From NCBI GenBank assembly GCA_021806205.1, contig JAJZXX010000162.1:1-44915 (forward strand): 44,915 bases of DNA, written 5' to 3'. The notes beneath the pieces are model-generated. The model was given only the letters and a program-made list of their open reading frames with translations. It was not told where the DNA came from and ran no database searches. Shown here in pieces: positions 1-44,915 of the stretch. Position numbers and translations under genes: made by a program. How positions within the stretch are numbered: the first letter of the stretch is position 1; each line of letters begins with the position of its first letter. The stretch is from Bacillota bacterium (lineage in GTDB: Bacteria; Bacillota; Sulfobacillia; Sulfobacillales; Sulfobacillaceae).

Positions 1-495
1 GGGACATGTGCCCGCATATACGCGTCGAATTCTCGACGCGCTTCAGATCCCGGTCAACCATCGGTACGTTTGGGATCCCTCGGAATAGGGGCCAAAAATT
101 CTACATTTTTAAGCAAGTTGACCTGCGTAGGCTGAGACGCGACTCGCCGATTGAGCTACCAGGTGACGTTGCAGTTATTGGCGTAGACGCACGATCCTCC
201 ACGGGCGGGCTTGCGGGTGCCTGGACGTGTGTACGAGCTGACTATATAGCTTTGCTTCGATTAAGAAGCACCCTCACATGGTCCCTTATTTTCGGATGAG
301 TATGAGCCAGGGGAATTCTCGCCTCGTCGGAGCGTTGGTTGACCGCATCCGATGGGGCCCGATAGTAGATACCGGGCTGTCATGCCCCCGATGGGACGCT
401 ATCCCGTTCTTTCAGCGTGTCGGCCTGATCAGATGAAAATGTGCTGCATCGCCTAAGGTCGTACTGAGATGATCTTGTGATCGTCGGTTCTCCAG

Positions 496-528
496 GTCAA
501 GGATCATAGATAATCTATGATCCTTGAC
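496..528. promoter_or_regulatory. Perfect palindromic operator candidate (16-bp arms, 1-nt centre)
   Basis: GTCAAGGATCATAGAT-A-ATCTATGATCCTTGAC; right arm overlaps a putative -35. Confidence 0.75.
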
Positions 529-552
529 TGACATAGATAATGATGATATTGT
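524..552 (+). promoter_or_regulatory. Putative sigma-A promoter of the GntR regulator
   Basis: TTGACT (524-529), 17-nt spacer, TATTGT (547-552). Confidence 0.5.
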
Positions 553-600
553 ATTGGACGAATCATTAAACTAATTGGTCTATAACGAAAAGGGAGACGA

Positions 601-1320
601 GTGATAATGGTGCTCCATGCTCGATCATTGAGTCAGCAAGCCTATGACCATGTTCGTAGGAGTATCTTCAACCAAACGCTTCGGGCGGGAGAACGGGTGG
701 TGATTGATTCCATCGCCCAGGAGGTTGGCACGGGTATTGGTGTTGTGCGTGAGTCACTCTTCCGATTAATGACCGAAGGGCTTTTAGACTATCGCCCCAA
801 CAAGGGTTTTCGAGTGTCACCCCTTCTCGATAAGAATGCCATGACGGAACTTTACGAGGTGCGTTCTGTGTTGGAACCGTCGGCGGTAATGTGGGCAGCT
901 GGTCAGATGGCTGCCGATAGGCTCACTGGCTTGCGACAAACGATCGAAGAGATGTACGCGTGCTCGGAGCAGCCGGTGTACGAGGACTATATCGCATTTC
1001 AAGAGGCTGACAGCCGGTTTCATCGTCTGCTTTTCCACTATGCAGGAAATCAGACGATGGAGCGTTTGTACGGATCCCTGTACGTCCACCTGCATATGGC
1101 CAGATTCTACGAAGTGCTCAAGCGCGTGGACGTAATAGCCGGGTGTGAGGAACACGAGGAGATCGTTCGGGCTTTGGCTGGTGGCGATCCTGCGGCTGCT
1201 CGGGAGTCCATGGTCCATCATCTCGAAGCGTCACGACTTCGCTTTTTGCCCGTGTTCCAGTCAGATTGGTGCTCGGTTCAAGAGGGAGGTGGAGGTGATC
1301 GTGGTGCGGAGTCCGGATAG
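601..1320 (+). CDS. GntR/FadR-family transcriptional regulator
   Basis: N-terminal wHTH (QAYDHVRRSIFNQTLRAGERV...GIGVVRESLFRL) plus FCD-like C-terminal domain (LYEVRSVLEPSAV...FHRLLFHYAGN...HEEIVRALAGGD). Confidence 0.85.
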   Translation: MIMVLHARSLSQQAYDHVRRSIFNQTLRAGERVVIDSIAQEVGTGIGVVRESLFRLMTEGLLDYRPNKGFRVSPLLDKNAMTELYEVRSVLEPSAVMWAAGQMAADRLTGLRQTIEEMYACSEQPVYEDYIAFQEADSRFHRLLFHYAGNQTMERLYGSLYVHLHMARFYEVLKRVDVIAGCEEHEEIVRALAGGDPAAARESMVHHLEASRLRFLPVFQSDWCSVQEGGGGDRGAESG

Positions 1321-1544
1321 GCAATTTGCCCGGCGGCGTCGAGGGCGCGATGATGGATCTTGCCCCGTAACCCGTTGAGAGCCCCGCTATCAACCTAGGA
1401 CACGAGTTGTCAGCTTGCCTACTTAGGAGATAGGTGAGAGGGGCAAAACAGTAAGAGACAACAGAAACAACGGTGTTATGAGTGCTCCTATTATTTCTTG
1501 CAAAGTAGTACAGGCTATCGCGGTTCATTGGCGTAAGCAAGTGT

Positions 1545-2621
1545 ATGAGAGGAGGAGTAATTATGAGGGGCAAAACATTTGCGATGGTCGCATCCAGCGC
1601 GTTGGCCGTGGTGACGTTGGCGGGATGTGGACGATCAGGGTCGGGAGCATCTTCCCCAAGTGCCGCCAAGGCCAAGAGTAAGATTGTAATCGGCTTCAGC
1701 CAGGCGTACGAGGGAAACACCTGGCGGAAGCTGATGATGAGCGATTTTACGACCTTGGCCAATCAAATGAAGGCAAAAGGTGAAATTGCGGGGTACGATG
1801 TCTTGAACTCCAATAATTCGGTCAGCACCCAGGTTTCTCAGATTGACGATCTCATTTTGAAGCACGTCAGTTTTTTGATTGTTGACCCCGCGTCCTCTTC
1901 TGGTTTAAACGGTGTTATTGCCAAGGCACATGCAGCTGGCATTCCCGTATTGGTGGAGGACTCTGGACCTATCAGTAGCCCGATTCCATATGAGCTCAAT
2001 GCTAACAATGTCGACATGACCAAGATTGAGATGAACTACGTGGCCCAGCATCTTCATGGCAAGGGCAACGTACTGGTGGTACGCGGTATTGCGGGTAATG
2101 CTGCGGAAGAGCAGTTCTATCAGGGAATGCAGGCTGTCTTTAAGAAGCACCCCGGACTCAAGGATCTGGGCAATGTATACGGTGACTGGAATGAGAGCAC
2201 GGCAGAATCGGCCGTCGCCTCGGTCCTGCCAGGCCTGCCGAAGATTAATGCCATCGAGACGGAAGGCGGAGAGACGTACGGTGCCATGCAGGCATTCAAA
2301 GCTGCTGGGCGCTCCTTTCCTTCCGTTATGATTTTCGGTAATCGTGGTCCTTCACTGCAGTGGTGGTGCCATCATTCCACCTATCAGACCATTTCCTTAA
2401 GCACGAGTCCGTGGGTTGGCGCGGCGGGTCTCTACGTGGCGATGGATATCTTGCATGGGATGCATGTGAAGAAGAACATGACTATGCCGATGTTGGAAAT
2501 CACCGATAAGACTCATGGCAATTATTGTCGTGTGCCGTCGAACAGCGTGGCACAAAAGGCATATAACAATGCCTGGGTAACCGCCAACATTATCAAGAAG
2601 ACTGTGGCCGTCAGTTATTAA
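1545..2621 (+). CDS. Sugar ABC transporter substrate-binding lipoprotein (periplasmic binding protein type 1)
   Basis: Lipobox LAGCG; KIVIGFSQ...; QIDDLILKHVSFLIVDPAS; paralog of 9562-10602. Confidence 0.85.
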   Translation: MRGGVIMRGKTFAMVASSALAVVTLAGCGRSGSGASSPSAAKAKSKIVIGFSQAYEGNTWRKLMMSDFTTLANQMKAKGEIAGYDVLNSNNSVSTQVSQIDDLILKHVSFLIVDPASSSGLNGVIAKAHAAGIPVLVEDSGPISSPIPYELNANNVDMTKIEMNYVAQHLHGKGNVLVVRGIAGNAAEEQFYQGMQAVFKKHPGLKDLGNVYGDWNESTAESAVASVLPGLPKINAIETEGGETYGAMQAFKAAGRSFPSVMIFGNRGPSLQWWCHHSTYQTISLSTSPWVGAAGLYVAMDILHGMHVKKNMTMPMLEITDKTHGNYCRVPSNSVAQKAYNNAWVTANIIKKTVAVSY

Positions 2622-2642
2622 CTCGTGGGGGTGCGATAACAC

Positions 2643-3770
2643 GTGAGGATCGATGACATCTTCGTCCGGGCTTTCAGCATTCCACTGGGAATCCAATGGA
2701 GCGACCAGACGCACCAGCATAGCAGCATCGAACTGGTGACCGTGCAAATGGCGACCGATAATGGCCTGACCGGCGTGGGGTTTAGCTATACGGTGGGCGC
2801 TGGAGCGACGGCCATTAAGTCGATGATTGAATGGGACCTGGCGCCAATATTGCGTGGACAGGCGGTAACTCCCTTATTGCACTGGTCTCGCCTGTGGGGA
2901 GAGCTTCATGACGTCGGGGGCGGTGGAGTATCAACCGCGGCCCTTGCAGCCGTCGACATTGCTATGTGGGATCTGGTAGCCAAGGCACGGGGGCAGTCGC
3001 TCGTCGATGTTTTGGGCAGTCGGCGCCCATCTATACCGGCCTATGGCAGCGGCATCGATCTTCATTTGTCACTACCACAACTGGTTGATGAGGTTAAAAC
3101 ATGGGTTAGTCAGGGTTACCGTGGCGTGAAGATTAAAGTCGGTAAACCCACCGTTGAGGAAGACGTCGAACGCATTGCGGCGGTGAGGGATGTAGTGGGA
3201 CCCAACGTCTGGATGATGGTGGATGCCAACCAGGGATGGAATCTCACTGAGGCGGTTGCGCGTTGTGCGGCGTTTCACCGGTTCGATTTACATTGGCTCG
3301 AAGAGCCATTAATTTCCGATGACGTGATGGGTCATCACGACCTTGCTCTACGGACATCCGTTCCGATTGCCGTCGGCGAGAATATCTACAACAAGTATCA
3401 ACTGCAGCAGTATCTGCGGCTTGGCGCGGTGAACTATGCCCAAATCGATGTGGTGCGCGCTGGAGGAATCACACCGTATCTCGAAATGGCCAATCTTTGT
3501 GATGCCTGGAACATCCCTATGGCTCCACACTTTATGCTGGAACTGAGCGGGCAGCTTCTTTGCTCAATACCCAACGCTCACATATTGGAGGACGTTAACG
3601 GAGGTTCCTTGAGGGATTTAGGCGTCCTTGGGTCAGATGTCGGCGTGATCAAAGGACAGTTTACGCCGCCTAATGTACCCGGCCACGGCATTGCTTTTGA
3701 CTGGAACACGCTAGAAGATTTTCCGATGGGGGATGTCGCGCCTCCCAGTAAGCGCATGCTGTGGACCTAA
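2643..3770 (+). CDS. Mandelate racemase/enolase superfamily sugar-acid dehydratase
   Basis: KIKVG, DANQGW, EEPL, GEN, APH motifs. Confidence 0.88.
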   Translation: MRIDDIFVRAFSIPLGIQWSDQTHQHSSIELVTVQMATDNGLTGVGFSYTVGAGATAIKSMIEWDLAPILRGQAVTPLLHWSRLWGELHDVGGGGVSTAALAAVDIAMWDLVAKARGQSLVDVLGSRRPSIPAYGSGIDLHLSLPQLVDEVKTWVSQGYRGVKIKVGKPTVEEDVERIAAVRDVVGPNVWMMVDANQGWNLTEAVARCAAFHRFDLHWLEEPLISDDVMGHHDLALRTSVPIAVGENIYNKYQLQQYLRLGAVNYAQIDVVRAGGITPYLEMANLCDAWNIPMAPHFMLELSGQLLCSIPNAHILEDVNGGSLRDLGVLGSDVGVIKGQFTPPNVPGHGIAFDWNTLEDFPMGDVAPPSKRMLWT

Positions 3771-3820
3771 AGATTTAAGATGCCGCCAACACCAGCCATC
3801 AGAACATAGGGGGGGTAATC

Positions 3821-4768
3821 GTGGAAGACCTGAGCAAGTTGTTGCAAAACGCGCCGAACAACTGGAACCGCTGGGGGGAAAGCGATGAGGTGGGAGCAGT
3901 CAATGTGCTCAGCAACCAGCAGGTGAAGAACGCAGCTTCGTTAGTTCGGTCGGGCAAAGTGTTCACGCTTGGACTGCCAATGAACAGCGAATCGGGGGAT
4001 TTATCTTTGCCAGCGCGTAAACCCATTCAGAAATTTATGGTGAGCGACAAGTCGTATTACACCTCGAACAGAAGGGTGCCCGAAGGCGGGTGGGAATTTG
4101 CCGACGATATGGCCATCATGTACCTCCAGGGCAGCACTCAAATCGATGCGTTAGGTCACGTATGGTATAACGACAAGCTGTACAACGGGTATGACGCTTC
4201 GACCACGGTTGGCGGTCTGCGTAAGAACAGCATTTACGCGGTCGCCGAGCATGGCATCGTGGGGCGGGGTGTACTGGTTGACGTGGCGAGATTCCACGGG
4301 GTGGAATACTTGGCGCCCGACGCTCTCGTTACGTTGGAGGACGTCGAAAAGACGTTGGCTTCCCAGAACACCGAGTTAAAAGAGCACGATATCCTGCTGT
4401 TGCGAACAGGGTTCTACAGGAAGTTTCTTGATGAAGGTCAAGAAGGCTACTATGACGACGGTTTGCATGAGCCGGGGATGACCTACAGCGACGAGGTGGT
4501 GCAGTGGTTTCGGCACTGGGATATCCCTGTGTTCGGAACCGACACCATTACCAACGAGCAGCCTATCTCTGATAACACAGGTACTTTTGCTCCGTTGCAT
4601 CCCGCACTCATCACCGGTCTCGGTGTATCGCTGCTGGAAATGTTGTGGCTTGAACCACTGGCGGAGGATTGCGCGAAGGATGGGCAGTACGATTTCATGA
4701 CCGTCATCGCTCCATTAAAGATTCACGGAGCCGCTGGCTCCCCGATTAATCCGGTTGCGGTGAAGTAG
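3821..4768 (+). CDS. Cyclase family protein (kynurenine formamidase-like metal hydrolase)
   Basis: WGESDEVGAVNVLS...QIDALGHVWY...HGIVGRGVLVDVAR; cyclase-family motifs. Confidence 0.75.
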   Translation: MEDLSKLLQNAPNNWNRWGESDEVGAVNVLSNQQVKNAASLVRSGKVFTLGLPMNSESGDLSLPARKPIQKFMVSDKSYYTSNRRVPEGGWEFADDMAIMYLQGSTQIDALGHVWYNDKLYNGYDASTTVGGLRKNSIYAVAEHGIVGRGVLVDVARFHGVEYLAPDALVTLEDVEKTLASQNTELKEHDILLLRTGFYRKFLDEGQEGYYDDGLHEPGMTYSDEVVQWFRHWDIPVFGTDTITNEQPISDNTGTFAPLHPALITGLGVSLLEMLWLEPLAEDCAKDGQYDFMTVIAPLKIHGAAGSPINPVAVK

Positions 4769-4792
4769 GTCTTAATAGGGCGGTTGCTCCCC

Positions 4793-4840
4793 GCCGGTTC
4801 TCGTGATGCTGCGAGAACGGGTCCCTTAACCGGAATTTTT
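4793..4840 (+). terminator. Putative intrinsic terminator
   Basis: CCGGTTCTCG-TGATGCTG-CGAGAACGG hairpin, T-run at 4836-4840. Confidence 0.4.
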
Positions 4841-4888
4841 GTGGGCTTTATGCCAATCCAATGTTCGTAAAAATCTTCCTAATTGTAG

Positions 4889-5707
4889 GTGATGATAATC
4901 GACGACTTCATTCCTTCCGGGATCCAAATGGTCGAGCAGGCGATCGCGATGTTAGAGTTTGTGGCGGCACGCTCGAACCCCGTCAAGTTGGCCCAACTCA
5001 GCCGCGATCTAGACCTTGACAGGAACACCGTGTACCAACTGACTAGAGCCTTGGTTACACTGGATTATCTTGAGGTCGGCGATAGGGGCTACGTGTTGGG
5101 CCCCAAACCGCTGGTACTCAGTCGTTCGACAACCGTTGGCGCCTTGTTGCTAAGAAAATCAGAACCACACATGCAGGAGCTGTGCGACAGAACCCAGGAG
5201 ATTACCAACTTAGGTATCAGGCGACGGGATGAGGTTTTTTACCTCTCACGCTGGGAAGTAGTGAATCCGCAGCCCGGCCTCTATATCAGAACCGGTGAAA
5301 AGGCCTCGCTGTATGCTTCCGCTATGGGCAAGGTTCTCCTGGCTGGAATGAGTGCAGAACAACGCGCGGCTTATTACAAACGATGCACCTTTACGAAGTT
5401 CACCCATCGCACCATCGACAGTGCGGATGAATTGGAGCAGGCCATTCAGGCCGTTTACCGCGACGGATTTGCGCGGGATATGGAAGAACTGAGTACAGGT
5501 GTTCGATGCGTGGCCGTCCCGCTTAAAGTTGATGACGTGATCGTGGCGGCTTTGAGCATTTCGTCTCCCACCGTTCGATTCGACGAGCACGTCGAAGATG
5601 TAAATGTTTCACTGCTGATGCAAACGAGTCGCGCGATCTCACGCGACCTGAAGCCGTATCTGGAGGATCATGCATCATGGGTATTCGCGACAAGTTCGCG
5701 TACCTGA
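4889..5707 (+). CDS. IclR-family transcriptional regulator
   Basis: IQMVEQAIAMLEFVAARSNPVKLAQLSRDLDLDRNTVYQLTRALVTLDYLE; effector domain ...ASAMGKVLLAG. Confidence 0.88.
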   Translation: MMIIDDFIPSGIQMVEQAIAMLEFVAARSNPVKLAQLSRDLDLDRNTVYQLTRALVTLDYLEVGDRGYVLGPKPLVLSRSTTVGALLLRKSEPHMQELCDRTQEITNLGIRRRDEVFYLSRWEVVNPQPGLYIRTGEKASLYASAMGKVLLAGMSAEQRAAYYKRCTFTKFTHRTIDSADELEQAIQAVYRDGFARDMEELSTGVRCVAVPLKVDDVIVAALSISSPTVRFDEHVEDVNVSLLMQTSRAISRDLKPYLEDHASWVFATSSRT

Positions 5708-5756
5708 CATCCCTTATCGGCAGCCAATGAGATAAAACCGTATTGGAGGGGGATAT

Positions 5757-8246
5757 ATGTCGAGCTCCAACGTTGGTGATTCAGCACAACATAATGCGAC
5801 GGCGGATGTGATGTCTGGCATGCTACTGGATATGGGTCACATTTACAAGCGGTTTGGCCAAAACCAAGTCCTCACAGATGTGGCCTTTCAACTAGGCGCC
5901 GGTGAAGTGGTCGGACTTTTAGGGGCGAACGGGGCGGGGAAGTCGACTTTAACGAAGATTATTGTCGGCACTGAAACGGCGACGTCGGGCACGATGGCTT
6001 TGAGTGGCACTGAGGTAACCCTTCAAACCTACAACACACTAGACGCCAGCAAAGCTGGGATTTTTTGTGTGTATCAAGAGCTGTCGCTGTGTACCAACCT
6101 CAAAGTCTTTGAAAACTTCTATTTGACCAGTACAAATCCTTCGGCACATGGGTGGCGCAAGGATAATGCAGAGCGTGCTCAGGCGGCATTAGATACAGTA
6201 TTTCCTCATTCCGGGATCTCAGCTACCAGGCAGGTAGCCCACCTGAATTTGGCCCAACGTCAGATGGTGGAAATTGCACGGACATTAACCCAGTCGGCTA
6301 GCCAAATCTTAATTCTGGACGAGCCTACCTCAGCATTGTCCCGTGAACGAGTGGTCCAACTCCACGATTACATTGAGCAGTTGAAATCAAGAGGAATTGG
6401 ACTCATCTATGTAACCCACAAGCTGGAGGAGTTGCGCTCGATTGCCAGTCGGATTGTGGTCTTGCGCAACGGCAACGTGCATTTTGATGGCCCGATTGGC
6501 GGCATGGGGCACGAGGAGATTCTTCAGCTACTGTCTGGCCGAACAAGGGACACAGTGCCTAGGAATGAGGTGTCGGTTACTGCCGCCAATCTCGTCGGGG
6601 AAACGTTGTTTTCACTAGAGGGCTTAAATATGCAAGGCTTGCACGACATTACCCTGCACATCAATCCGGGAGAAATTGTCGGGATCGCGGGATTGGACGG
6701 TGCTGGACAGCGTGCGCTGCTCAGGACGATCTTTGAGCTGCGCCATGGGTCAGGCCGGGATAAGGCCTTGTCTATGGCCTATGTGACTGGCGACAGGCAA
6801 GCGGAAGGTATCTTTTCGCTGTGGAACATTTACAACAACATGGTGATTTCTTCGCTCAGCCAGTTTGCGTCGTGGGGGATATTCAATAAGAAGCAGGCAG
6901 ATGAGCGTGTTGAGTACTGGTATAGGCGGCTGAGTTTTCGGGCGACGAGTCCGAGGCAGAGCATTACCGAGCTAAGCGGTGGGAATCAGCAAAAGACGTT
7001 GATCGGGCGAGGACTCGCAAGTGAAGCGCAGCTATTGTTGTTGGATGATCCGACCCGAGGAGTTGACGTCGATACCAAACAAGAAATCTACGACGTGCTC
7101 CGTGAACTCAAGAAATCAGGATGCTCGGCCATCTTTTTTAGCACCGAGGACAACGAGTTTTTGCAATGTGACCGCGTTTACGTGATGAACAAAGGTAGCA
7201 TCGTGGCAGAGCTTCGAGCCCCTGACATGTCGGTACCCGACATCGTGCATGCTTCTTACCAGCAGGCTAAGACTGCAGCAGATACTTCGCAAGCTGAATC
7301 TCGGCGTTGGCTCCCTTTCGGTAAGTTAGGTAGCATTTCGAGCCCAGCTGGCCTTTCAATTGGACTATTAATCACGGTGGTAGTCATTAGTGGTGTTCTC
7401 GAGCCCTCAAGTGTGGGAACAGGCGGACTGGATCTTCTCGTAGGGGGGGCAGTACCACTGGTGCTGGCCGCTCTTGCAGAAATGTTTGTGATTATGGCAG
7501 GCGATATCGATTTAAGCATCGGCGCGGCACTAGGTCTGGTCAACGTGATTGGGGCTACTTATCTAGTCCACAGTCCTCTGTTGGGGCTGCTATTCATGGT
7601 GCTCGTGGTAGTTGCGTATGCCCTTATGGCGGCCCTGATTCATGTGCGGCGGTTGCCCGCCATTGTGGTAACGTTGGGCGCATCGTTCGTGTGGCTGGGC
7701 GTTGCACTTGTAATGCAGCCGATCCCGGGCGGGACCTCACCGGGGTGGCTCACGAACCTCTATAACCTCTCATTACCGGTAATCCCGGAGCCTATATACT
7801 TAGTGGTCCTGTTCGTATTAGTCGGGTATGCCCTGCTCTTTCGCAGTCGGTTGGGCACGGTGTTGCGCGGGTTTGGGAACAATCCTGCGGCCATTTATCG
7901 GGCCGGCCGTTCGCCAATGCGCGCACGCATCATCTTGTATGTTCTGGCAGCTGTGTGCATCGTTCTCTCGGGCTTGGCGATAACCGCCGTGAGCAGTGCG
8001 TCCGACGCGAATGCGTCTGCGACGTATACTTTGTCGGCGATCGCTGCCGTCATCCTCGGTGGTGCAGAGTTTACGGGTGGAACGGTCTACCCGACCGGTG
8101 CCGTGGCTGGGGCATTGGTGCTTGCGCTTCTCTCGTCCTTACTAGCCTTCTTGTCGGTGAGTACCAACTATGAAACCGCTGTTACCGGGGCCATTTTGTT
8201 GGCGGCGTTGGCCACAAGACAACTGGGCAGAAAGGTGAGGAGCTAA
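5757..8246 (+). CDS. Sugar ABC transporter: RbsA-like double ATPase fused to RbsC-like permease
   Basis: Walker A GANGAGKST, Walker B LILDEPTSAL, second NBD LSGGNQQKTLIGRGL...LLLLDDPTRGVD; residues ~520-829 are multi-TM permease (AEMFVIMAGDIDLSIGAALGLVN). Confidence 0.88.
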   Translation: MSSSNVGDSAQHNATADVMSGMLLDMGHIYKRFGQNQVLTDVAFQLGAGEVVGLLGANGAGKSTLTKIIVGTETATSGTMALSGTEVTLQTYNTLDASKAGIFCVYQELSLCTNLKVFENFYLTSTNPSAHGWRKDNAERAQAALDTVFPHSGISATRQVAHLNLAQRQMVEIARTLTQSASQILILDEPTSALSRERVVQLHDYIEQLKSRGIGLIYVTHKLEELRSIASRIVVLRNGNVHFDGPIGGMGHEEILQLLSGRTRDTVPRNEVSVTAANLVGETLFSLEGLNMQGLHDITLHINPGEIVGIAGLDGAGQRALLRTIFELRHGSGRDKALSMAYVTGDRQAEGIFSLWNIYNNMVISSLSQFASWGIFNKKQADERVEYWYRRLSFRATSPRQSITELSGGNQQKTLIGRGLASEAQLLLLDDPTRGVDVDTKQEIYDVLRELKKSGCSAIFFSTEDNEFLQCDRVYVMNKGSIVAELRAPDMSVPDIVHASYQQAKTAADTSQAESRRWLPFGKLGSISSPAGLSIGLLITVVVISGVLEPSSVGTGGLDLLVGGAVPLVLAALAEMFVIMAGDIDLSIGAALGLVNVIGATYLVHSPLLGLLFMVLVVVAYALMAALIHVRRLPAIVVTLGASFVWLGVALVMQPIPGGTSPGWLTNLYNLSLPVIPEPIYLVVLFVLVGYALLFRSRLGTVLRGFGNNPAAIYRAGRSPMRARIILYVLAAVCIVLSGLAITAVSSASDANASATYTLSAIAAVILGGAEFTGGTVYPTGAVAGALVLALLSSLLAFLSVSTNYETAVTGAILLAALATRQLGRKVRS

Positions 8247-8248
8247 CG

Positions 8249-9196
8249 ATGAGGAATCTTAATCTCAAAAACTCCGCTTGGATATGGTCACTTGTCGGTT
8301 CGTTAGTGTTATGGCTTGTTGCGAGCGTGATTTCTCATGGGGTTTCGTTTAAGTTGCTGTTTTTGAACGCCACGCTAGCGAGCTTTTTGGCCTTATTGGG
8401 TCTTGGTCAGATGGTAGTTATTACCAGTGGCGACGGGTCTATTGACCTCTCAATGCCTTACGTATTGACACTCTCCGCATACGTGTCGGCTGCTGTCATG
8501 AACGGCCGCAATGCACACCTTGTCGAAGGCATTGTATTGGCTGTGGTGGTATCATTGGCAGTCGGTCTTTTGAACGGTGTAATGATTTCACTGCTGAGGA
8601 TTCCGGCCATCATAACCACGTTAGCAACCGGATACATCGTGTATACTGCGTTGCTTCAAATTTCGTCGTCAAGATATGGGGCGTACGCTACAAGTCCGGG
8701 AATTCAAGGGTTCGTTCACACCCAAGTTGATGGACTTTCGATTGTCGTGGTTCTCGTTATAGCTGCGGGAGGTGTCGTCACTTGGGTCATCCGATCCAGT
8801 GTATACGGCAGGCGTCTATTGGCAATGGGCCAGAGCCGACCGGCTGCGAAACTCGTAGGCATCCCGATTAATCGGATGGTGCTGCTGAACTTTCTTATCA
8901 GTGCGCTGTTTGGCGCTATTAGCGGACTGTTGTTGGGGGCGTTTGACGGGGGTGCGTTCATCAATATGGGGAACGCCTATCTTCTGACTTCTATTGGGGC
9001 TGTCGTCGTCGGTGGAACGTTGATTTCGGGCGGGAAGTCCAGTGTGATTGGCACCCTGGGCGGGGCACTTCTCTTGACCTTAATCGTGACGGTCTTGGAA
9101 CTATCCAACATTGCTATTGGTTTTCGGGATGTGATTGAGGGACTGTTGTTGGTCGGATTCATCCTGCTGTCCCAGGGGATGCGGGCACAGTACTAG
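8249..9196 (+). CDS. Sugar ABC transporter permease (RbsC-like)
   Basis: GQMVVITSGDGSIDLSMPYVLTL...; polytopic, BPD_transp_2-like. Confidence 0.85.
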   Translation: MRNLNLKNSAWIWSLVGSLVLWLVASVISHGVSFKLLFLNATLASFLALLGLGQMVVITSGDGSIDLSMPYVLTLSAYVSAAVMNGRNAHLVEGIVLAVVVSLAVGLLNGVMISLLRIPAIITTLATGYIVYTALLQISSSRYGAYATSPGIQGFVHTQVDGLSIVVVLVIAAGGVVTWVIRSSVYGRRLLAMGQSRPAAKLVGIPINRMVLLNFLISALFGAISGLLLGAFDGGAFINMGNAYLLTSIGAVVVGGTLISGGKSSVIGTLGGALLLTLIVTVLELSNIAIGFRDVIEGLLLVGFILLSQGMRAQY

Positions 9197-9561
9197 GTCT
9201 AGGTGATTATATGCAGCGAGGAGGTGATGTCAACATCCTCCCCAGCCATAAATGGCGGGGCATCCACCATGGGGCCAAGTATGCGACCGTCACGTATGGA
9301 GTGTCCGCATCGAAAGTTCTACTGGCCCCCATAACTAAAGCCAGGGGCCCCGTAGTAAACACGGCAGGTTCTGATCGTGTGCTGATGTTGCGCAAGATTC
9401 TCGCATTCGGTTCAGATGGCCGAGTGGTCGGACCGCAAAACACACGATTGGTGACCGAGGAGCGTCTTGCTAGTCGGGGCAGACGCACCCATCCAACAAA
9501 TTAGCGAGGAGTTGCGCAGTTAACTCGAAGGCAGGTCTATTCGACAAGGAGGAGAGGATTC

Positions 9562-10602
9562 ATGAAGGGCAAGACATTTGCGATGGTCGCATCCGGCGCG
9601 TTGGCCGTGGTGATGTTAGCTGGATGCGGAAGATCAGCTTCGGGAGCATCTTCCCCAAGTGCCGCCAAGGCCAAAAGTAAAATTGTAATCGGCTTCAGTC
9701 AATCGTACACTGGCAACCAGTATCGGAAGGCCGAGGATAGCGACTTCATGGCCGTCGCCCACCAGCTTGAAAAACAGGGCAAGATTTCCGGAGTCGACTT
9801 TCTGAACGCGAACAACAGCGTGAGTACCCAGATCTCGCAGATTGACGATCTGATTTTGAAGCATGTCAGCATTCTGTTGGTGGATCCGGCTTCTCCCACC
9901 GCACTTAACGGTGCAATTGCCAAGGCGGTAGCAGCAGGCATTCCCGTTTTGGCCTTCAACGACGGTCCGATCACCAGCAACAAGGCCTATCAGTTCAATT
10001 TTAACAACCCCAAGATGGATGAGGTCGCCATGCAGTATGTGGCGAACCGTCTTCACGGTAAAGGAAACGTTGTACTGATTCGAGGCATTGCGGGAACGGG
10101 TACGGACAATGGGTTTTATAAGGGGATGGAAGACGTTCTGAAGAAGTACCCGGGGTTGAAGGCAGTGGGAACTGTTTACGGAAACTGGACGGAAAGCGTT
10201 GCAGAGTCTCAAGTGGCATCCGTTTTGCCCAGCCTGCCGACGGTGAACGCTATCGTGACGGAGGGCGGAGAGGGTTACGGAGCAATTCAAGCCTTTAAAG
10301 CAGCCGGAAGGCCGGCCCCACTGGTAGTCGGCGGCAATCGCGGAGTCTTCCTCCGTTGGTGGGCACAGCAAGTTAGGAAAGGTTATAAGACGATATCGAT
10401 TTCCGCCAATCCATGGATTGGCGGGGCTGCCGCGTACATTGCCATGGACATTGTAAACCACAAGCATGTACCCAAGAACATGACGATGCCGTTGCTGGAA
10501 ATAACGCAAGGGCAGCTTGGGCAGTACAAAAACGTGCCGTTGAACGGAATGGCACAGAAGTCCTACTCAAACGCATGGGTCACAGCTAACGTTCTTAAGT
10601 AA
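9562..10602 (+). CDS. Sugar ABC transporter substrate-binding lipoprotein, second paralog
   Basis: Signal peptide and linker almost identical to 1545-2621; lipobox LAGCG. Confidence 0.87.
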   Translation: MKGKTFAMVASGALAVVMLAGCGRSASGASSPSAAKAKSKIVIGFSQSYTGNQYRKAEDSDFMAVAHQLEKQGKISGVDFLNANNSVSTQISQIDDLILKHVSILLVDPASPTALNGAIAKAVAAGIPVLAFNDGPITSNKAYQFNFNNPKMDEVAMQYVANRLHGKGNVVLIRGIAGTGTDNGFYKGMEDVLKKYPGLKAVGTVYGNWTESVAESQVASVLPSLPTVNAIVTEGGEGYGAIQAFKAAGRPAPLVVGGNRGVFLRWWAQQVRKGYKTISISANPWIGGAAAYIAMDIVNHKHVPKNMTMPLLEITQGQLGQYKNVPLNGMAQKSYSNAWVTANVLK

Positions 10603-10608
10603 ATCGAC

Positions 10609-10642
10609 GGGGGCCACGTCGTTGTTGGTCCCCCTCTTTTCT
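10609..10642 (+). terminator. Putative terminator/attenuator after the binding-protein gene
   Basis: GGGGGCCA...TGGTCCCCC hairpin followed by TCTTTTCT. Confidence 0.55.
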
Positions 10643-10668
10643 CGGTAAGGACGTTTTGGAGGGATATT

Positions 10669-11346
10669 ATGGAAATCATTGATTTAACACACCGGCTTGA
10701 GGCGGGCATGCCCTTTTGGCCAACGCACGCCAAGTACGAAAGAATACCGGTAGAGACCCTTCAAGTCGCCTTGGCTGAGCATGCACGGGTATGTGTGGAC
10801 GAACACACCGGGACTCATGTGGACGCCCCTTCCCACTTTATTAATGGGGCTCCGTCTGTTGACCAGGTGCCTTTAACGCGGTTTGCCGGCTGTGGCCGGG
10901 CCATTGATGCCCGCTGCGTTGGACCGAACGGAGTCGTGGATGCTGACTTCCTCGTGCAATGGGAGGAGCAGAATGGCCGATTGGACGCTGGTGATGTTGT
11001 GCTGTTCTTCTTCGGCTGGAGTCTTAAGTGGAATCAAGATCAATCTGGACCATCCTTTAATGAGGATTGGCCCGGGGTCAACGAGTCAGCCTGCTCACGG
11101 CTTATTGAGCGGGAGGTCGCAGCAGTCGGCACCGATGCACTGTCTATTGATCCCGCTAACACCACAACGTTTGAGGGGCACCGAACCCTACTTCATGGAA
11201 CAATTCCTATCTTTGAAAATGTTGACAATTTGGATCGGGTATTAGGCCAGCCGTTCACCTTCATGGGATGGCCCTTACATATTGTGGGCGGCTCGGGTTC
11301 GCCGGTTCGGGCTGTGGCGATGGTTGAGGACACTGCACGGAAATAG
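10669..11346 (+). CDS. Cyclase family protein (kynurenine formamidase-like)
   Basis: MEIIDLTHRLEAGMPFWPTH...DEHTGTHVDAPSHFI (HxGTHxDxPxH metal motif). Confidence 0.85.
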   Translation: MEIIDLTHRLEAGMPFWPTHAKYERIPVETLQVALAEHARVCVDEHTGTHVDAPSHFINGAPSVDQVPLTRFAGCGRAIDARCVGPNGVVDADFLVQWEEQNGRLDAGDVVLFFFGWSLKWNQDQSGPSFNEDWPGVNESACSRLIEREVAAVGTDALSIDPANTTTFEGHRTLLHGTIPIFENVDNLDRVLGQPFTFMGWPLHIVGGSGSPVRAVAMVEDTARK

Positions 11347-11359
11347 GGAGTTGAGCTCA

Positions 11360-12619
11360 ATGAGTGGAATGTTCGACAAGTTTACCGAGGGCATCGAATT
11401 GCCGGAACTCTATGCGGTGCGGCAGCGGTTTGATGTCACCGCGATTGACGACATTGAAGGAAATGTCGCCACAGCTTTGTCGGCTGGCAGGCTCCCTAAG
11501 TTAACGGGCAAGCGAGTCGGCATTGCGGTGGGATCACGCGGGATTGCGGATATTGACACGGTGGCCCAGGCGACGGTGGAATGGGTAAAGTCCCGCGGAG
11601 GACGGCCGTTTATTCTTCCGGCGATGGGGAGTCACGGGGGTGGAACCGAAGCCGGACAAATCGGCGTTTTGGCGAGCCTTGGTGTGACCGAAGAGGGTGT
11701 GGGGGCCCCTATTCACGGATCGCTCGACGTCGACATCGTGGGCCATGCATACGGTCAGCCGGTGTATTTCAGCAGTGAAGCGCGGTTGTCCGACCTCTTG
11801 TTGGTGATTAATCGGGTGAAGCCGCATACCGCGTTTCGCGGGTCCCGCGAGAGCGGTTTGACCAAAATGGTGGCCATCGGACTTGGAAAGCAAAAGGGAG
11901 CGGAGACCCTGCACGGGTTGGGGCTGGGTCTGTCGGCCGATACCATTCCTCAATTTGCGGACGTGATTATGCGCGTAGCACCGCCGCTGTACGGACTGGC
12001 GTTGGTCGAAAACGCGTATCACCGCATCGCCCTGATGAAGGTGTTGCCCGGCGACCAATTCGCTCAGGAAGAGCCCTCGTTGTTGGTGAAGGCGAAAGAA
12101 CTCATGCCAACCTTTCCCATCGCTGAATTTGATGTGCTGGTGGTTGATAAGATCGGCAAGAACATCAGTGGTGACGGGATGGATCCCAACATCACGGGAC
12201 GCTATGCGACGCCGTACGCATCCGGCGGAGCCGATGTCAAGAAAGTGGTGGTTTTGGGCTTGACGGAGGAAACCCACGGCAACGGCAACGGCATCGGCAT
12301 GGCTGATCTGACGACTGAACAGGTTTTCGCGTCGATTGACTGGGAAGTCACCTATGTTAATGCCTTAACTGCCACCGTGACAACTACCATTAAGCGGCCT
12401 CTGGCGCTTCCCTCGGACGATGAGGCGGTGCGATTGGCGATTAAGCTTGCTACGCCAAATCCGGCCGAGGTCACGCTGATCCGCGTGCGCGATACCTTGT
12501 CGCTTAACCAGGTGCTGGTCACGAAGGGCGTTTTAGACGCCGCCAACACCAGCAACATCGACATTGAAGGAGGACCCTTTCGATGGGAGGACGCTCCGTG
12601 GCAGAGCCATTGGAATTAG
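11360..12619 (+). CDS. larA-like: LarA-family (DUF2088) nickel-pincer-dependent 2-hydroxyacid racemase/epimerase homolog
   Basis: AMGSHGGGTEAG, NRVKPHTAFRG, SGLTKMVAIGLGKQKGAETLHGLG (PHT, LTKM, LH motifs); start ATG 11360 chosen by spacing to a GGGAG. Confidence 0.87.
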   Translation: MSGMFDKFTEGIELPELYAVRQRFDVTAIDDIEGNVATALSAGRLPKLTGKRVGIAVGSRGIADIDTVAQATVEWVKSRGGRPFILPAMGSHGGGTEAGQIGVLASLGVTEEGVGAPIHGSLDVDIVGHAYGQPVYFSSEARLSDLLLVINRVKPHTAFRGSRESGLTKMVAIGLGKQKGAETLHGLGLGLSADTIPQFADVIMRVAPPLYGLALVENAYHRIALMKVLPGDQFAQEEPSLLVKAKELMPTFPIAEFDVLVVDKIGKNISGDGMDPNITGRYATPYASGGADVKKVVVLGLTEETHGNGNGIGMADLTTEQVFASIDWEVTYVNALTATVTTTIKRPLALPSDDEAVRLAIKLATPNPAEVTLIRVRDTLSLNQVLVTKGVLDAANTSNIDIEGGPFRWEDAPWQSHWN

Positions 12620-12670
12620 GCTCGCTCCACACAGATTACAAATCAAGAGAGCGATGGAGGGGGTTTACAG

Positions 12671-13981
12671 GTGCAAGACATAACGATACAACGCATCAAG
12701 GGTTTAGATGTCCGTTTTCCGACGTCGCGAACCATGGACGGTTCGGACGCGGTCAACCGCAATCCTGATCATTCGTTGGCCTATGCCGTAATCGGGACCA
12801 CCGTCTCGAACCTTACCGGTTATGGCATCACCTTCACGATTGGCCGGGGCAACGATCTGGTCGTGGACGCCATACGCGAGTATGGTCGGTTGCTTGTCGG
12901 ACGGCGCGTGTCGGAAATTATCGAAAACATGGGCGAAGTTTGGCATGAGCTCGTCAACTATAGCCCGCTTCGCTGGCTCGGTCCCGAAAAGGGAGTCACC
13001 CATCTGGCCGCAGCGGCGGTCTTCAACGCGCTTTGGGACATGTACGGCAAACTTGAGCACAAGCCAGTGTGGAAGGTCATTGCTGACATGCCGCCACGTG
13101 ATCTCTTAAACGTTATCGACTTTCACTACATTGAGGATGTGCTCTCCCGAGACCAAGCGTACGAATTGTTGGCCCGTGTAGAGGGTGGAAAGAGGGATCG
13201 CGAAGAGTGGATTAAAGCGCACGGCTATCCTTCCTATACCACATCGGCAGGCTGGCTGGGATTTTCTGATGACAAGCTACGCCAGCTTTTACGTGAAAAA
13301 ATGGCGTTGGGATGGCAATCTTTCAAGATTAAGGTGGGAGCATCGGCAAGCGACGACATACGCCGCCTGGAAATTATCCGCGAAGAGGTTGGTCCTGACC
13401 GCAACCTCATGCTGGATGCCAACCAGGCCTGGGACGTCCCCACGGCGATTGAGTTCATGCGTCAAGCAAACCGGTTTTCGCCGGTATGGATTGAGGAGCC
13501 GACCAGCCCTGATGACATCTTGGGACATGCCAAAATTGCGCAGGCGATTGCTCCCGTTGGCGTGGCAACCGGGGAACACTGCCATAACCGGGTCATGTTC
13601 AAGCAATTCTTTGAGCAGGGCGCGATGCAATATTGCCAGTTGGATGCGTGCCGTTTAGGCGGCATCAATGAATCACTAGCGGTGCTTTTGATGGCTGCCA
13701 AATACCAAGTGCCCGTCTGTCCGCATGCCGGGGCACTGGGCCTGAGGGAAGTGCAGCAGCATGTGTCCATTGCGGACTACATTGCCGTTAGCGCGAGCCT
13801 GGAGGATCGCATGCTGGAGTATGCCGACGGCTTCCAAGAGGCGTTCGTGTCACCTGCGGTGGCGGTGAACGGCGCGTATCAAGTGCCTAGTGTGCATGGC
13901 CTCGGGGTGGAGCTGACTGATGTGGGACTCCAAGCTTATTCCTACCCCGAGGGAAGTGAGTGGACGTCAGGGAACTCATGA
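12671..13981 (+). CDS. L-fuconate dehydratase-like enolase superfamily protein
   Basis: DVRFPTSRTMDGSDAVN, TFTIGRGNDL, RWLGPEKGVTHLA, FKIKVG, LDANQAW, EEPTSPDD, GEHCHNR. Confidence 0.85.
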   Translation: MQDITIQRIKGLDVRFPTSRTMDGSDAVNRNPDHSLAYAVIGTTVSNLTGYGITFTIGRGNDLVVDAIREYGRLLVGRRVSEIIENMGEVWHELVNYSPLRWLGPEKGVTHLAAAAVFNALWDMYGKLEHKPVWKVIADMPPRDLLNVIDFHYIEDVLSRDQAYELLARVEGGKRDREEWIKAHGYPSYTTSAGWLGFSDDKLRQLLREKMALGWQSFKIKVGASASDDIRRLEIIREEVGPDRNLMLDANQAWDVPTAIEFMRQANRFSPVWIEEPTSPDDILGHAKIAQAIAPVGVATGEHCHNRVMFKQFFEQGAMQYCQLDACRLGGINESLAVLLMAAKYQVPVCPHAGALGLREVQQHVSIADYIAVSASLEDRMLEYADGFQEAFVSPAVAVNGAYQVPSVHGLGVELTDVGLQAYSYPEGSEWTSGNS

Positions 13982-14001
13982 ATTTCTAGGAGGGAGGTCT
14001 C

Positions 14002-15096
14002 ATGGTGACGATTAACGAAATTGAGACGCGGGCGTTTCGAGTGCCCCTCAAGAATCCGTGGGGCGATCAAACCCACCGCGTGACACATATCGAGATCATT
14101 TTGGCCGAAATAGGAACGACCGCAGGAATTAAGGGTCTTGGGTTTAGTTATACCGTAGGCTTTGGCGGTCTGGCGATTAAATCCCTCATAGACAACTACC
14201 TGAAACATGAATTGTACGCACAAGACTGCGAGCCGCGGGTCCTATGGTCGCGGCTATGGCGCGCGGCACACGATGTGGGCGGCGGCGGTGTCGTGACGGC
14301 AAGTTTGGCTGCGCTGGATATCGCGATGTGGGATGTGATGGCGAAATCTGCTGACAAGCCGCTGATCGAGGTGCTGGGCCGTCACCGGTCCTCAATTTCT
14401 GCCTATGGTAGCGGGATTAATCTTCATTTATCGGAGAGTGAGCTTCTTGAGCAGGTAAGGCGGTGGCAGGACGCCGGTTACGATGGGGTGAAGATTAAGG
14501 TCGGAAAGCCGGATCTCGAAGAAGACCTGGATCGTGTGGATGCGGTTCGACAGCTTGTCGGCCCCAACGTCAAGCTGATGTTGGATGCCAACCAGGGTTG
14601 GGATGTCACGGCTGCGGTGAAACGCTGTCAGGCGCTTGAGCGGTTCGATCCTTATTGGATCGAGGAGCCCTTAATTGCCGACGATGTGCTGGGTCATGCA
14701 GAACTGGCCAATCGAACCCGCATTCCGGTGGCCATCGGAGAAAATGTCTACACGGTGTACCAATACAACCAATACCTGCGCCTGCGTGCCTGTGCGTTTT
14801 CCCAGGCCGACGTGGTGCGTTCTGGCGGGATCACACCCTACCTTCACATTGCAAACCTCTGCGACGCCTGGAATGTGCCAATGGCACCGCACTTCATGAT
14901 GGAGATTACCGGACAGGTGCTTTGTGGAATTCGAAACGGCCATATTCTTGAGGATGTAGAAGGCGGTTCCTTTTCCGATTTGGGCATCTCGCTTTCTGCG
15001 AATCCCGTTGACAACGGGGTGTTTCACCCGCCGTCGGTTCCGGGCCACGGCATCGCTTTTGACATGTCGGTTCTGAGTCCGCTCGCTATTCATTAG
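14002..15096 (+). CDS. Mandelate racemase/enolase superfamily dehydratase (paralog of 2643-3770)
   Basis: VKIKVG, LDANQGWD, EEPL, GEN, APH. Confidence 0.88.
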   Translation: MVTINEIETRAFRVPLKNPWGDQTHRVTHIEIILAEIGTTAGIKGLGFSYTVGFGGLAIKSLIDNYLKHELYAQDCEPRVLWSRLWRAAHDVGGGGVVTASLAALDIAMWDVMAKSADKPLIEVLGRHRSSISAYGSGINLHLSESELLEQVRRWQDAGYDGVKIKVGKPDLEEDLDRVDAVRQLVGPNVKLMLDANQGWDVTAAVKRCQALERFDPYWIEEPLIADDVLGHAELANRTRIPVAIGENVYTVYQYNQYLRLRACAFSQADVVRSGGITPYLHIANLCDAWNVPMAPHFMMEITGQVLCGIRNGHILEDVEGGSFSDLGISLSANPVDNGVFHPPSVPGHGIAFDMSVLSPLAIH

Positions 15097-15125
15097 CAAG
15101 GTGCCGCGTAAAGGAGCGTGACAGC

Positions 15126-16157
15126 ATGAAAGCTGTGGAATACGAGGGTGGCCAACATCTTGTTATGGGCAATCGCGAACCGGTGACGCCCGGATCGTCC
15201 GGGGTCCGGATTCGTGTTGCGTACGGAGGGATTTGCGGCACAGACCTGCACCTGGTGCACGGTGCGATGGATCATCGGGTGACGTTGCCTCACGTCATGG
15301 GGCATGAGATGTCTGGTGTCATCGAGAGTGTGGGTCAGGAGGTGACGCGTTTTCACCCGGGCGATCACGTCACGGTCATGCCACTCTTGCCATGCGATAG
15401 TTGTCCGACTTGTCACAGTGGCTATCGCCACATCTGCCCAAACCTGCGCTTTATGGGAATCGAAACACCGGGAGCCTTTCAAGAGTTGTGGACGGTACCC
15501 GAATCCGTGGTGTACCCTCTACCATCTGACCTCCCCCTGCGTTTGGGCGCTTTGGTGGAACCCCTAGCGGTTGCCTGTCATGATGTGCGCCGCTCCGAAC
15601 TCCAGAGGGGCGAGTATGTCGTGGTTTTAGGTGGAGGACCCATCGGAGCGTTAATTGCCATGGTCGTAAGAAGCCGCGGCGCGAGGGTGCTTGTCGCCGA
15701 GATTAATCCATATCGCCTCTCACTTCTGAAGTCGCTGGGGATCGACGTCATAGACCCGGGGCAAACGGACATTTCCGAATCTGTACTGGCCGACACCGGT
15801 GGGCGCGGTGCGGATGTGGTATTCGAAGTCACGTCGTCGACGCTGGGAGCGAAGTTGATGACCGATTTAGCGCGCCCGCGAGGACGCATTGTTGTTGTCG
15901 CCATTTTTCCGGCGCCTCCGCCAGTAGACCTGCATCGTGTCTTTTGGCGGGAGCTTCAAATTCGCGGAACGCGTGTCTATGAGCCTGAGGACTTTAGGGA
16001 AGCCATCCAGATTGCGGCGAGCAGCGCTCAACCACTCGAGAAGCTGATTTCGGAAGAGTTTCCGCTCGAACAGCTCGGTGAGGCGATATCTCACCTGAAG
16101 GGCGGCGGCGGGGTCATGAAGGTTCTCATCCAGTGTGATCCGTTGGCAGGCAATTAG
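15126..16157 (+). CDS. Zinc-dependent medium-chain alcohol dehydrogenase (sorbitol/threonine DH-like)
   Basis: GGICGTDLHL, GHEMSG, CDSCPTCHSGYRHIC structural Zn, GGGPIG Rossmann. Confidence 0.9.
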   Translation: MKAVEYEGGQHLVMGNREPVTPGSSGVRIRVAYGGICGTDLHLVHGAMDHRVTLPHVMGHEMSGVIESVGQEVTRFHPGDHVTVMPLLPCDSCPTCHSGYRHICPNLRFMGIETPGAFQELWTVPESVVYPLPSDLPLRLGALVEPLAVACHDVRRSELQRGEYVVVLGGGPIGALIAMVVRSRGARVLVAEINPYRLSLLKSLGIDVIDPGQTDISESVLADTGGRGADVVFEVTSSTLGAKLMTDLARPRGRIVVVAIFPAPPPVDLHRVFWRELQIRGTRVYEPEDFREAIQIAASSAQPLEKLISEEFPLEQLGEAISHLKGGGGVMKVLIQCDPLAGN

Positions 16158-16180
16158 GCAGAAAAAGGGGAAATTCGGCG

Positions 16181-16951
16181 ATGGCAAGCAACGGAGCGTT
16201 TTCTTTAGAAGGCAAGACCGCCTTGGTGACAGGCGCGCGGCGGGGCCTGGGATGCGCCATGGCAGTGGCGCTGGCGGAGGCAGGATCCGACATAGTCGGC
16301 GTCAGCGCACAAATTGAGTCACACAGTTCGGTGCGGGACGAGATTCTCGCATTGGGCAGGCAATTTTGGGCTTATGCGTGTGACCTGTCCGATCGCGACC
16401 AGGTTTACCAGTTGATTGCCACCATACAGCGAGAGGTAGATCGGCCTATTGATATTCTTGTCAACAATGCCGGTACCATCCTTCGGGCCCCGGCAGAGCA
16501 GCATTCTGATGAGTACTGGGATCGGGTCATCAATACCAACCTCAATGCACCGTTTGTCCTTAGCCGTGAGCTCGGACGCGACATGGTGCGTCGCGGAGCA
16601 GGCAAGATCATTTTTACTGCGTCGCTCCTGTCCTTCCAGGGCGGGATACTCGTTCCGGGCTATGCCGCTTCGAAAGGCGGAGTCGTCCAGTTGACAAAGG
16701 CACTGGCCAACGAATGGGCTAAGGACAACGTGCAAGTCAATGCGATAGCGCCGGGGTATATGGCGACGGACAATACCGAGGCGCTGCGTGCCGATCCGGT
16801 GCGCTCACGGGACATTCTGAACCGGATTCCTGCGGGACGATGGGGCACGGCTGACGATATCAAAGGAGCGGTGGTGTTCTTGGCGTCCGGTGCTTCGGAC
16901 TACGTGACGGGAACAGTGCTGACGGTTGACGGCGGCTGGATGGCAAGATAG
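16181..16951 (+). CDS. SDR-family oxidoreductase (gluconate 5-DH/KduD-like)
   Basis: TGARRGLG, NNAG, YAASKGG, VDGG. Confidence 0.9.
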   Translation: MASNGAFSLEGKTALVTGARRGLGCAMAVALAEAGSDIVGVSAQIESHSSVRDEILALGRQFWAYACDLSDRDQVYQLIATIQREVDRPIDILVNNAGTILRAPAEQHSDEYWDRVINTNLNAPFVLSRELGRDMVRRGAGKIIFTASLLSFQGGILVPGYAASKGGVVQLTKALANEWAKDNVQVNAIAPGYMATDNTEALRADPVRSRDILNRIPAGRWGTADDIKGAVVFLASGASDYVTGTVLTVDGGWMAR

Positions 16952-16987
16952 CAACAGAAAAGAGAGTAAATAGGGGGGAGCGGTTCG

Positions 16988-18190
16988 ATGAAAATTATCA
17001 AGCTTGAGACCGTGCAGATTGAGGAATTTCCCAATCTATGCTTTGTTTTGATTCATACGGACGAAGACCTCGTCGGTTTGGGAGAAACATATTTCCATAG
17101 TTCAGCCGTTGCCGATTGGATTCATGAGACGGGGGCGCTGGCCCTTTTGGGGAACAATCCCCTGGAGATTGAAAAGCACTGGAACAGTTTAGTTGGGTTT
17201 ATCGGATCCCGTAGCACCGGTGTAGAGAATCGTGGCCGCTCTGCGATTGACACTGCGCTTTGGGACATCTTTGGCCAGGCAACAGGCGTGCCGATTTACC
17301 AGTTGCTTGGGGGAGCTGTGCGCCCCGATGTGCCCATCTACAACACCTGCGCGGGCTATCAATATACCCGCAAGCGACCCAGTCATGGGCATTTACCTGT
17401 CGAGAACTGGGGAACCGAGGCGGCCCAGGGTCCCTACGAGGACCTTGAAGGGTTCTTGCACCGGGCCGACGAATTGGCGCACAGTTTGGTAGCCGAGGGC
17501 TACGCAGGGATGAAAATCTGGCCGTTCGATCCCTTCGCTCAAGGGACTGGTGGGCACTACATTACGACGGAGGATCTCAAAAAAGGACTGGAGCCGTTCG
17601 AGAAAATTCGTGCTGCTGTGGGCGACAAGATAGAAATCATGGTGGAGATGCACAGTCAATGGGATCTCCGGGCAGCGAAGCAAATCGCCCATGCGGTTGA
17701 CCAGTTTCGGCCGTTCTGGTTTGAGGACCCGATCCGCATGGACAATATTTCCGCTTTAAAGAACTTTGCCGAGTCGACACCGACAGCCACCGCCGCCAGT
17801 GAAACGCTCGGAACCCGGTGGGCATACCGAGAGATTATGGAACAGGCTGCTGCCGACGTTATTATCTTCGACCCCAGTTGGACCGGCGGGATTTCGGAAG
17901 CACGCCGAATTGGCAATTTAGCGCAGGCCTACGAATTACCGGTTGCCCCCCATGACTGTGTTGGTCCCGTGACGTTCTGTGCGGATGTTCATCTCTCCGT
18001 TCACCTTCCCAACGGATTCATTCAAGAGGTGGTGCGGGCGTTTTACACGAGCTGGTATCGCGAACTCGTGACAAACCTGCCCGAAATCAAGGACGGTCGC
18101 ATCTATCCCTTGACAGGACCCGGGTTGGGAACGGCACTAAATCCGGCGGTGTTTTCGCGATCTGACATCACTCGGCGCGTCAGCAAATAG
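16988..18190 (+). CDS. Mandelate racemase/enolase superfamily dehydratase (galactonate dehydratase-like)
   Basis: FVLIHTDEDLVGLGETY, MKIWPFDP, EMHSQWD, FEDPI, SETLG, APHDCVGP. Confidence 0.87.
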   Translation: MKIIKLETVQIEEFPNLCFVLIHTDEDLVGLGETYFHSSAVADWIHETGALALLGNNPLEIEKHWNSLVGFIGSRSTGVENRGRSAIDTALWDIFGQATGVPIYQLLGGAVRPDVPIYNTCAGYQYTRKRPSHGHLPVENWGTEAAQGPYEDLEGFLHRADELAHSLVAEGYAGMKIWPFDPFAQGTGGHYITTEDLKKGLEPFEKIRAAVGDKIEIMVEMHSQWDLRAAKQIAHAVDQFRPFWFEDPIRMDNISALKNFAESTPTATAASETLGTRWAYREIMEQAAADVIIFDPSWTGGISEARRIGNLAQAYELPVAPHDCVGPVTFCADVHLSVHLPNGFIQEVVRAFYTSWYRELVTNLPEIKDGRIYPLTGPGLGTALNPAVFSRSDITRRVSK

Positions 18191-18226
18191 CGCCCCGTAG
18201 CGTTAGTGCATCGAAGGAGGGATCTC

Positions 18227-19000
18227 ATGCGATTGGCCAACGTGGTTTGCCTCGTGACAGGCGGAGCGAGCGGTATTGGAGAAGCGATTGCGCGGCGGTT
18301 TGCAGTCGAGGGCGCTTATGTGGAAATTGGCGACCAAAATGGAGACGCGGCCAACGCGCTTGTTGCGGACCTTGTGGAATCTGGGCAGAGAGCGATCGCT
18401 CGAAGGGTAGATGTTCGTGACGAAAAATCGGTACGTACGTGGACCTACGATGTCATGGGTAGACATGGGCGCATTGACGTGCTGATCAACAATGCCGGGA
18501 TCAGCGCGGTGGGGGAGATACACAGTCTGTCGCGGGAACTCTGGGACAACGTGCTGGCCGTGAACGTCACCGGCGTGTTCCTGGTTAGCCAGGCTGTGCT
18601 TCCGCATATGATAAGCCAGCGTTCGGGATCTATCATCAACATGTCGTCCTGCGCCGCGGAGATCGGTCTGAAGCGCCGGGCTGCGTATTCCGCAACCAAG
18701 GGCGCCATCTTGGCGATGACGAAATCAATGCAGGTCGATTATGCTCCCTATGGAATTCGTGTAAACGCTCTCTTGCCCGGCACGATCATGACGCCCTTTG
18801 TCCAGCGATATCTCGAGCAGAGCTATGGTGATAAAAGCGAGGCCGTGGCTGCTTTGCGCCAACGGCAGTTGGCCGAAGAGTTGGGAAGCCCCGACGATGT
18901 GGCTTATGCGGCACTGTATCTTGCCTCTGGCGAGTCCCGTTATGTGATGGGCGCCGGGCTCGCCGTGGACGGCGGTACGATCGCCGGAAAGCCGTATTAG
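18227..19000 (+). CDS. SDR-family oxidoreductase
   Basis: VTGGASGIGEA, NNAG, YSATKGA, VDGG; RBS AAGGAGGG before ATG 18227. Confidence 0.9.
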   Translation: MRLANVVCLVTGGASGIGEAIARRFAVEGAYVEIGDQNGDAANALVADLVESGQRAIARRVDVRDEKSVRTWTYDVMGRHGRIDVLINNAGISAVGEIHSLSRELWDNVLAVNVTGVFLVSQAVLPHMISQRSGSIINMSSCAAEIGLKRRAAYSATKGAILAMTKSMQVDYAPYGIRVNALLPGTIMTPFVQRYLEQSYGDKSEAVAALRQRQLAEELGSPDDVAYAALYLASGESRYVMGAGLAVDGGTIAGKPY

Positions 19001-19021
19001 GACAATCGAAAGGAGACGTTC

Positions 19022-20194
19022 ATGACCGACAGGGCATTGACATTTCAAGGATACCACCGTGCCGACGGCCGCGTGGGCACCAGGAACCACGTACTCATTT
19101 TGCCGCTTGCCCCGGCGGTGAGTTCCACCGCGTCCGGTGTGCAGTCGCAAGTGCTGGGCACGGTCAGCGTCGAACTGCATCAAGACATCAAGCCCACCAT
19201 AGAGGGGTTTGACCTGGCAGCCAGAACCCTGGCCGGTTGGGTCGATCATCCCAATGTGTACGCCACGGTGATTCTGGCGTTGACCGCGAACGACCCACTA
19301 GTCGACGCATTGACGTCCGCATTACCACGGCACGTGCGGTATGCGGTGGTCGCATTTGACCGTGCGATGGGGCGGATACGCGCACAAGAACGAGCCCGCA
19401 CCCTGGCCGAGGAGTATGTGGCTGAAGCCCAACACGCAACGCGGCAGTCGACTTCGCTGGCCCATTTGATTCTGGCCACGGAATGCGGGGGATCCGATGC
19501 GTGCTCCGGTCTGTCGGCCAATCCCAGCCTCGGATACGCGAGCGATTTGGTCGTCAAGGCGGGGGGGTCGTCCATCTTAGCGGAAACCACCGAACTCATT
19601 GGAGCCGAACGTATTTTAGCCGAGCGTGCGGCCACGGAGCAAATCGCCGAGGCGGTTTGGAGCACCGTTGCCCACGCCGAAAAATCTGCCATGCGCATGG
19701 GCGTGGATTTCCGAGGCGGCCAACCGGCACCCGGGAACATTGCCGGCGGCATTACCACTATCGAGGAAAAGTCGCTGGGATGCGTTCATAAAGGCGGAAC
19801 CAGTCCAGTCGTGGAAGTGATCGATTATGCCGTGAGGCCCAGACAACGTGGACTCGTGGTGATGGACACCCCGGGTCATGACGTCATGCAGTTTGTCGGC
19901 ATGGCGGCTTCAGGCTCGCAGGTGGCGGTGTTCACGACTGGGCGCGGCACCCCAACTGGAGCAGCCATTATCCCCGTAATCAAAGTGTCAACAAGAACGG
20001 CGTTGAAGCAGCAACTGCCGGACCTCATTGATTTTGACGCCGGGGCCATTATTGACGGCTACCTGACGGTTGAGCAGGTGGGGCGCGCTCTTTTGCGGAA
20101 AATCGTCTCGGTGGCGAACGGTGAGCCGGTCGTGGCGGAGCGCTATGGCCATCGAGAGTTTGGCATCTTTCAGGGTTGGGGGAGCGAGTCATGA
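19022..20194 (+). CDS. UxaA/GarD-family dehydratase, large (C-terminal) domain protein
   Basis: GYHRADGRVGTRNHVLILP, ATECGGSDACSGLSANPSLG, NIAGGITTIEEKSLGCVHKGG. Confidence 0.87.
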   Translation: MTDRALTFQGYHRADGRVGTRNHVLILPLAPAVSSTASGVQSQVLGTVSVELHQDIKPTIEGFDLAARTLAGWVDHPNVYATVILALTANDPLVDALTSALPRHVRYAVVAFDRAMGRIRAQERARTLAEEYVAEAQHATRQSTSLAHLILATECGGSDACSGLSANPSLGYASDLVVKAGGSSILAETTELIGAERILAERAATEQIAEAVWSTVAHAEKSAMRMGVDFRGGQPAPGNIAGGITTIEEKSLGCVHKGGTSPVVEVIDYAVRPRQRGLVVMDTPGHDVMQFVGMAASGSQVAVFTTGRGTPTGAAIIPVIKVSTRTALKQQLPDLIDFDAGAIIDGYLTVEQVGRALLRKIVSVANGEPVVAERYGHREFGIFQGWGSES

Positions 20195-21405
20195 GAGAGG
20201 CTATCAAGTTCATTCGTTGGCAAACGGGCTCCGGTGAAATTCGGTTGGGCGTTTGCGTGTGCGACGACCGGGCGGTGCCTGTTGATGCGGTGCTCCCGCA
20301 GGTCACGTCGTGGGAGGGGGTTTTGGCCCATTGTCGCGGGCAGGGGATCAGCGTGGCTGAATGGGCCGATCAGATCCTTAACGACACGCCGGAACGTGTG
20401 GCGGTGAGCCGTGAGCGTCTCATAGCTCCGGTGGACGTGAGCGAGTTATGGGCTGCAGGCGTCACCTATGAGCTTAGTCGCGATGCGCGCGAAGCCGAGA
20501 CCATCAGCGCGTTGAACTTTTACCGGAAAGTCTATGATGCGGATCGTCCTGAAATCTTTTTCAAGTGTCCGGGAACTCGGGTTGTCGGCCCGGGCGCGTT
20601 CGTGGGACTACGGCGGGACGCGACCTGGCATGTGCCGGAACCTGAACTGACGGTCATTCTGGATGATGCGGGCCAGGTGTTTGGTTACACCGGCGGCAAC
20701 GACATGACCGCGCGGGACGTGGAGGCGGACAATCCCTTATACCTGCCGCAGGCTAAATTTTTTCACCACAGTGCAGCCATCGGGCCGACGCTGGTACTGG
20801 CCGACACCGTCGATCCATACAACCTGACCATTACGCTAGACATTTGGCGCCGGGGCGGCCTGCATATCCGGCAGACGACCTCAACCCGATACTTGCGGCG
20901 CAGTATTGCAGACCTGGTGAGCTATATGGGACGTGCCTGGCCCCTCGCTCCCTGGACGGGTCTTATGACAGGGACCGGCATCGTGCCCCCGGACGAGTTT
21001 GCCCTGGAAGATGGTGACGAGATTGACATCACGATTCCGGAAATCGGTACACTGCATAACCGCGCGCGCCTGATTACTTCTGATTGGGCACCCGTGCCCG
21101 GTGCGATTCCCCGAGTTTTGCGCATCGATCCGCGCGACAACGTAGCGGTGGCTCTCGGCGAGATTCAGAAGGAACAGCGCATCACCGTCGGCAGCGTGAA
21201 CATGGTGAGCCGGGATGCCATTCCCTTCGGTCATAAAATTGCGCTTGAAGACATCCAGGCCGGTGACTGGATTGTCAAATATGGAGAGCACATTGGCGTT
21301 GCCAGCCGGCCCATCGCCGAGGGTCAGCATGTGCATTCGCATAACGTCGAGAGCCAGCGGGGGCGTGGTGATTTGCTGGTGCACCAGAAGGGAGAGCAGG
21401 AATGA
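20191..21405 (+). CDS. FAH-family 2-keto-3-deoxy-pentonate dehydratase-like domain fused to C-terminal SAF (UxaA N-terminal) domain
   Basis: EPELTVILDDAGQVFGYTGGNDMTARDVEADNPLYLPQAK (FAH); C-terminus DNVAVALGEI...IPFGHKIALEDIQAGDWIVKYGEHIGVA...HVHSHN (SAF). Confidence 0.85.
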   Translation: MREAIKFIRWQTGSGEIRLGVCVCDDRAVPVDAVLPQVTSWEGVLAHCRGQGISVAEWADQILNDTPERVAVSRERLIAPVDVSELWAAGVTYELSRDAREAETISALNFYRKVYDADRPEIFFKCPGTRVVGPGAFVGLRRDATWHVPEPELTVILDDAGQVFGYTGGNDMTARDVEADNPLYLPQAKFFHHSAAIGPTLVLADTVDPYNLTITLDIWRRGGLHIRQTTSTRYLRRSIADLVSYMGRAWPLAPWTGLMTGTGIVPPDEFALEDGDEIDITIPEIGTLHNRARLITSDWAPVPGAIPRVLRIDPRDNVAVALGEIQKEQRITVGSVNMVSRDAIPFGHKIALEDIQAGDWIVKYGEHIGVASRPIAEGQHVHSHNVESQRGRGDLLVHQKGEQE

Positions 21406-22301
21406 CGGACCCGCGCACTATATTCTTAGGATACGTCCGGTCAAACGGCACGGTCGGAGTGCGCGATTATCTCTTGGCACTCCCGTCAGTGGTGTGCGCA
21501 ACTCGGGCGGCCGCATGGGCGGTCGACGATTTGCCCGGAGCGGTCAATGTGGAACACCCGGTGGGGTGCGCCCAAATTGGGGCTGACCGGGACCAGACGC
21601 TCCGGGTGTTGGTCGGGGTGGGGTCCCATCCCAACGTGCGGCAGACGGCCGTACTGGGACTGGGATGCGAAGGCGTGCCCGCGCAGGAAGTCGCGAACCG
21701 TATACGCGCGCGCAACTGCCGTGTGGAAGTCACCACCATTCAAGCCGCGGGGGGCACTCGAGAAGCCGCGCAGCGGGCACGGACGGTGCTGTTGGAGCCG
21801 GCGCCGACGGCCGATCGCCAGCCGGTATCGATCAAGCGGTTGGTTCTGGGGATAGGTCCCATCAATCAGCTGGGGGAGCCCGGACGCGCCGTGGTTGAGG
21901 CGTATCTGGCACGCGGCGGGCGCGTGATTGAGATCGCCGGTCCCGGCACGCCCTTGGACTACGCAGCCGCCCCGGATGTTGCGAGCCAGCGAATGGTGAC
22001 AGAAGGGACTGTTGGCGCGAATGAGGCCATCACCGGCCTGGTCGCGAGCGGTGCGCAGATGATATTGGCCCAGTGCGATGCCGACAACATTGGTGGCCAC
22101 CCGGTGGCGCCTGTGATGCGCATCGGTTACGAGGCACGGCTTCAGGGCGCGCTGGCCGACGATATGGATGGGATGATTGAAGAGAGACGGCCCGATGAGT
22201 GGGTTGACTGGATTTTAGAGGTAGCGAGTGGAGAAACAACCGCGGCCGAAAAATCTGGGGCATCGACGTTTGCTATTCGGCGCATCGGCCCCACCTTGTG
22301 A
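21402..22301 (+). CDS. UxaA-family large-domain paralog lacking the CGGSD motif
   Basis: FLGYVRSNGTVGVRDYLLALPSVVCA matches the UxaA start; CGGSDxxSGxxxNP replaced by LGIGPINQLG. Confidence 0.75.
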   Translation: MTDPRTIFLGYVRSNGTVGVRDYLLALPSVVCATRAAAWAVDDLPGAVNVEHPVGCAQIGADRDQTLRVLVGVGSHPNVRQTAVLGLGCEGVPAQEVANRIRARNCRVEVTTIQAAGGTREAAQRARTVLLEPAPTADRQPVSIKRLVLGIGPINQLGEPGRAVVEAYLARGGRVIEIAGPGTPLDYAAAPDVASQRMVTEGTVGANEAITGLVASGAQMILAQCDADNIGGHPVAPVMRIGYEARLQGALADDMDGMIEERRPDEWVDWILEVASGETTAAEKSGASTFAIRRIGPTL

Positions 22302-22336
22302 CAATCCATATAAAGCATCAGGAGCGGAGGCTGCAC

Positions 22337-23083
22337 GTGTCCCGTACTCTCTACTTTGATCCATTTTCCGGCATGGCCGGCGACATGATTGTCGGAGCAC
22401 TCTTGTCTTTAGGCGCACCATGGGGCGCCGTGGAAGGGGCTGTCGCGAACATGGCCATTCCGAACTTAAAGGTTTCCCAGTCGCTGTGCAAAAAGGGTGG
22501 AGTCGCTGCCATCAAATTCACGGTAGAGTGGAGTACGGCATCCCCGCCGACCCACCGCCATCTGCCAGACATTTTGGAACTTGTGGCCAAAGTGGGACTT
22601 ACTCCGAGGGCAGAGTTATGGGCGAGCCGTGCGTTTGAGGCGCTAGCGCGCGCCGAGGCGAAGATTCATGCGATGCCCGCTGAAACGGTGCATCTCCATG
22701 AGGTAGGTGCCGAGGACTCTATCGCAGATGTGGTGGCCGCCTGTGCGGCCCTTGACGCATTGGGAGTTGAGGGTTGTGCAGTAGGCCCGATTGCCACCGG
22801 GGTGGGATGGACGGTCGGGGCGCATGGCCGGCTGCCCGTTCCAGCACCCGCCACCGTCGAACTTCTTTGCGGGTTTGTGGTCGAGCCTGGCCCGGTGTCG
22901 GAAGAACTCACGACGCCCACGGCCGCGGCCCTGATATGCGGATTCGAGGCCGAACCGGTGGCGAAAATGCCCCGCGGCAGACTCTTGGGGGTCGGATATG
23001 GTGCGGGGACCAAAGACTTGAACCATCCTAACGTCTTGCGCATCATGGTGCTTGAGACCGAAGATCAGGAAGGGGCGGGGTAG
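22337..23083 (+). CDS. larC1: LarC N-terminal-type protein (nickel insertion, LarC1)
   Basis: LYFDPFSGMAGDMIVGALLSLG, LHEVGAEDSIADVV, HGRLPVPAPATVELL, ELTTPTAAAL; GTG start with upstream GGAGCGGAGG. Confidence 0.9.
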   Translation: MSRTLYFDPFSGMAGDMIVGALLSLGAPWGAVEGAVANMAIPNLKVSQSLCKKGGVAAIKFTVEWSTASPPTHRHLPDILELVAKVGLTPRAELWASRAFEALARAEAKIHAMPAETVHLHEVGAEDSIADVVAACAALDALGVEGCAVGPIATGVGWTVGAHGRLPVPAPATVELLCGFVVEPGPVSEELTTPTAAALICGFEAEPVAKMPRGRLLGVGYGAGTKDLNHPNVLRIMVLETEDQEGAG

Positions 23084-23085
23084 CC

Positions 23086-23793
23086 GTGGGTGCCGGGACG
23101 CCAGGGGCTGAACAGATTCGATGGGACGGCGATCGAAAGGCGCGTCGGGGATTTTCCGAGTCGGTGCTGTGCACGGGCAAGTCGAATGCGCAGATTTTGG
23201 CTGTTGCCCGAAAGCTGGCCGCGGACCGCCCATCTACTCCAATTCTCTTTACGCGATTGGTGCAATCTGCCGCCGATCTTCTGCGCGTCGAGTTTCCGGC
23301 CCAGGTAATGTCCTATGACTCATTGGGTCAGATGCTGATTTGGGGACAGCCACCAGATCCCGATCCGAATCGGCGGGTAGGGGTGGTGACCGCGGGAACA
23401 TCGGACGTACCCGTGGCCCGTGAGGCGGAACTCACATTGGCCGTCGAGGGCATCAGTGTTGTTGCACGGTATGATGTTGGGGTCGCGGGACTGCATCGAC
23501 TATGGGAAGTGTGGCACGACTTTGCTCGCTGCGACGTCCTCATCGTGGCGGCCGGCATGGACGGCGCGCTCGCCAGTGTGGTGGGCGGCATGGCCTGGCA
23601 GCCGGTTATCGCCGTGCCTACCAGCGTCGGTTACGGCTCCCACTTTCATGGAATGGCGCCGCTTCTCACCATGTTGAACAGCTGTGCCGAGGGTCTGGCC
23701 GTTGTGAATATTGATAACGGATTCGGTGCGGCCAGGCTAGCGACGCAGATGCTGCGGCTAAAAGCTAAGAGTTCATTACCATACGAGGAATGA
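23086..23793 (+). CDS. larB: LarB, nickel pincer cofactor biosynthesis carboxylase/hydrolase
   Basis: VVTAGTSDVPVAREAE, DVGVAGLHRLWE, AAGMDGALASVVGGM, VPTSVGYG, LNSCAEGLAVVNIDNGFGA. Confidence 0.92.
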   Translation: MGAGTPGAEQIRWDGDRKARRGFSESVLCTGKSNAQILAVARKLAADRPSTPILFTRLVQSAADLLRVEFPAQVMSYDSLGQMLIWGQPPDPDPNRRVGVVTAGTSDVPVAREAELTLAVEGISVVARYDVGVAGLHRLWEVWHDFARCDVLIVAAGMDGALASVVGGMAWQPVIAVPTSVGYGSHFHGMAPLLTMLNSCAEGLAVVNIDNGFGAARLATQMLRLKAKSSLPYEE

Positions 23794-23797
23794 GGCT

Positions 23798-24730
23798 ATG
23801 GCGATGCGTCTTTATCTAGATGTGCACGGTTGTCTCACGTGGGATGTTCTCAGCCATTCCCTACTCAGCTTGGACTTGCCGAAGAATTCAGCCACGGGAG
23901 ATGCCAGGGCTGGGGAGATTCTGCAAAAGATACGGGGCTTCGGTACCCGCTTTCATGATGCCGCCCTTCTGGAACGGTGCGTGGACATGGTTAAGGAAGG
24001 CGGGTTAACAGTAGGGCCAATTCCTCTAGATCTAAAATACGACGAGGCTCCCTTGACCACTTTGAGGGGTTTTGCGGTGCGCAGCAAATCTGGGGTCACC
24101 ATTGACGGGGAAGCGGCGGCCTTTTTGGCGGGAGCATCGGTTAGCGCCGAGAGCTTCGCTGGGACCGTCGCGTGGATTCGGGACGAACGGGCTCAAGACG
24201 GTACACTCCTGTTTCGCTGGATAGCGCTTGAAGCCCCTTCTTTTCTGAATGGCGCTGCTGTGGTGCTGTCCACCAACATCGATGATATGACCCCCGAGTC
24301 CTTAGGATATGTGATCGACTGTCTTTTGTCCGAGGGGGCCCGCGATGTCTGGATCGCACCCATCATCATGAAGAAGTCGCGCCCGGCTTTTACGCTTCAC
24401 GTGCTGGCGTCGCTGGAGAAGGAGCATGTGCTACTCGAGAAGCTGTTTCATGAAACCACAACCCTGGGCGTGCGACGATCGACAGTGGATACCTATATGC
24501 TGGAGCGACGAAACCGCACGGTTGCGACTCCGTATGGCGTGATATCAGTGAAGGAGTCCTGGCTCCACGGGAGCATTCGTTCGGCCCATCCAGAACACGA
24601 GGACTGTGCCCGATTCGCCAAATTGCATACCGTCCCGTTATCCCGTGTCTATGACAGTGCGATGGCCGCGTGGCACACCGTCGTCCAAGCCGATCAGGTG
24701 AAAGGAAATGAGGGAGGAAATGGATGCTGA
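23798..24730 (+). CDS. larC2: LarC-family protein with a degenerate N-terminal domain and an intact C-terminal LarC2-like domain
   Basis: VVLSTNIDDMTPESLGYVIDCLLSEGARDVWIAPIIMKKSRPAFTLHVL; N-terminus RLYLDVHGCLTWDVLSHSLLSL aligns to the LarC1 start. Confidence 0.87.
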   Translation: MAMRLYLDVHGCLTWDVLSHSLLSLDLPKNSATGDARAGEILQKIRGFGTRFHDAALLERCVDMVKEGGLTVGPIPLDLKYDEAPLTTLRGFAVRSKSGVTIDGEAAAFLAGASVSAESFAGTVAWIRDERAQDGTLLFRWIALEAPSFLNGAAVVLSTNIDDMTPESLGYVIDCLLSEGARDVWIAPIIMKKSRPAFTLHVLASLEKEHVLLEKLFHETTTLGVRRSTVDTYMLERRNRTVATPYGVISVKESWLHGSIRSAHPEHEDCARFAKLHTVPLSRVYDSAMAAWHTVVQADQVKGNEGGNGC

Positions 24731-25532
24731 GTCTAGGCTATTGTCGGTGATAGAGCGCTTCGAGTCAGCTGTCGTAGCCTATTCTGGTGGAGTCGATTCA
24801 ACGGTGGTGGCAGCGGCGGCCCATCGGGTGCTCGGGGATGGGCGCATGCAGGCGGTCATTGGTGTTTCCCCCAGCGTCGCTCGCAGCGAAGTTGAGGCGG
24901 CGTTTAGAGTAGCTCGCGTCGCAGGCTTCCCCATTCGGACGGTCGCAACCAATGAACTGTCGGATACTCGCTACGTGGCCAACGAGCCTTCGCGCTGCTA
25001 TTTTTGTAAATCCGAGCTGTACTCTGTCCTCGATCGGGTGCGTCAAGCATGCTCATTTGAGGTGGTCATGGATGGGTTCAACCGTGACGATGTCGGAGAT
25101 TTTCGACCGGGCGCCAAGGCCGGTCAGGAACATCGGGTCGTCAGCCCGCTGAAGGAGGCGGGGCTTGGCAAGGAGGCGGTTCGTGCGGTGGCACGCAAAT
25201 GGAGGCTGCCTAATGCGGAGAAGCCAGCCTCCCCCTGTTTGGCGTCGCGCATTCCCTACCACACTCGGGTAACGGTCACGGACCTAAAACAGGTTGAAGA
25301 AGCCGAGGCCGCTCTCCATCGATTGGGCCTCACCGAGGTTCGCGTCCGACATCATGATAGTGTGGCGCGCATCGAAGTTCCGGCCAATAAAATCGCGATG
25401 GTGGTTGAGAATCGCGAAGCCATCGTCGACGCCGTGAAGAAGGCCGGATACCAATTTGCCACGGTGGATCTAGCCGGGCTAAAATCCGGGGGCTTCAACA
25501 CCTTTTTGAACGAGAAGATGTTGCTCCAATAA
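24720..25532 (+). CDS. larE: LarE, ATP-dependent sulfur insertase of the nickel pincer cofactor
   Basis: PP-loop VAYSGGVDSTVV, RCYFCKSELY, SPCLASRIPY; RBS GGGAGG before ATG 24720. Confidence 0.92.
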   Translation: MDAESRLLSVIERFESAVVAYSGGVDSTVVAAAAHRVLGDGRMQAVIGVSPSVARSEVEAAFRVARVAGFPIRTVATNELSDTRYVANEPSRCYFCKSELYSVLDRVRQACSFEVVMDGFNRDDVGDFRPGAKAGQEHRVVSPLKEAGLGKEAVRAVARKWRLPNAEKPASPCLASRIPYHTRVTVTDLKQVEEAEAALHRLGLTEVRVRHHDSVARIEVPANKIAMVVENREAIVDAVKKAGYQFATVDLAGLKSGGFNTFLNEKMLLQ

Positions 25533-25569
25533 CCCGCAGAAGCCCAGTTGGCCGGAAGTTTACAAAACG

Positions 25570-26523
25570 ATGTTGGAGGATGATGAAATGGATTCGCCAG
25601 CTGAAAAAGCGCTTAGAGGAATAGGACTACCCACTGAGGATACACGGGCAAACGAAAGCGAGGTTCGATTTCGGGACGGCGGTTGGTTTCGATTCGAAAT
25701 TCCCAGCGTTGAAGGTCCAGGAGTATTTCAAGCGGTGGTTGAAGAAGCCAAGCGGTTGGACGTGCCCCTTCACCGAATTTCTGAGGGCAGTGGCATTCAG
25801 TTGTTGACCGATCAGGAAATTGTGGACATGGCTTGCATCGGTACCCAAGAGCAAATCGAAGTGAGCCTTTTTTTGGGACCCCGGGCAGGATTTGAGATCT
25901 CTGCGATGCAAGCTGCACAAAATGGCGGGGTGGTCAGACCGAGACTTCGCGGCATGGACGCTGTTCGCGCCGCGTTGGACGATGCCTTCCGGGCCTATTC
26001 GCTCGGAATCCGGTCGGTTTTAGTCGCCGATGAAGGAATGCTGTGGCTGCACAAGGAACTGCGGGAGAAAGGCCTATGGCCGAATGATCTTAAAATCAAA
26101 GGGTCTGTGATGATGGGGGCGTCCAACCCCTTGTCCATCGGTCTTTTGGCCAGTCTTGGCTTGGCCACCTATAACTGTCCTACAGATCTAACCATTGAGC
26201 AGTTAGCGACCGTACGCGCGTTCACATCCGTGCCTTTGGACATTTACGTGGAGTCGCCGGACGATGTCGGCGGATTTGTCCGGTATGGGGACATCGAACG
26301 CTTTATCCGCTATGCGGCCCCCGTTTATTTGAAGTTTGGGGTGCGGAATGCCCCGAACATCTATCCGAGCGGGGCCCATTGGGAAGACACGGCGATTCGA
26401 TTGGGAAGAGAACGCGTCCGGCGCGCAAGAATCGCCTGGGAGGCGATCGGGCGCCTTGGGATGGCCAGCCGGATGAGCCCCGTCCCCTGCCGGGCGGAAG
26501 ACTTAGCGATTCCCGTATCCTAA
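25570..26523 (+). CDS. TIM-barrel protein resembling peptidase family U32
   Basis: EGSGIQLLTDQEIVDMA, KIKGSVMMGASNPLSIGLLASLGLATYNCPTDLTIEQLATVR; assignment by overall resemblance. Confidence 0.55.
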   Translation: MLEDDEMDSPAEKALRGIGLPTEDTRANESEVRFRDGGWFRFEIPSVEGPGVFQAVVEEAKRLDVPLHRISEGSGIQLLTDQEIVDMACIGTQEQIEVSLFLGPRAGFEISAMQAAQNGGVVRPRLRGMDAVRAALDDAFRAYSLGIRSVLVADEGMLWLHKELREKGLWPNDLKIKGSVMMGASNPLSIGLLASLGLATYNCPTDLTIEQLATVRAFTSVPLDIYVESPDDVGGFVRYGDIERFIRYAAPVYLKFGVRNAPNIYPSGAHWEDTAIRLGRERVRRARIAWEAIGRLGMASRMSPVPCRAEDLAIPVS

Positions 26524-26579
26524 ATTATGATCAGACCACGATTGACGGTAGACTTAGGATGCTAAGGAGGACGATGTAG

Positions 26580-28010
26580 ATGATGCATGCTGCGAACCTT
26601 ATTAACGGTCAGGAAAGGCAGGGCGAGGAAGCCTTAGCGGTATACAATCCTTCCCGCTACGATCACGTCATCGGCACCATTCCCCGGTCATCGGCGGCAG
26701 ACGTAGCGGATGCCGTTGCTGCTGCTGACCAAGCCCGCACGATATGGCGAAACGCTGGCGCTATGGCACGAGGGAACGCGCTGTTTTCGGCTGCCCGTAT
26801 TATTGAAGCGCACCGCGATGAATTGGCGATCCTGGCTGCTACGGAGATGGGAAAACCTATCGGCGAGGCGCGCGGCGAAGCGCTGCGTGCCGCAGCGATT
26901 TTGCGATATTACGCGGGCGAGGGGGCGCGGAGCGTCGGCGAGGTGATTCCGGCTGGGAACCCGAAAACGCTTCAATACACGACACGCGACCCTGTCGGAG
27001 TGATCGCCGTGATTACCCCTTGGAATTTTCCGTTGGCTATCCCCATGTGGAAAATTGCTCCGGCGTTGGCTTACGGCAATACGGTGGTGATTAAGCCAGC
27101 CGAATTGGCATCGCTGTCGGCATATCAGATGCTCGCGTTAATTCTTTCCTGTTTTCCCGAGGGCGTATTGAATGTCGTGATCGGTCGAGGACGCGAGGCT
27201 GGTGAGGCTCTCATTCGCCATCCGCGGGTTGATGCCATTACGTTTACGGGATCGAGCGCCGTGGGAAGTCATATTGCCGAAGTGGCGGCCAGTCGCGGGG
27301 TGAAATATCAACTCGAAATGGGGGGCAAGAATCCCGTTATCGTAGCGGAGGATGCGGATCTGGCATCGGCCGTAGAGCTCACGGTATCCGGTGCCATGCG
27401 TTCGGCGGGACAGAAGTGCACGGCCACCTCGCGCGTCATCGTGATGTCAAGCGTTCACAGCGTGTTTCGTGATGCCCTGGTCGAGCGCGTACGGCAACTC
27501 AAAACGGGCGACCCACTCGATGCGGAAACCTATCTCGGGCCCGTCGTATCGGCGTCGCAAAAGGAAAGCGTCATGTCGTTTGTTGAAGACGCCAAACGAT
27601 CAGGCGGTCGACTTCTTATTGGCGGGAACTTGCCAGACCTTCCGGGGCATTTTGTTCTGCCTACCATTTTTGACGACGTCAGTGCTGACGCGCCGATTGC
27701 CCAAGAAGAGGTGTTCGGGCCGGTGGTAGCGATTGTGTCTGCGGCCAGCCTCGATGAAGCGATTGCCGTGGCTAATTCGGTGCGGTACGGATTGAGTGCA
27801 TCCGTATTCACCAAGAGTTTGTCGACCGCGCTTGAGGTGGTGGATCGCCTCGACGCGGGGATGGTGCGTGTCAACGAAGAGACAGCCGGCGTGGAATATC
27901 AGGCGCCCTTCGGCGGAAAAAAGGAATCGAGCTCCCATTCCCGCGAGCAGGGGCGGGCGGCCATCGAATTCTTTACGGAAACCAAAACGGTCGCGATTCG
28001 AAGCGTTTGA
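26580..28010 (+). CDS. Aldehyde dehydrogenase (2,5-dioxovalerate/succinate semialdehyde-type)
   Basis: [56 protein letters not shown]. Confidence 0.9.
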
Positions 28011-28034
28011 GGACACGAAGTGGAGGTAACTTAG

Positions 28035-28910
28035 GTGAAGATCATAAACGGTATCTACGGCAATGGAGATGAACTGGCGATTGAGACGAACAACGGAATC
28101 TTTCGCGTTTCGTCGCTAGCCAAGGCAGCCGCATCGACCCGACACATTTCCATGGACAGTCTATTGACAGAGGGGCGCGAGGCTCTTGATGAGCTTCGGT
28201 CATGGATTGAGCGAGCTCAGAGATCCGGAGTTGAGCCGGATGGATCCCCTAAGGCATGGCTCTCGCCCGTCGCCAGCCCCGGGAAAATTATTTGCGTAGG
28301 GCTCAACTATCGTCCTCATGTCGAGGAATCAGGGCTTGAGCTTCCAAAAACCCCTGTCTTGTTCAGCAAATTTACGACTTCATTGGTGGGGCAAGGGGCT
28401 ACGGTCTCTGCTCCTATCGGGGCTCGCGAGTTCGATTATGAGGCGGAGCTCGTGGCAGTGATAGGGCAGACCTGTTCGAAAGTCAATGAAGACGATGCCC
28501 TAGACTACGTGTTGGGGTATTGCAACGGCAATGATCTCTCCGCCCGAGACCTGCAGTTTCGTACGGCACAGTGGCTACTGGGCAAGGCTTGTGACGGATT
28601 CGGGCCCATGGGTCCATACCTAGTCACATCGGACGAGGTTCCCGATCCGACCCACCTTTCCATTGAAGGACGCCGAAATGGCATCGTGGTTCAACAGGCA
28701 AACACTGCAGACATGATCTTCTCAGTCCCGTATCTCATCTCCTACATTTCGCAGTTTATGACCTTGACGCCGGGCGACGTAATCTTTACCGGCACGCCGG
28801 ATGGTGTGATATTGGGATACCCGGAGTCCCAACGCGAGTGGTTGCGGTCCGGTGAAACATTCACCGTCGCCATTGAGGGATTAGGCGAACTGATTACGCA
28901 CATTGGTTGA
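28035..28910 (+). CDS. Fumarylacetoacetate hydrolase family protein (2-keto-3-deoxy-sugar-acid hydrolase-like)
   Basis: KIICVGLNYRPHVEESG, FDYEAELVAVIG, YCNGNDLSARDLQFRTAQWLLGKACDGFGPMGPYL, GDVIFTGTPDGV. Confidence 0.9.
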   Translation: MKIINGIYGNGDELAIETNNGIFRVSSLAKAAASTRHISMDSLLTEGREALDELRSWIERAQRSGVEPDGSPKAWLSPVASPGKIICVGLNYRPHVEESGLELPKTPVLFSKFTTSLVGQGATVSAPIGAREFDYEAELVAVIGQTCSKVNEDDALDYVLGYCNGNDLSARDLQFRTAQWLLGKACDGFGPMGPYLVTSDEVPDPTHLSIEGRRNGIVVQQANTADMIFSVPYLISYISQFMTLTPGDVIFTGTPDGVILGYPESQREWLRSGETFTVAIEGLGELITHIG

Positions 28911-28949
28911 TGGGAATTTATGGCTCATGCGTCGCCATGATTCACGCAT

Positions 28950-29270
28950 ATGCACCCCTACAAAATGAGGCACTGTTCGACGGGGGTGCCGCCCAGTGGC
29001 AATTTTCTTGCGGTCGAGACAGGAACGCTGATGCTGATTACCAACCAGGGGAATGCCGATTTGGTTGTGCTGCCTCCGGCTCATCTGGTGATGCTGCGGG
29101 CCGATGATGTGGTTGCTACTGTCGCTGCTGGATTGCGCAGGGTTCCTCAGCCGGACCTGCCGCCGTTGATCAAGATCGTGACGGGACCGAGTATGACCGC
29201 TGATATTGAGGGAACGTTGGTGACCGGCGTGCACGGACCGGGCCGAGTGGGTGTCGTTGTGTGGGGATAA
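28950..29270 (+). pseudogene. LutC/LUD-domain C-terminal fragment
   Basis: FLAVETGTLML...PPAHLVML...KIVTGPSMTADIEGTLVTGVHGPGRVGVVV resembles the LutC C-terminal half; N-terminal half absent. Confidence 0.65.
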
Positions 29271-29329
29271 CACGTCAGGGAGAGGAACAGCACGACGAGG
29301 CAACAATACGGACGAAAGAGGGTAAAAGG

Positions 29330-30085
29330 ATGGGCCAAGGGCTAACAGGACAGTGGGCAATTGTCACCGGGGCCACATCGGGAATTGGCCGCGCAGCCGC
29401 TCTGCAATTAGCGGAACGCGGGGCCAATGTGGCTATCCACTATCACTCCCATCGCGATGCAGCAGAGGAGGTCATGTCGGAAATCCGGTCGATGGGACGA
29501 GAAACCCGGGCGGCGCAGGGGGATTTCTGCCAGCAGGACGACGTGTATCGGGCCATCCGGGAATTGATCGGGGAGCATCCTCTAGATATCCTGGTCAATA
29601 ATGCTGGAACCTTGATTCAACGGTACACTTTGGACGAGATGCCTCTTCGCCATTGGGACGACACGATAGCGCTGAATCTATCGAGTGCGTTTTGGGCGGT
29701 GCGCGCGGCACTGCCGTCATTGGCGGAGGGAGCTCGGATCATCAATGTCTCGTCGATAGCGGCCCAAAATGGCGGCGGGCCGGGGGCGTTCGCGTATGGG
29801 GCGGCCAAGGGTGGACTCATCTCACTGACCCGCGGTCTGGCAAAGCAGCTGGCTGACCGGGGCATTCGCGTCAACGCCGTGGCACCAGGAACTATTGACA
29901 CGCCGTTTCACGCGCAATATTCGTCGCCTGCGACGCTGGCCGATGTAGCGCGGCGGGTTCCGCTCAAACGGCTGGGCACGTCCGAAGAGTGTGCTCGTGT
30001 CATTGTGTTTTTGGCGGGCGAAGAATCCGCATACATGACGGGTGAGGTTATCACGGTGCATGGTGGACAAGGATTGGTATGGTAA
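29330..30085 (+). CDS. SDR-family oxidoreductase
   Basis: VTGATSGIGRAA, NNAG, YGAAKGGL, VAPGTIDTPF. Confidence 0.9.
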   Translation: MGQGLTGQWAIVTGATSGIGRAAALQLAERGANVAIHYHSHRDAAEEVMSEIRSMGRETRAAQGDFCQQDDVYRAIRELIGEHPLDILVNNAGTLIQRYTLDEMPLRHWDDTIALNLSSAFWAVRAALPSLAEGARIINVSSIAAQNGGGPGAFAYGAAKGGLISLTRGLAKQLADRGIRVNAVAPGTIDTPFHAQYSSPATLADVARRVPLKRLGTSEECARVIVFLAGEESAYMTGEVITVHGGQGLVW

Positions 30086-30149
30086 GAGGGTGTCTTTTGG
30101 CTTCGGACACCTGAACTTCAGTGTTGTTCAGATAGACAAAAGGGCAACG

Positions 30150-30702
30150 ATGGATTTAACGGACTTCATTCGCGAGGCCGGGCAAGGTCGGTTGGTTGCG
30201 GTGATCCGTGCCTCATCGGCCAACGATGGCTTGGAGCGCTCCGAGCGGGTGTTGGATGCAGGGGTGGGTTTGTTGGAGATTGCATTGGACCGCCGCATGC
30301 GGTGCAGGTGATTGTCGCGGTGTAGAGTCGGGCGGACGTCATCGGTGCGGGAACCATATTGATCCAGGATGCGGCTGAAAAGGCTATGCCGGTAGGGGCG
30401 GAGTTTGTCCCTGGCGCCGAATTTTTCTCTGGTGGTGCAGGGTGCCAGCCAATCGCATTCGGTGGCTTATATTCCCGAGGGGTTCACACCTCAGGATGTC
30501 GCTGTGGCGTGTGGGGCCGGGTTAACAACATTGAAGCTGTTTCCCGCGGCCAGTGGCGGAGTCGGTCATTTAAGGGCTGTCGGTGAACCGTTTCCTGGAC
30601 TGCAATGGGGTTCCTTCTGGCGGAGTGAGTTGGGACACGGTCGGGGACTGGCTGCAAGCTGACGCCGCTGCGGCTAGCTTCCGAGGGGACAGATTGGTAT
30701 GA
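30150..30702 (+). pseudogene. eda-like: KDPG/KDG aldolase (Eda-like) pseudogene
   Basis: LVAVIRASSANDG...GLLEIALD, then frameshift to VIGAGTILIQDAAEKAMPVGAEFVPG, then YIPEGFTPQDVAVACGAGLTTLKLFPAASGGVGHLRAV, then PSGGVSWDTVGDWLQADAAA; several frames and a stop. Confidence 0.8.
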
Positions 30703-31632
30703 ATGGCATATTGACCATGGGTGAAGTCATGGGGCTCTTTTTGTCGGACCAGGTCGGACGGATTACTCCGGGGAGTCTTATGAGGACGAGTGTGGCAGGA
30801 TCTGAGTTCAATGTCGCAGCGGCGCTTTCTCGTCTCCAAGTCCCTACATCCTGTGCGGGCACCGTGGGGAATGACCTGGTGGGTCCTATGGTCCGCAATG
30901 TATTGCAGGGGGAAGGCGTGGATGATGTGCGCTTTCTTGAGATGCTTTCGGGTTATCGCATGGGTTTCATGATTAAAGAGCGATATGGGCAGCGGGAGCC
31001 TCGGGTCCACTACTATCGGCGACATACGGCGATGCACCAACGGGCGGTGCCAGCCGGGATGGCGGCAGCGGTGGGTGAAGGGTGGGTTCATCTGTCCGGT
31101 ATTACCTTGATGATCGACGATAATTTGCGGCATCGAATTGAGAAAGGGCTAACCGGGTGGACGGAGCAACAGTCGGGCTCTTTGTCTATCGACCTCAATG
31201 TGCGACGTCGCTTGGGCCATGGCGCAGCGGAAACAGAATGTGTCCGGGACGGTATTGCGTTCCGGGGAGATCTTGTGGATCTGTGGGACACGGACGAGGT
31301 TTCTCTGTTGGTCGAGAACGGCACGTTCAAACCCGATCACGTGGTCATTGTGACAGACGGCCCCCGCGGGTCGTGGCTCTCTATCAAGGGCGCGAGAGAA
31401 TTGTCACGGTGCCAGTCTAGCCCGTCCCGCGCGTGGTTGACGTGGTCGGCGCCGGGGACGGCTTTGTGGCGGGGGTGCTGGCCGGTGGATTCACAGGGTG
31501 GGATTGGCACCAGTCATTGAGGCGGGGATCAATCGTCGGGGTTTCACGGTGTCGCACCCGGGGGATTGGGAGGGGTGCCCTCTCTGGTACGAGGCGATGG
31601 CTGTTCTGGAGGGGAAATGGGTCGACCGCTGA
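30699..31632 (+). pseudogene. kdgK-like: 2-keto-3-deoxygluconate kinase (PfkB family) pseudogene
   Basis: MGEVMGLFLS...AGSEFNVAAALSRL in frame 1; VVDVVGAGDGFVAGVLAGG in another frame after an in-frame TAG (31418-31420); TVSHPGDWEGCPLWYEAMAVLEG in a third frame. Confidence 0.8.
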
Positions 31633-32994
31633 TGGTCCGACCGTGAAGATGTGGATCACCCCGAACCGCGCCCATGGCTGGAACCCGCATTTAATGCCCA
31701 TGATACTCGCGGCTGCGATCGGATGCACCTGATGCAACTCGCTTATCGATTTAGCGGCGTCAGAGCTGGCCGTGTATCACGTGGTCCTCGCCGTACACGC
31801 CGAAGGGTCGGTCGAGGCGGAACGGATGACGATCCGGAGGTCGTTGAGCTGGCAATCGTGGATGAAGTGGTACTGAGATGTGTCGGTCAAGTCGGCCGAG
31901 AGGCATACATCGCGCGGATGCCTTCAAATGCGAATTCGCCAACTTCGTACCAAATTCTGGCGAGATTCCGCAGCCACTTACCGTTTGTCTGATCCTTATC
32001 CGATCGCCGCAACAAGACTGCGTTAATGTCAAAAAAATTGGCTCCAATTTACGACTAGTGGGAAATGGAGAATGTTGATCAAAATACAGCGCGGCGGATC
32101 CCTCGGCCTTGAGACTGGGCGTAGTACCCGTCTTCGGGGATCCACGACCGAACGGTGGAGGAGTCGGGTGTGTATTCTAAATGCATATCTTGTGGCCGAG
32201 GTGAACGATGCGCCCGGACGATTCGGTAGACCACGTTGGGGCCCTAGCGGGCATTGGCTGTGGATTACTGGACGACGGCGCTAGATGGCCTCCTAGAATG
32301 GTAACGCCTTTGGAGCAACTCACTTCTGACGATGTGGTCGATGGGTTGTTCGCGTCGTCGCAACAACGGCGTTTAACCCGCGTACGGTGGAGCGAAGGCG
32401 AGCGAACCTCCACCTCGTTTTAACGTATGCTCTGAAGCAGGGATGAATTGGCACTTCGCGAATCCAAAGATCGCCCATAGTCCATCCGCATCGGTCGGTA
32501 TTGTGTATTTGAGTAATCAGCTCATGCGATCTATCCAACGCGGGTTCCCTTACTAATAGCCCAGGTCATGCCGATAACCGCTCGATGTGAACATTCCGAC
32601 CCTGAAACGGCGACATCCCAGTGTTTCCGACGAAGCTACCCGGTATCTTTCATGCCTGTAGTAGCTTCGTGGCACGCGGAGCGTTCGGTATCTAACGCTG
32701 AGAACGCCCTTTTGCAGACAAAAAGGCCGGTTAACGGTAGCGCGGATCCTTGGCTATCGCCAGCCCTGCCGGTAACCATTCAATATGAACGTCGTTCGCC
32801 CATGCCTTGATGAGCCTCCATGACGGGCTATGCCTTTGGATACCTGTTGAAGCGATTGAAATGAGGTTTCGTGATTGTTATACTGCGAGTCAAGTAATGT
32901 AACGATTGCAGCTTTGAAAAAGTTGCGTAGAATTATATAGCAATTTTAAAGCGTCGCATTATCGGTATTTCCTGAGGATTTAGGAGGCGTTCGC

Positions 32995-33921
32995 ATGTCT
33001 TTCAAGGGGTTGAGGAAACCCTACCGCTCCCTGGCGTTGGCTGCAGTGGCTGCAGGCGTAGTGTCTACGGGTTGCGGCCAGCAATATGTGGTGTTGCATC
33101 CGGTGGGTCCAGTTGGTGAACAAGAACTCCACTTAATGATTTTGGCGGCTATAGCCATGGCGGTTGTCATAGTTGCGGTCTTCACCCTCTACTTTTATGC
33201 GGTGGCCCGCTTTCGTGATAAGCCAGGAAACGCCGCCCCATATCGCCCTGAATGGCATGGCCATAAGCTTTTGGAGACCTTGTGGTGGATTATTCCCGTC
33301 GTTCTGCTTACGGTGATTGCTATCCCCACGGTGCAGGTGACTTACGCGCTCGACCGTCTTCCCAAGGGTAAGAACCCGGTGGTCATCGATGTGACGTCGT
33401 TAACCTGGAAGTGGCTGTTTGAATACCCTGGTCAACATATCGCTACCGTTAACTATTTGGAAATCCCTACGGGAAAACCGGTGCTTTTCGAACTCACAGC
33501 AAACTCGCCGATGAATACGCTGTGGATTCCTCAATTGGGGGGTATGGAATACACCATGCCCAACCGGGTGTTGCCGCTGTGGCTTCAGGCGGACAAGCCA
33601 GGCATGTACTGGGGCGACAGTGGCCAGTATTCCGGGACTGGATTTGAAAAGATGTTTTTCAAGGTGAAGGCGGTGTCACCGAAGGCTTTTGCCGTTTGGG
33701 CCTCCAAAACTCATGCTACGGCAACGCCCTTAACATTGGCCAGTTACCACCAATTGCTGAAGCATGACACAATGGGCCAGGCGTTGTACGGGTCCTATCC
33801 GAAAGATACCTTCCCCAGTATAGCCAGTGGATTTACGCTGAACGGCCAAGGGATGTACATGACGATGCACGGTCCCCACGGCAGCATTAAATACCTGCCG
33901 ATGTCGGCCACGCAAAAATAG
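32995..33921 (+). CDS. qoxA: Quinol oxidase subunit II (lipoprotein, no CuA site)
   Basis: Lipobox VSTGCG; TWKWLFEYPGQHIATVNYLEIP; SGQYSGTGFEKMFFKV lacks CuA cysteines. Confidence 0.88.
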   Translation: MSFKGLRKPYRSLALAAVAAGVVSTGCGQQYVVLHPVGPVGEQELHLMILAAIAMAVVIVAVFTLYFYAVARFRDKPGNAAPYRPEWHGHKLLETLWWIIPVVLLTVIAIPTVQVTYALDRLPKGKNPVVIDVTSLTWKWLFEYPGQHIATVNYLEIPTGKPVLFELTANSPMNTLWIPQLGGMEYTMPNRVLPLWLQADKPGMYWGDSGQYSGTGFEKMFFKVKAVSPKAFAVWASKTHATATPLTLASYHQLLKHDTMGQALYGSYPKDTFPSIASGFTLNGQGMYMTMHGPHGSIKYLPMSATQK

Positions 33922-33952
33922 AAATGGGTAACCAGCGGAAAGGTGGCCTCAC

Positions 33953-35929
33953 ATGCCTGCGTTTATTGTGCATTTGATTCATACGCTCTTTCCTAAGACG
34001 GTGCTATTCCCGGATATTTTGTTAATCGACCTGGGATTGGTCGTAGGGGGTATCGGGTTATTTATCTTCATGACCAAAACTCACCGTTGGGGTTGGTTGT
34101 GGCGTGAATGGTTGACCACCGTCGACCACAAGAGAATTGCGGTGTTGTACCTTATCGCCGCTATTGTGATGCTGTTCCGTGGAGGCATCGACGCCGAGAT
34201 GATTCGGGCGCAGCTCGCCTTGCCGGGTACACACTTCATGCCGGCCATTCAGTACGATGAGGTTTTCACCACACACGGCACGATCATGATTTTCTTTATG
34301 GGCATGCCCTTTATCTTTGCGCTGTTTAATGCCGTGGTGCCGCTGATGATTGGGGCACGGGATGTGGCGTTCCCCCGAATCAATGCGATGAGCTATTGGC
34401 TATTTGCCTGTGGTGCCATCCTCTTTAATATCTCGTTCATCATCGGGGGGTCGCCGGATGCCGGCTGGACCGCCTATCCTCCTTACACGGGGCTTGCGTT
34501 TAATCCCGGGCCTGGCGAGAATTATTACTTTCTCGCATTGATCATTGCCGGAATTGGCACCACGATGACGGGGATTAACTTTCTCGTCACCACGGTACGC
34601 ATGCGCGCGCCTGGCATGACCCTTATGCGGATGCCGCTTTTTATTTGGTCCGCGATGGTGACGTCAGCCCTGGTGCTGTTTGCCTTCCCGCCCCTGACGG
34701 TGGCGTTGGCAATGAGCTTGTTTGACCGGCTGTTCGGCTCCTCCTTCTTTACACTGGGCCACGGCGGCATGCCCATGATGTATGTCAACCTCTTCTGGCT
34801 CTTCGGTCACCCGGAGGTCTATATTCTGGTCATCCCGTTGTTTGGGGTTTTTTCCGAGGTGGTGGCCACCTTTTCCAAGAAGCAGTTATTTGGATACCCG
34901 ATTATGGTGGCTTCCATCCTGGCGATTATGTTCTTATCTTATGGAACCTGGGTGCACCACTTCTTTACCATGGGCGCTGGGCCTGGTGTGAACGTCTTCT
35001 TTGGACTGTCCACCATGTTGATTGCCATTCCTACCGGCGTCAAAATCTTCAACTGGATATTCACCATGTGGGGCGGCCGCATTCAATTCACGGTAGCCAT
35101 GTTGTATCAGTTGGCTTTCATCCCAACATTCGTGATTGGGGGGGCCACGGGTGTCATGTTGGCCGCGGTGCCGGCGGACTATCAGTTTCACAATAGCTAC
35201 TTCGTCATTGCGCACTTTCACAACGTCATCATCGGCGGTACGCTATTCGGCTTGCTATCTGGACTGTACTATTGGTGGCCTAAGATGTTTGGCTCCAAGC
35301 TGAACGAGAAACAAGGCCGGGTTGCTTTTTGGCTCTTTTTCATCGGGTTCTGGGTCACCTTTAGTCCGCAATATCTGCTGGGATTAAAGGGCATGACGCG
35401 GCGCTTGTACACGTATCCGGCTGGCTTGGGATGGCACGAGCTTAACGTCATCTCTACGGTGGGTGCTTTGATCATGGGTGCGGGCTTCGTTGCCCTGGTG
35501 TTCAATATTGTGTGGACGCTGGTGTATGGTGAGCGGGATCTGACGGGGGATCCTTGGGATGGACGCACCTTGGAATGGTCCTTACCGTCACCCGTGCCCG
35601 AATATAATTTCGCGCGGGTACCCGTTGTCCATGCCCGGGATGCGTGGTGGGATATGAAGCAAAAGGGACAATCGCTAGCCCAATTGAGTCCCGAGGACGT
35701 TCACGACATTGAAATGCCGCGCAATACGCCGGTTCCGTTTCTGTTGGGCGTCGCATTTTTTGTGGTAGGATTTGCGCTCACCTTCAAGTGGTGGCCCATC
35801 GCGGGGATTGGATTGGCCGGAGTCTTCGCCATCATTATTTTCTCGGGCTTTGACTACGAGGATCACCATCACCTCAAAGCCGAGGTTGTACGTAAAACCG
35901 AGGCGTCGCTAGGGAGGTTGCAAGGATGA
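33953..35929 (+). CDS. qoxB: Quinol oxidase subunit I (heme-copper oxidase)
   Basis: TVDHKRIAVLYLI, THGTIMIFF, LFWLFGHPEVYILVIPLFGVFSEV, HHFFTMG, HFHNVIIGGT. Confidence 0.95.
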   Translation: MPAFIVHLIHTLFPKTVLFPDILLIDLGLVVGGIGLFIFMTKTHRWGWLWREWLTTVDHKRIAVLYLIAAIVMLFRGGIDAEMIRAQLALPGTHFMPAIQYDEVFTTHGTIMIFFMGMPFIFALFNAVVPLMIGARDVAFPRINAMSYWLFACGAILFNISFIIGGSPDAGWTAYPPYTGLAFNPGPGENYYFLALIIAGIGTTMTGINFLVTTVRMRAPGMTLMRMPLFIWSAMVTSALVLFAFPPLTVALAMSLFDRLFGSSFFTLGHGGMPMMYVNLFWLFGHPEVYILVIPLFGVFSEVVATFSKKQLFGYPIMVASILAIMFLSYGTWVHHFFTMGAGPGVNVFFGLSTMLIAIPTGVKIFNWIFTMWGGRIQFTVAMLYQLAFIPTFVIGGATGVMLAAVPADYQFHNSYFVIAHFHNVIIGGTLFGLLSGLYYWWPKMFGSKLNEKQGRVAFWLFFIGFWVTFSPQYLLGLKGMTRRLYTYPAGLGWHELNVISTVGALIMGAGFVALVFNIVWTLVYGERDLTGDPWDGRTLEWSLPSPVPEYNFARVPVVHARDAWWDMKQKGQSLAQLSPEDVHDIEMPRNTPVPFLLGVAFFVVGFALTFKWWPIAGIGLAGVFAIIIFSGFDYEDHHHLKAEVVRKTEASLGRLQG

Positions 35930-36549
35930 GTAGTGTACCGTTAGCCGAAGAGCGCGATCAGAAACTACCGGTTGAATTTGCGGATGAAAAAGAAAGCATA
36001 AATATTACGGGTTTTTGGACGTTCCTGGTCACTGACGTGCTGATTTTTGCCAGTCTTTTTTCGACGTACGCGGTGATGCATAAGGCGGCCGCTCTTGGTC
36101 CTACGTCGGTGCAGCTTTTTAAAATGGGCCCGGTGATGTTGGAGACGCTCCTACTCTTGACCTCAAGCTTCACGATTGGCCTCGGGGTTTACGCGATGCG
36201 CCGGGGCCAGGTGCGGGCTCTCATGCTCTGGATGGTGCTGACCATGCTTCTTGGAGCCGGATTCGTATCGTCCGAGATCAATGACTTTATCAGTTTCGCG
36301 CATATCGGCGCGACATGGCATACCAGCGCCTTTTTGTCCGCCTTTGACATTTTGGTGGGAACCCACGGGGCACATGTCACGTTCGGCATATTTTGGGCGT
36401 TGACATTGCTATTCCAACTGAAAAAGCGGGGAATCACGGCGCGGACCGCTCGTAAGGTGTACACATTTTCATTGTACTGGCACTTCTTAGACATCGTCTG
36501 GATTTTCATCTTTACCTTTGTCTATTTGAATGGGAAAATTGTCCCCTAA
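35926..36549 (+). CDS. qoxC: Quinol oxidase subunit III
   Basis: GFWTFLVTDVLIFASLFSTYAV, GTHGAHVTFGIFWAL, SLYWHFLDIVWIFIFTFVYL. Confidence 0.93.
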   Translation: MSSVPLAEERDQKLPVEFADEKESINITGFWTFLVTDVLIFASLFSTYAVMHKAAALGPTSVQLFKMGPVMLETLLLLTSSFTIGLGVYAMRRGQVRALMLWMVLTMLLGAGFVSSEINDFISFAHIGATWHTSAFLSAFDILVGTHGAHVTFGIFWALTLLFQLKKRGITARTARKVYTFSLYWHFLDIVWIFIFTFVYLNGKIVP

Positions 36550-36566
36550 GGAGGCGGCGGTCCGCG

Positions 36567-36947
36567 ATGGCTCACAGTGAAACCGAACTGACCATTTCTG
36601 AGGCTTACGAGCGTGATAATGACCGGGCACTGAAGTTTTTAAAGCCTCGGTTTCATGAAGAAAAATTCCCCATGACGCAGATCTTGGGGTATATTGGCTC
36701 GCTGATTCTTACCTTCGCGGCATACTTTTTGGTGATAAATCGGGTGCTGCCTTCGATCGCCCTTCTAGCCGTTATCTTGACGTTGGCCGTGATGCAAGGT
36801 GCCCTGCAGTTAGGGGTGTTTATGCACGTCCGAGAAGGACGAGGGTTGGCGTGGCAACTGATCCCGCTGTATCTCGTGTTCCTCATTGCCTTGGGAATGG
36901 TGGGGATGTCGGTATGGATTATGCTATTTAAGTCCGGGGTATCTTGA
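36567..36947 (+). CDS. qoxD: Quinol oxidase subunit IV
   Basis: Position after qoxC; 3-TM, QLGVFMHVREG. Confidence 0.88.
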   Translation: MAHSETELTISEAYERDNDRALKFLKPRFHEEKFPMTQILGYIGSLILTFAAYFLVINRVLPSIALLAVILTLAVMQGALQLGVFMHVREGRGLAWQLIPLYLVFLIALGMVGMSVWIMLFKSGVS

Positions 36948-37228
36948 TGGGGCAACTTTGACGATGGGCTTGATCATCGGGGGTCTCATCCTATGGATCC
37001 TGTGGTTGCGTACATACCGTCCACCTATATTGTTGGCCCATCCAACGAGGTCCCCAACGTTGCGGTATGGGCGCTGATGAGGCTTTAGTACCCCTGTTTG
37101 GTCCCCTGCTTTATCTCTCCTAATTGGTCGCATTCTCACCAGAAACAAGAACCCTGGCCGTAGTGCCTGGTTTTTGTCTCAAATAGTAGCGTCGCAGGTG
37201 AGCCATAGCGTCATCTTGGGAAACGATC

Positions 37229-37555
37229 CTACCCTTTGGTCGGGGACGTGGTGATCATGTAGCGGCGATTGTCGTGCTCTATCGCGTAGTCTTGAAACCA
37301 ATCGTCCACACGGGATAACGTTTGTTCGGTTCCGACGAAAAAAGTGCTGCCATCATGAGACATGAGGCTAAAATGAGCGACCACTCCTTCAAACAGGTCG
37401 TGTTTGATAATCCAGTCCACGGCGAAGTGAGAATCGACTTCGAGACGTCCCCTTTGAAAGATGTCGCTAACCCGGGTGTCGGGTTCGTGGATAAATCGGT
37501 CTAACGACTCCAGTTGTTCTGCCGTGAGCGTGACGGTGCCTGTCCAATTGGCCAT
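37229..37555 (-). CDS. Hypothetical protein (108 aa)
   Basis: ORF with RBS AAAGGGGGA upstream of ATG 37555; follows the Grx frame by 15 bp. Confidence 0.55.
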   Translation of the reverse strand: MANWTGTVTLTAEQLESLDRFIHEPDTRVSDIFQRGRLEVDSHFAVDWIIKHDLFEGVVAHFSLMSHDGSTFFVGTEQTLSRVDDWFQDYAIEHDNRRYMITTSPTKG

Positions 37556-37570
37556 CTCGGTCGTCCCCCT

Positions 37571-38263
37571 TTAATAGAGTTGCAACAGCAATTTTAGTCG
37601 ATGGCGATCAAAACCCACTAACACATCCCCATTGAATACCGTCACGGGTATACCTCGTTCAGTACCTCTAAGGTGTCTCATGGTCTGAACATGCTGGGGA
37701 TCCGTTAAGCTATGGTCAACATACCAAAATCCTCGATCGGTCAGGAAACTCTTGACCCCGTTGCACACGCTTCAGGTCGGTGCCGTATAAAGATCAATCG
37801 CGGGGATGGCGAGCCGTTGGCCCATCGCGACGGTCAGAGAGTGTTCTTCGATCGGGACGACCATGCGATACAACACAAAATCCGCTACGGTGCTAGGCAC
37901 CGATAGCCAGTCGCGTAGTCGATCAGTATCGCCTAAAGGGCTGTCCAAGTCCACGACCTGGATTGCATCGGGGAAAGCTCTGCGGTCGTTTACAACAACC
38001 GGGGCCCCTGCTTTAAAGTGGACATCGCCGGACAGGCGAAGGCGATAGGAAAACGTTAAGCGGCCCTGGTCATAGTCTAGGCGTAACTTTTGGAACGTCT
38101 CGTCATTCTTGGCTACAAGCACCAAGCCTTGGTCGTTCGGTGCTACAAGGTGAATCACGCCGGGGGCGTGGCTGGTTTCCATGTCAGCTAGCCAGCGATT
38201 AGCCTGAAGCAAGGCGTTGACTAACGTTCCCTCGCCAGTAGAAAGGTTGGGATGGACAGCCAT
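37571..38263 (-). other. RluA-like fragment / glutaredoxin fusion frame with an in-frame UGA (codon 164) at the first Cys of CxxC: candidate selenoprotein or pseudogene
   Basis: ...GQRLAIPAIDLYTAPT-[TGA]-SVCNGVKSFLTDRGFWYVDHSLTDPQHVQTMRHLRGTERGIPVTVFNGDVLVGFDRHRLKLLLQLY. Confidence 0.6.
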
Positions 38264-38739
38264 TCCCCGGGGTTTCTCGGCGACAACTACAGTAGGTCCC
38301 TCATACCAGATGGTAAGAGGAATGGGTGAGATAGGGAGAAGCGGTGTTTTGTCCGTGGTAAAACCCCTTTCATATTCGAGCGTCCCGATGCTTTACATTG
38401 TCGCGCGCTTGCCCTTATTGCGCAACTACGGACGAGAAATTCGTGATTAGAGAGGTGCCGTTGGCGGGTTACCCACCGTACCGAAAATTCCTTAGACGTC
38501 ATCCCCGACTGTCCTCGGGGGAAATACTTCAAGACATCATTGGATGGATAAGACTACGTTACCCGTGGTACACGAGATGGTGTGCAGCCGAATGCGCCTC
38601 GCCCAAGCCGAACTGTTATCGCTGCGCAGCTCCACGGTATGGCATCAGGGTCGGTGACGTAAAGGCCTAGAATGGCGCCACCGATGCTCATATTAGGCAC
38701 CTGGCGAGATCGCGCGCGCGTCGCACAGGGATTAGCCTC

Positions 38740-38920
38740 TTGCTTAGGTATTTTCGCTCTGGGTGCAGTCTGTTTTCGTTTCCTTTGAACCGGCGACCGC
38801 CTGGACGACGTTGAAGCGATCGAAGAGCTTGAGGGGAGGCACACTACTACGGATCTGACGCTTTTTCGGGCACTGAGCCCACTCATAGGCATCCGTCCCA
38901 GGGCTCGGGCCATCATGACG
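38740..38920 (-). pseudogene. Possible ISL3-type transposase remnant
   Basis: Minus frame ...PPLKLFDRFNVVQAVAG resembling the FDRFHVV motif; no intact ORF. Confidence 0.3.
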
Positions 38921-38924
38921 TTAT

Positions 38925-40091
38925 CTAACGCCTCCACGACAGAGCCGCCGGTCGACGGGTCAACAGAGCCTTTTCGGTGTGCTGCTGCAACACGTGATAG
39001 GGTAGGTCGCCCATTGCGACGTCTAGATAATCCGAGAGCAGAGACTGGTTTTTGACAAAAAATTTTGACCAAAATCCCGGGAGCGGATAAAACAAGAGGC
39101 CCATTTTGATGGCAGATTTCAACGAGGGCCAGAATTCCTGGTAGATCTGATGGTCGTAATCGTTGAGGGGCACATTCTTAGTCACGGCCTTCACCACAGC
39201 ATTTCCCGCCATGGCACCGGAGCGCAGCGCTGAATAAATACCTTCTGCAGAAAAGGCATCCATGAGCCCAGCGGCGTCACCTGCGAGCAGGACGCGTCCT
39301 TGACTAGGACGGGCAAAGGAAAGCCGATACGGTAAGGGGTGAGCCAGTGCGGTTACGTTACGATGGCCTAAGATTTGCTCGACAAATTGGTAAAAGGCCT
39401 GTTTTAGCGGAAATGTGTTGGACCGAAACGATCCGACGCCAATGTTCAGAATGCCATTGCGAGGGATGACCCAGGCGTATCCCCAGGAATACGGGCCGAT
39501 ATGCACTTCCACCCGTCCGGCGTAGCGCTCCCATATCGAATGAGGCGGCACGACTTCGGTCTCTAACGCGGCACCATGACGGGGTCGGGGTATGTGCATC
39601 AATCTTGCGGTGGGGCCGTACGCACCGTCCGCTCCGATGAGGTAATCCGCGTGATAGCGAGCCTCGGTGGTGACGATCTCTACGCCCTGGTCTTGGGTAC
39701 CAATTTTCTGGACGGACTCGCCGTCGTGAACGGTGGCGCCGGCCCTTTCAGCCGCTTCGGACAAGGATTGATCAAAGTATTGGCGTTCAACAATGTGGCA
39801 ATAGGCTTGATCCCGGCTCAACGTGACCGGAGGCTGCCCCGTTCCTTGAAAGGTCCATTGATGAGGGTGCTCCTGAAACTGGGACTCAGCCCCTTTTGGA
39901 AGTAAATCCAAAGCTCGGTGAGTGAGGGCACCGCCACACGGCTTAACGCGCGGAATACGCTGTTGTTCAATGACCAGGGCAGCTAGGCCCTGTTGGGCAA
40001 TATACCGCGCGGCCGTTGTTCCTGCTGGCCCAGCCCCCACAATGAGAGCGTGATAGCGCACGTCAATCCTCCCCCATCTTTTCTTCTTCAT
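38925..40091 (-). CDS. Geranylgeranyl reductase family FAD-dependent oxidoreductase
   Basis: HALIVGAGPAGTTAARYIAQQG, KPCGGALTHRAL, ADYLIGADGAYG, GRVLLAGDAAGLMDAFSAEGIYSALRSG. Confidence 0.88.
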   Translation of the reverse strand: MKKKRWGRIDVRYHALIVGAGPAGTTAARYIAQQGLAALVIEQQRIPRVKPCGGALTHRALDLLPKGAESQFQEHPHQWTFQGTGQPPVTLSRDQAYCHIVERQYFDQSLSEAAERAGATVHDGESVQKIGTQDQGVEIVTTEARYHADYLIGADGAYGPTARLMHIPRPRHGAALETEVVPPHSIWERYAGRVEVHIGPYSWGYAWVIPRNGILNIGVGSFRSNTFPLKQAFYQFVEQILGHRNVTALAHPLPYRLSFARPSQGRVLLAGDAAGLMDAFSAEGIYSALRSGAMAGNAVVKAVTKNVPLNDYDHQIYQEFWPSLKSAIKMGLLFYPLPGFWSKFFVKNQSLLSDYLDVAMGDLPYHVLQQHTEKALLTRRPAALSWRR

Positions 40092-40251
40092 AGTAGCAGA
40101 GCCCGATCCGGAATGTCAGGGTCGATTCTGCGTAGGAGCTCACCACAGCGAGTTTTCTTCGACAACGCTGGCGATCTGAGACGAATGGACAGAGAGTCTG
40201 GGAGTATCCACCGATCGTTGTCGAGAAGTTTTCAGTTCTCTTGCGGGGGTT

Positions 40252-41136
40252 GTGTTTAGACTAAGGTATGACATGGCAGTTTGTGGGTGGGTGGGGGTAA
40301 TGGCTAGTAGGGGTGTATGGATTATGGGGCCGACCGCCAAGATGGTGGGAACGGATTTCACCGTGGATCAAGAGACCACTCAGCGAATATGGGATGAAGC
40401 GCAGCAAAGTATGTACGAGGGTGGAGTACGGGTTGTGGGGTTGGACGGTGAACGGTCGGTGGAATTGTTTCCCATTGAAACCGGGGAAGGACCGCGTGTC
40501 GTGGCCGTCTTCAACGAAGAAGACCTTTCCCGGTTAACGTTGGCCGCTTTAGTGCATGATACCATTAACCTTTTAGCCATCGCTCAAGGCCATTTGGACC
40601 TTCAGTGCCAGGAAGACTCCGGCCCGCTGGCGGAGGCGATGTGGACGCTGGCTCGTGTCGAAAATTTAGTGCGAAAGCTTGGATCTTGGCCCCGTAAAGA
40701 AGATGGCGAGGCAGCGACAGCGGTGGCCGAGACACTCCACCATCTGTCGTCGGTATTCTCTTTGGACCACTATCGGCTCAAATGGGATCTTGTTCCGGTT
40801 CCAAAAGCATGCCTACCGATCGATGACTTTATTGAAGTGTTCCAGAATTTGCTCTTCAATGCCAAAGAGGCCATGCCTGATGGAGGGCTGGTTACGATTG
40901 CAGTTTATCCGGCTGATTCGGGCATCCACATTTCCATCACAGATAGCGGAGTGGGTATGGATTCCGATACAAAAAATCGGTGTGCTTTGCCCTATACCAC
41001 TTCCAAATCGCAAGGTCGCGGTCTGGGCCTATATCGTGCCCGACAACTGATGGAACAATATCAGGGCCGCATGACCATCCAGTCGGCCGGGCCTGGCCAG
41101 GGGACGACCGTGTCGGTTTGGCTTCCCTCCGTGTGA
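40252..41136 (+). CDS. Sensor histidine kinase (HATPase_c), no obvious transmembrane sensor
   Basis: LVHDTINLLAIAQGHLDL (H-box-like), FQNLLFNAKEAMPDGG (N-box), ITDSGVGM, GRGLGLYRARQLMEQYQGRMTI; start uncertain. Confidence 0.8.
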   Translation: MFRLRYDMAVCGWVGVMASRGVWIMGPTAKMVGTDFTVDQETTQRIWDEAQQSMYEGGVRVVGLDGERSVELFPIETGEGPRVVAVFNEEDLSRLTLAALVHDTINLLAIAQGHLDLQCQEDSGPLAEAMWTLARVENLVRKLGSWPRKEDGEAATAVAETLHHLSSVFSLDHYRLKWDLVPVPKACLPIDDFIEVFQNLLFNAKEAMPDGGLVTIAVYPADSGIHISITDSGVGMDSDTKNRCALPYTTSKSQGRGLGLYRARQLMEQYQGRMTIQSAGPGQGTTVSVWLPSV

Positions 41137-41232
41137 GGCGGATATTCTTGCCGCCGTTGCCAGTGGTCCTGAAATTTGATATCCTGTGTAAGCGCAAAAG
41201 CAGATAGGTCAACGGATGAGTCAGGGACTGAT

Positions 41233-41308
41233 GCGCCCGTAGCTCAGGGGATAGAGCAGAGGTTTCCTAAACCTTGTGTCGGTGGTTCGAGTCCTCCCGG
41301 GCGCACCA
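41233..41308 (+). tRNA. tRNA-Arg (CCT)
   Basis: Cloverleaf GCGCCCGTAGCTCAGGGG...TTCCTAA loop...GGTTCGAGTCC...GGGCGCACCA. Confidence 0.95.
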
Positions 41309-41328
41309 TGATAGTATTGAGGTAGGCA

Positions 41329-41808
41329 ATGGACTGGCAACAAGTCATGCGCATGGCGCTGGATGAGGCTTCTTGGGCGGCAAAGGTCGGTGATGTGCCG
41401 GTAGGGGCGGTTTTATTGGATGCCAAGGGGGCGGTGCTGGCCGAAAACCATAACCGGCGCGAAGTCGAACACGATCCGACGGCCCATGCGGAGATTCTGG
41501 TGTTGCGGGAAGCCGCGCATCGCTTGGGCGGGTGGCGTGTAGTCGGTGGGACACTGGTAGTAACCTTAGAGCCATGTGCCATGTGTGCCGGAGCTAGCGT
41601 TTTAGCGCGTATTGACCGTATCGTGATGGCAACCCTAGACCCGAAGGCCGGAGCCATTGAAAGCGTCTATCAGTTAGCGAGGGACAGTCGCTTCAATCAC
41701 CAGATTGAGATCGTATCTGGGGTATTGGCTGATGAAGCCCAAGCGCAATTGACGCAGTTTTTTCAAACGCGTCGCGAATATCATAAAATGACACGGAGAG
41801 GTGTCTGA
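41329..41808 (+). CDS. tadA: tRNA-specific adenosine deaminase
   Basis: DPTAHAEILVLREAA, TLEPCAMCAGA. Confidence 0.93.
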   Translation: MDWQQVMRMALDEASWAAKVGDVPVGAVLLDAKGAVLAENHNRREVEHDPTAHAEILVLREAAHRLGGWRVVGGTLVVTLEPCAMCAGASVLARIDRIVMATLDPKAGAIESVYQLARDSRFNHQIEIVSGVLADEAQAQLTQFFQTRREYHKMTRRGV

Positions 41809-41888
41809 GTTGGTCGAAGGAGCCCGACTCGAAATCGGGTAGGCGGTTTAAACCCGTCTCGTGGGTTCGAATCCCACCCTCTCCGCCA
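41795..41888 (+). tRNA. tRNA-Ser (CGA)
   Basis: Class II tRNA; loop CTCGAAA; ends CGCCA; overlaps the 3' end of tadA. Confidence 0.95.
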
Positions 41889-41906
41889 TGTTGGGGCGTT
41901 CTCTGT

Positions 41907-42000
41907 GGAGGGGTGGCCGAGCGGTTTAAGGCGCACGCCTGGAAAGCGTGTTGGTGGGCCAAATCCTGCCTCGAGGGTTCGAATCCCTCCTCCTCCGCCA
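41907..42000 (+). tRNA. tRNA-Ser (GGA)
   Basis: Class II tRNA; loop CTGGAAA; ends CGCCA. Confidence 0.95.
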
Positions 42001-42024
42001 TTTTATATTGCGATGCAGCCATGG

Positions 42025-42140
42025 AGCTGCATCGATTGGGTCCCGCGCGGACGACTCCTGTGAACCCCGTCAGGCCCGGAAGGGAGCAGCGGTAAGCAGA
42101 ATGGTTGTGGCGCCGCGGGAGTGCCTGATCGGTGCAGCCC
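42025..42140 (+). ncRNA. ffs: Signal recognition particle RNA (small bacterial type)
   Basis: GTCAGGCCCGGAAGGGAGCAGCGGTAAG core and flanking long stem GCTGCATCGAT/ATCGGTGCAGC. Confidence 0.92.
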
Positions 42141-42194
42141 TATGGCTTATTTTTTGGTGGTTGAGGCGTTACAATAGAGAGAAGGAGGTGCGAT

Positions 42195-43724
42195 ATGGCT
42201 CATCAGGCGTCATATCGCGTCTATCGTCCCCGCCGCTTCAGTGAGGTGCAAGGACAATCTCACACGGTGAAGACTCTTCAAGAAGCCGTCCGGCAGGGCC
42301 GTTTGACGCATGCGTACGTGTTCTCAGGGCCGAGGGGCACGGGCAAGACGAGCGTGGCGCGTATTTTAGCTAAGGCGGTCAACTGTGAGAACCTTGGGGC
42401 GGATGGCGACCCCTGCTTGAACTGCCCGTCCTGCCGAGCGTTGGAGCAAGGGAGCCATCTCGATGTGATTGAAATTGACGCGGCATCCAATCGTGGCATT
42501 GATGAGATCCGCGATATTAAAGAGCGGGTAACGCATCAAACTGCTATGAGTCCGTATAAGGTCTACATTATTGATGAGGCGCACATGCTGACGCCGGAGG
42601 CTTTTAATGCGTTTTTAAAGACTCTGGAGGAACCTTTACCCCACGTACTGTTTGTGTTGGCGACGACTGAGGCACAGAAATTGCCCGTCACGGTTCTCTC
42701 TAGGTGCCAGCGTTACGAATTTCAGCGACTCTCGGTTGCGATCATTGCTGACCGACTCCGGTTTGTGGCGCACGAAGAACACGTTGATGCAGAGCCTCAG
42801 GCGCTGGAGCTTTTGGCGGAGGCTGCCGATGGGGCACTCCGAGACGCCTTAAGTTTGTTCGATCAGGTCGTTGCCGCTGAAGGGCGTATCAGCACCCTGG
42901 GCGTCACGCGTGTGGCGGGCCTGGTGGGATTGCTGGAAACGCGCGAGTTGGTGGATGCTCTCTCCGGTGGTATTGAACAGGTCGTCACGGTATTGGGGGA
43001 GTTGCGCCAAAACGGAGTAGAAGACAAGTTAATTTTGCGGGCGTTGGCACGGACGTTCCGGGATATTCTTTTGTACCGGAGTGTGGGCGCGGAACTCTTT
43101 CCCGATTATCGACGTCAAGGATTGGCGGAAATGGATTCACTGTTGCCAAAAGACATCGATCCCGCGTGGTGGATTGATGCGGTTGACCAGCTCGCGACTG
43201 CGGAGACACGATTAAGGGGAGGATTCCCTCCGGATCTCGCGGTAGAATTAGTGTGCCTTAAAATCCAGCAACAGTTACACGCACCGGTATCATTGCGTCC
43301 AACCGGAGGGGGCCAGACGCCCGAACCGGTGTTGACATCGGACCCACATAGGCAGATTGCTCCTAAAGATCCCGAAGAGGCAGAGCCCCGCCCCCGTGAT
43401 TACCAGGAGGTACTCGCGATGGTAAAGCGGGAAAGGCCCAGCACCTATGCGTTATTCGAACGGACATCCGGGACCATTGACCAGGATGGCACGTTGATTG
43501 TGCACTTTGAGTTTCCCGCGCATCGTAAGCTGATGGATCAGCCGCATAATCGGGATGTCGTTGATAAGGCGATTAAATCCGTGTTTGGGGACGAGGCCCG
43601 GTATCGATTTGAAGATGATGTTGCCCAACCCGCCCAAAAACCCGATCAGGTGAAATCTCTGAAGAAATCTGTGCAAGAGTGGGTGGGCTCGGATGTGAGT
43701 CTAATCGGATTTGATCAAGAGTGA
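42195..43724 (+). CDS. dnaX: DNA polymerase III subunit gamma/tau
   Basis: YRPRRFSEVQGQ, FSGPRGTGKTSVARI, IDEAHMLTPEAFNAFLKTLEEPL. Confidence 0.95.
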   Translation: MAHQASYRVYRPRRFSEVQGQSHTVKTLQEAVRQGRLTHAYVFSGPRGTGKTSVARILAKAVNCENLGADGDPCLNCPSCRALEQGSHLDVIEIDAASNRGIDEIRDIKERVTHQTAMSPYKVYIIDEAHMLTPEAFNAFLKTLEEPLPHVLFVLATTEAQKLPVTVLSRCQRYEFQRLSVAIIADRLRFVAHEEHVDAEPQALELLAEAADGALRDALSLFDQVVAAEGRISTLGVTRVAGLVGLLETRELVDALSGGIEQVVTVLGELRQNGVEDKLILRALARTFRDILLYRSVGAELFPDYRRQGLAEMDSLLPKDIDPAWWIDAVDQLATAETRLRGGFPPDLAVELVCLKIQQQLHAPVSLRPTGGGQTPEPVLTSDPHRQIAPKDPEEAEPRPRDYQEVLAMVKRERPSTYALFERTSGTIDQDGTLIVHFEFPAHRKLMDQPHNRDVVDKAIKSVFGDEARYRFEDDVAQPAQKPDQVKSLKKSVQEWVGSDVSLIGFDQE

Positions 43725-43740
43725 GAGAGGATGAGTCGAC

Positions 43741-44070
43741 ATGGGTATGAACCCTCAGAACATGCAGAAGATGATGAAGCAAATGCAGAAAATGCAGGAT
43801 GACATGGTGCGTGTCCAGGAGGAACTGAAGCAGGAAAGCGTGGAGTCCGAATCTGGGGGTGTCGTCAAAGCCACCTTTAACGGGCATGGCGAAATACAGG
43901 CGATAACCATTGCACCCGAAGCGGTCGACCCCAACGACGTGGAAATGCTGCAAGACCTCATCTTGACGGCAGTTCGCGATGGGCAAGCCAAGGCGCAGGC
44001 GTTGGCAGCCGAACGCCTAGGCCGGGTCACGGGCAACCTCAATCTGCCGGGAATGCCGGGGGTTTTCTAA
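43741..44070 (+). CDS. ybaB: YbaB/EbfC nucleoid-associated protein
   Basis: MKQMQKMQDDM...; NLPGMPG; position between dnaX and recR. Confidence 0.95.
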   Translation: MGMNPQNMQKMMKQMQKMQDDMVRVQEELKQESVESESGGVVKATFNGHGEIQAITIAPEAVDPNDVEMLQDLILTAVRDGQAKAQALAAERLGRVTGNLNLPGMPGVF

Positions 44071-44667
44071 TTGCTCTATCCCGAACCTATTCAAGATCTG
44101 GTGTCTGAATTGGCCAAATTACCGGGCGTCGGCCCTAAAACGGCTCAGCGGTTGGCCTTCTTTTTGCTCAATATGCCGAAGGGTGAAGCAGAGCTTTTGG
44201 CCAGTGCCATTGTGAATGCGCGAACCCGCATCCGTTACTGTTCTTTATGCTTCAATTTTACCGATCACGATCCTTGTGGCATTTGCCGCAACACCTCGCG
44301 CGACCGAGACTGGATTATGGTGGTCGAGCATCCCAAAGATGTGGTCGCCATGGAAAAAACCCGAGAATTTAAGGGCCGATACCATGTCTTGCATGGAGCA
44401 ATTTCTCCCATGGAAGGTATTGGACCGGAAGAGATCAGGGTTCGAGAACTCATCGATCGGATTAGTCAGGAGACGCCGCGAGAAATCGTATTGGCCACCA
44501 GTTCCAGTTTGGAAGGCGAGGCAACCGCCCTCTATTTAGCGCGTCTATTGAGGCCCATGGGACTTAAAGTGACCCGCATCGCTCGGGGATTGCCCATGGG
44601 AGGAGACTTGGACTATACCGACGAAATGACGTTAGCCAAGGCGCTGGAAGGTCGGCAAGAGGCTTAG
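44071..44667 (+). CDS. recR: Recombination protein RecR
   Basis: LAKLPGVGPKTAQRLAFFLL, zinc finger CSLCFNFTDHDPCGIC, TOPRIM. Confidence 0.96.
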   Translation: MLYPEPIQDLVSELAKLPGVGPKTAQRLAFFLLNMPKGEAELLASAIVNARTRIRYCSLCFNFTDHDPCGICRNTSRDRDWIMVVEHPKDVVAMEKTREFKGRYHVLHGAISPMEGIGPEEIRVRELIDRISQETPREIVLATSSSLEGEATALYLARLLRPMGLKVTRIARGLPMGGDLDYTDEMTLAKALEGRQEA

Positions 44668-44757
44668 CGGAAGGTTGGCCTAGACGGGGGCCCCTCGGCT
44701 GTCTTTCGTCATCAACCCTTCTGCTATCGTGTCGTTTTGCGTGGTGGCGAATAGATT

Positions 44758-44786
44758 AGTAAAAAAGAACCCCCATGCGGGGGTGT
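44758..44786 (-). terminator. Intrinsic terminator for the minus-strand gene
   Basis: Minus strand: ACCCCCGCATGGGGGT hairpin then TCTTTTTTAC. Confidence 0.65.
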
Positions 44787-44804
44787 CCCAGCATACGCGC
44801 TAAA

Positions 44805-44915
44805 TTAAGAGAAATACCGCTTGTCGTAAAGGACTTTCGGCACGATATCGCGAAGTAATCGAACAACTTTCGTGATCGAGGTGACCGAGACATGAACAAA
44901 ACTTCCGCCTTCAGC
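44805..44915 (-). CDS. C-terminal end of an unidentified CDS entering from the right edge
   Basis: Minus frame AEGGSFVHVSVTSITKVVRLLRDIVPKVLYDKRYFS-stop, followed by a terminator. Confidence 0.5.
   Translation of the reverse strand, partial: AEGGSFVHVSVTSITKVVRLLRDIVPKVLYDKRYFS

Follow-up and report, generated by a model that had tools for sequence, protein, structure and literature searches.

A predicted selenoprotein family of Sulfobacillaceae joining an RluA-like domain to a glutaredoxin

Glutaredoxins with a UxxC motif, in which selenocysteine (Sec) takes the first position of CxxC, are already known and are listed as plain glutaredoxin families (PMC13188914, PMC1794560, PMC1088965). The gene described here, which lies in a 44,915-nucleotide stretch of DNA from a bacterium of the family Sulfobacillaceae (the window), resembles the selenoglutaredoxin of Alkaliphilus/Clostridium oremlandii in four respects, namely, the glutaredoxin fold, Sec as the first residue of CxxC, the existence of Cys homologs in sister species and a bacterial SECIS element (bSECIS) after the UGA. 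Here, however, an RluA-like domain precedes the selenoglutaredoxin, which forms the C-terminal portion of the fusion. With the RluA/RluD rRNA pseudouridine synthases the fusion family shares the fold and, over the first half of the catalytic domain, the sequence; it differs from them in the replacement of the catalytic Asp in all 26 copies, in altered motifs following it, and in the selenoglutaredoxin to which it is joined.

Two further groups of glutaredoxin-like selenoproteins invite comparison. The UXX-star and HUGP/GUXX-star families (NF041212, NF041211, NF045501) include another fusion, NF045501, but the N-terminal domain is a different one and our fusion scores 27-41 bits against cut-offs of 66-325. 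None of the NCBIfam models reached its cut-off on the fusion protein, the best results being 42.6 against 88.55 bits and 40.8 against 66. The YruB-type selenoglutaredoxin of the same genomes has an in-frame UGA at the same position of CxxC; unlike the fusion, it is about 85-90 residues long, stands alone and passes TIGR02196 (88.8 against 88.55 bits). The chemistry and the recoding are, in sum, known, and what appears to be new is the fusion architecture and its lineage-specific family. The features of the locus are collected in Table 1.

Table 1. Features of the fusion gene and its surroundings, in window coordinates.
Feature	Position	Strand	Basis
Whole gene, RluA-like/selenoglutaredoxin fusion, 261 residues, Sec UGA	37571..38356	-	N-terminus and length conserved in 26 relatives
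Probable ACG start codon	38354..38356	-	no codon but ATG, GTG, TTG or ACG at this column, 26 copies
Shine-Dalgarno-like GAAAGGGG, 7 nt before ACG	38364..38371	-	sequence; equivalents in relatives
RluA/RluD-like pseudouridine-synthase domain without catalytic Asp (HLVAPND vs RluD HRLDKDT)	37814..38335	-	Pfam PseudoU_synth_2, RluD profile, Foldseek, motif table
Glutaredoxin domain, UxxC motif	37574..37804	-	Pfam PF00462; Foldseek cGrx1 TM 0.82 by target length
In-frame UGA, predicted selenocysteine codon, residue 195	37772..37774	-	TGA 20/26, TGC 6/26
Resolving cysteine codon TGC, Cys198	37763..37765	-	invariant, 26 copies
bSECIS hairpin GGUCA-A-GA / GUU / UC-C-UGACC	37739..37757	-	covariation across 20 UGA copies
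TAA stop of fusion gene	37573-37571	-	
Downstream 108-aa gene, no Pfam family	37229..37555	-	immediate 3' neighbour of fusion gene, 9 genomes
Terminal-oxidase genes (subunits I, III, IV-like), converging on the pair	33953..36947	+	syntenic in 8/9 genomes of clade

Reading frame, start codon and the codon at the UGA column

The minus-strand frame from 38263 to 37571 contains exactly one internal TGA (37774-37772), in the context ...AIDLYTAPT-U-SVCNGVKSFLTDRGF..., so that the first-pass annotation had both the coordinates and the motif of this interrupted frame right. Its placement of the UGA at the nucleophilic Cys of a glutaredoxin CxxC also held: with the UGA read as Cys, the window protein matches Pfam Glutaredoxin (PF00462) at 24.6 bits, and also at 26.7, against a gathering cut-off of 22.9. 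The boundaries that it gave, 38263 to 37571, describe a real frame but not the whole gene, which extends further upstream, over residues that all relatives conserve, and begins about 31 codons 5' of ATG 38263. Comparison with these relatives gives the conserved N-terminus as [start]-DKTPLLPISPIPLTIWYEGPTVVVAEKPRG-MAVHP, and a start at ATG 38263 would remove the invariant WYEG and KP residues. Both this N-terminus and the RluA-like fusion partner were absent from the earlier description.

Between the upstream TAA and ATG 38263 the window contains no in-frame ATG, GTG or TTG. The column just before the conserved D/E-K is never ACA, ACC or ACT among the 26 copies, while ACG makes up 32% of Thr codons in the fusion genes. 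ACG occupies this column in 10 of the 26, in more than one clade, and most of these have a clear purine-rich Shine-Dalgarno-like stretch upstream. Taken together, the comparison makes ACG 38356-38354 most likely the start codon of the window gene; in some copies a nearby CTG, ATC or GTG could also be used. Because of the internal UGA and the apparent ACG start, automatic gene finders are likely to split the fusion gene or to miss it.

Searched with a profile, 101 related genomes yielded 26 full-length copies from 23 of them, with 46-62% protein identity to the window copy. The codon at the UGA column is TGA in 20 copies and TGC in six, and nothing else, and the UGA in the window is therefore not a chance event. 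Aligning relatives had been proposed as a check, with a UGA restricted to this genome as the outcome that would count against a selenoprotein; the alignment returned only UGA or Cys, with UGA in 20 copies. After the UGA, the UGA copies differ at 0.25 of second and 0.62 of third codon positions, similar to the values before it, a pattern indicating that this region evolves as protein.

These data bear on the alternative offered in the first-pass annotation, namely, that the gene is decaying and has suffered a TGC/TGT to TGA nonsense mutation. Decay does occur in this genome: a second paralog (L049; G000:C203, about 330-940, minus strand) is a pseudogene with a TAG, an internal deletion and a C-terminal frameshift, which has nevertheless kept the UGA. 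The window copy, unlike this paralog, is otherwise intact. Moreover, a UGA common to 20 copies whose protein identity falls as low as about 46-60%, protein-level constraint after the UGA and the covarying hairpin described below all speak against a nonsense mutation, to which we give next to no credence.

A second alternative would divide the gene into two proteins, an RluA-like one ending at the UGA and a small one starting just after it, for which GTG 37768 offers a codon immediately 3' of the UGA. This GTG had been named as the next possible start; the codon is there, but it is not conserved as a start, being GTC, GTA or ATT in 8 of the 20 UGA copies, and we rejected a separate open reading frame beginning at it. 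The downstream piece would also be without beta-strand 1 and the nucleophile, and the Cys copies are one continuous frame, which makes two proteins extremely improbable.

Under the preferred reading of a single protein with Sec or Cys at residue 195, each of the two major clades of the tree includes Cys copies, from which it follows that Sec and Cys have probably been interchanged at least twice. In one genome (G003) the fusion is present as two paralogs, one with Sec and one with Cys (L024, L046). Several copies (L016, L019, L037, L048) use TGA both as Sec codon and as terminator. The fusion protein of G006 matches that of Sulfobacillus harzensis over the aligned motif and length (L010, L016). 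L010, the copy of the cultured strain S. harzensis DSM 109850, carries the UGA. The family is a clean natural experiment, in which sister species differ in having Sec or Cys at the UGA column and the hairpin vanishes together with Sec.

The hairpin after the UGA and the selenocysteine machinery

The GGUCA/UGACC stem that had been noticed 3' of the UGA exists. Its apical loop, however, begins about 21-22 nt after the UGA rather than 19, since beyond an A-C mismatch the stem is extended inwards, and in the window it is GUU, or AGUUU with the last A-U pair open. When compared with the bSECIS consensus (PMC1088965), the element has what a bacterial SECIS calls for, namely, a hairpin just 3' of the UGA with a small apical loop containing a G, as had been suggested. 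The mRNA sequence that follows the UGA is CGAAAGAGUUUCUUUCG in most UGA copies, with a stem of 7-8 pairs and the loop GUU (or AGUUU). The window and G001 share the stem GUCAAGAGUUUCYUGAC, with a one-base shift and the outer pairs changed on both sides, and in G003, G017 and G026 a C-G pair stands in place of the innermost A-U pair.

On its own, the window hairpin is not unusually stable (folding energy z = -0.33, with one A-C mismatch); single-window folding energy is uninformative here, and the decisive evidence comes only from comparison across relatives. First, in the structural register of the UGA copies pairing is seen in 95.2% of cells, and both sides have changed in 5 of 8 pairs, figures that setting the register of two sequences by hand favours somewhat. 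None of 500 shuffles reached the observed paired-cell percentage or covariation score, and slid controls collapse. Second, the same columns in the six Cys copies are 65% paired, within the shuffled range. Third, synonymous sites of codons +6 to +11 after the UGA are nearly frozen in the UGA copies (ACG 18/18, GAG 15/15, TCG 17/17), where the neighbouring codons vary freely; in the Cys copies codons +6 to +11 are not frozen.

A near-identical hairpin, GCGAAGGAGUUUCUUUCGC, is present in a distant glutaredoxin-like frame with an in-frame UGA (L014; G042:C12), and this likeness suggests a SelB recognition motif shared with the fusion family.

The window's genome is a 3.77-Mb draft in 254 contigs, 87% complete and of the same genus as G006. 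A search for selA, selB, selC and selD, whose absence would have spoken against recoding, found all four over the curated cut-offs: tRNA-Sec at 72.2 bits, SelA at 555, SelB at 357 and SelD at 358, the selD gene itself carrying one in-frame TGA. Two genomes of the same family (G010 and G019) gave no over-cut-off match to tRNA-Sec, SelA, SelB or SelD; the fusion gene is absent from both and their glutaredoxins carry Cys only. Among draft genomes with UGA copies, selA was not found in G023, nor tRNA-Sec in G003, G024 and G026, which is most simply explained by gaps and strict filters.

The complete Sec machinery and the SECIS element also weigh against a UGA that is reassigned genome-wide, or that is leaky, with a near-cognate tRNA inserting Cys or Trp. 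Reassignment further conflicts with the oxidase subunit I gene in the window, which has TGA 35927-35929 as its stop, in overlap with the next start, and with the several relatives of the fusion gene that terminate in TGA. Either form of this explanation has nothing specific in its favour and a very slight probability. We conclude, from comparative sequence data, that the fusion gene is very probably a real selenoprotein gene whose UGA is read as selenocysteine. SelB carrying Sec-tRNA-Sec would bind the hairpin just 3' of UGA 37774-37772, and selenocysteine would be inserted at residue 195 to give the protein of 261 residues; such SelB-dependent insertion is the most likely outcome.

The two domains of the fusion protein

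An N-terminal segment of about 180 residues with the RluA/RluD-type pseudouridine-synthase fold is followed by the selenoglutaredoxin, and Pfam PseudoU_synth_2 and Glutaredoxin both match in every one of the 26 copies. The AlphaFold2 model of the fusion has a mean pLDDT of 93.9 and a pTM of 0.90. For the C-terminal domain, a profile search of solved structures returned glutaredoxins or NrdH-redoxins at residues 186-260, and Foldseek returned cGrx1 (TM 0.82 by target length), which we take to be the selenium-type glutaredoxin of A. oremlandii, and also NrdH. Pfam score and fold therefore agree on a glutaredoxin (PF00462). By analogy with the known family, the Sec195-x-x-Cys198 pair would run thiol-disulfide exchange, with the selenolate attacking the substrate and Cys198 resolving.

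Other glutaredoxin-like genes with an in-frame UGA occur in these genomes. A stand-alone YruB-type gene with UGA at the same motif position (L050; G000:C143:3534-3788) is widespread across the family, and some genomes have it in a Cys form. A third glutaredoxin-like type has the motif HAPG-UGA-VSC (L084; G004:C94:45198-45428) and Cys counterparts L079, L080 and L085.

For the N-terminal domain, the profile search of solved structures gave RluD at residues 7-105 (E 2.5e-11), and Foldseek matched RluD/RluA to the greater part of the chain (E about 1e-9, about 220 aligned columns). The RluD motif HRLDKDT-G aligns with, for example, HRLMAQDRG in relatives and HLVAPNDQG in the window. The column of the catalytic Asp in HRLD holds A, H, M, E or R in all 26 copies, the aligned motif of L021 being HTLAMED. 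The domain thus has the fold of the RluA-family catalytic domain without the catalytic Asp, and since this residue is replaced in every copy it is, by the motif, a pseudoenzyme that has probably lost pseudouridine synthesis.

It could still be argued that the N-terminal domain is an active pseudouridine synthase, making the fusion a bifunctional, redox-regulated RNA-modifying enzyme. The whole-fold match to RluD/RluA is in keeping with this, as is a new invariant Asp at residue 75, three residues past the lost one. However, the replacement of the HRLD Asp in 26 of 26 copies, and a sequence similarity limited to the first half of the catalytic domain, make retained activity quite improbable. 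If the domain is indeed a pseudoenzyme, it may instead act as a binding or docking module carrying the selenol to a particular partner, a conjecture to which we give somewhat less than an even chance. A fuller version, in which a dead pseudouridine synthase would dock on RNA or the ribosome and target the selenol centre there, with synthesis doubly limited by the conserved ACG start and by UGA recoding, appears rather unlikely as a whole. Nevertheless, the pairing of a pseudoenzyme of RNA modification with a selenol centre raises a testable question, namely, whether redox chemistry is directed at RNA or the ribosome.

Distribution and genomic context

Among 399 genomes sampled from the phylum, a search found the fusion only in the window's family; a wider search of relatives added a single copy (G041), from elsewhere in the order to which this family belongs. 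A literature search, in which subscription papers and preprints were sparsely covered, returned no relevant publication on a selenoprotein combining a pseudouridine synthase (RluA) with a glutaredoxin, and no study of the selenoproteins of Sulfobacillus or related bacteria. The RluA-like/selenoglutaredoxin fusion is thus apparently an undescribed selenoprotein architecture.

The 108-aa protein encoded downstream has no Pfam match and so provides no functional clue; its gene is restricted to one clade of the fusion gene. Selenium-dependent MsrA is known for A. oremlandii. As a partner here it finds no support, since the sole MsrA found is without an in-frame stop. Bacillithiol was likewise set aside as reductant, bshC not being found in the 87%-complete draft genome. 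In a second clade, the upstream neighbour of the fusion gene encodes a pyridine nucleotide-disulfide oxidoreductase, a plausible putative partner of the fusion protein.
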